From Planctomycetaceae bacterium (GTDB lineage: Bacteria > Planctomycetota > Planctomycetia > Planctomycetales > Planctomycetaceae), in assembly GCA_021732785.1 (NCBI GenBank), contig JAKFUG010000062.1, positions 1-49,182 of the forward strand: a stretch of DNA of 49,182 nucleotides, written 5' to 3'. The notes below the pieces were generated by a model. That model was given only the letters and a program-made list of their open reading frames with translations. It ran no database searches and was not told the origin of the DNA. The position numbers were made by a program, and so were the translations under genes. This document shows, piece after piece, positions 1-49,182 of the stretch (position 1 is its first letter; every line of letters starts with the position of its first letter).

Positions 1-377
1 GGTGCGCCCCCGCCGGGATTGAGCGGTCCCCCACCGCCCAGCTTGGGTGCGCCTCCACCGGGATTCAACGGGCCGCCGCCCCCGAGCTTCGGCACATTTC
101 CCCCACCCAACTTTGGCGGATTTCCACCGCCGAGTTTAGGGGCATTTCCACCACCCAACTTCGGTGCATTTCCACCACCCAACTTCGGTGCATTTCCGCC
201 ACCCAATTTCGGTGCTCCGCCACCGGGATTCAGTCCACCACCGAGTTTGGGAGGATTGTTTCCACCACCGAGTTTGGGTTTCTTGCCGCCGAGCCCGCCC
301 TGCGCATACAAATCGTGTCCCAACAAAATCAGCGAAAGCCCGACCACCAATGCAATCAATTTCCATGAACGTGGCAT
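1..377 (-). CDS. Exported Gly-rich repeat protein (partial, runs off left edge)
   Basis: The minus strand opens with ATG at 377-375 and stays open to base 1, so the C-terminus is missing. The N-terminus (MPRSWKLIALVVGLSLILLG, then HDLYAQGG) is a typical signal peptide with a probable cleavage site after YAQ. The mature part is a low-complexity run of about 8-residue units of the form APKLGGGN, some replaced by LNPGGGAP. The DNA shows this as near-perfect 24-bp tandem repeats around 141-212. A weak purine-rich stretch (GGGGAACGAG) precedes the start. The signal peptide and basic Gly-rich repeats point to an exported, probably disordered protein. I recognise no family and assign no function. 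The proline-rich frame on the other strand is its mirror image. Confidence 0.72.
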   Translation of the reverse strand, partial: MPRSWKLIALVVGLSLILLGHDLYAQGGLGGKKPKLGGGNNPPKLGGGLNPGGGAPKLGGGNAPKLGGGNAPKLGGGNAPKLGGGNPPKLGGGNVPKLGGGGPLNPGGGAPKLGGGGPLNPGGGA

Positions 378-490
378 GATGTTCTCGTTCCCCGAAAATG
401 AGGGCTTACAGTCTCGATTCAAATTCAAAAAATGCGAATATGTGTCGGAGCGCGACCGAAGGTGAGGAAAGGCCGACAACCGGTTTCGCG

Positions 491-1504
491 CTATTTCGTT
501 TTGGCCGGCCCCGGCGATTCCGGAACAGGCGGGCGGGCCACCACCGTGATGATTTCCCCATCGGGAAGGCTCGCCCCGGCAACTTCCTGGTCGACCACTT
601 GCCATTTCATGACGTGGTCACTTTCCAGCGTGTAAATGGATGTGCTCGAAGCCTGCTCGCCGTCCGCGGTCACCCCGGTTGATTTCATCTGCCATACATC
701 CCCACTCTGGTGCCAGACACCGGAACTGAAGCCGCCGTCGGAATCGAACGTCCAGCTCCGCACGTGCTTGGTCAGCGGATCCCAGCCGATCCATTGCGTT
801 CCATGAAACAGCGGCTCACCGGCCATGTGAACCGTAAACGTGCGGACCAGAAAATTGCCATCGTCGCTGGGACTGCAGGAGAAATGGACTTCGGAAATCG
901 GCGACAGGTCGACCCATTCACCGAGCAGCCAATCGAGTTGTTGAAGCTGCGTGCGATGCTCGCGGCGGTCTTTCGGTGCGTGTTCGCGAACGCTGGCCAA
1001 CAACCAGTGACCGTCAACCTTCACGATGACGGCGTTGTAATGGTTGTAGGCGAGGACGGTCCCTTCCGCGTCGGTGACCGTCGCCGAACCGTCTTCCGTG
1101 GCGACACCGGGGCTGATCATCCGCAGCGTCTCAACCTCAAGAGCAAGCTGAAGTCCCGGATGTTCGGCAAAATCCTGAGCAACCGATTCCTGAATGGCTG
1201 GGCGACCTTGTACGACCTCCCCGGCTTCATCGATGTATTCCGCATCGACCGTGAAACACTTCACGAGTTCCGCTGCATCCCCTTTATCGAAGGCGGCAAC
1301 ATAAGCCGCGGTGTTTTGTCGAATTGCCAGTTCATCGGCAGAGGGAGCAGCGGCAGCGCTCGGCGGAGGAACTGGTGCCGGGGGCGCTTTCGGTGCGGCA
1401 GGCGTTTCCTTCTTCGCCGTGGGGGTGGCCTGCTCGGCGGCAAAGACCAGGAACATCGTGGGGACGACGAGACAGATGGCAACAAACGCTCCGAGGTGGC
1501 GCAT
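491..1504 (-). CDS. Exported SnoaL/NTF2-like (DUF4440-type) protein
   Basis: This 337-aa protein starts at the ATG at 1504, preceded by AAGAAAGG at a good distance; an in-frame extension further upstream lacks such a site. Residues 1-23 form a signal peptide (MRHLGAFVAICLVVPTMFLV...). A Pro/Ala-rich linker (about 28-55) follows, then an NTF2-like fold domain of about 125 residues with the pattern IRQNTAAYVAAFDKGDAAEL ... AEYIDEAG, typical of the SgcJ/EcaC or DUF4440 group. The C-terminal 150 residues (WLLGEW ... GWDPLTKHVRSWTFDSDGGF) resemble a second beta-rich domain seen in secreted planctomycete proteins. Members of this fold bind small ligands or act as isomerases, but no catalytic residues can be assigned, so the substrate is unknown. 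It stands alone. Confidence 0.75.
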   Translation of the reverse strand: MRHLGAFVAICLVVPTMFLVFAAEQATPTAKKETPAAPKAPPAPVPPPSAAAAPSADELAIRQNTAAYVAAFDKGDAAELVKCFTVDAEYIDEAGEVVQGRPAIQESVAQDFAEHPGLQLALEVETLRMISPGVATEDGSATVTDAEGTVLAYNHYNAVIVKVDGHWLLASVREHAPKDRREHRTQLQQLDWLLGEWVDLSPISEVHFSCSPSDDGNFLVRTFTVHMAGEPLFHGTQWIGWDPLTKHVRSWTFDSDGGFSSGVWHQSGDVWQMKSTGVTADGEQASSTSIYTLESDHVMKWQVVDQEVAGASLPDGEIITVVARPPVPESPGPAKTK

Positions 1505-1800
1505 ATCAGCCTTTCTTGAAGGAAACCATCCGATAGAAGTGTAACCGCAGCGAGGAATGACCCCTCCGCCAAACCGATCCCGATGCACTCTTCCGCAATT
1601 TCGAATCGTAAGTCGTGACTGTCTCGAACGAGATGCCAGCACCAGGCGAATTGATTGCCGAGGCTCTCCGATTCAACGCATCCCGACGGTGATCGTTGCC
1701 CAAAGGCAATCCATGTCGCTTGCAATGTCTGCGATCATACGTCTATGGATACGGTTTATCCACACTGCCGGTGCGTACGGAAAATCGCGGTAGCGGGTCA

Positions 1801-1912
1801 GTTTGAAGAGTCGGGGCGGGGGCCCCGACCTATGGATGTGAAATCAATTTGAAATCATAGGTCGGGGCCCCTGCCCCGAAGCCTTTAATTTCAAACAGAC
1901 CCACGACCAAAA
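1801..1912. repeat. Dispersed palindromic repeat, family A copy 1
   Basis: Two 24-base arms, 1811-1834 (TCGGGGCGGGGGCCCCGACC TATG) and 1856-1879, are inverted copies with one mismatch, separated by 21 A/T-rich bases. Each arm also contains a GGGGCCCC-type palindrome, so the whole can fold into a long hairpin. A second copy lies at 31887-31994, with similarity reaching into the flanks (both end near CACGACC). Apart from this element I see no convincing gene between 1505 and 2159; short open frames there lack ribosome binding sites and domain signatures. Confidence 0.85.
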
Positions 1913-2107
1913 TCGCCGTCGAATCACGCTGCGGATTGGGAGAGCGGGATGCCAACCATCAACCTGTTGGGAGTGAGGATCGCTGGCCCGTCGCCGACGC
2001 TCGAAGCGAGTGGCCCGCGTTCCGACATCCAACGGGCCATGAACCTGCACCGCCATCGAGCGAGCTATCTCGTGGTCGGGATCTCAGCCTGTGCAAAATG
2101 CCCGTTG

Positions 2108-2171
2108 AACTGGCTATACCGTTTTGCCCGGATGCTTCAGCACGGCTTTAGAATTCGGGCTATAGCCGGTT
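2108..2171. repeat. Imperfect inverted repeat at the toxin gene 3' end
   Basis: AACTGGCTATA at 2108-2118 is matched by TATAGCCGGTT at 2161-2171 with one mismatch. The right arm overlaps the last codons of the ParE-type toxin gene. It could be a transcription terminator or the remnant of another repeat family; it has no clear T-tract, so the role is open. Confidence 0.4.
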
Positions 2172-2453
2172 CCGCCAATCGTCAGTACCGCGGAAGTGAT
2201 GTCGGATCGCAACGACAGTCAACATGGTATCATCCGAGTGGAAAACCATGTCGTAGGGAAATCCCCAGACACGTCGGCGTCGAAATATCTCCAGATAAAC
2301 TTCATGACTCTGCGGATCATCAGAGCATTTGACCAAAGCTTCACGAACGGCTGAAGTAAAACGTGATCCGAGCCCCGACTGTTGCGATTCGTACCAGTCG
2401 TAGGCAACCGCTAAATCTTGCTCCGCCTCCGGCAGGAAACGGACGGCCGTCAT
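2160..2453 (-). CDS. RelE/ParE-family toxin
   Basis: This 97-aa protein starts at ATG 2453-2451, which overlaps the stop codon of the upstream antitoxin gene (ATGA), the classic layout of a co-translated toxin-antitoxin pair. The sequence MTAVRFLPEAEQDLAVAYDW, followed by YESQQSGLGSRF, and the C-terminal VVAIRHHFRGTDDWRNR match the ParE branch of the RelE/ParE superfamily: an N-terminal helical hairpin, then a beta sheet with an invariant Arg-rich strand (EIFRRRRVWGFPY). ParE toxins poison DNA gyrase while RelE toxins cleave mRNA; the sequence alone does not settle which applies. It lies outside the mobile zone at the right end, so chromosomal stabilisation or stress modulation are both possible. 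Confidence 0.88.
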   Translation of the reverse strand: MTAVRFLPEAEQDLAVAYDWYESQQSGLGSRFTSAVREALVKCSDDPQSHEVYLEIFRRRRVWGFPYDMVFHSDDTMLTVVAIRHHFRGTDDWRNRL

Positions 2454-2680
2454 GCTGGACGTCCTTCGAGACGAGCGAACACGTCTTCGGCACTGCTCGT
2501 TACGCCTTCGCCGGCTTGATAGCGCTGCCAGCGACGCTGAATCTCCGTTGCCCATTGCGATTCCACGTCATCCGTCATTTCTTCCGGAAGACTGGCAAGC
2601 AATTGTTCGGCGAGCGTCAAACGTTCCTCCGGGCTGAGCGGCTTCACCGCTGCTGCGGCGGTTGCAAAGAGTTCGGACAT
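2450..2680 (-). CDS. Addiction-module antitoxin (stability-determinant type)
   Basis: This 76-aa acidic/helical protein comes first in the toxin-antitoxin operon. It starts at ATG 2680 after a GGAG motif in CCGGAGTAAAACC. The middle (LSPEERLTLAEQLLASLPEE) is the hallmark of the 'putative addiction module component' family that pairs with ParE/RelE toxins. The C-terminal half (WATEIQRRWQRYQAGEG, then AEDVFARLEG) would wrap the toxin. Its stop codon overlaps the toxin start by four bases, which implies translational coupling. No separate DNA-binding domain is apparent. A strong hairpin in its 5' leader (2696-2731) separates it from the upstream oxidoreductase gene. Confidence 0.85.
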   Translation of the reverse strand: MSELFATAAAAVKPLSPEERLTLAEQLLASLPEEMTDDVESQWATEIQRRWQRYQAGEGVTSSAEDVFARLEGRPA

Positions 2681-2695
2681 GGTTTTACTCCGGGG

Positions 2696-2731
2696 GAGGA
2701 AGCCCAGGGATCGAAATCCCTGGGCTTCCTC
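2696..2731 (-). terminator. Strong hairpin after the Gfo/Idh/MocA gene
   Basis: A perfect 15-bp stem (2696-2710 with 2717-2731, arm GAGGAAGCCCAGGGA) surrounds a 6-base loop, 24 bases past the stop codon at 2755. No long T-run follows, but the stem is strong enough to end transcription from the oxidoreductase gene. It also lies 16 bases upstream of the antitoxin start, so it forms part of that leader if the operon is transcribed from further upstream. Confidence 0.7.
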
Positions 2732-2754
2732 TGACCATCAACTCTCAACCCACA

Positions 2755-4134
2755 TCACACTGTGACATCGATTTCGTAGCCCTTGCGTTGTTCGCGGGTG
2801 AGCCACTTGTTGGCATCTTCGTCACCGACAATCTGCTCGGTCTTCGAATCCCAGTTGATCTTGCGACCGAGGCGGATGGCGATGTTCGCGAGATGGCACG
2901 TCGTCATCGCGCGGTGATGCGAATAGACGTCGGAGATCGGATCGGTCCGGTCGGCGACGCACTCGAAGAAGTTGCCCATGTGGTTGCCGGGCTTCTTCCC
3001 CTTGTAGAGTTTTTGCAGGTCTTCCTCGGTGATGGGCTTGTCCTTCAGCGCTTCGACGGGAGCCCCCTTCATGCCGCCGCGGCTGACGTGGAAGCGGCCT
3101 TCGGTGCCTTCGAAGAGAATCCCGTTGCCATCCTTGGAGTTGCTGACGATGTGCATTTCGACATCGCCGGGACACATCACCGTCACATCGAATTTGGTGG
3201 CGGCGTTGTAGCAATCGTCCTTCTGCGGGACGCCGTTTTTGAACTCGCACGGATGTTCGGCGGTCCCTTCGAGGCTGAGCGGGCCGGTCTCATCGATGCC
3301 GAGCGCCCACGAGGCGATGTCGACATGGTGTGCGCCCCAGTCGGTCATCTTGCCGCCAGAGTATTCGTACCACCAGCGGAATTCGTAATGCGTGCGGGCG
3401 TGCGGATACTTCCCGCCGGAAGGACGGCTGCGGTATTCCGTCATCGGGGCTTGTCCGAGCCACATCTCCCAGTTCAATTCGGCGGGGACGTCCACCACGG
3501 GGATATCGTTCGCCGCCGCCGCCCCGCCGATGTCAACGATCAGTTTCTGCACCTTGCCGATGCGGCCCTGTTTGATCATCGAGACGGCTTTGAGGAAGTT
3601 GAGATTCATTTCGCTGCGCTGCTGCGTGCCCACCTGGAAGACGCGCTTCGTCTCTTGCAGGACTTTGCGAATCTGCTTCCCTTCATTGATGGTCAGGGTC
3701 AGCGGCTTTTCGCAGTAGACATCCTTGCCGGCCCGCATGGCGTCGATGGAAATCTTGCTGTGCCAGTGGTCGGGAGTGACAATCGTCACCACGTCGATAT
3801 CTTTGCGGTCGAGCAGCTTGCGATAGTCTTCATACATCTCGACCTGGGCGTCTTTGCCCTTTTTGGCCATCGCGTCCTTCACCTTGTCGCGGCCTTCTTC
3901 CATGTGCTTGCGGTCGACATCGCACACAGCCACACCATCGGAGTGATTCAACGCCCCGCCGACGACCTGATGCCAGCGGTCTCCCGTACCGATGCAGCCA
4001 AGCACCGGCCGACCGTTGACGAGGCTGTGACCCAGCGCGCGGTTTTGCGTGGTGGTGAACCAATAGGGCATCGTCGCGCCGGCGAGAGCGGCGGTCGATT
4101 TCAAAAAGTCACGACGCGTTGAACGAGTGGCCAT
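2755..4134 (-). CDS. Tat-exported Gfo/Idh/MocA-family oxidoreductase
   Basis: This 459-aa protein starts at ATG 4134, preceded by GAGGAAC at the proper distance; in-frame codons further upstream come from a repeat element and are not gene. Residues 5-12 (STRRDFLK) form a twin-arginine signal, so a folded, cofactor-loaded enzyme is exported. A Rossmann NAD(P) site follows (VLGCIGTGDR, about 44-53), then the family's EKP motif at 142-144 (YCEKPL), whose Lys is catalytic in characterised members. The C-terminal half is the alpha/beta substrate domain (GGKMTDWGAHHVDIASWALG). Planctomycetes carry many such proteins, thought to act on sugars or inositols. The exact substrate cannot be read, and no sugar operon surrounds it. 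Confidence 0.92.
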   Translation of the reverse strand: MATRSTRRDFLKSTAALAGATMPYWFTTTQNRALGHSLVNGRPVLGCIGTGDRWHQVVGGALNHSDGVAVCDVDRKHMEEGRDKVKDAMAKKGKDAQVEMYEDYRKLLDRKDIDVVTIVTPDHWHSKISIDAMRAGKDVYCEKPLTLTINEGKQIRKVLQETKRVFQVGTQQRSEMNLNFLKAVSMIKQGRIGKVQKLIVDIGGAAAANDIPVVDVPAELNWEMWLGQAPMTEYRSRPSGGKYPHARTHYEFRWWYEYSGGKMTDWGAHHVDIASWALGIDETGPLSLEGTAEHPCEFKNGVPQKDDCYNAATKFDVTVMCPGDVEMHIVSNSKDGNGILFEGTEGRFHVSRGGMKGAPVEALKDKPITEEDLQKLYKGKKPGNHMGNFFECVADRTDPISDVYSHHRAMTTCHLANIAIRLGRKINWDSKTEQIVGDEDANKWLTREQRKGYEIDVTV

Positions 4135-4214
4135 CGAGATGTTCCTCAGAAGTAGAATTTTCCGAACGGAGGCGTGGCGGAAAGTATACCGCTGCCGAAG
4201 GAAGGACGGAAAGC

Positions 4215-4473
4215 AGTGCAAAGTGGAAAATGTAAAATGATGAGTGCAAAGTGGACAAGGAAACTCGTTCCCACGCTCTGCGTGGGAACGCACGGCCGAG
4301 ACGCTCCGCGTCATCTTTCCCTCCAAACCAAGCGACGTCACGCGACGTAGAGCGTCGCCACCCTGCGTTCCCACGCAGAGCGTGGGAACGAGAAGAACGC
4401 TTTTCTGTCGGTACGCGCGGCCATATTCGTCATTCCATTTTGCAGTTTGCATTTTTCACTTCTCACTTTGCAC
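4215..4473. repeat. Nested inverted repeat, family E
   Basis: The inner pair is perfect over 27 bases: 4264-4290 (CTCGTTCCCACGCTCTGCGT plus GGGAACG) and 4366-4392. Each arm is itself palindromic around CGCTCTGCG. An outer, looser pair beginning GTGCAAAGTG (about 4216-4254) faces 4432-4473. The element fills the gap between the divergent oxidoreductase and cysH-like genes, so promoters for both must lie inside or beside it. It is not a gene; reading frames crossing it are chance. Confidence 0.85.
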
Positions 4474-4581
4474 GGACCTCTTCTCTTCCCGAAGCCTCGA
4501 TTGCCGCCGTTTCGGCGAAACTCTAAACTTCACCTTGACCGCTGTCTGGACGACTGACATTGAATCATGGGAACGTGACGG

Positions 4582-5373
4582 ATGCCTCGACTCACGCCGG
4601 CGGATTTAGCCCCGCTTAACAAGACTCTCGAAGAGCGGACCCCGCAGGAATTGTTATCGTGGGCCGCGTCGATCTTTGGGGAGCGATTGGCGCTGCTATC
4701 GGCGATGCAAATGGCCGGCAGCATCGTCTGCCACATGATTGCGGAAGCGAAACTGAAGATTCCGGTTCTCTTCGTCGACACCGGTGTCAACTTTCAGGAA
4801 ACGCTCGACACCCGCGACCGGCTCATCAATGAGCAGGGCCTGAACGTCATTACGCTTCATCCCACCATGACGATGGCCGACCAGATTCAACAACGCGGCA
4901 TCCTTTACCTCACCCCCGAAGGGCAGAAGGAGTGCTGCAACATGCGGAAAATCCAGCCGCTGCTGACGACGGCGGGGAAATACGACGGCATTGTGGGCAG
5001 CCTGCGTCGCGCGGAAGGAGGACGCCGCGGGGGCGTGCCGATTCTCGCTATTGATCAGGACATGAAAGCCGTGCGGGTAAACGTGCTCGCGAACATGACG
5101 GACGAGCAGATGCAGGAGTATCTGGCCTCGAATCACGTGATCGTTAATCCGCTGCACGATCAGGGTTTCACCACCATCAGTTGCAACCGCTGCACAACAC
5201 CCGTCCTGCCGAGCGAACCCCCCCGCGCCGGTCGCTGGCGGCATTTGGGACCGTGGTCGGCGTATTGCCACATCAACCCGACGGACCGTGACGCTGCCAG
5301 TTCGCCAGGGATTGATCTCGATCAGGATGTATTGAATCGTCTCTTCGGCCGCGAGACGGATTTTGCGATTTGA
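4582..5373 (+). CDS. cysH: Assimilatory sulfonucleotide (APS/PAPS) reductase
   Basis: This 263-aa protein starts at ATG 4582 after GGGAACG. It belongs to the PAPS reductase/adenine nucleotide alpha hydrolase family, which reduces APS or PAPS to sulfite using thioredoxin. The cysteine pairs C118-C119 (KECCNMRK) and C201-C204 (SCNRCTTP) match the four ligands of the [4Fe-4S] cluster found in APS-reducing members; PAPS-only enzymes lack them. The C-terminal catalytic Cys, usually in ECGLH, appears here as C229 in AYCHI, with GRW (217-219) before it. The RRAEGGRRG segment (142-150) fits the substrate-binding Arg loop. No other sulfate assimilation gene is nearby. A terminator hairpin follows at 5484-5515. 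Confidence 0.9.
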
Positions 5374-5483
5374 GATCGCATTCCGAGCGACAAGGCGCGA
5401 TCGGCCCGTGGAATTAAGCCGTCTCGAAAGTGGCGGCACGAAGCTCTGATTACTGCGGATGCACCGTCGTCTTCAAAATGCCA

Positions 5484-5515
5484 ACGCCCGGTTTTCCGCA
5501 GAGGAAACCGGGCGT
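5484..5515. terminator. Bidirectional terminator hairpin
   Basis: An 11-bp perfect stem (5484-5494 ACGCCCGGTTT with 5505-5515) and 10-base loop sit between the convergent cysH-like gene (stop at 5373) and the STAS-like gene (stop at 5542). GC-rich stem and T/A tracts at the loop side suit termination in either direction. Confidence 0.75.
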
Positions 5516-5541
5516 GATTGCATCGTAGGAACCGACGAGTT

Positions 5542-5952
5542 CTACACCTGGCCTTCGATCAGGACCGGTTCAGCACCAATCCCAGCAGGGGTGAACAGGT
5601 CGCGACCTTCCGCCCAGAGTTCGTAACAGCCCTCTTCCGTGCGGCGGAAGAATTGCTGGAACCACAACATTCGTTGGACGTTGGGCTGCGGCAGCGTCAG
5701 GGCGAACCAGACGTCGCGCTTTTCGTGCCAGTCGAAGAGCATGCCGAAAAAGCCCGACGGGATGTACTTCACAAAGTGCATGTCGATGATGATCGATCGC
5801 ACACCATCACGTTCAATGAGTTGCGTGAAACCTTCGCGGAGCAGGGACAGGTCGGCACCGTCCCAGATCTCCATTTCTCCCATGTGCAGCAAATGGGTGC
5901 CATCATCCGCGATGTCGATGACCATCCGCTTGAAATTGCGTTGCAGTGTCAT
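5542..5952 (-). CDS. STAS-like (anti-anti-sigma factor type) protein
   Basis: This 136-aa protein most likely starts at ATG 5952, ten bases after AGAGGA; in-frame starts at 5979 and 6090 have poorer sites. It reads as a single STAS domain: beta strand (THLLHMGEMEIWDG), helix (LSLLREGFTQLIERDG), core strand (VRSIIIDMHFVKYIPSG) and following helix (FFGMLFDWHEKR). STAS proteins such as SpoIIAA bind anti-sigma kinases and are switched by phosphorylation of a Ser in a DSSG motif. Here that motif is degenerate (IPSGFFG, Ser67), so the switch may be lost or altered. No kinase or sigma partner is adjacent. The role is inferred from fold only. Confidence 0.65.
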   Translation of the reverse strand: MTLQRNFKRMVIDIADDGTHLLHMGEMEIWDGADLSLLREGFTQLIERDGVRSIIIDMHFVKYIPSGFFGMLFDWHEKRDVWFALTLPQPNVQRMLWFQQFFRRTEEGCYELWAEGRDLFTPAGIGAEPVLIEGQV

Positions 5953-6383
5953 GGATGTGGCGTCCTCTGGGGGGTTCATCTCGCCGCTGTGATGCTCACA
6001 GGGGGATAGAACAGAGAACGCAATCGGTGCGCCAGAATCGGGAAACGGGGCGGGATTTGATGTAAGTTCTTCGCAGAAAATGTTTTGCATCGGTGTCGGG
6101 CCTGGGGAGCTACGGAGGCGGGGTGTGGTCAAACCACAACAGGGCAAGATCCGTGAATCAAAAAGACATCGCGGCCCGTGCGAGTTCCTAGAGATTCAGG
6201 ACACATTCAGACAAGAAAGCTGGAATCTTTTTGCTTTAGTTACGTCTTTGAAGGAGGATTGGTGGACCGGCACTACCACATCATGCCGGTATTTCCTATT
6301 TTTCCGATTCCTCACACTCGACAAGCGTCGCTCAGTTTGCTGAACTTCACAGGCAGCACTCGCTTTCGAGAAGGATGCTCGGC
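5953..6383. other. Divergent intergenic region with possible leader ORF
   Basis: This stretch separates the STAS-like gene from the giant secreted-protein operon and must hold both promoters. A consensus ribosome binding site, AAGGAGG at 6251-6257, is followed by GTG at 6262, opening a 51-codon frame to 6417 that overlaps the start of the next gene. No conserved domain is visible in that frame, so it may be a leader peptide or chance. No repeat element is seen here. Confidence 0.4.
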
Positions 6384-9300
6384 ATGCAACGTCAAATTTG
6401 GTCTCAGGTTGTGTTGATTTGGGCGCTTGGGGTCACCACGCTCAATGTTAATCTCGCGGTCGGACAGGAAACGCCGCCAGCAAAATCGGAAGAGGTGGCA
6501 AAACCGCCCTCTGAACAAATTATCTACGTTCCCTTCAAAAACCTTCGTGGGATTTTTGAAAAACAGGGAGCATCGGTCTTCCTCACCTACCAGGAGTACC
6601 TGGGCCTTTGGGAGAAGGCGTGGGGCAAAGCCCTGCAAGAGGCCTCCATTCCTCCGGTGCCGGGAATCATTTCGTCCGCGAAATATGTCGCCGTCGTCGA
6701 ACAGGACGTCGCGAAAGTGCAGGCAGCGCTCACCGTGCAAGTTCTCAGGCCAGGCTGGGGCGAAATCCCGGTCAAATTTGGCGGGGCGGCGATCGGCCGA
6801 ATCACATCGAATCCCGGGAAAGTGCTGCTCCGCGGCGTCGGTCCGGGGGAATACGGCCTTCTCTTCTCCGAAGTCGGTGAGCACACCGTCACTCTCGAAA
6901 TGACCGCGCGGGTGCTAACGGCTCCCGAAGGCCGCAGTCTCGAACTGCAGGTCCCCACCGTCGGAGTGACGAGCTTCGAACTCGTCGTTCCCGACGCCGA
7001 TCAGACGATTGAAGTCGAACCAAAACTGCTGCAGGAAGCCGTGGAGACAGCCCCGAAGACGACCCGCATCCGGGCCAGTCTTGGGTCGACGGAAAAGATC
7101 GCCGCCCATTGGCATCCGCGCGTGGGCAACAAGCCCGATATGGAACTCCTCGCCAGCGCGACCAGCGCGACACTCGTGCAAGTGGAAGACGGCCTCATCC
7201 ATACCGATGCGTTCTTCAATATCGAAGTGCTGCGTGGACAGGTGGAACGCTTCCGCGTGGCGGTCCCGAAAGGTCACCGTGTGCTCGACGTCGTTTCGGC
7301 GGCACGCGTGCGGGAATGGAAAGTCGCCGAGGAAGCCAATCGTCAGATCGTCACCGTGGAACTGATCAGCCGGCAGGGAGGCAAAGTCCCGCTGGAGATT
7401 CACACCGAACGGGCCGTTGATGCCGAACCGTTCGATGTCGCCGGACTCGATGCCGAAACGGCGAACGGCATTCATCTGCTCGACGTGCTCCGCGAGAGTG
7501 GCCAGATCGCGCTGCGGTCGAGTGCCGATCTCACGCTCAACGTGACGAGTCAGCAGGGGCTCTCGCGCATCGATGAAGCCGAAGTCGACCAACGGATCAA
7601 GCGGCCCGGCGCGTCGTTCTACAAGTTCTACAGTCCGCAGTGCAAGTTGACGGCGGTCGTGAAACCCGTTGAACCGCGGTTGCTGCTCGAGCACCTCGCC
7701 GTGGTGACATTTACGCAGGATCAGCTCAAACTCGAATCCGTGCTCAACTACACGGTCGAACGGACGGGTGTCTTCGAGTTGGTGTTAGGACTGCCGGACG
7801 GTTTTACCGTCGAGAAAGTGCAGTGCGACAGCCTGAAACAGTTCGACGTCTCCGCGGATCGCAAGACGCTGCGGATCGCCCTGAAGGAACGCAAACTCGG
7901 CGTGGTCGGCGTGGTGGTGGTCGCCACCCGGTCGCGCGATGCGAATACCGAAACCGCAGATGCGCCGGTCCCGCTGCTCGAACCGCAGGGGGTCGAAATC
8001 GAGAACGGTCGCCTGCGCGTGCGGGCCCCGGAATCGCTGGATGTGATTACCGACTCGGAAAAGATCGTCGGTTTGCAGCCCGATCCCCAACCGGCCGACA
8101 ACACCCCGGGCGGACAACGGCTGATCTCCGCCTGGACATTCAATCGTCGCCCCGTTTCCCTCCCGGCCCGCACCGTCGCCAAGCCAACGCGGCTCACGGC
8201 GTCCATCGGTTCGACTCTCGATGTGAAGCAGGGACAGATTCAGGTCACCACCGCCATCGACTACCTCGTCGAATACGCCGGGCTGGACACGTTCCGCTTT
8301 TCGGTCCCGGCGGCCATTGCCGACACCATTCAAATCGTCACCGGCGATGGGGCCAGCGCTCCCATCAAACAGAAAAGCCGTGCCGCCGATGCCGTCGATG
8401 GTTGGGTGACATGGACCGTGATTCTACAGCGCGATGTGGTGGGGAATGTCCCGTTCAAAGTGACGTACGACCTGCCGATTCCGGGCGACGCCGATGGCAA
8501 AACCCAGACGGTGACCGTGCCGTTGATTCGGATCGCCGATCCATTTGAAGCGGCAGAGAACGATGCCCGGCGGCGGTCGATCACCGTCGCCCGCATTGCC
8601 GGGGAAGCCACCGTCAAGAAGGACCGCGTGCTGTCCGTGGCTGCAGGAGCGACCGGCGGAGATGTCGAACCGATCGATGTCCGCGAGCTCACTCGTCTGC
8701 CGCAGGATGGTCTCGTCGGCTTCCGTTACTACAAGCAACCGGTCGATCTCAACCTCACGGTCTCCAAGTACGAAGTGCAGAACGTCATCGAAACCGTCAT
8801 TTCCCGCGGGTTGATGGAAGTGGTGCTCGACCGCAGCGGCGGCGCGACCTTCCGCGTCCGCTTCACCGCCAAGTCGAGCGAACGGCAACGCCTGCGGCTG
8901 TATCTCCCCAAGAGCGCGGAACTCCTCGGCGTGATGGTGGAACGCAAGCCCGTGGCCCTGGAAAAGAACACCGATGCCAAAACGGAAGACTATTACGAGG
9001 CGTACTACCTCAACGTGACCCGTGCGAAGTCTTCCGAAGAACCATTTTCCATCGCCGTGCTGTATCGCTTGCCCCTCAGTCCCGCCCCGTTCCGCAGCAA
9101 TGGCGGCTCGGCGGAACTCCGCATCCCGTTGCTCGGCGGTGTCGGTGAGCATGCGGCTCCGGTGCAGCAACTCCGTGTCGGTGTCTGGGTGCCCGATGAA
9201 TACGCGCTGGTCGGGCAGCCGAAGCATTTCGTCAACGATCACCCGCCACGTATCCGCCCGATGTGGCAACGCTTCTCGAAGACCGACTTGCCCGAACTCC

Positions 9301-9761
9301 GGCAATGGATCGGTGACGATGGCGGCGGACTATTCGACTTCCCGACGGAAGGGCATGCCTACGCTTACAACAACCTCGGCGGTCATGACCGCATTGAAGT
9401 GATGTGGTGGCACCTGCCGTTCTATACGTGGATTGTCAGCGGCGCGCTCGTGATCATCGCCGTCGTGCTGCGGAACACGAGTTGGGAGAACAAGCTCACA
9501 CTGGTGCTGCTCGGCGGATTCCTCGCCGCAGTTTACGCGCTGCGGGATGCCGATATCGTGGCCCACGGAGTCGGGGTCGCGAGTTATGGGTTGATCGCCG
9601 GTGCCGCGCTGTGGTTGATCCAGGCGCTCTTCCGGCGTACCGAGCGCGGTGGTGCCGCGGGGGGTGGTTCGCCGCCGAATCCGACGGCCCCCGTGATTCC
9701 CCCGCCGGGAGTGTTCGATTCCGTCGTGCTGGGAATGGACAAGCCGCCGCAGGCAACGTGA
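6384..9761 (+). CDS. Giant exported membrane-anchored protein, module 1 (unknown function)
   Basis: This protein of about 1125 aa starts at ATG 6384 (MQRQIWSQVV...) with GAAGGA nine bases upstream; ATG 6375 is an alternative. A signal peptide (about 1-27, ending NLAVGQ) is followed by a large beta-rich ectodomain. It opens with IIYVPFKNLRGIFEKQG ... YQEYLGLWEKA and contains many strands of alternating hydrophobics. Near residue 840 is a LRLYLPKSAELLGVMVERK segment that recurs in the neighbouring gene. Residues about 1010-1090 hold roughly three membrane spans (FYTWIVSGALVIIAVVL and following), then a Pro/Gly-rich tail. It is probably anchored in a membrane with the ectodomain outside. I recognise no named family. 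The next gene begins 56 bases downstream, so they form an operon. Confidence 0.85.
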   Translation: MQRQIWSQVVLIWALGVTTLNVNLAVGQETPPAKSEEVAKPPSEQIIYVPFKNLRGIFEKQGASVFLTYQEYLGLWEKAWGKALQEASIPPVPGIISSAKYVAVVEQDVAKVQAALTVQVLRPGWGEIPVKFGGAAIGRITSNPGKVLLRGVGPGEYGLLFSEVGEHTVTLEMTARVLTAPEGRSLELQVPTVGVTSFELVVPDADQTIEVEPKLLQEAVETAPKTTRIRASLGSTEKIAAHWHPRVGNKPDMELLASATSATLVQVEDGLIHTDAFFNIEVLRGQVERFRVAVPKGHRVLDVVSAARVREWKVAEEANRQIVTVELISRQGGKVPLEIHTERAVDAEPFDVAGLDAETANGIHLLDVLRESGQIALRSSADLTLNVTSQQGLSRIDEAEVDQRIKRPGASFYKFYSPQCKLTAVVKPVEPRLLLEHLAVVTFTQDQLKLESVLNYTVERTGVFELVLGLPDGFTVEKVQCDSLKQFDVSADRKTLRIALKERKLGVVGVVVVATRSRDANTETADAPVPLLEPQGVEIENGRLRVRAPESLDVITDSEKIVGLQPDPQPADNTPGGQRLISAWTFNRRPVSLPARTVAKPTRLTASIGSTLDVKQGQIQVTTAIDYLVEYAGLDTFRFSVPAAIADTIQIVTGDGASAPIKQKSRAADAVDGWVTWTVILQRDVVGNVPFKVTYDLPIPGDADGKTQTVTVPLIRIADPFEAAENDARRRSITVARIAGEATVKKDRVLSVAAGATGGDVEPIDVRELTRLPQDGLVGFRYYKQPVDLNLTVSKYEVQNVIETVISRGLMEVVLDRSGGATFRVRFTAKSSERQRLRLYLPKSAELLGVMVERKPVALEKNTDAKTEDYYEAYYLNVTRAKSSEEPFSIAVLYRLPLSPAPFRSNGGSAELRIPLLGGVGEHAAPVQQLRVGVWVPDEYALVGQPKHFVNDHPPRIRPMWQRFSKTDLPELRQWIGDDGGGLFDFPTEGHAYAYNNLGGHDRIEVMWWHLPFYTWIVSGALVIIAVVLRNTSWENKLTLVLLGGFLAAVYALRDADIVAHGVGVASYGLIAGAALWLIQALFRRTERGGAAGGGSPPNPTAPVIPPPGVFDSVVLGMDKPPQAT

Positions 9762-9817
9762 CGCCTTCACGTTGTTCGCGGGTCTTGTTCGACGCTTTCT
9801 CCAGCCAGGACGATGTC

Positions 9818-12800
9818 ATGTTTTTCTTGAAGAATCCACAACAAATTCCCTGCTTCGCGCTTTGCAGGCTGGCGGTGATCGCCTTCCTGGTGATGCTGCA
9901 AAGCGCAAGCGCGTCAGATGTCAAACTGGATATTCCTTCACGGCGCATCTTTGTCCCGGCAGAAGAACTCGATGTCGTCATCGAGCGCGACAAGAAGGGC
10001 GTGCTGCTGCCTCAGGCCGAGTTGAAAACCCTGCTGGAACTCGCGGCGAAAAATCCGGCGCTGAAAAATCCGCCGCCGTCGGCACAACTCGTCTCGAAGT
10101 GCGACTACGCCGCCCGGATTGTCGGCGATCACCTGCTCCTGACCGTCACCGCGGACCTGCAACAACTGGTGCCCGGCTGGCAGGCGTGGACGTTTCCGCT
10201 GCAACGGCTCGCCGTCGAGAAAGCCACGCTCAACAACGAACCGGCGTTCGTCGGTCGCCACGATGACGGTGCCCTCACATTGCTCACCTCGAAGGAAGGT
10301 TCCTACGTCCTGAAGCTCGAACTGTCGACGGAAATCGTCACGCTCGGCAGCGATCAGGCGATTGCGTTCTCACTCGTCGGCAGCCCCGCGGGAGAACTCA
10401 CGATCACGTTGCCCGCCGGAAAGCGGTTGCTGCTCGATGGACTGCAGCGCGAACGTCCCGCGGCGATCGATCAACCCGCGGACTACAAAGTCGCGATTGG
10501 CGGGCGACCCTCTTTACAGTTGCGAATCACCGACCGGGCCACCGACCGCAAAGCCGATGCCCTTGTCTTCGCAACCACCGGGTACGGCCTGTTCGTCACG
10601 CCGGGGGAAGTCACGTGGCATGCGCTCACCACGCTGCAGGTCTTCGGACGACCGGTCGACCGCGTGGTCTGCTCGGTTCCCGGTTATCTGGAAATCGCCG
10701 ATGTGGAAGCGACCGGGCTCGAATCGTGGACACTCACCGACGATCCCGCCAATCCGCAACGGACGCTCATCACGCTCACCTTCGGGCAACCGCTCGACGG
10801 CAGTCGCAAGATCACCTTCCGCGGGGTGATGCCTGCACCGGCCGGAACGCCGTGGCTCGCGCCGCCGCTGACCATTGTCGATGCGACCTCCCACGTCGGC
10901 CAGGTGGTGCTGCAATATCCCGTCGGCGTGCGACTGCAGATTCAAGAAATGGACGGCATCCGTCGGGCGACTGTCGGACAGAAGTCGATCATGGACATGC
11001 CCAGCGACATGCTCAAGGCCAATGCCGCCGAGACGCTGCGGTTTGATGCCTGGCAGGACAATTTCACACTGCGCTGCCTCACGCAACCGAAGCCGCGGGA
11101 ACTGCATGCCGCCATCGCCGCCGTGGTCGATGTCGCTTCGTCGGGATTGTCGCTGCAGGCGGCGCTCACGCTCACGCCGCGGTTTGCCCCGCTGTTCGAT
11201 GTCGATGTTCAACTTCCCGCCGAGTGGTCCGTCGTTGCGGCAACGGGTCCCGATGGGCAACCGCTGAAGTGGGAACTGGTCCCGCAAGCCGCGGGGACTT
11301 CGCAGTTCCGGTTCGCGCTCCGGCAACCGATCGCGCCGGGTGTCGAAGGCGTGGTGAAACTCGAACTGCGGCGCGAAGTGGACGGTTGGCCGGTCGAAGC
11401 CGAACCGATTGCGTTCCCCCTTCCCGAACTGGTTCTGCCGCAAGCCACACTCGCCGAGACCGCCATCATCGTGCGGGGCGATAACGATCTCGATCTCGTC
11501 GCCGAGGAATTCGTCGGCCTCGATCCCGCGCCGCTGAAAGCCGAGTGGGAACGGTTGCGGTTCCAGTCGCAGGACACGCGGTACTCCGGCCGGTTGAAGG
11601 CGATCCGCAAACCGGCCCGCCTCGCCGCGGAAGTCACCGGCGTCTACCGCCTCGACCCGCAAACACTCCATTCCGAACTGTTCGCGAGTGTCTTCGTAGA
11701 AGGGGGCGGCACTCGCCGCATCGTTGTGTCGCTGCCCGAAGCCGTCGGGGCCGATATCCGTTTTGAACTTCAGGGTCTCGTCGAACAACAGCCGCTGCCG
11801 GTCGAAAACGGTCGCCGTCGATGGCGGCTGCAACTGGCCGAGCGGTTGCATGGCGAAACGTTCCTGTCGACCCGCTTCGAAATGCCGCGGCCCGCACAGG
11901 GGACCATTGCTGCGCCGGTGCTCACCGTGGAAGAGACCGATCGGCAATTCGGCGCGGTGGTGGTGGAAGCCGGTCCCGAACAGCAATTGACCATCGAGGC
12001 GAAAGATTCGCAAGGGTTGCCGCTCGCCGAGACCGATCCGCTCGATTTGCCGCCGGTGCCGTACACGCCGAAGGAGCGGATCGTCGGGGCGTACCGCACG
12101 GTGTCGGCCGGGGCCACGTTGACGCTGAGCGAACAACGGTTCGACAAGTCCGCGGTCCCCACGGCGGTGTGTCGCGATCTGCTGGTGTCGAGCATCGTCT
12201 CGAAGACGGGCGAGTTGCAGCAGAAAGCCGATTTCCAGGTCACGCTCGCCGGGGTGCCGCAACTCCGCGTCAAGTTGCCCGAGCACGCCACGTTGTGGGC
12301 GGCGCTCATCAACCAGCAGCCGGTGGAAGTCCGTCGGCAGGACGATTTTTATGTGCTGCCGGTTGCGACCGGTTCCGGTGGGGCGATTGAAGCGACGGTG
12401 ACGTTGTTCTACCGGGGCCACGTCGCCGCATTGGAGAATGCAGGGACGTTCCGTCAGTCGCCGCCGGAACTGACCGCGGTGTCGGGGCAGGGGCAGGCGG
12501 AACCGATGGAAGTATTGGAACAGCGTTGGGAAGTGGTCCATCCGGAAGACACGCTGCTGGTCTTCAGCCGCGGTCGGTTGGAACCGGCAACCGCTCTCGA
12601 CCAACCGGGCTGGCTCGCCCGTTGGGGTGATCTCGTGCGGCAACCCACGTGGTCGTCCGCCGGTTGGGGATTGTTCGTCATCGTCATCACCGCCGGAAGT
12701 TTGGCACTCGCGTTGCTTCTCTACCAACGCCGCGGTAGTCGGGGATTGATTGAAGCGGCGTTCGTGGTGAGCGGGTTGATGTGTGCAAGCTTTTGTATCT

Positions 12801-15800
12801 TCACGTTTACCGGCACACAGAGCAATGAAAAATTTGCGACTTCAATTCATGGTGTTGAAAGTGCTTCGAGTTTCAGTGCTGCGCCGACGCACGAACTTTA
12901 TAGCCGCGATTCCTCTCCGAGCGGTGGAACCCTCGTCGGATTGGCACCGCCGGCAGCCGCCCCGGTGACGTCACCTGCGCCCAATGCGAGCGATGAATTT
13001 GCGCCGCGGTCAGAATTGAGCGACTTCGGCCGACCGATGGGCGAAGCGAAATCGGAAGACACCCCGGTCGCTGCGGCCCGCAGATCATTAGCAGCCTCAG
13101 CGAAAGACCGGGAAGAGCGGAACCTGGTAAAGCGGCGGAGTGGGCTGCAACTCGAGCAACTGCAAGGCGCTGCTCCACAACGAGCCGCGGTCCCGCAGAT
13201 CGTCCCGGCGAAGCCCAACGCGGCGAAGGAAGACCGCGCAGGGAACCGCCAGTCGCAAGAAGAAATGAAGCAACGCATCAAAGGGATACTCGGCGAGGTC
13301 CAGATCGACAATCTCGCGGCGTTAGATCCCTTCGCAATGGAACCCCGACACGGCAGCGGATTGGCCAAAGGCAAAGGTCTGCTTTCGCTGTCTCTGGCCC
13401 TCGAAGCCCCGTCGCACAGTCGGTCGAAATCGTTCCGTTATCTCGGTGCGGCGAGCGGCGGCAGCGGCGATGCCCTGGAACTCGATTACGTCGACCGGAA
13501 CGCCGGATCGGTCTGGCGGCTGGTGTTGTTTGCCCTCGGCTTGTTCGGCGGCTGGGTGACGCGGAAGGCGGCGGTCACGCACCGTGTCGCGGCGCTCGCC
13601 GTGCTGTTGGCGGTGTCGCTCGGTTTGTCGCCCGTCGCCCCGGTGGCCTGGCAGGTGACGCTTGACGGTCTCTTCGGTCTGGCATGCGGCGCGGCTCTCA
13701 GTTGGGGCGTCTACTGGCTCGTGTCGCAGTGCGTGCTGAAATGCCGCCACTGCTGCGGATTCTTCAACGCCGCGGTGCTGTTGACCGTGTTGCTGACCGG
13801 GGCGTCGGCGGAAGCTCAAGATCAAGCCGTGAAGCCGGTCGCCCCCCCGCAGACAGTGCAGCGGCCGGGATTGGTGATTCCGTTCAACGCCGAACAGGAT
13901 CCGAAGACCGCCGATCGCGTGCTTCTGCCGTTCGAGAAGTTCGTCGAGCTTTATCAACTCGCGCATCCCGAGAAGAACATCCAGACCCCACCGCCCGATG
14001 CCGGTCGCATCATCGAAGCCCTCTACCGCGCGGAATTGTCGGTCCCGGAAAAACAGCCCGAAGCAGCGAGCGTGAAACTCAAGGCCCGGCTGGTCCTCCG
14101 CAGCTATGTCGATGGTCAATTCCCCGTGGTGTTGCCGTTCAGCGGCGTGGCGTTGAATGCCGCGAAATTGAATGACAAACCCGCGGCGATCAAAGTTGAT
14201 GGCGGTCATCTCACGTTGCTCGTTCCCGCCGCCGGGCTGCATGTGCTCGACATCGAGTTCTCGGTCCCCGCGAAAGTGCTCGGTGCCGCCGGATCGTTCC
14301 ATCTCGCGCTCGCCCCCACTCCCGCGGCTCAACTCTCGTTCGCACTGCCATCCGAGAAACTGGGCGTACGTGTGAATGGATCGACGACCGCCTACCGCCG
14401 CATCACGCAGAATGAAAAAGCGAGCGTCGAGTTGCCGATCGATCGCGGCGGCGACCTGCAAATCAGTTGGCAGCCGGAACAGACTCGCGAAGGCGGAGCC
14501 GCCGTTGTCCATGTGGAATCGGTCTCCGCCGTGAGTGTCGCCGATGCCGGGGTCACCGTCAGTTCCGGCTTCAAGTACCGCGTGCGGCAGGGCATCGTCC
14601 GCGATGTGGCCTTCGCCTTGCCCGAAGGCGTGAAGCTGCAGGGCGTGAACGGACCCGATGTCGGCGGTTGGGAACTCGTCGGCGATGGTGCCCAACGACG
14701 GCTGCGAGTCTTCCTGCGTCGTAATGTCGGCGATGGGACCGAACTCACCATCGACACGTATCTGGCCCATCGCGTGGAAGCCACCGCGTCGACCTTCGCC
14801 GTCGCGGAGATCGCTCCGCTGGAAGTGACCACGGAAGTCGGTCATGTGGTGGTCTATGCCGGGGAGCAATTCTCCGTGCGGCCGGAAGGGGTGACGGGCC
14901 TCGCCCAAGTGGACACGGCGAACTATCAACCGGTCGTGCCGGTGACGCGGATCGATGTCCCCGCGCAATTGGTTTACCGCTTCAGCCGCCGTCCGTGGAC
15001 ATTGCAACTGACGACGTCGCGGCTGACCTCGCAAATGCAGGTCACGCAACTGCAAGGGCAACGGATCACCGACCGCAAGGTGGAAACGACCACGCGCGTG
15101 TCGTGCGATCTGTCGCTCGTCCCGCGGTCGGCTCTCGACTTGCGTGTGCCTGCCAATTGGGTGGTGCTCGATGTGCAATCGCAGGGGCTCAAAGATTGGT
15201 TCCTCACCCCCGGCGACAACGGCCAAGCAGCCCTCACGCTGGAATACGATCAGCCGCGGCAAGGCGTGGTTGAGATCGTCGTCCTCACCACGCAATCGCG
15301 CGATCCGGCCCAGGCCGCGGTCGCGCTCGGGTCGCTGTCCGTCACCGGCGCGGTTCGGGTCCAGCGGCAATCAGCCGTATGGCTCGATACCGGCCTCAAC
15401 GCGCAGGTGTCGTCGCTCGACAAATGGAAAACGCTCGATATCGCCGCCCTCGATCCGCAGTTTCAACACCTGCAACCGGTCGGTGCGCAGCTCGCCTTTG
15501 AATCGTCGCAAGTCGATCCGGGCGACGTGACGCTCACTTTGAATCGGGCCACGCCGCGGTTGATGGGGGAATCGCTGACGTCGATCACGGTCACCGATGT
15601 CGCCGTCGTGTATGGGTTCGTCTTCCAATGGAAGATCGATCAGGCGACCGCGGATCGGCTCATCATCGACACGCCCGCGGAACTGGCGGGCAAGCTCGAT
15701 TTCCAGGGGGCGAACCTGCGCGATGTGGCAACCGTCGTGCTGCCCGATGGCCGGTTGCGCTGGACGCTCGCACTCCGTTCGCCGGTGATGGGAGCCTTCA

Positions 15801-18076
15801 AACTGACGGCTTCCGCAACGTTGCCGCCGCAGACCGCACAGATTGTGGCCCCCGGATTGACGTTCATCGGGAACGATGCCGACGCTGCTCCGCTGGCCAC
15901 ACAACGGCATTACGTGCTGCTCGTCAACACCTCGCTCAACCAACTCACGGCGACGGACGCCACCGTGCGGGAACCGGTCCAGCGCGAAGATGTGTCGATT
16001 GTCGTCCGCAAGGAATTGACCGATCAGGCGACGGAATTCGTCCGTGTGAAAACCGCCGGGACGGGGCTCGCCTGGACGGTGCAGCGCTACACGCCGACCG
16101 CGGGGATTCCGGCCTCGGTCAATCTCGCGGACATCACGATGATTCTGGCCCGCGATGGCAGCTACCGCATGCAGGCCGCCTACACGCTGAAGAACCGCAG
16201 CCGACAATTCCTCGCCATCAAGCTGCCGAATGACTCACGGTTGCTGTCGGTCTTCGTGGGCGATCAAGCCTCGCGCACGGTGAAGACAAAGCTGAAAGAA
16301 GAAGAGATCCACCTGATTGCATTGCCGAAAACCGGCGCGGCGGATCTGTCTTTCCGTGTCGCACTGACGCTCAGCGGCCGGTTACCAAAAACCCTGCCGC
16401 TCGGCAGCCAGGTGATGGGACGCGACCTCGATTTGCCGTCACCGATGATTGTCGGTCAGGAAGAAAGCCTGGAGTTTGGCATCCCGGTGGCTCGCACGCG
16501 CTGGGCCGTGTATGTGCCGGACGATCTCGACGTCTGGCCGGTGCGCGATGCCAAGCGGAACAATTTGAACGATCAGGCCCCGAACGTCGCCGACAGCTAC
16601 GGTACGCGGGCGGTGTTGCAGGATTATGCCGAGTTGCTGTCGAACTACGACTTGCTGAGCAGCGAGCGGTCGCGGTTCCTCTGTGCGAATAATCTGAAGC
16701 AGTTGGATGTGGTGCTGCAAACGCAAAGCCCCGCGGTCAACGGCGGCGATACCGCCCTCACCGAAGAATACCGCAAGCTGCAAACGCGCTATCAATCCAT
16801 CGTGCAGCAACAACAGCAGCAACTTCCCGCGGTTCAAAGCCGTGCGGAAGGGCTGCAGATCAACGTCAATCCGAATGGAAAGCCGCAGACGCAGGACGTA
16901 CAGATGCAGCTCGACAACGCGATCTCGAATAACTCGGCATTGTTCTTCGACAACGGCGTCAATAACGGCGTCAATGGCCTTCGCTTCGGTGACACGAACG
17001 GACCAATTGACGGCAAGCCGCCGGTACAGGGCTTCAATTTCACGGTGATCGATGAGTCAAAATCGATGGCGCCGCAATCGAAGTCGGCCGAGAAAGCCGC
17101 TGTCGAAGCGCAACAATCGCTGAAGAACAGTGGCAATCTCGATGCCCGCAATGCGTATCGGTCGCGAAACGAAGACCAGCTCATGGACCTCAATCGCGAA
17201 ATCTCCGGGAAGAAAATCGCGGGACAACAGGGCCAGCAGGGACAACAAGGCCAACCGGGCGGATTCGGATTTCAGGGCCAGCAAGGCCGGTGGTCGGCGT
17301 TGGGGCAGCAAGGCCAGCAGGGACAACAGGGGCTCACGCAGTTTAATCGTGGCATCAATGGCAATGGGGTCAACCTGCCCCAGCAGCCAACAAATCTCAG
17401 CGGGACTGCAAATCCGCCTCTCTCGGGAAGTGGGACGATTTCCACCAATGGAGCGATGGCACTCCCCGGGCCGATGGTCAATGGTCCCGGTCCGGGAATT
17501 ATCGCGAACGGTGACATGGTGATCGATGGGACCGTGCGGCTGAATCAACCGTTCGGGAACACGTTCGGCGGCGCGGGCGGCGGCGGTTTCGGTGGTCGGA
17601 TGGGCGGACTCGGCCGCGGCGGCGCATTAGGTGTCCTCAATGTCGAGCAGGATGGCGACGGCATGGTTGCCAACCCATGGTTCGATGCGGAGGCCGGGCA
17701 ACAGGTCGCCTTTGCCACCGGCTGGAAGCAAACCGGCGGGTTGTCCCTCGACATGGCGTTGCCGACGAGCGGGCAGAAACTGGTCTTTGCCAAATCCGGC
17801 GGCGACGCAAAACTAGCACTCGTCTTGCGACCGCGGCGGGCGTTGTCGCTTTCGCTGGGTTTGGTCTGGACAGTGTTCTGTATCGCACTCGCGGCGGTCT
17901 GTCTGCTGTCGGGCCGCAATCCCCGCTTCCGCCGGGCCGTGCCCGTACTCATCGCCGGGCTGGCCGCCATCGGGGTCGTGGTGCTGGCCGGACCGTTGAG
18001 CGGACTGGCATTCGTCGTGTTCGTCATCGCCGCCGCCAAAGTGGCATGGACATATCGCAACGCGGCTGCGGTGTGA
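9818..18076 (+). CDS. Giant exported membrane protein with two further ectodomain modules
   Basis: This frame of about 2752 aa starts at ATG 9818 (MFFLKNPQQI...) after CCAGGACG. Residues 1-32 form a signal peptide (ending SASA). Module one (about 33-945) opens with RRIFVPAEELDVVIERD, then two membrane spans (about 950-998), a disordered segment (about 1000-1215) and three spans (about 1232-1305). A second signal-peptide-like stretch (about 1313-1335, NAAVLLTVLLTGASAEAQ) leads into module two, opening with LVIPFNAEQDPK and LPFEKFVELYQLA. Near 2468-2508 is a collagen-like GQQ/GQP repeat, then Gly-rich sequence and C-terminal spans (about 2675-2744). It resembles two genes fused end to end, both like the upstream gene. 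Function is unknown; surface or envelope structure is a guess. Confidence 0.85.
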   Translation: MFFLKNPQQIPCFALCRLAVIAFLVMLQSASASDVKLDIPSRRIFVPAEELDVVIERDKKGVLLPQAELKTLLELAAKNPALKNPPPSAQLVSKCDYAARIVGDHLLLTVTADLQQLVPGWQAWTFPLQRLAVEKATLNNEPAFVGRHDDGALTLLTSKEGSYVLKLELSTEIVTLGSDQAIAFSLVGSPAGELTITLPAGKRLLLDGLQRERPAAIDQPADYKVAIGGRPSLQLRITDRATDRKADALVFATTGYGLFVTPGEVTWHALTTLQVFGRPVDRVVCSVPGYLEIADVEATGLESWTLTDDPANPQRTLITLTFGQPLDGSRKITFRGVMPAPAGTPWLAPPLTIVDATSHVGQVVLQYPVGVRLQIQEMDGIRRATVGQKSIMDMPSDMLKANAAETLRFDAWQDNFTLRCLTQPKPRELHAAIAAVVDVASSGLSLQAALTLTPRFAPLFDVDVQLPAEWSVVAATGPDGQPLKWELVPQAAGTSQFRFALRQPIAPGVEGVVKLELRREVDGWPVEAEPIAFPLPELVLPQATLAETAIIVRGDNDLDLVAEEFVGLDPAPLKAEWERLRFQSQDTRYSGRLKAIRKPARLAAEVTGVYRLDPQTLHSELFASVFVEGGGTRRIVVSLPEAVGADIRFELQGLVEQQPLPVENGRRRWRLQLAERLHGETFLSTRFEMPRPAQGTIAAPVLTVEETDRQFGAVVVEAGPEQQLTIEAKDSQGLPLAETDPLDLPPVPYTPKERIVGAYRTVSAGATLTLSEQRFDKSAVPTAVCRDLLVSSIVSKTGELQQKADFQVTLAGVPQLRVKLPEHATLWAALINQQPVEVRRQDDFYVLPVATGSGGAIEATVTLFYRGHVAALENAGTFRQSPPELTAVSGQGQAEPMEVLEQRWEVVHPEDTLLVFSRGRLEPATALDQPGWLARWGDLVRQPTWSSAGWGLFVIVITAGSLALALLLYQRRGSRGLIEAAFVVSGLMCASFCIFTFTGTQSNEKFATSIHGVESASSFSAAPTHELYSRDSSPSGGTLVGLAPPAAAPVTSPAPNASDEFAPRSELSDFGRPMGEAKSEDTPVAAARRSLAASAKDREERNLVKRRSGLQLEQLQGAAPQRAAVPQIVPAKPNAAKEDRAGNRQSQEEMKQRIKGILGEVQIDNLAALDPFAMEPRHGSGLAKGKGLLSLSLALEAPSHSRSKSFRYLGAASGGSGDALELDYVDRNAGSVWRLVLFALGLFGGWVTRKAAVTHRVAALAVLLAVSLGLSPVAPVAWQVTLDGLFGLACGAALSWGVYWLVSQCVLKCRHCCGFFNAAVLLTVLLTGASAEAQDQAVKPVAPPQTVQRPGLVIPFNAEQDPKTADRVLLPFEKFVELYQLAHPEKNIQTPPPDAGRIIEALYRAELSVPEKQPEAASVKLKARLVLRSYVDGQFPVVLPFSGVALNAAKLNDKPAAIKVDGGHLTLLVPAAGLHVLDIEFSVPAKVLGAAGSFHLALAPTPAAQLSFALPSEKLGVRVNGSTTAYRRITQNEKASVELPIDRGGDLQISWQPEQTREGGAAVVHVESVSAVSVADAGVTVSSGFKYRVRQGIVRDVAFALPEGVKLQGVNGPDVGGWELVGDGAQRRLRVFLRRNVGDGTELTIDTYLAHRVEATASTFAVAEIAPLEVTTEVGHVVVYAGEQFSVRPEGVTGLAQVDTANYQPVVPVTRIDVPAQLVYRFSRRPWTLQLTTSRLTSQMQVTQLQGQRITDRKVETTTRVSCDLSLVPRSALDLRVPANWVVLDVQSQGLKDWFLTPGDNGQAALTLEYDQPRQGVVEIVVLTTQSRDPAQAAVALGSLSVTGAVRVQRQSAVWLDTGLNAQVSSLDKWKTLDIAALDPQFQHLQPVGAQLAFESSQVDPGDVTLTLNRATPRLMGESLTSITVTDVAVVYGFVFQWKIDQATADRLIIDTPAELAGKLDFQGANLRDVATVVLPDGRLRWTLALRSPVMGAFKLTASATLPPQTAQIVAPGLTFIGNDADAAPLATQRHYVLLVNTSLNQLTATDATVREPVQREDVSIVVRKELTDQATEFVRVKTAGTGLAWTVQRYTPTAGIPASVNLADITMILARDGSYRMQAAYTLKNRSRQFLAIKLPNDSRLLSVFVGDQASRTVKTKLKEEEIHLIALPKTGAADLSFRVALTLSGRLPKTLPLGSQVMGRDLDLPSPMIVGQEESLEFGIPVARTRWAVYVPDDLDVWPVRDAKRNNLNDQAPNVADSYGTRAVLQDYAELLSNYDLLSSERSRFLCANNLKQLDVVLQTQSPAVNGGDTALTEEYRKLQTRYQSIVQQQQQQLPAVQSRAEGLQINVNPNGKPQTQDVQMQLDNAISNNSALFFDNGVNNGVNGLRFGDTNGPIDGKPPVQGFNFTVIDESKSMAPQSKSAEKAAVEAQQSLKNSGNLDARNAYRSRNEDQLMDLNREISGKKIAGQQGQQGQQGQPGGFGFQGQQGRWSALGQQGQQGQQGLTQFNRGINGNGVNLPQQPTNLSGTANPPLSGSGTISTNGAMALPGPMVNGPGPGIIANGDMVIDGTVRLNQPFGNTFGGAGGGGFGGRMGGLGRGGALGVLNVEQDGDGMVANPWFDAEAGQQVAFATGWKQTGGLSLDMALPTSGQKLVFAKSGGDAKLALVLRPRRALSLSLGLVWTVFCIALAAVCLLSGRNPRFRRAVPVLIAGLAAIGVVVLAGPLSGLAFVVFVIAAAKVAWTYRNAAAV

Positions 18077-18119
18077 TATCGTTCCGCATGCTCACCCGAG
18101 GCGGAATGATTGAGGCAGC

Positions 18120-19136
18120 ATGCGCGCGACGTTGATTCGACATTGGTTTTTATGTGCGCTCGCCGTGGCGCTCGTGGGCGGACTGATCGGCGGCTGCTAC
18201 GGCCCGCAGACTTTGGTGCGCGTCGCGCTGCGGGTGACGCATCCCGCTGTCGTGACGGCGGTTGTGCTGTTTTTGATGTCGTTCAGCCTGGACACATCGC
18301 GCTTTTGCGACGCTTTGCGGCATCCGCTCGCCGTGTTATGGGGAGCCATCGTCAACCTCGGGGTCACACCGCTCCTCGCGTGGCCGCTTGCGGGATGGCA
18401 ATCGCGATCCGATTTTTCTCTCGGGCTGATGATCGCTTCCATCGCTCCCTGTACGCTCGCCACGGCCTCGGTCTTCACCCGACGGGCCCGGGGAAACGAT
18501 GCGATTTCATTGCTGGTGACGCTGGTCACCAATCTCGCCTGCGTTGTGGTATCGCCGTTGTGGCTCGGCGTCATCCTGCACAGTGATGCCCACATCGATC
18601 TGACGGGAGTGATGACACAACTGGTGTATTGCGTTTTGCTCCCCACGCTACTCGGACAATGTGCTCAACGGCCCCGTTGGGGAGCGGCGATTGCGCTGCG
18701 GTCTCGCGGATTGCTGAACGTCTCCGCACAGTGGCTGGTGCTGTTGTTGGTGGTCATCGCCGCTCTGCGCGGGGGGATGATTCTCCGTGCGGAGCGCACG
18801 AACCCGGCACCCGCGTCGCTGCTGTTGCTCGTTGTCTCCTGCATGAGCGTGCATCTGACAAGCTTGTGGATCGGCTGGATCGGAGCCAAATCACTTCGGG
18901 CTTCCACGGAGACGGCCATCGCCGTCGCTTTGTCCGGCAGCCAGAAAACACTGCCGATCGGGATTCTGATCGCCACTCATCCGCTGGTCGCGCGGGATGA
19001 CGCACCATTCGTCACGTTCCCGTTACTGGCATTTCACGCGGGGCAACTTCTCATCGACGCCATGCTCGCCGACCGTTGGGCGAACCAGCAGAATGCCGCC
19101 GTTGTTCCGGCAAGCGCCGATCCGGTTACTCCTTGA
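18120..19136 (+). CDS. SBF/BASS-family (bile acid:sodium symporter-like) transporter
   Basis: This 338-aa integral membrane protein starts at ATG 18120, with TTGAGG ten bases upstream and 43 bases after the giant-protein gene, so it may be read from the same transcript. About nine or ten hydrophobic spans cover the length. The pattern (TAVVLFLMSFSLDT; IASIAPCTLATASVFTRRARGNDAISLLVTLVTN; GSQKTLPIGI) fits the SBF-like/bile acid:sodium symporter fold, whose crossover helices carry polar N/T/S residues. Members move organic anions, steroids, pantoate or arsenite with sodium; the substrate here cannot be told. Its 3' end overlaps the convergent ridA-like gene by 11 bases. Confidence 0.88.
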   Translation: MRATLIRHWFLCALAVALVGGLIGGCYGPQTLVRVALRVTHPAVVTAVVLFLMSFSLDTSRFCDALRHPLAVLWGAIVNLGVTPLLAWPLAGWQSRSDFSLGLMIASIAPCTLATASVFTRRARGNDAISLLVTLVTNLACVVVSPLWLGVILHSDAHIDLTGVMTQLVYCVLLPTLLGQCAQRPRWGAAIALRSRGLLNVSAQWLVLLLVVIAALRGGMILRAERTNPAPASLLLLVVSCMSVHLTSLWIGWIGAKSLRASTETAIAVALSGSQKTLPIGILIATHPLVARDDAPFVTFPLLAFHAGQLLIDAMLADRWANQQNAAVVPASADPVTP

Positions 19137-19566
19137 TCTCAAAAATCGCTTCGACTTCCACGGCGGCTCCTGTCGGCAGTTGCACGAACCCGAGCGCACT
19201 GCGGGCGTGATAGCCGTCGCCGATCTTGCCGAAGATTTCGTGGAGCAGGTCGGAACAGCCGTTGATCACGAGATGCTGATCGGTGAAATCGAGTGTGGAA
19301 TTCACGCAACCCAAGACCTTCAGCACCCGCAGGCCATCCAGTGTGCCGTGTGTGTTCCAGACGGAATTCAAAATTTTGGCGGCACAATTCCGCGCGGCGA
19401 GTTTGCCTTCCTCAACCGTGACGCCGGCCCCGAGTTTGCCTTTGAGATCACTCACGTGCCCGGACGTGATGAGTTGCTTTCCGCTGCGGACACAAAGATT
19501 GAGGTAACCGGGTTCCTGCTTCGAGAAGACAAGACCGGCATGTTCGGCGATTTGTTGGGGATTCAT
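19126..19566 (-). CDS. RidA family (YjgF/YER057c/UK114) protein
   Basis: This 146-aa protein starts at ATG 19566 after TAGGAAACG. It has the RidA fold sequence: LCVRSGKQLITSGHVSDLKG, AAKILNSVWNTHGTLD and the C-terminal HARSALGFVQLPTGAAVEVE. The Arg that binds the carboxylate of imine/enamine intermediates in RidA is probably R122 (HARSALG). Characterised RidA hydrolyses 2-aminoacrylate and related reactive imines released by PLP enzymes. This form is slightly longer than classical RidA (about 130 aa) and resembles the Atu1155-like subgroup, whose activity is less clear. It converges on the SBF transporter gene. Confidence 0.9.
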   Translation of the reverse strand: MNPQQIAEHAGLVFSKQEPGYLNLCVRSGKQLITSGHVSDLKGKLGAGVTVEEGKLAARNCAAKILNSVWNTHGTLDGLRVLKVLGCVNSTLDFTDQHLVINGCSDLLHEIFGKIGDGYHARSALGFVQLPTGAAVEVEAIFEIKE

Positions 19567-19601
19567 GGGAAATCGTTTCCTATTCGTTGAGATTGAATGA
19601 T

Positions 19602-19691
19602 TCAGGTCCGTTGTCAGTGGTCCGTTGTCAGTTGGGAAGGGGTGACTTGCGTTGAGTCTAATCCACTGACAACTGACCACGGACTACTGAC
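19602..19691. repeat. Inverted repeat, family F (GTCAGTGG type)
   Basis: The left arm, about 19607-19635 (copies of TCCGTTGTCAGTGG), faces the right arm at 19662-19691 (CCACTGACAACTGACC followed by ACGGACTACTGACC). The right end supplies the stop codon (CTA on this strand at 19684-19686) of the SMP-30-like gene, so the repeat abuts or trims that coding sequence. It lies in the 117-base gap before the ridA-like gene. Confidence 0.75.
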
Positions 19692-20577
19692 CCTTGGCGA
19701 ACGCCAATCCCGGTTCATCGACCCGGAACTGCACGAGTCGTGTGTGTTCGACTTCGGTGACGTAAACCGTCTTGCCATCGGGACCACCGAAGCAGAGGTT
19801 GGTGGGCGATTTACCGAGCACATCGATCTCGCGGACAATCTCGCCGGCGGGGGTCATCACGACGACGGTCCCTTTGCCGTGACGGGTGATGTAGAGGCGG
19901 CCCTTCACATCACAGCGCATGCCATCGAAGCCAAAGTCGGGGAACTGCTTCAGCAGCTTTCGTTCGCCGAGCTTTCCGTCCGCCTGGATGGGAAACGCCC
20001 AGACACCGCGCTGGACGCTTTCGTTCACGTACAGCGTCTTACCATCGGGGCTGACTTCGATGCCGTTCGTTGTGCCGAGGCCGCTGGCGACGCGTTCGAT
20101 CTTGCCTTGCGGACTAACGGTCCACAATTGCCCGGTGCCGTCTTTCCATGCGGGATCACTACAGAACAACCGGCCATCGGGGGCGATGGCCACATCGTTG
20201 GGCTGATTCATCTTATCATCGTGCGCAAAGACCTCGATCTTCTTCGTGGCGAGATCGATCTTCAACACGTTGTGACCGACGTAATCGGCGATGAACATCG
20301 ACTTACCGGTGGCATCAAACACGATCCCGTTGCCGGTACTGTCACCCGGCAGTGTGACGAACATTTCACCAATGCCCTGGGGCGTCACTTTGCCGATGGT
20401 CTGCTGCTTGCCGAAGTTGACCGCGTAGATGTTCCCCGCGCGATCGCACGCCGGACCTTCAATCCCCGCGGTAAACTCGCCCGGCTTGGTGAGCGGCGTC
20501 GCGACGAACAGCTCCTCCGCGAGTGTGAAACCACTCATTCCGATCAAGGCCGTAAATGCCATGACTGTTCGTTGCAT
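19684..20577 (-). CDS. Exported SMP-30/gluconolactonase-like protein
   Basis: This 297-aa protein starts at ATG 20577 (MQRTVMAFTALIGMSGFTLA, a signal peptide) after TTGAGGAAATA. The mature part is a six-bladed beta-propeller of the SMP-30/gluconolaconase/LRE-like kind: repeated blades such as GIEGPACDRAGNIYAVNFG, GIVFDATGKSMFIADYVG, QPNDVAIAPDGRLFCSDP and GIEVSPDGKTLYVNES. The N-D pair in QPNDVAIAPDG and the acidic residues of neighbouring blades fit the divalent-metal site that activates water in lactone hydrolysis. The substrate, probably a sugar lactone, is inferred. Its last codon and stop lie in repeat F. It may share a transcription unit with the large dehydrogenase gene upstream, although repeat D lies between them. 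Confidence 0.88.
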   Translation of the reverse strand: MQRTVMAFTALIGMSGFTLAEELFVATPLTKPGEFTAGIEGPACDRAGNIYAVNFGKQQTIGKVTPQGIGEMFVTLPGDSTGNGIVFDATGKSMFIADYVGHNVLKIDLATKKIEVFAHDDKMNQPNDVAIAPDGRLFCSDPAWKDGTGQLWTVSPQGKIERVASGLGTTNGIEVSPDGKTLYVNESVQRGVWAFPIQADGKLGERKLLKQFPDFGFDGMRCDVKGRLYITRHGKGTVVVMTPAGEIVREIDVLGKSPTNLCFGGPDGKTVYVTEVEHTRLVQFRVDEPGLAFAKGQ

Positions 20578-20635
20578 GCGATATTTCCTCAAATTGTTAT
20601 TCCCACTGACAAACGATTCTAAAACCCAATTCAGA

Positions 20636-20740
20636 AAGGAACCACGGAATACACGGACCACACGGAAGAAGAGGTTCTTCAGCTTCGTCGGTTTTTCCTT
20701 TCCCATCCCCTTCCGTGTCTTTCGTGTATTCCGTGGTTCC
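20636..20740. repeat. Inverted repeat, family D copy 1 (CCACGGAATACACGG)
   Basis: AAGGAACCACGGAATACACG begins the left arm (20636-20667), which is mirrored by TTCCGTGTCTTTCGTGTATT CCGTGGTTCC at 20711-20740, with a few mismatches. The same family occurs at 25126-25372 and 26383-26622. It lies between the SMP-30-like gene and the large dehydrogenase gene. Confidence 0.85.
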
Positions 20741-20762
20741 CTCTTCTTCGATGTGTCACTCC

Positions 20763-23700
20763 CTACTTCGGCGGGGCGAGCGATTCCAGATACGCCACCA
20801 GCGAGGCGAACTCGTCGACGGTCAGATCCTTCACAATGCCTTCGGGCATCACGGAGACCGACGACTTCGCCCGTTCTTCGATCTCCTTCACCGGCAGCGT
20901 GAATTCTTTCCCTTCGTTGTCGCGGATGGTGATCGCGTCCGCCGCTTCGTTTGTGATGAAGCCGGTCAAGGTTTTGCCGCTGTCCATGGTGAAGACATAT
21001 GTCACAAAGCCTTGTGCCAGCGATTTGCTCGGCAGAAGCACTGCTTCCGCAAGCTGTTCGCGCTTGTAGGTCTTCGCGACGTTCGGCAAGAACGGCCCCC
21101 GCAGCGGTTCGCCTTCCTTGACGGTGTGACACTTCGCACAGTTGAGCTTCGCGAAGAGAGCTTCCCCCTGTCCGGCTTTCCCCGGCGATTTCATGACCGC
21201 CGCGATGACTTCCTCGGGTTTGAGCGTGCTCACCTTCGGCCCGCGCGGCGTGGGGGTGAGGTCCAGTTTCCATTGTTTGGCGATGTCGCGCGCCAATTCC
21301 GCCACGGTTTGGTCATCATCACCGGAGGCCTGCTGGATGCGATCGGCAAATTCTCGCTGGTTGGACAAACGCAGAGAATCGATCAACAGCTTGCGCGTTG
21401 CCGAATCACGAGACATCGCCTCCAACGCCTTCTCCGCAATCGCGCGCACTTCCGGCGATGGCTTCCCCTTGGGTGATGTCAGCGCCCACAACCCCGCGGT
21501 CGCCCACAGCGCGAGTTCTTCATCCGCACCTTGCGATTGCGTGACTAATAATTCCACATGGGGGCCAAGGCGATCGGCATTCAGATATGCGGACCAAAAC
21601 GCATTCAAATCGCGGCGTTTGCCGGTGTCGTCCAACGTCGGCAAGACGCGCAGCAATTCGGGGAACGAGGCATCATCGCGTGCTCGCATCCATGCCAACG
21701 CGGCTGCAAATCGCTGATCTTGCGGGCGATCCTTGTCGGTCGCGACCTGCTTCAACAGCCCGACCGCATTCGCCGGCACAGTCTTCGCGCGGGACAACTC
21801 GGTTACCGCAGCCGGTACCAAGGCCGCATCTTTCGCCGCCATCGTTAGTAGCCGATCCAATGTTCCATCGAGCGAAATCTTGTGGCGATTGAGTTGCGTC
21901 AACAAAAACGCGGCTTCATCCGGCGCTGCCGCTTCCAATCGCTTCTGCAATGCCGCCGCAATCCGTGGCGATTCTTCCCACGTCTCGGGTTGGAAATATG
22001 GCCCCGTAGTATCGGGCCGCGTTCCCCAACTGTTGCCTTTCCATGTGCCTTCTCGCTGATGCAACCGGCACAACGTGGTGAGGAAAAGTTTTTGACGAGA
22101 GGGGTGACGTTCCAATTCGAGTTGCCGAATCAGAGTCTCGACAACGCGCGGTTCATGCGCGGACTGAACCACGAGTGTTGCTGCGGCATCACTGGCTGGG
22201 TTAACCGGCGTCTGCAACATCATCGCAAGACAAAACATCCCCGCCTTCTGGTTAATCAACGCCCGAATGGCAGTGTGCTTCACTACAACATCGTCGTCAT
22301 CCAGCAAAGTATAGAGTGCGCGGTTGGTGACCTCGTTCTGAGGCAATTTTCCCGCGGCGGCTGCGAATTCCAACCGCGTGCGCGGATCATTGGAAAGAGC
22401 GGCACTTTCGACGACGGACTGTGGAAGCGATCGACCACCATTATCTCGGTCTCCCCAAGCCCGCAAAACATAGGCGTAGAGCGCCGGATCCTTTAATAGC
22501 AACGACATACCGAGTTCAAACGACTCATTACCCGGAGAAGCGACCGCAAGCGTAAACAACGCCGCCACTCGCGAATTCATCGAAGCGGATGTATCCAGCG
22601 CGAGTTTTTGTAACTGCATCAACGCCGGGAAATGAAGTGCGCGGCCGAATAGTTCCCGTTGTGCGGCTAACCGACGGCGGTGGCTTGACGAACGAAGTTG
22701 GTCGACAAGTTTCTCCTCGCTAAGCCCAAGATAATCCGGCAACGACGGACCGGTATACCCCTTCGGCTTGAACTGCAACAAATACCCGACATCTTCCCCG
22801 GCGTAGGTGAACGTGGCCCCTTTCCAACTGGTGACGTACAGTCGGCTGCTGGCGTCGACGTCGAGGTCGGTCACGCGCGTGGAGCCGATGAACTCGTGTT
22901 GATCGGGCTTGAACGTTGCACCGTTCGGTGTCATGCGGTGCCGATAGACCCAGTTGCGGCCCCAGTCGGCGGTGTAGAGAGCGGGGCTGTAACCCTCGGG
23001 GAAACCGGGCTCGGCAAGGAACATCGCCCCGCAGCCGGACCCGCCGCCGTAGTCGGCCAGTGGTTGCACGATCTCGTCGCTGAAGTTTTTGAACAGCGAC
23101 GGATAGCCGTGATGTTCCAGTCCCGTGAAATGATGCAGGCGGATATCCCAGCCATCGCCGTCGTTGGTGTTGTCACGGGTGAAGCCGTTGAGCAGCGGGT
23201 CCATCGCGACTTCGAGAATGTTACGAGTGCCGCGGGAGAAGACTTCCATCTGCGTGCCATCGGGGCGAACCCGCACGACACCGCCGCCACGGAACTGCAG
23301 TTTGCGGCCGTCGGTGCCTTCGGCTTCCATAAAACCGAAGTCGCCGATCGCGAGATACAGCCAGCCGTCGATGCCGAGCGTGACGCCGTTCGAGGTGTGA
23401 TCCGCCGGGCGGTCTTTGAAACCGAACGCGATGTTCTTGACGAGAATTTTCTGTTCGTCGCTGATCCCGTCGCCATCCTTGTCGATGAACGCACTGAGGT
23501 GTGGCGGGTGCATCACATATAGGCGGTCACGATCCCACACCAGCCCGCGCGGCGAATCGACATCGGCGACATACAGCTTTGATTCATCCGCGCGGCCGTC
23601 GCCATCAAGATCGCGCAACCGCAGGATGGAACCGCGCCGCGGTTCACGGTCGAGCGAACCGTTCTTGTCGACGGAAACGTACACCGTGCCGTCCGGAGCC

Positions 23701-25022
23701 GCGGCGACAAAGACGGGGTACTGCACTGCCGGCGGTGTGGCAAAGACGGTCGCATCGAGACCCTCGGGGATTTTGACATCGCTCAGCACCGCTTGGTCAG
23801 CCCGTTTGCGGACGGCGTCGGGATCGATGGCGACTGTTTCCGTTCCATGCACGCGGACTTCCCACAGACTCGCCCATTGGCCATTGCCCGCACCGACGCA
23901 GGTGAGCTTGAGATACCGCAGCGATTGCGTCTCGAATGTCTCTTCAGTCCGCACGCCGGCGTTCTTCGATTGATCGGCGAGCATCGTCCATTTGTCGCCG
24001 TCTGTGGAGCCTTCCAGTGTGTACCGATACGCGCCGTTCGGATCTTCCCATTTCATACCTATGCCCGTGACCGGCTGCGGCTTTCCAAGATCAATCTCCA
24101 GCGATTGCGGATAATTGCCGTTCGCGGCGCACCAGCGTGTTCCTTCATTGCCATCGATGGCATTCTTGGCGAAGTTGTTCTTGCCGGTCTCTTCGCTGGA
24201 CGCTTTTGCTGATTTGCCGAGCGCGAGATTCACCGGCATGCGCTGCGTCACCGGCGGCCTGAGGTACGTGTCATCGAGCTTGCCGCACGCCCACAACGTG
24301 CCGCGGGTGACGAGATCGAGAAACTGCGGATGCTCGACAGTGACGTTGTGATGGCCGAGCGTGGTGCCAAAGACGCGGGTCTTCTTCTCGCCGAACTCAT
24401 TCGTCCAGACGCAGATTTCCTCATTGCCCTTTTCACGATTCTTCGCGGATGCGAGACCGTGGGCGGTCGGCCAGACTTTTTCGATCCAGTACAACTCCCC
24501 CGCAGGATTGGCCCAGCCGGCACCGAGTGTTTTCATGATCGGATGCGAGCCATCGCGGGTCAGGACTTCATGCGGATAGTGCGCTCCGTGCTGCCGGGAG
24601 GTGACGCCGCAGAACTGGAACCATTCGTCGGTGCCGTCGCGGTAACAGTGCATCGCGCAGTGCATGACGACCGCGGGAAGGCCCTCCCGATGCGGTTTCA
24701 GCACTCGCGAGACCCATTGCGGATCTTTCGCATCCGAAAAGCATTCGTCGTGAATGACGCAATCAAAGCCGTCGGCCCAGTTGGCGTTTTCATAGAGCGG
24801 AATGCGGCTGTCGGTCGCCGTGCCGCCTTGCTGGACGTACTCCACATCGAGGTGCGCCCGGGCTTCCAGTCCTTTCTTGAGCAGAACTTTCTGCACGTCA
24901 TAATCGTGACAGCACCCGCCGGTGACGATCAGCACCCGCAACGGCTTCGGCGGTGCGGCGTCCACCAGACCGGCCGCCACGATCACCAGACAAAACGTCG
25001 CCCATCCCCCGCGCATCGCCAT
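20763..25022 (-). CDS. ThuA / discoidin / PVC dehydrogenase / HEAT / cytochrome c multidomain protein
   Basis: This 1419-aa exported protein starts at ATG 25022 (MAMRGG...; ATG 25016 possible), with a signal peptide ending LVDAAPP. Domains in order: ThuA-like (about 27-255; VLIVTGGCCHDYD ... MHCAMHCYRDG), an F5/8 type C discoidin domain (about 270-395; NAIDGNEGTRWCA), a PVC-type membrane-bound dehydrogenase beta-propeller (about 415-770; RDLDGDGRADE ... DKDGDGISDEQ repeats), alpha-helical HEAT-like repeats (about 800-1270), and a C-terminal haem domain with CAKCH near 1294. The architecture is typical of Planctomycetes and is thought to oxidise sugars or glycans outside the cytoplasm and pass electrons to the haem. 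Substrate is unknown. It is likely co-transcribed with the SMP-30-like gene. Confidence 0.92.
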   Translation of the reverse strand: MAMRGGWATFCLVIVAAGLVDAAPPKPLRVLIVTGGCCHDYDVQKVLLKKGLEARAHLDVEYVQQGGTATDSRIPLYENANWADGFDCVIHDECFSDAKDPQWVSRVLKPHREGLPAVVMHCAMHCYRDGTDEWFQFCGVTSRQHGAHYPHEVLTRDGSHPIMKTLGAGWANPAGELYWIEKVWPTAHGLASAKNREKGNEEICVWTNEFGEKKTRVFGTTLGHHNVTVEHPQFLDLVTRGTLWACGKLDDTYLRPPVTQRMPVNLALGKSAKASSEETGKNNFAKNAIDGNEGTRWCAANGNYPQSLEIDLGKPQPVTGIGMKWEDPNGAYRYTLEGSTDGDKWTMLADQSKNAGVRTEETFETQSLRYLKLTCVGAGNGQWASLWEVRVHGTETVAIDPDAVRKRADQAVLSDVKIPEGLDATVFATPPAVQYPVFVAAAPDGTVYVSVDKNGSLDREPRRGSILRLRDLDGDGRADESKLYVADVDSPRGLVWDRDRLYVMHPPHLSAFIDKDGDGISDEQKILVKNIAFGFKDRPADHTSNGVTLGIDGWLYLAIGDFGFMEAEGTDGRKLQFRGGGVVRVRPDGTQMEVFSRGTRNILEVAMDPLLNGFTRDNTNDGDGWDIRLHHFTGLEHHGYPSLFKNFSDEIVQPLADYGGGSGCGAMFLAEPGFPEGYSPALYTADWGRNWVYRHRMTPNGATFKPDQHEFIGSTRVTDLDVDASSRLYVTSWKGATFTYAGEDVGYLLQFKPKGYTGPSLPDYLGLSEEKLVDQLRSSSHRRRLAAQRELFGRALHFPALMQLQKLALDTSASMNSRVAALFTLAVASPGNESFELGMSLLLKDPALYAYVLRAWGDRDNGGRSLPQSVVESAALSNDPRTRLEFAAAAGKLPQNEVTNRALYTLLDDDDVVVKHTAIRALINQKAGMFCLAMMLQTPVNPASDAAATLVVQSAHEPRVVETLIRQLELERHPSRQKLFLTTLCRLHQREGTWKGNSWGTRPDTTGPYFQPETWEESPRIAAALQKRLEAAAPDEAAFLLTQLNRHKISLDGTLDRLLTMAAKDAALVPAAVTELSRAKTVPANAVGLLKQVATDKDRPQDQRFAAALAWMRARDDASFPELLRVLPTLDDTGKRRDLNAFWSAYLNADRLGPHVELLVTQSQGADEELALWATAGLWALTSPKGKPSPEVRAIAEKALEAMSRDSATRKLLIDSLRLSNQREFADRIQQASGDDDQTVAELARDIAKQWKLDLTPTPRGPKVSTLKPEEVIAAVMKSPGKAGQGEALFAKLNCAKCHTVKEGEPLRGPFLPNVAKTYKREQLAEAVLLPSKSLAQGFVTYVFTMDSGKTLTGFITNEAADAITIRDNEGKEFTLPVKEIEERAKSSVSVMPEGIVKDLTVDEFASLVAYLESLAPPK

Positions 25023-25125
25023 TCCGGATTACCCTGAAGAATTGCCTCACGTCGCATCGCCGTCCCGCGTAGTGTAACTTGCACCGGGATCGCGGACGAG
25101 CGATGTATCCCTGGAAGAAAAGAGC

Positions 25126-25372
25126 GATTCACAGAAGGACACAGAGAGAACAGAAAGAAACAGGGGAAGAGAGAACCACGGAATACACGGAGGACACGGA
25201 AAGGAGAGAAACGGAGGACGGTTTCTTCCGAGAATCGCCGCGTGAATCGAAGGCCAGCACCCCGGCTGCTCAGAAGCAGCCGGGGTGCTTCTTCCGCTTT
25301 CCCGTGTCCTCTGTGTATTCCGTGGTTCCCTCTCTTTCTCCTTTCTGTGTTCATCTGCGTCTTCTGTGGATC
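25126..25372. repeat. Nested inverted repeat, families D and B (copy 2 / copy 1)
   Basis: Three shells nest about one centre. The outer arms are GATTCACAGAAG (25126-25137) and CTTCTGTGGATC (25361-25372). The middle arms carry ACCACGGAATACACGGAGG (25174 onward) and its inverse ending near 25330. The core is family B: AGCACCCCGGCTGCT (25256-25270), loop CAGA, and a perfect inverse (25275-25289). It lies between the divergent dehydrogenase and radical SAM genes, so it covers or borders both promoters. Open frames through it are chance. Confidence 0.87.
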
Positions 25373-25381
25373 ACATCCGCC

Positions 25382-26362
25382 TTGACTGAAATTGAAAGCA
25401 GAACGTTGCCTGTCTCTCCGCCGCCTGCTGTGACGACTGCCGCGATTCGCGCGCGGCGCGGGCCGAAAGCGGTCGTCGATCCACGCCGGGCTTACGCTTT
25501 TTTTCGTGAGCGGGAACGCTCCGCGGACGGCATCATCGAAGATGTCGGCACGGTGCTGCTCACCAATCGCGAGTGCCCGTTCACCTGCGTGTTTTGCGAT
25601 CTCTGGCGGCACACGCTCGACGCCCCCACGCCGCGTGGATCCATCGTCGCGCAGTTGCAAGAGGCTCTGCCACAACTCGCCCCGGTGTCGGTGGTGAAGC
25701 TCTACAACGCCGGGAATTTTTTCGATCCGCAGGCGATCCCGCCGGAAGACTGGCCCGCCATTGCCAAGTTGGTGAACGAGGCCCGGGTGGTGATCGTCGA
25801 GAATCACCCGCGGCTGACCGATGACCGCGTGCTGCGGTTCCGCGAGATGTTACCAGGACGCTTGGAAGTGGCCCTCGGGTTGGAAACCGCGCATGAAGAG
25901 ATTCTCGTGCGGCTCAACAAGCAGATGACGGTCGCGGATTTTGAACGGGCCGCACGATGGTTGCGCGATCACGATTGCGATGTGCGGGCGTTCGTTCAAT
26001 TGGGATTACCGGGCCTGATCGGTGACGATGATGTCGAATGGACCGTGCGTTCCATCGAGACCGCGTTCGCCGCCGGGGCGCAAGCGGTGAGCGTGATTCC
26101 CAGCCGCGCCGGCAACGGCTTGATGGACGATTGGCAAATACAAGGCGTTTTCACACCGCCGCGGTTGGAAAGCCTGCACGCCGTACAACAATCTGGATTA
26201 GCGCTCGGCGCGGGACGCGTGTTCGTCGATCTGTGGAACGCCGAACAATTCGCGTCGTGCCCTGTCTGCGCTTCGCAGCAGGTCCACGCGCTGCATCAAA
26301 TGAATCTGACGCAGTCCACCATTCCGTGGCCTGAGTGCCGTTGTTCCGTCCTGTCAAAATGA
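25382..26362 (+). CDS. Radical SAM protein (start uncertain)
   Basis: The protein of about 326 aa has the radical SAM cluster motif CxxxCxxC at C65, C69 and C72 (ECPFTCVFCDLW, counted from TTG 25382), which binds the [4Fe-4S] cluster that cleaves S-adenosylmethionine. A TIM-barrel-like core follows (SVVKLYNAGNFFDP; RLEVALGLETAHEEILVRLN, the latter like the Elp3/MiaB/NifB-type fold). The C-terminus has extra cysteines (SCPVCAS, then ECRC), possibly a second cluster or zinc site. No ATG lies in frame before the domain; TTG 25382 or GTG 25430 are the best starts, since the sequence before them is repeat DNA. It is flanked on both sides by nested repeats and followed by a flavin-dependent halogenase-like gene. 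Substrate is unknown. Confidence 0.85.
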   Translation: MTEIESRTLPVSPPPAVTTAAIRARRGPKAVVDPRRAYAFFRERERSADGIIEDVGTVLLTNRECPFTCVFCDLWRHTLDAPTPRGSIVAQLQEALPQLAPVSVVKLYNAGNFFDPQAIPPEDWPAIAKLVNEARVVIVENHPRLTDDRVLRFREMLPGRLEVALGLETAHEEILVRLNKQMTVADFERAARWLRDHDCDVRAFVQLGLPGLIGDDDVEWTVRSIETAFAAGAQAVSVIPSRAGNGLMDDWQIQGVFTPPRLESLHAVQQSGLALGAGRVFVDLWNAEQFASCPVCASQQVHALHQMNLTQSTIPWPECRCSVLSK

Positions 26363-26382
26363 AATCCGAAGAAGGCCAAGAG

Positions 26383-26622
26383 GATCCACAGATTTCACAG
26401 AAGGACACCGATTTGGAGAAAGACAGAAGAGCGAGAACCACGGAGGACACGGAAAGAGATCAGAACCTTTGAGGCGCTACACGAATCGAAAGCCAGCACC
26501 CCGGCTGCTCAGAAGCAGCCGGGGTGCTTCCCACGTTCATCGGCCTCTTTTCCGTGTCGTCCGTGTCTTCCGTGGTTCCTTTACTTGTTTCATTCTGTGT
26601 CCTTCTGCGAAATCTGTGGATC
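26383..26622. repeat. Nested inverted repeat, families D and B (copy 3 / copy 2)
   Basis: The outer arms, 26-base GATCCACAGATTTCACAGAA GGACAC at 26383-26408 and 26597-26622, differ at one base. The middle arms carry AACCACGGAGGACACGGAAA (about 26436-26455) and its inverse (about 26551-26577). The core is AGCACCCCGGCTGCT (26495-26509), loop CAGA, and a perfect inverse (26514-26528), identical to the core at 25256-25289. It sits between the radical SAM and FAD genes and may interrupt any operon between them. Confidence 0.88.
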
Positions 26623-26663
26623 GCCTTTCTCTTCTCCGATGATTGGCAACAACATCTCTTTTC

Positions 26664-28163
26664 ATGACAATCACCCGTATGCGAGAGATTGAAGTCGACA
26701 TCGCGATCATTGGGGCCGGGTTCGGCGGCAGTCTCGCAGCACTGCTGGCAAACCGCATCGGCCGGAGCGTGGTGCTGCTGGATCGCGGCAAGCATCCGCG
26801 CTTTGCGATTGGCGAGTCTTCCACGCCCCTTGCGAATCTCGTGCTCGAAGAGCTGTCGCAGCAATACGATCTGCCGTGGCTCAAACCGTTCGCGAACTAT
26901 GCCAGTTGGAAAGCAACGTATCCCGACATCCCGACAGGACTCAAACGGGGCTTCAGCTATGTTCACCATCGTCGCGGCGAACACTTTCGCCCGGATCGCG
27001 ACCATCACGGCGAATTGCTGGTCGCCGCGAGTTATGGTCCCGACGATGCGGATACGCAGTGGTTACGAGCCGATTTCGATGCGTTTCTCGCGCAACGAGT
27101 GGAACGGGCCGGGATCCCCTTCTGGGAACGAACCGAGATCGACGAGTTCCACGATTTCGGAACAGTCTGGAGACTAAAAGGGCAAGTCGAGAACGAGCCG
27201 GTCGACATTCGCGCGTCATTCGTCGTCGATGCGTCTGGGGGAGCAAGCCCCTTTGCCCGTCAAGCCGGCCTTCCCGATCGAACGCACACCTTGAAAACGC
27301 ACTCGCGCACGGTGTTCGCGCACTTCCGCGGCGTCAAACCGTGGGATGATCTATACCGTGTCGCTGGCGGTGTCGGAGACGACCATCCCTTTCGCTGCCA
27401 TGATTCCACCTTACACCATGTGTTCGATGGCGGCTGGATGTGGGTCATTCCCTTCGACAACGGCGTCACTTCCGCGGGTTGGTGTCTCGATCCGCGGCGA
27501 CATCCACTCGATGAGTCGATCACGCCGGAAGCAGAATGGGCGTACTGGATGCACCAATTCCCATCAGTGGCAGAGCAGTTCGCCGAGGCCGTACCGGTCT
27601 CCGATGGTGGAAAACTGCGCCGCACCGGCCGCATGCAGCGACGCCTGGGGCAAGCCGCGGGACCCAATTGGGCGCTGCTGCCCACCGCGGCGGGGTTCAT
27701 CGATCCGCTGCACAGTTCGGGCAACGCTCACACGCTCCTCGGGCTGGAACGCCTCGTGCGGGCCTGGGAGGAAGATTGGGACACGCCACGGTTGCCCGTT
27801 CGTTTGCAGGAATACGACCGGTTGTTGCAGCGCGAGATCGAATTCATCGACGGCATCGTCGCCGCAAGTTACGCCGGGTTCGCGGACTTTGACCGCATGG
27901 TGGCCGTCACGATGTTCTACTTCGCGACGGCAGTCTGGTCGGAACATGAACGCCGCGCCGGTCGACCACCGAATGCGTTTTTGTGTGCCGATGACGAACG
28001 CTTCCACACCGCACTCGAGCAGGCGTACCGGGCCGTGAACGATCCCGCAGTCTCGACACCGGAACTCGAAGCGCTCGTGAACCGCACGTTTGCGGACATC
28101 AATCTCGCCGGGTTGGGAGATCCGAGTCGCAAGCGGATGTATCCGTATCCGAAACCGCAATGA
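26664..28163 (+). CDS. FAD-dependent, tryptophan-halogenase-like oxidoreductase
   Basis: This protein of about 499 aa starts at ATG 26664 (ATG 26679 or TTG 26643 are alternatives; no clear ribosome site decides). An N-terminal dinucleotide fold binds FAD (IIGAGFGGSLAALLANRIG, about 15-33), then GESSTPLANL (50-59), which resembles the GEAT/GES segment of flavin-dependent halogenases. At 258-263 lies WMWVIP, matching the WxWxIP motif used to tell halogenases from monooxygenases. A lysine at K74 or K83 may be the halogenase catalytic Lys, but I cannot align it exactly. It could be a halogenase or a related hydroxylase/dehydrogenase acting on a carrier-bound or aromatic substrate. It converges on a GH3-family gene. 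Confidence 0.82.
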   Translation: MTITRMREIEVDIAIIGAGFGGSLAALLANRIGRSVVLLDRGKHPRFAIGESSTPLANLVLEELSQQYDLPWLKPFANYASWKATYPDIPTGLKRGFSYVHHRRGEHFRPDRDHHGELLVAASYGPDDADTQWLRADFDAFLAQRVERAGIPFWERTEIDEFHDFGTVWRLKGQVENEPVDIRASFVVDASGGASPFARQAGLPDRTHTLKTHSRTVFAHFRGVKPWDDLYRVAGGVGDDHPFRCHDSTLHHVFDGGWMWVIPFDNGVTSAGWCLDPRRHPLDESITPEAEWAYWMHQFPSVAEQFAEAVPVSDGGKLRRTGRMQRRLGQAAGPNWALLPTAAGFIDPLHSSGNAHTLLGLERLVRAWEEDWDTPRLPVRLQEYDRLLQREIEFIDGIVAASYAGFADFDRMVAVTMFYFATAVWSEHERRAGRPPNAFLCADDERFHTALEQAYRAVNDPAVSTPELEALVNRTFADINLAGLGDPSRKRMYPYPKPQ

Positions 28164-28168
28164 AGAGA

Positions 28169-28190
28169 CCCACGGTTAAGAAACCGTGGG
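28169..28190. terminator. Hairpin between convergent FAD and GH3 genes
   Basis: A 9-bp perfect stem (28169-28177 CCCACGGTT with 28182-28190) around AAGA lies just after the FAD gene stop (28163) and 14 bases beyond the GH3 stop (28205). It suits a bidirectional terminator. Confidence 0.65.
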
Positions 28191-28204
28191 CGTCTGGGGG
28201 GAAC

Positions 28205-29917
28205 TTAAGCGGCGGGGCTTTCGATACTGCGGGGCATCTCCGCGGTGAATCGCTGTAGCAGTGTTTCGCTAAAGTGAACATCGGGCGACAGGCAGGGATG
28301 CTTGTATTGCTCGACACTGCCACCGAGACGCGTTTGCCGGGAATGCTGGAATCGCCGCCATGTTCCTTCCGGCAAAGCTTGAGCTACGAGTTCTCCCAGC
28401 CGGCCGGTGTTCCGCTTCTCGGCATACTCGCAGTTGAGGCTGCCCAGCGACTGATCCACCGCCGTGACCAATTGTCGGGCAAGGGCCGGGTGCGGCAAAT
28501 CATTCGCTTCAAAGTGAAGCCGGTAGTAGGGCAATTCGTCCCATACAGGTGAGACGGTGAAGAAGGAAAGTTCCAGCCGCATCCGTTGCAGCGTGCTGCG
28601 GACGGCGTCGACGACTTGCGATTCGGAGATCTTTTCACCGGTGAGGTTCGCGATGTGCGCCCCTTTGTGCAGGAACTCCAACCGCGGCGTGGTGCCATAG
28701 AAGCCGGTGCAATGGACAACATCGCGAATGTTGTAACGGTACAGCCCCGATGTCGTCGTCAGCAGGATGTAATAGTTCGCTCCCTCTTCCAACTCGTGGG
28801 CTTCGAGTACCGTCGGCGACGACGAATCGTACTCTTCCTCCGGAATGAACTCGAAGAAATGCGAACCCACGTCGAGATGACCATCCGCGCGGCCATCCTG
28901 AAACGGCACGGTCATCCGGCCTTCGCTGGCGGACAGCCCGTGATCCCGCACGGCGACGTCCCCAAAATACTTCTTCATGTTCGCGAGATAGGCCCCGGCG
29001 CTGCCGCCGGTCCAGACGGCTGTCAGCGCCAGTTCCGGCCAGAAATCGGAGGGAGCGAGACGACCGGTGCGGTGCAGAATCGCTTCCAGTTCTTTCGCCC
29101 GGGCCCGATCGGCACGACAACGCCGCACCAGCCGCCCGCGGACAGATTCGGGAAGGGCATCGCGGACGGCGAGCGTGCCATCTTGAATATCGCGGATCAG
29201 CCGTTCCTGCTCACGGTCGACCATCTTGCCAAGATGGACGAGGGTGCTGGGATTGGCGGTCATGATCAAACCGATGTGGCGGTTGGCCATCGCCAACCGG
29301 AGCGCGGTGTAATACTTCGCGTCGGGATTGTGGATCTTCGCCACGTCCAACGGAACGGTGTACATGCCGCGGACGATGGGGCTTTGCATGGCTCCCACAA
29401 GACCGCTGATGTTCCCGCAGGGCGTACCGCCCGGGGTACGGAACTGATCGTAGTCGCTGCTGAGTTGGACAATATCGAGTGTATGGAGCGACGGATGGGA
29501 ATCAAACGCTTTGATGCCCCAGACAGACCATCCCCGGCGATAGTCCTTCATGAACTGGTCGGTAATCGGGATGAACTTCGACTCGGACGTGGTGCCGCTG
29601 CTGAGGGTGAACATCAGCAGTTTATTTTTGGGCCCCAGCAGCGCCTGAGTGTCCCCCTGCTTGAGCCGTTCCACGTACGGGCGATAGGTTTCAAAGTCGG
29701 AGATCGGCACCGCGCGGCGGAATTCGGCCACCGTCATTCCCGGACGGAGATTCCGTTCGCGGGAAAAATCGGAAGCGGCATTCAGTTCCAGAATGCGATC
29801 CATCGCCGCGCGTTGCAGTCCGAGGCAATCGCGCGATTCCTCAAGATAGCGGCTCGCCTGTCGGCGTAAGCCGCTTTTGAGAAAGTAACCCAGATATGGG
29901 CGAAGTTTGCGGAGCAT
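28205..29917 (-). CDS. GH3-family acyl-adenylate/amide-forming enzyme
   Basis: This 570-aa protein starts at ATG 29917 (MLRKLRPYLG...) after TCAAGGTG; a GTG two codons upstream is possible. It is a bacterial member of the GH3 auxin-responsive-promoter family of the ANL adenylating superfamily: N-terminal SSGTTSESK (106-114) is the ATP P-loop motif, ALTAVWTGGSAGAYLANMKKYF and VRDHGLSASEGRM lie in the central barrel, and YNIRDVVHCTGFYG ... LEFLHKGAHIANLTGEKISE joins the C-terminal lid. Plant GH3 enzymes adenylate a carboxylate hormone and join it to an amino acid. The bacterial substrate is unknown. Its convergence on a halogenase-like gene near a radical SAM gene suggests specialised metabolism. 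Confidence 0.9.
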   Translation of the reverse strand: MLRKLRPYLGYFLKSGLRRQASRYLEESRDCLGLQRAAMDRILELNAASDFSRERNLRPGMTVAEFRRAVPISDFETYRPYVERLKQGDTQALLGPKNKLLMFTLSSGTTSESKFIPITDQFMKDYRRGWSVWGIKAFDSHPSLHTLDIVQLSSDYDQFRTPGGTPCGNISGLVGAMQSPIVRGMYTVPLDVAKIHNPDAKYYTALRLAMANRHIGLIMTANPSTLVHLGKMVDREQERLIRDIQDGTLAVRDALPESVRGRLVRRCRADRARAKELEAILHRTGRLAPSDFWPELALTAVWTGGSAGAYLANMKKYFGDVAVRDHGLSASEGRMTVPFQDGRADGHLDVGSHFFEFIPEEEYDSSSPTVLEAHELEEGANYYILLTTTSGLYRYNIRDVVHCTGFYGTTPRLEFLHKGAHIANLTGEKISESQVVDAVRSTLQRMRLELSFFTVSPVWDELPYYRLHFEANDLPHPALARQLVTAVDQSLGSLNCEYAEKRNTGRLGELVAQALPEGTWRRFQHSRQTRLGGSVEQYKHPCLSPDVHFSETLLQRFTAEMPRSIESPAA

Positions 29918-30185
29918 ACGCACCTTGAAATGGGTGCGCAGCGAAGCTTACCAAGTCTCACAGATAAGCTGACGGACCTCCGCCAGCGCTGTGAATTCGA
30001 TGACAGTCAAGTCATCGAGTCTCCGCAGGACAACCCAATCATCCTATCTTACGGATGAAGGGAACCTGCCGCGACTGAATTCTTGGAGGTAAGCTCCGGT
30101 GCTAAGGGTACGGTACCGCACCCAATCCGCCGAAACCACCCATGCCTCGCAAACTGGGATGCAAGGAGCGAAATGCGCCGACGGA

Positions 30186-30422
30186 TTACTTCTTCTTGGC
30201 GGCTTTCTTCTTATCGTCTTTGCCGCCCGGTTCGGCAGCTTTCTTTTTCTTCTTCTTGCCGACGACCATCTTGATAATGCGCAACTTTGGCAGACCAAAT
30301 GGGCTCTGCGTGTCGCTCCAGCGATCATCCGCTTGCATCTGCTGAATTCGTTCGTGTCGTTGCAACACGTTACGAGTCCTCGCCAGACGGCCCTTCCGCT
30401 TCAAACTCTTATCAATGGTCAC
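30186..30422 (-). CDS. Small basic protein (Verrucomicrobia/Planctomycetes type)
   Basis: This 78-aa protein starts at GTG 30422, nine bases after GGGAGGG, an excellent ribosome site; a longer in-frame reading lacks support. The core ([20 protein letters not shown], then [14 protein letters not shown] and [13 protein letters not shown]) matches the 'small basic protein' family restricted to Planctomycetes, Verrucomicrobia and Chlamydiae. The C-terminus is a lysine-rich tail (KKKKKK ... KKAAKKK). The function is not established; strong charge suggests binding to RNA, ribosome or DNA. It stands alone and reads away from the DUF1207 gene. It is good evidence for the host phylum. Confidence 0.88.
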
Positions 30423-30819
30423 AGCGTCAAACCCTCCCGGGGCACCGGAACTCAGCCGGGCATCACCGGATGCGGAGTGCAAATCAAGAGTGACGCCGAA
30501 ACGACACCCTCGTCCTGCCAATGGCAGGAAAGTCTCAGTCGAGCCGAGAAGTTTAGCGGGAACGCCACGGCCCTGCAACCAAGAACATGGGAGACTCGTC
30601 GGTCAGTCCGGAAAATCGTAATCTGCGGGCTATACGCAAGCCGACGATTATGCACGGTTTTCTCGTTTTGCCATTTGTGAGGCGATTCGAGTTTCATCTA
30701 GGCCGAGTGGCGGTAGGTTGGTAGATTCCCCGACTCCCTCTGCATCATATTCACCCTGCATTCCCGAGACGCTGCGCTCTCGGCGGGAAGGCGATTGTCA
30801 GGGTCTGGAGTCCAAGACT
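30423..30819. other. Divergent intergenic region
   Basis: This separates the small basic protein gene from the DUF1207 gene and must contain both promoters. I see no repeat element or convincing small gene; several short open frames on both strands lack ribosome sites and motifs. Confidence 0.5.
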
Positions 30820-31791
30820 GTGCGTCGTCCGTTGGCGATGATGGTCCTCCTTTGGGGAGGGATGCTCGGCATCCTCCCGTCGGGGGAACTCCGCGCACAA
30901 GGAAATGCCTCGGAATCTTTCGAGACATTTGGCCCTCCCAGCGAACCGGCGGCTGTTTTCGAACAGGATTCGTCGTTTCTGACGGTCCCGCGCGCACAGC
31001 CTCCGCTGCAAACGTTCAATTCCGACGACTGGGCGTGGTCGCTGATGCCGGAAGGACTGATGTACAAATCGTACGTCGCCGGAGAACGCGAGCCGCGACT
31101 TTCAACGACATTTCTGTCCGAAGTCCACGGCCAAATGTTGTGGGATAGTGCGCTCGGCGGCCGCGCGGGGCTTGTCCGTTTCGGCAACCAAAGTGGCACC
31201 AATCCGGAAGGTTTTCAGCTCGATATCGAAGGCGCGGCATTCGTCCGCCTGCTACCCGACGAAGAACGCGACGTCAACGCCGTGGATTTTCGGGCGGGTA
31301 TCCCGCTGACATACCGCGAAGGCCCGTTTCAGGCCAAGCTGGGCTACTACCACATCAGTTCGCATCTGGGCGACGAGTTTTTGCTCAAGCACCCCGGCTT
31401 TGATCGACGCAACTATGTGCGGGATGCACTCGTCGCGGGGGTTGGGTACTTCCCGCATCCGTGGATTCGCACGTATTTCGAGGTCGGCTGGGCGGTCATT
31501 TTCACCGCCGGCGGCGCAAAACCCTGGGAAATCCAGACGGGATTTGAAGTCGATTCCCGTCGCCCGACCGGTTTCCGCGGTGAGCCCTATTTCGCGATGA
31601 ATATTCATCTGCGGGAAGAAGTGAACTGGGGCGGCAGCCTGAACGTGCTCGCGGGCTGGCAATGGCGCGGGCAGAAATCGGACCATGTTTTTCGAGCCGG
31701 GCTGCAATTCTACAACGGCAAAAACGCCCAGTATTCGCTGCTGCAAGACAACCAGCAGCTCATCGGTCTGGGCGTTCGCTACGACTACTAG
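30820..31791 (+). CDS. Exported DUF1207 protein
   Basis: This 323-aa protein is best started at GTG 30820 (MRRPLAMMVLLWGGMLGILP), which gives a proper signal peptide ending ELRAQG and has TCTGGAG eleven bases upstream; ATG 30838 would remove the positive residues. The mature protein carries DWAWSLMPEGLMYKSYVAGE, a clear DUF1207 signature, then aromatic-rich beta strands (LTYREGPFQAKLGYYHISSH; YFAMNIHLREEVNWGGSLNV) ending in GVRYDY. Alternating strands and a terminal aromatic residue fit an outer-membrane beta-barrel, but this is inference. No function is known for the family. A family B and a family A repeat follow. Confidence 0.85.
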   Translation: MRRPLAMMVLLWGGMLGILPSGELRAQGNASESFETFGPPSEPAAVFEQDSSFLTVPRAQPPLQTFNSDDWAWSLMPEGLMYKSYVAGEREPRLSTTFLSEVHGQMLWDSALGGRAGLVRFGNQSGTNPEGFQLDIEGAAFVRLLPDEERDVNAVDFRAGIPLTYREGPFQAKLGYYHISSHLGDEFLLKHPGFDRRNYVRDALVAGVGYFPHPWIRTYFEVGWAVIFTAGGAKPWEIQTGFEVDSRRPTGFRGEPYFAMNIHLREEVNWGGSLNVLAGWQWRGQKSDHVFRAGLQFYNGKNAQYSLLQDNQQLIGLGVRYDY

Positions 31792-31832
31792 GAGCCTGGT
31801 CGTATCCTAATTTGATAGCCGACAGCCTGGAA

Positions 31833-31866
31833 AGCACCCCGGCTGCTTCAGAGCAGCCGGGGTGCT
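31833..31866. repeat. Palindromic repeat, family B copy 3
   Basis: AGCACCCCGGCTGCT (31833-31847), loop TCAG, then a perfect inverse (31852-31866). The stem is identical to those at 25256-25289 and 26495-26528. It lies 42 bases after the DUF1207 stop and could end that transcript. Confidence 0.88.
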
Positions 31867-31886
31867 GGCTTCAAATAGTGCGTCCG

Positions 31887-31994
31887 TTTTTAAAGAGTCG
31901 GGGCAGGGGCCCGACCTATGGATGCGAAAATTAACTGAAAATCATAGGTCGGGGCTCCCGCCCCGACATTTTTGAATTCAGACTGACTCACGAC
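31887..31994. repeat. Dispersed palindromic repeat, family A copy 2
   Basis: The arms at 31898-31920 (one C shorter) and 31943-31966 enclose GATGCGAAAATTAACTGAAA. It resembles copy 1 at 1801-1912 along its whole length, including AAAGAGTCGGGGC at the left and CTCACGACC at the right. It lies between the DUF1207 and queF-like genes; nothing else is seen in this 283-base gap besides repeat B. Confidence 0.87.
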
Positions 31995-32074
31995 CGTCGA
32001 GCGGATGGCATTCCCTCGGCTTCCAACGCTGCTAGAATGTCGTGATTATTTTCTGCACAAGGATGCCCTGCGCG

Positions 32075-32434
<360 letters not shown>

Positions 32435-33202
32435 TCAGCGACCGGTGAGCCACAGGCGAATCAACCCCCAGAATTCGTACCACGCCTGATGATTAGCGAC
32501 GACGGCAGAGGTTTTCGGCAGCAGCAATTCCAGGTTCGGGGGCATGTCGTCGCCGATATACTCACACCCGGCGGGGATCACCGCAATTCCCTGCGCACGG
32601 AACATGAGTTCGGATCGTGGCAGGTGTGTGGCCGACGTGACGAGCAGGACATTCTTGTCGATGCCGTGCGCCTTCAGCCACCGGGCGGATTCGATGGCAT
32701 TCTCAACGGTGTTTCGCGAAACATCTTCAATGATGAGATCTTCGTCTCGAATTCCGGCCTGACGGAGAACGTGCGCCATCGCCACGGCCACACAATCCCC
32801 GGCGTCCTCTGGCCGCGGCTTACCGCCGCTCGAAATCACCGGGCAGGGGGGGCCCTCGTGATAAAGCTCCGCGGCGCGCAGCGCCCGCTGTAACGAATGC
32901 TGGTGCGGCCGCGTTGGTTTCCCCGCTGAGGCCGGCGGAAGAATGCCGCCGCCGAGGACCACAATCGCCGTGACATTCTCCGGTCGCGGATAAATTCGCG
33001 GGAACCAGCGTTCGAGCGTGCCCGCGGTCATGTGCGCCGTCAGCGGCAAGCAATCGATCAACAGCAATGTGTAGAACAAGCCGGGCCAGCGCAGGGCTTT
33101 TCGCTGTTCGGGATGACGTCGCCAGTACCAGAATAAACTGATGCCCAATCCCAAAATCAGTAACGGAAACGGCTGGAGCACCGATTTGTACGACGGCAAC
33201 AT
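32435..33202 (-). CDS. YdcF/SanA-like (DUF218) membrane protein
   Basis: This 255-aa protein starts at ATG 33202. Two membrane spans (about 10-25 and 38-55) lead into a DUF218 domain: AIVVLGGGILPPAS, VISSGGKPRPEDAG, IEDVSRNTVENAIESARWLK and VTSATHLPRSELMF are the family's conserved blocks. DUF218 proteins such as SanA and ElyC affect envelope permeability and peptidoglycan or vancomycin sensitivity; no enzymatic reaction is firmly established. The domain would face the periplasm. It lies downstream of the LarA-like gene on the same strand, 24 bases apart, so the two are probably co-transcribed. Confidence 0.88.
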   Translation of the reverse strand: MLPSYKSVLQPFPLLILGLGISLFWYWRRHPEQRKALRWPGLFYTLLLIDCLPLTAHMTAGTLERWFPRIYPRPENVTAIVVLGGGILPPASAGKPTRPHQHSLQRALRAAELYHEGPPCPVISSGGKPRPEDAGDCVAVAMAHVLRQAGIRDEDLIIEDVSRNTVENAIESARWLKAHGIDKNVLLVTSATHLPRSELMFRAQGIAVIPAGCEYIGDDMPPNLELLLPKTSAVVANHQAWYEFWGLIRLWLTGR

Positions 33203-33226
33203 CGGTGGATTTTCCGTCCTGGAGTT

Positions 33227-34468
33227 TTAGATCTCGACGATTTCGGCAAACGTCGATTGCGCTGTGGTGATCACCGCGCATTCTTCAATCGTAGCCAGAA
33301 ACCGTTCCACCTCGGTGACATCACTCAGAGGCACTGCAAACAGTTCTTCCACGAGGTCGCTGTCCAGTTTGCTCAACAGATAAATGCGGGCCCAATCGGC
33401 GGCCGCGGCCCATTGCGTGGCGGCTTGCAGGTCGGGCGGAGCTTCTTCACGCAGCGGCTGCAATGCGGCACGTGGCGAGGACTGACCACGCAGTTGTTCC
33501 ATGCCGGGACCAGGCGACGCTTGCAGGTCCGACAACACCACAATCTTTCCGCCATGTTCCACGACGTTATGGGCCACTTCGACCGCCCTGCCGACGTCAT
33601 TCCATGTGGCCGATTCTCCGACGGTGGGGACCGTCACGATCACCGTTTCCGCGCGGGCCGGCCATTGAACCCGCCACTCATCATTGAGTTGTTTCAGGAC
33701 TTGCCGCTGGACCGATTCCGCCCCGCCGGCAAGAACATCCGCCGTCGTGCCGCGACGACCTCCAGGGATGAGTTGTACGGCGAACTGCACACCCAGCAAC
33801 CAGCCGATTTCCTCGATCAATTGCCGCACCGAGCGGTCATCTTCCGGCTGGAGTTCCCGATGGCCTTGCCCGTGAGTTTTGGCAAAGGCTTCCGGAGTCG
33901 ACAATCCCGGATAAAGCACCGACATTGGCGATCGTGTCCCTTGCAGGGCGTCGAACCCCGCCAACGTGATGGGCAGCACAAAATCGGCTTCAAGAATTTT
34001 GTGCGACAGATAAACCCGCTCACCATCGGCGCTGGTCGCGAGATAACCGCACGCACCATCAACCGTGGGGTCGTGCGTTTCCCAGCGGACTTCGGTGCGA
34101 ATCGCTTCCGGAAGTTGGCTGCGCGGGTCGATCCGCTGGGCGGAATTCGTCCAGCCGCCGGGTTGCAGGATCAGCACATCTTGCGGGCGGATACCGCTTT
34201 CGGCGAGCACCGGCCAGATACCGGCAACCACTTCCGCCGCGAGAGGCAGCCCGCGATCGACCGCCAGGACCACCCGATCGCCGGACACCAGCGCCGTGCT
34301 CAGCGGCGGGAAATCGAGCGGTTGCGTCAACCCGGCGCGTACCGCCGCCGCCGCATCCACGGTTTGCTCCGGCCCGGAATGATGCAACACCACCTGATCG
34401 GCCCGCGGCGTCCATTCCCAGGTTCCATCGCATCCAAATTCGAACACCCACTTCATCACGATCGGCAT
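33227..34468 (-). CDS. LarA-like (DUF2088) protein, possibly not NPN-dependent
   Basis: This 413-aa protein starts at ATG 34468 (MPIVMKWVFEF); TTG one codon earlier is possible. It resembles the nickel-pincer lactate racemase family: PPLSTALVSGDRVVLAVDRG, SGIRPQDVLILQPGG, then ETHDPTVDGACGYLATSADG and YLSHKILEADFVLPI. In LarA an internal Lys in a GG(x)KS-type loop bonds the pincer cofactor. At the matching place here the sequence is LQGTRSPMSVLYPGLST, with no Lys, so cofactor attachment may be absent or different. No larB, larC or larE gene is nearby. It is likely co-transcribed with the DUF218 gene and reads away from an ECF sigma gene. Confidence 0.75.
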   Translation of the reverse strand: MPIVMKWVFEFGCDGTWEWTPRADQVVLHHSGPEQTVDAAAAVRAGLTQPLDFPPLSTALVSGDRVVLAVDRGLPLAAEVVAGIWPVLAESGIRPQDVLILQPGGWTNSAQRIDPRSQLPEAIRTEVRWETHDPTVDGACGYLATSADGERVYLSHKILEADFVLPITLAGFDALQGTRSPMSVLYPGLSTPEAFAKTHGQGHRELQPEDDRSVRQLIEEIGWLLGVQFAVQLIPGGRRGTTADVLAGGAESVQRQVLKQLNDEWRVQWPARAETVIVTVPTVGESATWNDVGRAVEVAHNVVEHGGKIVVLSDLQASPGPGMEQLRGQSSPRAALQPLREEAPPDLQAATQWAAAADWARIYLLSKLDSDLVEELFAVPLSDVTEVERFLATIEECAVITTAQSTFAEIVEI

Positions 34469-34639
34469 CAATCCTGCAAAAAAGGAAGCCTTTGCGCGGT
34501 CGTCGCACGCTTCCGGAACTCGTTACCATACCGTGTCGAGGCGGCGAGTCCAAACGGGGATGATTGCGATCCGAGACGCTCTCGGACAAACTGAACGCTT
34601 CGAGCCGCGTTTTTCAACGGCAGGGACGTACCCCGCAGC

Positions 34640-35257
34640 ATGTCGGTCGCGCTGAATCACGACGAAGACGATGCCTGCATGCTCCGCATGCAAGGCGGAG
34701 ACCGGCGCGCCTTCGAGGAAATTGTCGGACGGCATCAATCCGCTTTGATCGGGTTCTTCATCAAGCATTTGCGTGATGCGCAACTCGCGGAAGATTTAAC
34801 GCAGGAAACCTTGCTTCGGGTCTATAATCAATCGTGGGATTACCTCCCCCGTGGCAGTTTTCGCGGATGGATGTTCCGCATCGCCCGCAACTTGCTGATC
34901 GACAGCACTCGCCGTCGATCGCACGATGCGCTGGTGCGGGCGATTCGCTGCTCCGGAGCGACCGAAGACGATGACGGTCTGGCACGCATTACGGGCGATG
35001 ATGTCACTCCGGTCGATCGAGCCGATCAGCGCGAAATCGTGCGGATGGTGGATGTAGTTCTGCCAGAGTTGCCGGACGATCAGCGGAGTACATTTATTCT
35101 GTACCACTACATGTCGCTCAGTTTGCCGGAAATTGCCGATGCGACGGAATGCAATCTCCCCACCTGCAAAAGCCGGTTACGGTTGGCACGCGAGAAATTA
35201 CGGGAAAAACTCCTCAGCCGGGGCGTCACCGATCCCGGATTGACCGACGATGAATAA
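34640..35257 (+). CDS. ECF-type RNA polymerase sigma factor
   Basis: This 205-aa protein starts at ATG 34640. Region 2 is clear: RRAFEEIVGRHQSALIGFFIKHLRDAQLAEDLTQETLLRVYNQ, with SFRGWMFRIARNLLIDSTRR for the -10 contact. Region 4 (LPDDQRSTFILYHYMSLSLP, then EIADATECNLPTCKSRLRLA) is a helix-turn-helix for the -35 element. An acidic linker with DGLARITGDD lies between. No anti-sigma gene adjoins; a PspA-like gene and a zinc peptidase gene follow on the same strand after 155 bases, which hints at a role in envelope stress. Confidence 0.92.
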   Translation: MSVALNHDEDDACMLRMQGGDRRAFEEIVGRHQSALIGFFIKHLRDAQLAEDLTQETLLRVYNQSWDYLPRGSFRGWMFRIARNLLIDSTRRRSHDALVRAIRCSGATEDDDGLARITGDDVTPVDRADQREIVRMVDVVLPELPDDQRSTFILYHYMSLSLPEIADATECNLPTCKSRLRLAREKLREKLLSRGVTDPGLTDDE

Positions 35258-35412
35258 TTCCGCGGTGCGGCGACCACGCCGTATCCCAATGTGAAGAAAA
35301 CTGACTTCAAAATGATCCACTCGCACATCCCATTCGTTGACTCTCTTTCAGGCGGGTCTGCCGTGGGTGTGTTTTTCATTCCCGCAGGCCACCCGTCAGG
35401 ATGGAACCTCCC

Positions 35413-35967
35413 ATGAGTTATTTCAGTCGCCTGACCGACATTGTGACGTGCAATCTCAGCCAGTTGCTGGCCCAGGCCAAAGACCCGCTCGCCGCCATTG
35501 AAGCCATCATTCGCGAAATGAAAGAAGGGCTCTCCGGTGCCCGGCGGAGTGTTGCGACGGCTGCTGGAAATGAAGAACGACTTGCCGGGGAAATTCAGGA
35601 ACACCGCGACCAGTCCATCGACTGGTCAACCAAGGCGAGAGAACATCTGGTCGGCCAGCGCGAGAATGAAGCCCGGCAATGTCTGCTTCGGAAACGCGAA
35701 ATGGAAGACCTGGTGGCGGGTTTGCAACAACAACATCAATCGGCGGTGGCAACGCGGGAACACCTTTCGACGATGCAGCGCGCATTGGAAGCCCGCCTGG
35801 CAGAAGCGCTGCGCAAACGGGCCATGCTGCGTGGCGAAGAGGTGGGCCTGGACGCGCGTCCGGCGGCGGTGGCCGATGCCAGCCCGCTGGGACTTGATCG
35901 CCACGCCCAAATCGATGCCGAGTTGGAAGCCCTGAAACGCGAACTCGGCGGCAGTGCCCGCGGGTAA
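35413..35967 (+). CDS. PspA/IM30-family protein
   Basis: This 184-aa protein starts at ATG 35413 (MSYFSRLTDIVTCNLSQLL) with AGGA eleven bases upstream; ATG 35401 is possible. It is almost all coiled-coil helix, with the PspA/Vipp1 pattern: an amphipathic N-terminal helix, DPLAAIEAIIREMKEGLSGA, then long Q/E/R-rich helices (QRENEARQCLLRKREMEDLV; ALEARLAEALRKRAMLRG). PspA-type proteins bind damaged membrane and preserve proton-motive force. It is shorter than E. coli PspA (222 aa). It lies between a sigma factor gene and a zinc peptidase gene on one strand, 90 bases before the latter. Confidence 0.88.
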   Translation: MSYFSRLTDIVTCNLSQLLAQAKDPLAAIEAIIREMKEGLSGARRSVATAAGNEERLAGEIQEHRDQSIDWSTKAREHLVGQRENEARQCLLRKREMEDLVAGLQQQHQSAVATREHLSTMQRALEARLAEALRKRAMLRGEEVGLDARPAAVADASPLGLDRHAQIDAELEALKRELGGSARG

Positions 35968-36057
35968 GCCGCGCACCCGCGACATCGACTCCAACAGGCG
36001 AGTCGCCATCTTCGTATTGGATCAAGGGGGATCGAGCGCGATCTCACAGGAAAGACC

Positions 36058-36753
36058 ATGTTCGGACTCATCGATCCGCTGTACTACATCATGCTGGCTC
36101 CGGCTTTGTTGCTCGGAATGTGGGCGCAATGGCGCGTGCGCTCGGCGTTTCAAGACGGCATGAATCGACCGGCCCCCCTCTCCGGTGCCGCCGCCGCACG
36201 GATGATTCTGGATCATGGCGGACTCCATGACGTCCCCATCGAAGAAACACCAGGCGAATTGTCCGACCACTACGACCCGGCAACGAATACCGTCCGGCTC
36301 AGTTCGTCGGTCTACCACACGCGATCGCTCGCCGCTGTCGGCATCGCGGCACACGAAGTCGGCCATGCCTTGCAGCACGCGCAGCATTACGCCCCGCTGG
36401 TCATGCGGAACTTCGCGGTTCCCGCCGCGGCCGTTGGGCCGAATCTGTCGATGATGCTGATCATTTTCGGGGCCATGCTGCGGTTTCCGCCCATGATCTC
36501 AATTGGCCTGGTGGTGTTTTCCGGCGTGGTGGCGTTCCAACTCATCAACCTGCCGGTCGAATTCGATGCCAGTGCTCGCGCCAAGCGGTTGCTGTCCGAA
36601 TTAAACGTGGTCGACAGCGAAGGTTCAGCGGTCGTGCGAAACGTGCTCTCCGCCGCCGCGTGGACGTATGTGGCGGGGACCTTGCAAACGATTCTGACGC
36701 TCGCCTATCTCGTCCTCCGTTACGGCGGCTCGGGCCGTTCACGCAACGATTAA
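36058..36753 (+). CDS. YugP-like membrane zinc metallopeptidase
   Basis: This 231-aa protein starts at ATG 36058, close behind AGGAAAGACC. It has an N-terminal span (about 8-22), the zinc motif HEVGH at 99-103 (AAHEVGHALQHAQ), and two or three C-terminal spans (AVGPNLSMMLIIFGAMLRFP; ISIGLVVFSGVVAFQLINLP). LPVEFDASARAKRLL, a hallmark of the family, may supply the third zinc ligand (Glu) beyond the HExxH. These neutral zinc peptidases are membrane proteins of little-known role. A strong terminator follows at 36791-36822, ending this possible stress cluster. Confidence 0.92.
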   Translation: MFGLIDPLYYIMLAPALLLGMWAQWRVRSAFQDGMNRPAPLSGAAAARMILDHGGLHDVPIEETPGELSDHYDPATNTVRLSSSVYHTRSLAAVGIAAHEVGHALQHAQHYAPLVMRNFAVPAAAVGPNLSMMLIIFGAMLRFPPMISIGLVVFSGVVAFQLINLPVEFDASARAKRLLSELNVVDSEGSAVVRNVLSAAAWTYVAGTLQTILTLAYLVLRYGGSGRSRND

Positions 36754-36790
36754 GCCACACAGTCGGGAACAACGCCAGCGCCTGGAATAC

Positions 36791-36822
36791 AAAAACCCGC
36801 GAGCCGAAGCTCGCGGGTTTTT
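36791..36822 (+). terminator. Rho-independent terminator
   Basis: AAAAACCCGCGAGC, loop CGAA, then GCTCGCGGGTTTTT: a perfect stem of about 14 bp flanked by A and T tracts, 38 bases after the YugP-like stop. It can also end transcription of the opposite strand, ahead of or behind the tRNA. Confidence 0.93.
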
Positions 36823-36863
36823 GTTCATTCGTCGACGTGAGGCAAAACCAAAGGGCTTGCAAA

Positions 36864-36934
36864 TTACCCCGCATGGATTCGAACCATGACAAACAGAACC
36901 AAAATCTGTTGTGCTACCGTTACACTACGGGGTA
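36864..36934 (-). tRNA. tRNA-Gln (anticodon UUG)
   Basis: The minus strand folds as a complete cloverleaf: acceptor TACCCCG (36934-36928) with CGGGGTA, D arm GTGTAACGGTAGC, anticodon stem ACAGA / TCTGT around TTTTGGT, and T arm CATGGTTCGAATCCATG. The loop gives anticodon TTG, which reads CAA. The 3' CCA is not encoded. It lies between a terminator and a lipoprotein gene. Confidence 0.9.
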
Positions 36935-37179
36935 GTGACGCGAACGTCGGGCGATATCTTGAGGACTTTTGGCCGTTTCGGCAAGCGTACTTTCGATCAT
37001 CACCGCCACACTGGCATTTTCCGCTGCTACTGCCCACGGAAGCTTCGCAGGGCTCCGCACGCCAACCCCGCCCGAAATCGGCATTGCCAAAAAAGCTCAT
37101 CCACGGCACATTACCGCGGCTTTTGTAAGCGGACCGGCTTAAGGTCCGTAACGGCGAACCGGATGAGAATGCCGTGCTG

Positions 37180-37758
37180 ATGTCTCGGGGATCCTTTCTC
37201 GCACACTATCGGACCGTGCTCGTTGCCTTGATGGTAACGGGCCTGTGGCTATCGGGCTGCGCTTCGATGGGGCCGCAAGCGGCCGTCAGTAATCCTCTGT
37301 TCGTGCGGGCCAACGATGGCGAATTCGTGTGGGAACGGACGGTCGACGTCGCCCATAATTATCTGTTCGAAATCGAGCGCGAGAACAAGCTCGATGGCAT
37401 GATTGAAACCCGTTACAAAACCGGGGCGAGTGCCCTGGAGCCGTGGCACCCCGATACGATTGGAGTCGCCAATCGGCTCGAAAGTTCGCTGCAAAGTATC
37501 CGTCGTAAAGCCATTTTCAGCGTCACGCCGGTCGACGGCGGCTATCTCGTCGGCGTGCAGACCATTAAGGAACTGGAAGACGTCGCACGCGCCGCAAACT
37601 CGGCCGGTGCAGCGACCTTTCTGGATAACAACCCGTTACAGCGCGATCTCAACGTCGTCGTGGGACAAGCCACGCCTTCCGGTTGGATCAATCAAGGCCG
37701 CGACCCAGCGCTCGAACAAGCGCTGATGAAATCGCTGTCGGCGGCGATGGTTCGATAA
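37180..37758 (+). CDS. Lipoprotein of unknown function
   Basis: This 192-aa protein starts at ATG 37180 (GTG 37174 is an alternative). The N-terminus has a signal with lipobox LSGC (about residue 25; TGLWLSGCASM), so a diacylglyceryl-Cys anchors it to a membrane. The mature domain (ANDGEFVWERTVDVAHNYLFEIERENKLDG, then ESSLQSIRRKAIFSVTPVDG and GYLVGVQTIKELEDV) is of a kind seen in planctomycete lipoproteins, but I know no function. It converges on the EamA transporter gene after 20 bases. Confidence 0.8.
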   Translation: MSRGSFLAHYRTVLVALMVTGLWLSGCASMGPQAAVSNPLFVRANDGEFVWERTVDVAHNYLFEIERENKLDGMIETRYKTGASALEPWHPDTIGVANRLESSLQSIRRKAIFSVTPVDGGYLVGVQTIKELEDVARAANSAGAATFLDNNPLQRDLNVVVGQATPSGWINQGRDPALEQALMKSLSAAMVR

Positions 37759-37778
37759 CAGACTGCCGATCGCCGCTG

Positions 37779-38660
37779 CTACTCGCGGTTCACGAGGTAG
37801 ATCCCCGAGGCCACCGCGACCCCGCCGATCAGTAAGCTGATCGATAACTGGTCGCCGCGGAGCAGCGTTCCCAGCAGCATCCCCACCAGCGGTGTGAGGA
37901 AACTGAAGACGGCAATCCGCGACGCCGAGTAGTGTCGCAATAACTGGGCCTGAAGCGCGAAGCAGACGCCGCCGACGAGCACGCCCTGATAGATCAGCCC
38001 GGACGCGGCGGGAATGGTCACGCGGGAGAAATCGGGCCGTTCCCAGATCAATGCCGCAAGAGCGAATTGCGCCACCGCGACGACATCATGCCAGAAGATT
38101 AGTTCCGTAGGACCGATCACGCGCAAGGCGAACTTCGTGTAGACGAACTTCACACCGAGCAGGAACGCGCTGAAGAGCAGCATCGCATCCCCCATCACGC
38201 TCGGCGGATCGCTTTGCTCGATGGCATTCACGGACGATGGCCACAACAACGCCCCCACGCCGATGGCGGCAACCAGCAAGCCGCCGAGCTTTCCCGACGT
38301 CAGCCGATCCGTTCGCAGGAAGAGTTGTTCGAGACCGACCACCCAGAAGACAAACGTATTGACGAACAGCGAGGCATGGGACGAACTGGTCCACGCGGCC
38401 CCGAAGGTAAACGTCGTGATTTGCAGAAACAGCAACGTCCCCGCGATGATAATCGGCGTCCACTGTCGAGGTTCCACACGGAACGACACCCGCTCGATCC
38501 GACACCATACGATCATCACCCACGTGGCCATCAGAAAGCGAAGTCCCGCCACGGTGATCGGCGGCAGCGCATCAATCGAAAATCGCGTCGCCACCGGGTT
38601 CCCGCCCCAGAGCACGACGGTTAACAACGTGAGCAACACCGCCCTGACATTCAGGGGCAT
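37779..38660 (-). CDS. EamA/DMT-family drug/metabolite transporter
   Basis: This protein of about 293 aa starts at ATG 38660 (MPLNVRAVLLTLLTVVLWGG); a TTG nine codons earlier is possible. It has ten hydrophobic spans in two EamA repeats, with first-repeat features VVLWGGNPVATRFSIDALPP and second-repeat features AMLLFSAFLLGVKFVYTKFA and SRIAVFSFLTPLVGMLLGTL. DMT transporters of this class export amino acids or other small metabolites. The substrate cannot be told. A helicase gene lies just upstream on the same strand, 60 bases away. Confidence 0.9.
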   Translation of the reverse strand: MPLNVRAVLLTLLTVVLWGGNPVATRFSIDALPPITVAGLRFLMATWVMIVWCRIERVSFRVEPRQWTPIIIAGTLLFLQITTFTFGAAWTSSSHASLFVNTFVFWVVGLEQLFLRTDRLTSGKLGGLLVAAIGVGALLWPSSVNAIEQSDPPSVMGDAMLLFSAFLLGVKFVYTKFALRVIGPTELIFWHDVVAVAQFALAALIWERPDFSRVTIPAASGLIYQGVLVGGVCFALQAQLLRHYSASRIAVFSFLTPLVGMLLGTLLRGDQLSISLLIGGVAVASGIYLVNRE

Positions 38661-38720
38661 CGGTAGAGGATGTGTCTGAGTCGACAACGATCAATTCTTT
38701 ACTGTGGCGGGAAATGAGTC

Positions 38721-41700
38721 TCAAGAAATCAACGGACGAGGAATACGAGAGGGATGATTCGGGGACGAGTTCCGGCGGGATTTCTTCGTAGCGGATTCGT
38801 TGGCATCGGGCATTTCATCGGATGGAGTCTCATCGGGCTCGACAGGTTCGGCGATCCCCAGCAAAGTGGCGCGGATCGCCCCTTTTTCCTCGCGCGACAG
38901 CGATTCCAGCAACCAGACCACTTCGCCACCCTGCACAGCGGCGACGGCAATTCCCTCTCGATAGGCCACGCGGTTTGACGCCGACGCGGGCACGCGCGGG
39001 GGCTCGGTGAGGATGCCGACGAAATTGAGCGGATCGGCGGCAGAGATCGCAATGATAGTCGGAGTCGGCGCGGGATCGCGGAACTGTCGAAGTTGCTGAA
39101 CGGTGGATTCCAGGGCGAATTGCTCTCCGGCGACACCGGTGATAAAGCGGCCGCCGCGGAGTTCGCCGCGAGCTTCCAACCGGCGGAAGATCGGTACCAG
39201 TTCCCACCATTTCGGGGCTCCGTCCTCGACGGCGAGCAGGTCACGAAACACCACCCCCCAGCGACGAATGAGTTGCCACGCCCATGACTGCAACCGCTCG
39301 GCCCGATTTTCCGCGGTGAACGATTCCCGCGCGCGCCGCCACAGCGACCACCGCCCGGCCACACCGTTCAGTGGTCGCCGTCGCATCAGTCCCTTCGGCT
39401 CGGACCGCACCGCACGACCGGTGATGTCGCGACGTTCGGCAATGAGTGATCGCAGTCCGACAAACGAATCGGCGGTGACCAAACCTCGCGCGATCAGTTC
39501 TCCCAGCGCGTCTTCCAGATGCGTGGGCAACATGCGTGTCGTCGCTAACAGATCGGTCGCGAACAAAGCGCCGTCTTTCGTCAGGTGCTCCCGGACTTCA
39601 TCGGCCAACCCGCGCAGCACTTCCGGCACGGCATCCGCCTCGACCGACATCAACCACGGGAGATCGCCCCGCAGAAACAGCGCGATCGGCACCACTCGTG
39701 TTACGCCCGTCGAGCGCGGCTTTTCGGGATCGGCTGTCGGAGGAAAGAGCCGCCCCCAGCCGACTTCACCCGCCAGGCACAACTCATCAATCCAGCCAGG
39801 TTGATAGTTGTGTAACCGCGCAGGCAGGATATCGCGCTCCCATGTCACCGCGGGGAAATCCAGTCCTTGCAACTGCGCGATGACTTCATACAAACCGTTG
39901 ATACCAGTGCGTGGCTCGTCGGTGTTGAGCCCATGATAATGGAACAGGAATCGCTGAAACGCCGGGACATCGACCGCAGCGATTTGCTTTCGCAACCCGG
40001 CGAGGGTGAGCCGATGAATCCGCGCGAGCAGCCGCCGATGACACCAGTCGAGCGGTGTGTCTTGTCCATCCGCAGTTATCCCGTGTGCCACTGGCTCTGC
40101 CAGTGTCTTCTCTTCGATAAATCGATCGTCATCGTTAAGACGGAAGACACTGGCGGAGCCAGTGGCACACGATGATTGTCCCTCTGTAGTGCGCGGCCGA
40201 TACCGCCCGCGCATCACGGTCCCTTCGCCTTCGAGGGCTTCGAGAATCGCCGCCGTTTGGGAAGGTGTCCAACCCAGCCACGCGGCAAGTTCCTCCGCGG
40301 TAACCGGACCGCAGATTTCCATCCATCCGCGGGCCGTGGCAATGCGCGCGGCAATCGAATCGACTTCCGTCACAATGCCGCTCGGGAGCACATATCCCGC
40401 GGGCAAAGCGTCAGCGATTCCCAACGCTTGCACGAAGGCAAACCGTTCGGTGGCGACCCAGGCAGTCCGTCCATCGGGCAAAGCAGCGGACCATGCCCGG
40501 CGCTCGGCAATGAGTTCGTCGAACCAGGACTGCATCCCGGCTGCTTCTTCGCAGCCGGGCTGCTCGTCGGTGGGAACCGCGCGGGTTGTAACATCGAGCA
40601 TCCCGGCCGCCAGGAAGCAGCCGGGATGCGATGCTCCTCCGATTGGCCAAACGACGACACCGAGCAGCAGATCGTGCAATTCATCGCGATTGCGGACCAG
40701 CGGCGTGGCTTCCCGCACGACTTGCTGCATGGCGGCGGGATCCAGCCACGTGAGATCGGGTGTATCGGTGGTGATCTCCGAACCGGTCGCCACCACGCGA
40801 GCCCGCCGTTCCTGAATCTCGCCGCCATCCAGAAACGCATACGGATACGCATTCAACAGTTCGTAACAGAACGGCGACGGTTCGCGGGTATCGCGCGGGA
40901 TGAGCTTGATGTCCCCGCTTTCGATCCGCTTCAAGACTTTGATTAAACCGTCGAGGTCGAGTGCTTCGTGCAGACAATCGTGCATCGTCTGTCGAATCAA
41001 TGGATGATCCGGCAGTTCGATATCCCCGGTGTGATTTTCAAGGCAGCCGGTCAATTGTGGAAAGACGCTGGTCAGCAGATCGTCACTGCGAAACCGTTGC
41101 AGCGCTGGCGGGACTTTCTTGCCGAACTTTTGCCGCATCACGAAGAGCGATCGCGTGACGTTCCACCGCCAGCGCAATTGAAACGGCGGCTGCACGAGAA
41201 TGGCCTGTTCGAGCAGCCCTTGCACGTTCTCGCTGGTGAGCATGCCGAACAGGCTTTCCAGCGGGAAGCTGTGCTGCGGCCCGAGTGAAAGAATCACGCC
41301 ATCGTCATCCGCAGTCGCCTGCAATTCGAAGTCGAAACTGCGGCAGAATCGCTTGCGCAGGGCATAGCCCCAGGCGCGATTGATCGCTGAACCAAATGGC
41401 GCATGGATCACCAGTTGCATGCCGCCCGATTCATCGAAGAATCGCTCGAAGACGACGCGCTGTTGTGTCGGCACGACTCCAATGGCCGCCTGTTGCGAGC
41501 GGACATATTCGACGAATTCTTCGGCGACCAGCGGAGCGATCGATGCTTCCACAGACAACCACGCGGCAGCAGCGGCGGGGTCATCGAGCCGCGCGACGAG
41601 ATCATCCCGCAGCCTCGAGATTTCTTCGGACAGCTCCAGCGTGCGACCCGGCGCTTCCCCGAACCAGAACGGAATGCTCGGCGGCGCATTGTGGGCATCG

Positions 41701-43361
41701 CTGACGACCACATCACCGGTGCGGACATGTTCGATGCGCCATGATGTGTTGCCCAGCAGAAACACATCACCGCGGGTACTTTCGACGGCGAAGTCTTCAT
41801 CGACAGAACCGATGACCGTGTTCTCCGGCAGCGCGACGACCCGGTATTGCCCGGTTTCGGGGATGGCCCCGGCGTTGCCGATGGCGGCCATTTTTGCCGC
41901 CGGACGAGCTTTCACACGCTGACCGACGCGGTCGTGATACAGCAGCGATCGGCTGCGCCCCGCGTTCTCGGTGAAGCCCTCGCTGCACATCTTCAGTGCA
42001 TCATCCCATGCTTGTCGCGTGAGGTTTCGATACGGATACGCCCGGCGGACGAGGGCCAGCAAGTCTTCCGATGAGGCTTCGTCAGCAGAGGTTTCGGCAA
42101 CGATTTGCTGGACGAGAATATCGAGCGGGGCTTCGGGGACGCGCAGGGCATCGAGAATCCCGCTGCGGACCGCGCGGATCAACGCCGCACATTCGCCGAG
42201 TTCATCCCGCGTGAGGGCAAATAATCGGCACTTGGGGATGGCATGCAGCGAGTGTCCGGCCCGCCCCGTCCGTTGCAGAAACGCCGCAATCGACCGCGGC
42301 GAGCCGATCTGGATGACGAGATCGATGTAGCCGATATCGATGCCCAACTCCAGCGACGCCGTCGCCACGACGGCTTTGATCTCACCGTGCTTGAGCCGTT
42401 GTTCCGTCTTGAGCCGGATCTCCGTCGACAGCGACCCGTGGTGGCTGCTGACCTGATCTTCACCCAGCAATTCGCTCAATTGATGGGTCAACCGTTCGGC
42501 CATGCGGCGAGTGTTGACGAAAATCAAAGTGCTGCGGTGTTCCTGCACCAGTTCGACGAGTCGCTGATCAACGATGGCCCATTGTTCGTGCGTGCAAACC
42601 GCACCCAGACCCGCAAACGGGACTTCAATGGCGAGGTCCAATTGCCGTTGATGACCGACATCCACGACGGTGCATTGATGCAGTTCCGGCAGCGTGTTCT
42701 CGGGCGGCGAACCGATGAGAAAATTGGCAACGAGTTCCAGCGGCTTCTGCGTGGCCGACAGCCCAATTCGTTGAATCGGCCGGGTGCTGAGTTTCGCCAG
42801 CCGTTCCAGACTGAGCGATAAATGCGAGCCCCGTTTGTCCCGCAGCAAGGCGTGAATTTCATCGACGATGACGGTGTCGACATTGCCCAGCCGCTCGCGG
42901 CCTTTGGTCGTGGTCAGCAGCAGGTACAGCGACTCCGGCGTCGTCACCAGAATGTGTGGCGGCTTTCGCAACAACGCCGCCCGCGCACTCGCGGTGGTGT
43001 CGCCGGTACGAAGTCCCACACGCAATGTGGGAAACGGCAGGCCCATCAATTCGGCGAGCGATGCGATCTCACCGAGCGGTTGTTGCAGGTTCCGCTGCAT
43101 GTCATTCGACAACGCCCGCAGCGGGGAAACATAGACCACACGGATTTCATCCGGCAGGGGTGTTTCCAATGATTCCCGCACGAGGCGATCGATGACGGCC
43201 AGAAACGCCGTGAGCGTTTTTCCCGAACCCGTCGGGGCCGTAATCAGCGTGTGTTCCCCCGCGGCAATGGCCGGCCAACCGCGTTGCTGCGGCTCCGTCG
43301 GTCCGGCAAACCGTCCGTTGAACCAACGCTGAATCAGCGGATGAAATTCCATTTCTGCCAT
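38721..43361 (-). CDS. lhr: Lhr-family DEAD/DEAH-box helicase with two repeat insertions
   Basis: This 1546-aa protein starts at ATG 43361 (MAEMEFHPLIQRWF). Walker A is APTGSGKT (42-49), motif II DEIH (167-170), GLSATQ for motif III, and QRTGRAGHS for motif VI, as in Lhr (large helicase-related) proteins. The Lhr core is followed by winged-helix and beta-barrel domains (GDVFLLGNTSWRIEHV; PFWFGEAPGRTLELS), matching the long bacterial form. Lhr unwinds RNA/DNA hybrids and acts in DNA repair. Two palindromic repeats add extra peptide in frame: about 912-944 (HPGCFLAAGML ... QPGCEEAAGM) and 1062-1094 (SCATGSASVF ... KTLAEPVAHG). No stop is introduced. The C-terminal tail is low complexity. Confidence 0.93.
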   Translation of the reverse strand: MAEMEFHPLIQRWFNGRFAGPTEPQQRGWPAIAAGEHTLITAPTGSGKTLTAFLAVIDRLVRESLETPLPDEIRVVYVSPLRALSNDMQRNLQQPLGEIASLAELMGLPFPTLRVGLRTGDTTASARAALLRKPPHILVTTPESLYLLLTTTKGRERLGNVDTVIVDEIHALLRDKRGSHLSLSLERLAKLSTRPIQRIGLSATQKPLELVANFLIGSPPENTLPELHQCTVVDVGHQRQLDLAIEVPFAGLGAVCTHEQWAIVDQRLVELVQEHRSTLIFVNTRRMAERLTHQLSELLGEDQVSSHHGSLSTEIRLKTEQRLKHGEIKAVVATASLELGIDIGYIDLVIQIGSPRSIAAFLQRTGRAGHSLHAIPKCRLFALTRDELGECAALIRAVRSGILDALRVPEAPLDILVQQIVAETSADEASSEDLLALVRRAYPYRNLTRQAWDDALKMCSEGFTENAGRSRSLLYHDRVGQRVKARPAAKMAAIGNAGAIPETGQYRVVALPENTVIGSVDEDFAVESTRGDVFLLGNTSWRIEHVRTGDVVVSDAHNAPPSIPFWFGEAPGRTLELSEEISRLRDDLVARLDDPAAAAAWLSVEASIAPLVAEEFVEYVRSQQAAIGVVPTQQRVVFERFFDESGGMQLVIHAPFGSAINRAWGYALRKRFCRSFDFELQATADDDGVILSLGPQHSFPLESLFGMLTSENVQGLLEQAILVQPPFQLRWRWNVTRSLFVMRQKFGKKVPPALQRFRSDDLLTSVFPQLTGCLENHTGDIELPDHPLIRQTMHDCLHEALDLDGLIKVLKRIESGDIKLIPRDTREPSPFCYELLNAYPYAFLDGGEIQERRARVVATGSEITTDTPDLTWLDPAAMQQVVREATPLVRNRDELHDLLLGVVVWPIGGASHPGCFLAAGMLDVTTRAVPTDEQPGCEEAAGMQSWFDELIAERRAWSAALPDGRTAWVATERFAFVQALGIADALPAGYVLPSGIVTEVDSIAARIATARGWMEICGPVTAEELAAWLGWTPSQTAAILEALEGEGTVMRGRYRPRTTEGQSSCATGSASVFRLNDDDRFIEEKTLAEPVAHGITADGQDTPLDWCHRRLLARIHRLTLAGLRKQIAAVDVPAFQRFLFHYHGLNTDEPRTGINGLYEVIAQLQGLDFPAVTWERDILPARLHNYQPGWIDELCLAGEVGWGRLFPPTADPEKPRSTGVTRVVPIALFLRGDLPWLMSVEADAVPEVLRGLADEVREHLTKDGALFATDLLATTRMLPTHLEDALGELIARGLVTADSFVGLRSLIAERRDITGRAVRSEPKGLMRRRPLNGVAGRWSLWRRARESFTAENRAERLQSWAWQLIRRWGVVFRDLLAVEDGAPKWWELVPIFRRLEARGELRGGRFITGVAGEQFALESTVQQLRQFRDPAPTPTIIAISAADPLNFVGILTEPPRVPASASNRVAYREGIAVAAVQGGEVVWLLESLSREEKGAIRATLLGIAEPVEPDETPSDEMPDANESATKKSRRNSSPNHPSRIPRPLIS
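40083..40170. repeat. Palindromic repeat inside lhr, family C
   Basis: 28-base arms, 40083-40110 (GTGTGCCACTGGCTCTGCCA...) and 40143-40170, are inverted copies with one mismatch. Each arm is itself palindromic (CACTGGC TCT GCCAGTG). The element lies in the coding frame and is read through, adding about 29 residues between RGRYRPRTTEG and the WCHRRLLARIHRL block, which are normally close together in Lhr proteins. Confidence 0.88.
40532..40629. repeat. Palindromic repeat inside lhr, family B-like
   Basis: 16-base outer arms are perfect: GCATCCCGGCTGCTTC (40532-40547) and its inverse (40614-40629). An inner CCCGGCTGC...GCAGCCGGG hairpin (40536-40559) lies at the left. The core CCCGGCTGCT is shared with family B at 25261, 26500 and 31838. 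The insert is read in frame and adds Cys- and Gly-rich peptide after VVVWPIGGA. Confidence 0.85.
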
Positions 43362-43533
43362 ACGCCGACGACTCGCATTTCCTGGTTTGCGGCCCGGTCA
43401 GCATCATAGCGAATCGGACGAGGTTTCTCTATGGCCTGAATGCGAAAGCGCGATGATGAAAACCTCGATCTCGAGCCGCAGATTCGTTTGAATCCAAAGG
43501 CGAGGACACCCGCTTGATCGATCAAAACGAAGA

Positions 43534-43561
43534 AAGCCCGTAGAAACTGTTTTGCGGGCTT
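43534..43561. terminator. Weak hairpin upstream of lhr
   Basis: AAGCCCG (43534-43540) pairs with CGGGCTT (43555-43561) across a 14-base loop. The stem is short and the loop long, so it is a weak candidate terminator. The region 43362-43809 otherwise holds no convincing gene; short open frames lack motifs and ribosome sites. Confidence 0.35.
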
Positions 43562-43667
43562 ATTCATTGGCTGGATGGAATCAAAACTGTGGAGTCAGAG
43601 GGCTGAGCCGATGGACTCCAGCAAATGAACGGCAGAGGACCCTCCATCGCTGCACAAGGCCTCAAAC

Positions 43668-43700
43668 GAAGAAGCCCACAGATGACCTGTGGGCTTCTTC
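43668..43700. terminator. Strong hairpin, probable terminator
   Basis: A perfect 14-bp stem (GAAGAAGCCCACAG, 43668-43681, with 43687-43700) around ATGAC. It is A/T rich at the base and lies in non-coding DNA between the lhr start and the tRNA fragment. It may end a transcript from the accessory region. Confidence 0.7.
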
Positions 43701-43809
43701 ATGTCTCTGGAGTCATTTTCGGGGCTTTTCAACTCCGATGAGATTTGACACCCGTTGCCGGATTTTGACTCCAGCGTTTCGTTGACTCCGGCAATTTGCC
43801 GTAAGCCAA

Positions 43810-43853
43810 TGCCCAAGACAGGATTTGAACCTGCACGAGTGTTACCTCACTAA
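43810..43853 (-). pseudogene. 3' fragment of a tRNA gene (class II, tRNA-Leu-like)
   Basis: On the minus strand this reads TTAGTGAGGTAACACTC, then GTGCAGGTTCAAATCCTGTC and CTTGGGCA: a T arm with the invariant GGTTCAAATCC, a 3' acceptor strand CTTGGGC, discriminator A, and a long variable arm (AGTG/CACT). The 5' half is absent; sequence beyond the fragment is an insertion element and then hydrolase coding DNA. The matching 5' acceptor GCCCAAG does not occur on the far side. A tRNA 3' end alone is what tyrosine integrases leave at one edge of an inserted island, so this may be an attachment site. Identity (Leu or Ser) rests on the long arm only. Confidence 0.65.
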
Positions 43854-44788
43854 TACTACAGTTCCACTTTTCTGAATTGCCGAAATGTTCTCCATGTTGC
43901 TGGGGAGGACCACAAGATGTCCTGGGATGTTTCGGAGCGGGACGTTCAGCGTTGGGGCCGGGAACTGGAGCGGGTCTGTGAGCGGATGGCTTCGCGGTTT
44001 GGGCGGGTCGAGGTTCAGCGGCGGGCTCCATTCTATGTTCGGGGTCTGATCGCGCAGGTGGATCGCAAGAATGGCTGGCAACTGGCGGATTCCCAGTTTC
44101 GCCGCTGTGGCGAACAACTGGGGCTGGGTTACGTCGTGGCGATTTCCTCGTCGACGCACCTGTTCCTCAACGGTCGTCGCACGAAAGTCTCGGAACATCT
44201 GTCGCACGTTCCCGAGGGCGCGTGGTCCCGCCTGTCGTGCGGTTCGGGAACCAAGGGGGAACGGTTCTATGACTGGGCACTGGTCGCTTGGCCGAGTCCG
44301 GAAAACGAGGGGTTCGAGCGCGGCTGGCTGATGCGGCGCTCGATCAGCGATCCCACCGATATCGCCTCTTATTTCACGCATGCCCCGCACGGGACTGCGT
44401 TGGAAAAGATCGTCCCGATCGCTGGCCGCCGCTGGACCATCGAGGAATGTTTCGAGCAGGCCAAACAACTCACGGGACTCAACGAATACGAAGTCCGTTC
44501 GTGGATCGGCTGGCACCGGCACATCACGCTCTCATTGCTGGCCCTGGCGATGCTGGTCGTGATCCGGACACAGCCTCGCAGCCGATCACGGCGAAAAAAG
44601 GGCGCCGACCTGATTCCCCTGACGGTTCCCGAAGTCCGCACGCTGCTGGTCACGCTCGTCCTGCGAAGAACGGCTCTTCCCGAAACCGTGCTGGGCTTCT
44701 CCGAATGGCGACGCCATCATCAGCTCATCGCTAAACACGGCCATGACAAAGCCCGCGGCTCACCGTTGAAAGAAGTGGAACTGTAGTA
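43854..44788 (+). mobile_element. IS701-type insertion sequence, internally deleted
   Basis: 935-bp element. Terminal inverted repeats TACTACAGTTCCACTT (43854-43869) and AAGTGGAACTGTAGTA (44773-44788) are perfect over 16 bases. CTAA flanks both ends (43850-43853 and 44789-44792) as a 4-bp target duplication, which fits the YTAR target of the IS701 family. It contains one transposase frame that lacks a central part (see 43917-44786), so it is probably non-autonomous. It sits exactly at the junction of a tRNA fragment and a broken hydrolase. Confidence 0.88.
43917..44786 (+). pseudogene. IS701-family transposase with in-frame internal deletion
   Basis: The 289-aa frame starts at ATG 43917 after GGGGAGG and stops inside the right inverted repeat. 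Residues 1-56 (RRAPFYVRGLIAQVDRKNGW) match the start of IS701 transposases and 58-289 match their end (RRWTIEECFEQAKQLTGLNE, then YEVRSWIGWHRHITLSLLAL). Between them, about at residue 57, some 100-130 residues that carry the first catalytic Asp (VDETGF-type block) are missing, without a frameshift. The third catalytic residue, Glu 176/177, is kept. The normal length is about 400 aa. The protein should be inactive but the ends could still be moved by a full-length relative. Confidence 0.82.
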
Positions 44789-45129
44789 CTAAGCCCGGCA
44801 TTGGATTTGTCCCGGCCCAACTCGGAAATATCCACGAACGTGATTCCCGCTTCAGCACTGGCCTTCCGCAGGATGCCATCTTTAACTTCATGCGGCCAGA
44901 ACGAACTGCGGACGAAGATGGTCGGTTGGCCGTGCTCTTTGAGGACCGACAGGAGCTTTGCGAATGCCACGGCGAACTTGTCCCGTGCTTCGTCGGTGGC
45001 GAGTTCGGCCACATTCTCGCACATGGCCACGATCACGAGGTCCGGTTGGAAGTGCAGCTCATCCTTCGGTTCCGTAGGCGACTTACCCAAATACAGCAAA
45101 AACTCCAGAAGCCATGAACAGGCCCCAGT
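44789..45129 (-). pseudogene. SGNH/GDSL-hydrolase fragment cut by the IS701 element
   Basis: On the minus strand a frame from about 45129 (after a stop at 45132-45130) reads QPDLVIVAMCENVAELATDEARDK, then KEHGQPTIFVRSSFWPHEVK and EAGITFVDISELGRDKSN, resembling the middle of SGNH/GDSL hydrolases or similar lipase-like esterases. No start codon with ribosome site precedes it and the C-terminal catalytic block (D-x-x-H) is absent because the frame meets the IS at 44788. Before the IS inserted, its frame ran into the tRNA fragment, so the gene was already broken. Confidence 0.6.
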
Positions 45130-45405
45130 TTACCGCATTTTCTCGCTAATGCAAAGAGAAGCATTTCGATGCAAAAGCAAGCGGTATGAGGCGGTATGAC
45201 GCACTCAATCCGGTAATTACCGGATGAGGAAAATGAGGGCGAGAAGGCCCTTCATGGCCGGCGGAATTCCGGTTGTAACGGCCCTCGAAAACCGGTCTCG
45301 CAACGAGCCCATTTTAGCGTCGTTTCGGCGCTAAATTTCTGGGTCAAAGCGGGGTAAAACGGATGTGCAACTCCTTCCAGAATACGAAGTCACGACGATA
45401 CCCCG
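45130..45405. other. Upstream region of a transposase with an 18-bp palindrome
   Basis: This 276-base stretch contains the perfect palindrome ATCCGGTAATTACCGGAT (45208-45225), preceded by direct repeats GCGGTATGAG / GCGGTATGAC (45181-45200), and a small hairpin TTTAGCG...CGCTAAA (about 45313-45335). It may hold the end and promoter of the element whose transposase begins at 45406. No gene is seen. Confidence 0.45.
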
Positions 45406-46464
45406 ATGAGCAAGATTTTCCACCCACTCCTGGCCCTGATCGCCTCCGGCACAGATCGCGAGTTGGCGAAGTATGTCCAGTTCCTGAAGGAAGAGAACAA
45501 GATCCTCCGCAACCGGATCAAGGGCGAAGTTCACACCAAGCCGGAAGAACGGAAGCGACTGCTGGAGTTCGGCAAGGCCCTCGGTCGGGCGATCGAAGTG
45601 CTGATCACGATCGTCTCCCCGAGCACGTTCTACCGCTGGCTCCGGGAAGAGCACTGCAAGAAGACCAAGAATCCGAAGGGCGGCCAGCGGAAGCCAAGAG
45701 AGGTGCGCGAGCTAGTGATCGAGATTGCCCGGACCACGGGGTTTGGATACACCCGAATTGTTGGCGAATTAAGAAAACTTGGCATCAAACAGGTGAGTCG
45801 CCAGACGGTCCGGAATATTCTCAAGGAAGAGGGGATTGAACCCGCCCCGGACCGCACCACTGACAAGTGGAATCAGTTTCTGGATCGCCACAAGAACACG
45901 CTGTGGGCGTGTGACTTCTTCTCTGTGAAGGCGGTGACGGCTCGTGGGATTCAGAATCTTTATTGCCTCGTGTTTCTGTGCATGGAAACGCGGGAAGTGA
46001 TCGTCTCGTCATCAACGCAGCACCCCAACTCGGCGTGGGTGAAAGGTCAGACGGAATCATTCATCCAGCAGACGGCTGATCGGACGGAAACGCCGTCGAT
46101 CGTCATGCACGACCGCGATACCAAGTTCACGAAGGAATTTGTTGCGGTGTTGAAGGCGAAGGGTATCCGAACGAACGCGTTGCCAGTGGCCTCACCGAAT
46201 CTGAACGGGAGGGTGGAAAGATTCATCCAAAGCATTAAGCGCGAGTGTCTTGGGAAGTTCATCCTGTTCGGTAGACGGAATTTGGACCATATCGCCGCGG
46301 AGTGGGTGGAGTATTACAACACGCGGAGATCGCACATGGTTAGGGAGCACTCGCCGCCCGTGCGGGAGAAGCCCGAAGAAGTCATTCAGATCGACCGCGA
46401 TCAGGTGGTTGTTCGGTCGTATGTCGGTGGGCTTGTGAAGTCGTTTGAGCAACGGGCGGCGTGA
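45406..46464 (+). CDS. DDE integrase-core (rve) transposase
   Basis: This 352-aa protein starts at ATG 45406. An N-terminal helix-turn-helix (about 60-145; TGFGYTRIVGELRKLGIKQV) precedes an integrase core: D170 (LWACDFFSV), D236 (MHDRDTKF) and E271 (NGRVERFIQSIKRECL), 35 residues apart as in IS3-type and retroviral integrases. It is a single uninterrupted frame, unlike classic two-frame IS3 elements, and resembles solo integrase-core proteins common in planctomycetes. I could not identify its terminal inverted repeats or target duplication, so the element's limits are unknown. Confidence 0.88.
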   Translation: MSKIFHPLLALIASGTDRELAKYVQFLKEENKILRNRIKGEVHTKPEERKRLLEFGKALGRAIEVLITIVSPSTFYRWLREEHCKKTKNPKGGQRKPREVRELVIEIARTTGFGYTRIVGELRKLGIKQVSRQTVRNILKEEGIEPAPDRTTDKWNQFLDRHKNTLWACDFFSVKAVTARGIQNLYCLVFLCMETREVIVSSSTQHPNSAWVKGQTESFIQQTADRTETPSIVMHDRDTKFTKEFVAVLKAKGIRTNALPVASPNLNGRVERFIQSIKRECLGKFILFGRRNLDHIAAEWVEYYNTRRSHMVREHSPPVREKPEEVIQIDRDQVVVRSYVGGLVKSFEQRAA

Positions 46465-46549
46465 TTCGCGGGGGGGGCTTGGGTGCAGTGGCCGTGGATC
46501 CATGATTGAACCGTGCGCCGGATTCTAAACCACAGCCGAGCGCCGCGCC

Positions 46550-47992
46550 TCAGGCGAACACTTCCGTCCCCAATGGGCGATTCGGATCCGGTTGCGTGGG
46601 CATCCAGCGTCCGTGCGGCAACCGCGCCGGGAGCGGGCGCAGGCAGATATATGCCATCCAACCGAACCAGCCCAGCCCACCGACGAGGATCGGCCACAGC
46701 CATGATGCGTTGTCGAAGACGTCGCGCTCGCGTCGCCGACACGCCCAGCCGATGACCAAGGAAATGATGCTCGTCGTCAGCAACCAGCCCCAGACGAAAT
46801 TCCAAATGATGCCCAACCGCGCCGAATAGGCAAACTGCGCCTCGCGCCCGGATACTACCCACGGTCCGACCATCAGGCCCACGAGCGGCGCAATGGGCGT
46901 CGGACAAACCAGCGAAGCGCCTGTCGTAAAGGGCACCGCCGATTGACTCACAGGGTTTTGTGTAACGGTTTCGGCTTGTTTCACAATGCTGCCGCTGGCA
47001 TCGTACCACGTCAGTTGGTGACGCCATTTCGAGTCGGACAAACTGGCCGTTGGTTCCAGTGGGGATTGCGTGTGGAGCAGTCGCAAGCCGTCGTCGGTCT
47101 GCATGTAGGAGCCAGAGTCTTTCGGCACGCTCGGTCCCAATGCGAGGCGCTCGGTGTTCGTCGTTTCGGGATCGATGATCAGCAACTCCGCTTCTGAGCG
47201 CACCAGCAGTTGCACGAACGTCTTATCATCCCGTTTGAAAGTGGCGCGGCTGAGGTGCGCTTCCTCGGGTAAGTCCGTTTTCAGCGTGCGCATCGTCTGT
47301 GATCGGAGGCGGATTTCGTACAGCACGTTGCGTGAGAGCACCCAGACGGCGTCGCCCGGCGCGTTCGCATAGAGGTCGAGCAAGGCTTCGTAGGCCGGTT
47401 CCTGCGGATGAGAATAGAAGCCGTCGCTTGATATCGCCGCCGCTTTCACCGCGCCAATGAACGGGTAATATGACGGCCCCGTGCGAATCGGGAAGAATTG
47501 CTCGACCGATGGTGGAAGGGCCGTAAACCCGCCAGCGCTCAAGTAGCCCGTCAGTCGACGCGAGCGCGAATCGTATCCGGCGAAATACATGGTACCGGGC
47601 ACTTCCTGAGGGAGGACGGCATACCAGTAGACCGGGAGGGTCGCACCGTCGGTCAGTGGAAGCAATCGTTGGCTCCAATTGCTTGGCTGCGTCGAGGGCG
47701 GATGGATTCCAATACTCGCCTGAGAGACAGTGCGTCCACTATTTCGTTCGGCGACCTTCGCGGCCGAGACGAGCTCGCCGTCCAATGTGCGGTACTGATT
47801 GGTTCGTCGCGAGTAGATGCGAACTAACGGTTCGCCGTCACTCATGACCTCCACGTTTTCGTAGCGATAGTCTGGCTGCCACACCGATTCAATCATGGCT
47901 CCCAGCCACGCCGCCACGACGACGTGTGCGATCGCATATCCCAGAACGAGCCACAGAAACATCAGCAGCGAATGTCGATCGGTGCGAGGCAT
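46550..47992 (-). CDS. Membrane protein of unknown function
   Basis: This 480-aa protein starts at ATG 47992 (MPRTDRHSLLMFLWLVLGYA). One N-terminal span (about 10-30), a large beta-rich extracytoplasmic part (about 35-385; LDLYANAPGDAVWVLSRNVL), and a C-terminal group of spans (about 390-460; NFVWGWLLTTSIISLVIGWA; ASWLWPILVGGLGWFGWMAY). The domain between the spans has propeller-like strands but no motif I recognise. It follows another membrane gene (48052-48420) on the same strand, so the two were probably a transport or envelope operon. Confidence 0.75.
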   Translation of the reverse strand: MPRTDRHSLLMFLWLVLGYAIAHVVVAAWLGAMIESVWQPDYRYENVEVMSDGEPLVRIYSRRTNQYRTLDGELVSAAKVAERNSGRTVSQASIGIHPPSTQPSNWSQRLLPLTDGATLPVYWYAVLPQEVPGTMYFAGYDSRSRRLTGYLSAGGFTALPPSVEQFFPIRTGPSYYPFIGAVKAAAISSDGFYSHPQEPAYEALLDLYANAPGDAVWVLSRNVLYEIRLRSQTMRTLKTDLPEEAHLSRATFKRDDKTFVQLLVRSEAELLIIDPETTNTERLALGPSVPKDSGSYMQTDDGLRLLHTQSPLEPTASLSDSKWRHQLTWYDASGSIVKQAETVTQNPVSQSAVPFTTGASLVCPTPIAPLVGLMVGPWVVSGREAQFAYSARLGIIWNFVWGWLLTTSIISLVIGWACRRRERDVFDNASWLWPILVGGLGWFGWMAYICLRPLPARLPHGRWMPTQPDPNRPLGTEVFA

Positions 47993-48051
47993 GATGAGAC
48001 TCCGAAATCAATGACGGTGAGGGCCTGGTTTCTGACCGTCCCGCAACAGCA

Positions 48052-48420
48052 TCACGGATACTCCCGCGTGCGTGCGGTCTCCAAGATCGACGACAACAAC
48101 AAAGTGACCAGCGCAACAAACCCCACGTACGCCAGCGGTGCCCACACCGGGACGTATTTCAACCCGACCGCCAGCGCTATCGCCGGTAGCAACGGCCAGA
48201 CGCGCGAACCGACCCAGTTCGCCGGACGCAGGCCGGTGAGGAACGCACCCAGGTAGCACACCAACGCCGCCGGAATCATCCGCCACCACGGCTCCGTCAT
48301 GCTCCAGAAAAACGGACTGGCATGCGTTCCCGGCATCGCGGCCCATAACGCATACACAGCCAGCGGCAACGCAATGACCGTCACCAATAACAACGAATCC
48401 GCGAGCAGCGCTGATATAGA
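48052..48420 (-). pseudogene. Membrane protein gene cut at its 5' end by an IS1182-type element
   Basis: A hydrophobic frame (SADSLLLVTVIALPLAVYAL ... IPAALVCYLGAFLTGL ... PLLPAIALAVGLKYVPVWAP, ending TARTREYP) has four or so spans and resembles the last part of a permease-like protein. It has no ATG, and the frame runs into the sequence just before the IS1182 transposase gene (48479 onward), so its N-terminus is missing. The boundary is given as about 48420, where the insertion sequence probably begins. It once preceded the 46550-47992 gene by 59 bases. Confidence 0.55.
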
Positions 48421-48478
48421 TTGTCTCGACGTTTTGGGCGTCGCGGGACGGTTGGATTTGGTGGGCAGGGAGGTTGGC

Positions 48479-49182
48479 GTGAGCGAAAAGTCGTATCGGG
48501 CGTGGCAGCCGGAGCAGGCGTGGTTGTTGCCGCCGTCACCGCGGGACTGGTTGCCGGAAGGGCATCTGGTCTACTTCCTGATGGATGCTGTGCGGGAACT
48601 CGACATCAGTTCGATCACGGCGTACTACGAGCGGGAATTGCGAGGTTATCCGCCGTTTCACCCGCGGATGATGCTGACGCTGCTGATCTTCAACTATGCC
48701 ACCGGGACGCGGTCGTCGCGGAAGATCATGCAGCGGTGTGAGCAGGATGTGGCCTGCCGGGTGATCGTGGGTGAGGACACTCCCGACTTTCATGCGATCA
48801 GCGAGTTTCGCCGCCGACACCTCGCGACGTTCGAGACATTGTTCATCGAAGTGCTGAAACTGGCGGCGGCTTCGGGACTGTTGAAGCTCGGCCGGATCGC
48901 GTTGGACGGAACGAAGATCAAGGCGAATGCTTCTCGTCACAAGGCGATGAGCTACGACCGCATGCCGACGGAAGAGGCCCGTTTGCAGCAGGAGATTCGC
49001 GAGCTCTTGGCTCAAGCGGAAGCGGACGATCAAGCCGAGGACGCACAGCACGGGGCGAATCGTCGGGGGGACGAACTGCCCGAGGAACTGCAACGGCGGG
49101 AGTCGCGGTTGAAACGGATTCGGGAAGCCAAGGCGGCGTTGGAAGCGGAAGCGCGGGCGAAGGCCGCCGCAGAAAATGCGGC
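48479..49182 (+). CDS. IS1182-family transposase (partial, runs off right edge)
   Basis: The frame starts at GTG 48479 after GGGAGG and is open for 234 codons to the window end. WLLPPSPRDWLPEGHLVYFL and VRELDISSITAYYERELRG begin it, then FHPRMMLTLLIFNYATGTRSSRKI and TPDFHAISEFRRRH: the IS1182 (IS4-superfamily) N-terminus. The first catalytic Asp is probably that of RIALDGTKIKANASRHKA. The C-terminal half with the remaining catalytic residues lies outside the window. Confidence 0.9.
   Translation, partial: MSEKSYRAWQPEQAWLLPPSPRDWLPEGHLVYFLMDAVRELDISSITAYYERELRGYPPFHPRMMLTLLIFNYATGTRSSRKIMQRCEQDVACRVIVGEDTPDFHAISEFRRRHLATFETLFIEVLKLAAASGLLKLGRIALDGTKIKANASRHKAMSYDRMPTEEARLQQEIRELLAQAEADDQAEDAQHGANRRGDELPEELQRRESRLKRIREAKAALEAEARAKAAAENA

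Follow-up and report, generated by a model that had tools for sequence, protein, structure and literature searches.

The 88-bp palindrome at positions 40083-40170 of the window (the whole stretch of 49,182 nucleotides that was analysed) is very probably a REPIN-like, non-autonomous mobile element, whose palindromic DNA has been preserved and whose peptide is tolerated, and not used, in a linker of the host protein. It consists of two REP units placed head to head, lies on the minus strand and encodes, in frame, residues 1064-1093 of Lhr (large helicase-related). The preliminary description had seen here a selfish repeat tolerated in a protein surface loop, and a selfish-type repeat tolerated in a loop does agree with the many copies found in the genome, with the variable linker of Lhr and with ten other genes in which sampled copies were found in frame.

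As read from the sequence, the element starts with GTGTGCC at 40083 and ends with GGCACAC at 40170, and the coordinates given earlier for an 88-bp palindrome proved exact, with sharp edges. Its first arm (40083-40110, plus strand) is a REP unit, GTGT-GCCACTGGC-TCT-GCCAGTG-TCTTC, with a 7-bp hairpin of its own; the second (40143-40170, minus strand) is the same unit inverted, with the loop TCC, and the spacer between both units (40111-40142) differs among copies. The near-perfect arms, reported to differ at one position, were recovered by repeat search as 29-nt stretches (40082-40110 and 40143-40171) that were 97% complementary, with one mismatch, and stood 32 nt apart. Folding of the element with short flanks as DNA gave a z-score of -12.4, and the RNA fold reached -61.4 kcal/mol (z -12.2); in both cases none of 200 shuffled sequences equalled it. 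The consensus arm has no stops in any of the six frames. Search of the element against Rfam returned no family at gathering score, and the ten matches with E up to 1, all of them to microRNA models and far under their gathering scores, were taken as chance hits on hairpins.

The host is an ORF of 1546 aa on the minus strand (38721-43361), with Pfam matches over the cut-off to DEAD, Helicase_C, WH_Lhr, DEAD_assoc, WH3_Lhr and WH4_Lhr. Its frame stays open across the element, in accordance with the earlier claim that peptide was added without a stop, and the translated stretch, residues 1064-1093, reads SCATGSASVFRLNDDDRFIEEKTLAEPVAH, with a predicted tryptic peptide TLAEPVAHGITADGQDTPLDWCHR. 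It is flanked by the blocks RGRYRPR on one side and WCHRRLLARIHRL on the other, which confirms the placement between conserved Lhr blocks. Lhr was matched in 42 of 61 genomes searched, and the stretch RGRF...WCHRRLL varied greatly in length among the 27 relatives amenable to parsing. The peptide of the insert was absent from all 27; its presence in relatives devoid of the repeat, named beforehand as the finding that would count against an insertion, was encountered in none of them. The proposed alignment with relatives did not yield a clean empty site at single-base resolution, the linker being too variable in length. The nearest Lhr, RI_361, has about 41 residues fewer, which exceeds what the element explains, and the structure PDB 7lhl_A has 6 residues at the linker position as against 49 in the Lhr of the window. 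It should be added that the repeat core is also present in frame in an Lhr from another genus (G004, locus L099), as two GCCACTGGCTATGCCAGTG units at two separate places, reverse-complement positions 1402 and 2998, with longer similar peptides around them; one of the two lies in the same linker.

The element belongs to a repeat family with the unit structure GTGT-GCCACTGGC-NNN-GCCAGTG-TCTT, every arm being itself a small hairpin. In the genome of the window (6.69 Mb, 96 contigs), BLAST with the Lhr element gave at least 86 matches, with 40 of 166 candidate places scored and with the palindrome able to match either strand. The hairpin core with up to two mismatches was found 299 + 303 times in this genome (control, 64 + 64), and exact head-to-head dimers 72 times, as against 0 for the control pattern. 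Grouping of the 100 exact cores among the matches listed yielded 59 elements, namely 41 pairs in the +- arrangement, 18 single units and no pair in the -+ arrangement. Both features that define REP- and REPIN-like sequences were seen, i.e. a short hairpin in high copy number and inverted units with a short spacer. The outer end was remarkably constant in the sampled loci described below: among 138 arms of 69 distinct dimers, 128 started exactly with GTGTGCCA, with positions conserved at 97-100%, and outside the dimer ends there was a mild pyrimidine preference. Exact dimers were present in 26 of 101 genomes from the same taxonomic family and in 18 of 58 genera, at 1 to 89 copies, with control counts of 0 in every genome; two genomes of the same genus as that of the window, G001 and G002, had six each. 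The dimer tail was GTGT in G073 and the congeners and GGGT-like in G023 and G037.

Inspection of copies in their surroundings covered 74 loci, each with about 1.5 kb on either side (shorter at contig ends), which correspond to 72 distinct copies, 69 dimers and 3 single units (L111 is identical to L012, and L115 to L006; removal of the two repeated loci left the outcome unaltered). The sample comprised the 59 elements from contigs C1 to part of C11, derived from the 100 exact cores among the matches listed, and 13 further copies that entered via their likeness to the copy of the window or to its peptide. Copies were regarded as in frame if they passed a codon-usage filter, which required a stop-free frame that extended over 100 codons or more upstream and 60 or more downstream, with both flanks scoring above 0. 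Twelve loci passed, one of which (L134) was dropped as an antisense-looking ORF without Pfam match. The count inside coding sequence that had been suggested at the outset is hence 11 of 72 distinct sampled copies, in Lhr and ten other genes, with most sampled copies outside readable genes. Seven of the 11 proteins have a Pfam family over the cut-off, and six of the 11 copies fall within the set of 59 elements. Apart from Lhr, the hosts are a DUF2079 membrane protein (L003), a permease-like protein named by eye (L005), a YfhO-like protein below the cut-off (L009), a molybdopterin oxidoreductase (L017), LpxK (L024), a CoA transferase (L104), an M56 peptidase (L129), Mfd (L155) and the proteins at L139 and L167. 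The same kind of filter, with its codon model trained on the genome of the window, let through none of the 39 exact dimers from G023, G037, G073 and G012, nor any of the 12 from G001 and G002; two in-frame inserts that G002 shares with the genome of the window are not exact dimers by the search pattern.

The in-frame copies follow a length rule. Ten of the 11 have a length of 1 modulo 3, as against 17 of the other 58 distinct dimers (Fisher P 2e-4), the latter being spread over lengths of 0, 1 and 2 modulo 3 as 22, 17 and 19. With the dropped locus L134 included, the proportion is 10/12 (P 9e-4); among the Pfam-supported copies it is 7/7, and the sole exception is the 87-nt copy of the permease-like protein. 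Since the copies are in frame and their length is 1 modulo 3, the net gain is constant, at length plus 2 modulo 3, which is what would be seen if the target supplied 4 nt of the element.

Uninterrupted sites in relatives were consistent with insertion at three genes and allowed the net gain to be measured. Of 10 genomes searched for the oxidoreductase, 5 gave a match. The insert occupies the same site in G002 and is missing from G003, G031 and G053; G012 was left out of the comparison as too distant. Here the net gain is exactly 28 codons, i.e. 84 nt for the 88-nt copy. In Mfd (13 of 14 genomes matched) the corresponding interval is 42 aa in 12 of 12 parsed orthologues as against 78 aa here, and the net gain is 108 nt versus an element of 82 nt. 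LpxK was matched in 10 of 10 genomes, the insert is missing in the three that were read as DNA (G001, G002 and G003), and the gain is again 108 nt, versus an element of 88 nt; the lengths in Mfd and LpxK were counted by hand. Net gain equals length minus 4 at one of the three measured sites, the oxidoreductase, and not in Mfd and LpxK, where the gains of 108 nt mean that further bases were acquired or lost. Intergenic empty sites could not be read base by base between G002 and the genome of the window, their divergence being too high. G002 has a separate copy (L121) at a place that corresponds to about 33205-33234 of the window; the window lacks this copy, and its exact site could not be read because of the divergence of the flanks.

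Two inserts, those of the oxidoreductase and the CoA transferase, are common to G002 and were compared for selection. The oxidoreductase insert has dN 0.096 and dS 0.05 (flanks, dN 0.059 and dS 0.744), and the insert of the CoA transferase has dN 0.239 and dS 0.146 (flanks, 0.097 and 0.923). Pooled Fisher tests, run on rounded whole changes in two inserts with about 40 synonymous sites, indicated fewer synonymous changes (P 3e-7) and a higher nonsynonymous share (P 1e-6) than in the flanks. In the oxidoreductase insert, 2 of the 54 positions in the arms differ and 5 of the 34 in the spacer; between the CoA transferase copies, the spacer differs by 9 nt and the sequence directly beyond the element by 3 nt, each of these differences keeping the frame. 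In these two inserts it looks as if the palindromic DNA, rather than the peptide, is preserved, via conversion or hairpin constraint. No second copy of the Lhr insert was found for a dN/dS estimate.

The low dS of the two shared inserts, together with the very stable RNA hairpin (-61.4 kcal/mol), could also be explained by a hairpin that acts as RNA or DNA within the gene, for instance because it slows translation from one domain to the next, binds a protein or serves in recombination. We consider such a role unlikely, albeit the strongest of the competing explanations: copies occur at unrelated sites, most of the sampled ones outside readable genes, Rfam holds no family for the element at gathering score, and low dS is likewise predicted by gene conversion among copies.

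Less probable still is that the insert has been co-opted as a functional loop or regulatory segment of Lhr, held by selection on the peptide. In its favour, the hosts include the repair helicases Lhr and Mfd, and 8 of the 11 in-frame copies are read in one and the same frame (frame 1, CATGSASVF...EKTLAEPVAH; P 0.009), as are 7 of 10 without the copy of the window (P 0.02). The frame bias, however, is weak after removal of the similarity-biased loci (4/6 in the subset from C1 to C11, P 0.10), and in other copies of length 1 modulo 3, frame 1 is stop-free in 28 of 34 cases and the other frames in 22 and 23, which may account for part of the bias. Furthermore, dN exceeds dS inside the two shared inserts (neither being that of Lhr), the same peptide is found in unrelated proteins, and the 27 parsed Lhr relatives do without it. 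The three copies read in frame 2 all have hosts that look like membrane proteins, partly by eye. A fold-back misassembly or a random palindrome, conceivable in a draft of 96 contigs, can be dismissed in view of the fold against shuffled sequences, the 72 exact dimers with spacers differing among those listed and a control of 0, the two inserts at the same sites in G002, and the frame open between highly conserved Lhr blocks.

In the main reading, that of a tolerated, REPIN-like mobile palindrome, the element is made up of two REP hairpins with outer GTGT tags, in head-to-head orientation on either side of a spacer some tens of nucleotides long, and would be moved by a transposase acting in trans. 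A 4-nt target may be kept at insertion, as suggested by the 84 nt net for the 88-nt copy at one site. Intragenic copies would survive where the net length is a multiple of three, the frame open and the site permissive, and the palindrome would be renewed through conversion or constraint. In Lhr, the insert would lengthen the linker that leads from a winged-helix-like region to the part starting WCHRRLL, and the protein presumably still works with it. A more speculative extension, which we put forward as tentative and rather doubtful, is that the palindrome is suited to gene interiors, with stop-free arms, a fixed length rule and DNA renewed by gene conversion while the peptide drifts, so that a single genome draws on interchangeable repeat families to build linkers in many of its proteins.

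As for the class of the element and its mover, several candidates were rejected. Flank matches scoring at least 8 were found in 2 of the 72 distinct copies, as against 2.8% in shuffled pairs, and a MITE of a DDE transposase was discarded on this lack of target-site duplication across the 72 copies. The flanks of the Lhr copy, with an imperfect match of 12/15 bases, are one of the two at that score, as chance predicts; partly duplicated-looking bases are seen at single sites, in Lhr and LpxK. Assignment to the GTAG or the CGTC superfamily was likewise rejected, the outer end starting with GTGT and with neither GTAG nor CGTC. The genome has 11 Y1_Tnp matches, 8 of them over the cut-off. A near-intact dimer of the GTGT family was seen at only one of these loci (L031), at a distance of about 1.25 kb from the Y1 match. 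The Y1 transposase at C12:43834 (L039), with two diverged units upstream, was considered as the mover and rejected, since it does not co-occur with dimers: its relatives are present in 24 of 101 genomes, 6 of them in common with the 26 dimer genomes, where 6.2 are expected (Fisher P 1), and no units of the GTGT family were seen near 15 inspected loci. No partner RAYT transposase was identified for the GTGT family, C12:43834 being the only candidate tested for co-occurrence.

REPINs consist of two inverted REP units with a short spacer, can form one long hairpin and occur in many copies per genome. The GTGT family resembles them in pairing inverted REP units around a short spacer in many copies; it differs in the absence of an identified partner RAYT and in the share of copies in frame in genes. 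Rickettsia palindromic elements (RPE) are palindromic repeats found in frame in likely functional proteins, to which they add peptide. They are comparable to the present family by mode, an in-frame palindrome supplying extra peptide in both, and the hosts are different.

Intragenic GTAG- and CGTC-tagged REPs, some of them in frame, have already been published, and according to the passages considered of PMC3733652 (BMC Genomics 2013, 14:522), over half of them in the species with most are dimers or groups encoding 20-30 aa. Many lie in repair genes, RNA helicases are also among the hosts, and neutral linkers are offered there as one reading; RPE-1 is placed among longer palindromic insertions, and RPE-4 and RPE-6 are described as CGTC-tagged. 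Like those REPs, the present elements are hairpins, often head-to-head dimers, read in frame inside proteins; unlike them, they bear a GTGT outer tag (GGGT-like in G023 and G037) in place of GTAG or CGTC. The length rule, the empty-site lengths and dN/dS given here are absent from the same passages of PMC3733652. A search of open-licence literature (titles and abstract starts) found neither a GTGT-tagged REP family nor planctomycete in-frame palindromes. In-frame REPs as such are already known; nothing in the literature searched corresponded to the GTGT-tagged family or to the measurements given here.

Bacteria are known to add peptide to their proteins by way of in-frame palindromic repeats, a route that has been little measured. 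One genome here offers many parallel cases, together with relatives whose sites are uninterrupted and two inserts of sufficient age for measurement; selection on the DNA and on the peptide is separable, which makes the question of whether such inserts are used or tolerated directly testable. Moreover, different repeat families settle in the same proteins, two each in Lhr and LpxK, and GTGT- and GTAG-type copies in L003 and L167.

Repeat search revealed a second in-frame palindrome in Lhr (40519-40642, minus strand), of another family, reading HPGCFLAAGM...QPGCEEAAGM, around which the Lhr of RI_361 is shorter. This second family (PGCFxAAG...PGCxEAG) is in frame in both Lhr and LpxK and is missing from the LpxK of G002; single copies of AGCACCCCGGCTGCT-N4-AGCAGCCGGGGTGCT and its variants lie at 25258, 26497 and 31835 of the window, and a Y1 transposase ORF at G000:C8:83152 (L036) has units of this second family on either side. 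In L003 and L167 (G000, C5 and C12), in-frame GTAG-type dimers stand beside the in-frame GTGT-family copies. They are marked by the sequences GTAGCCCTGTCGC... and GTAGCCCTGTCGCTCCGCGACAGG..., encode the peptide PVAPRQESR... and retain one intact GTAG end in each locus; GTAG-type units also flank both sides of the Y1 match at C37:50090. Finally, a 49-nt inverted repeat (CTCGTTCCCACGCTCTGCGTGGGAACG...) was observed at 4264-4392 of the window, inside a minus-strand ORF (2755-4452) and near its start, and is perhaps another repeat family.
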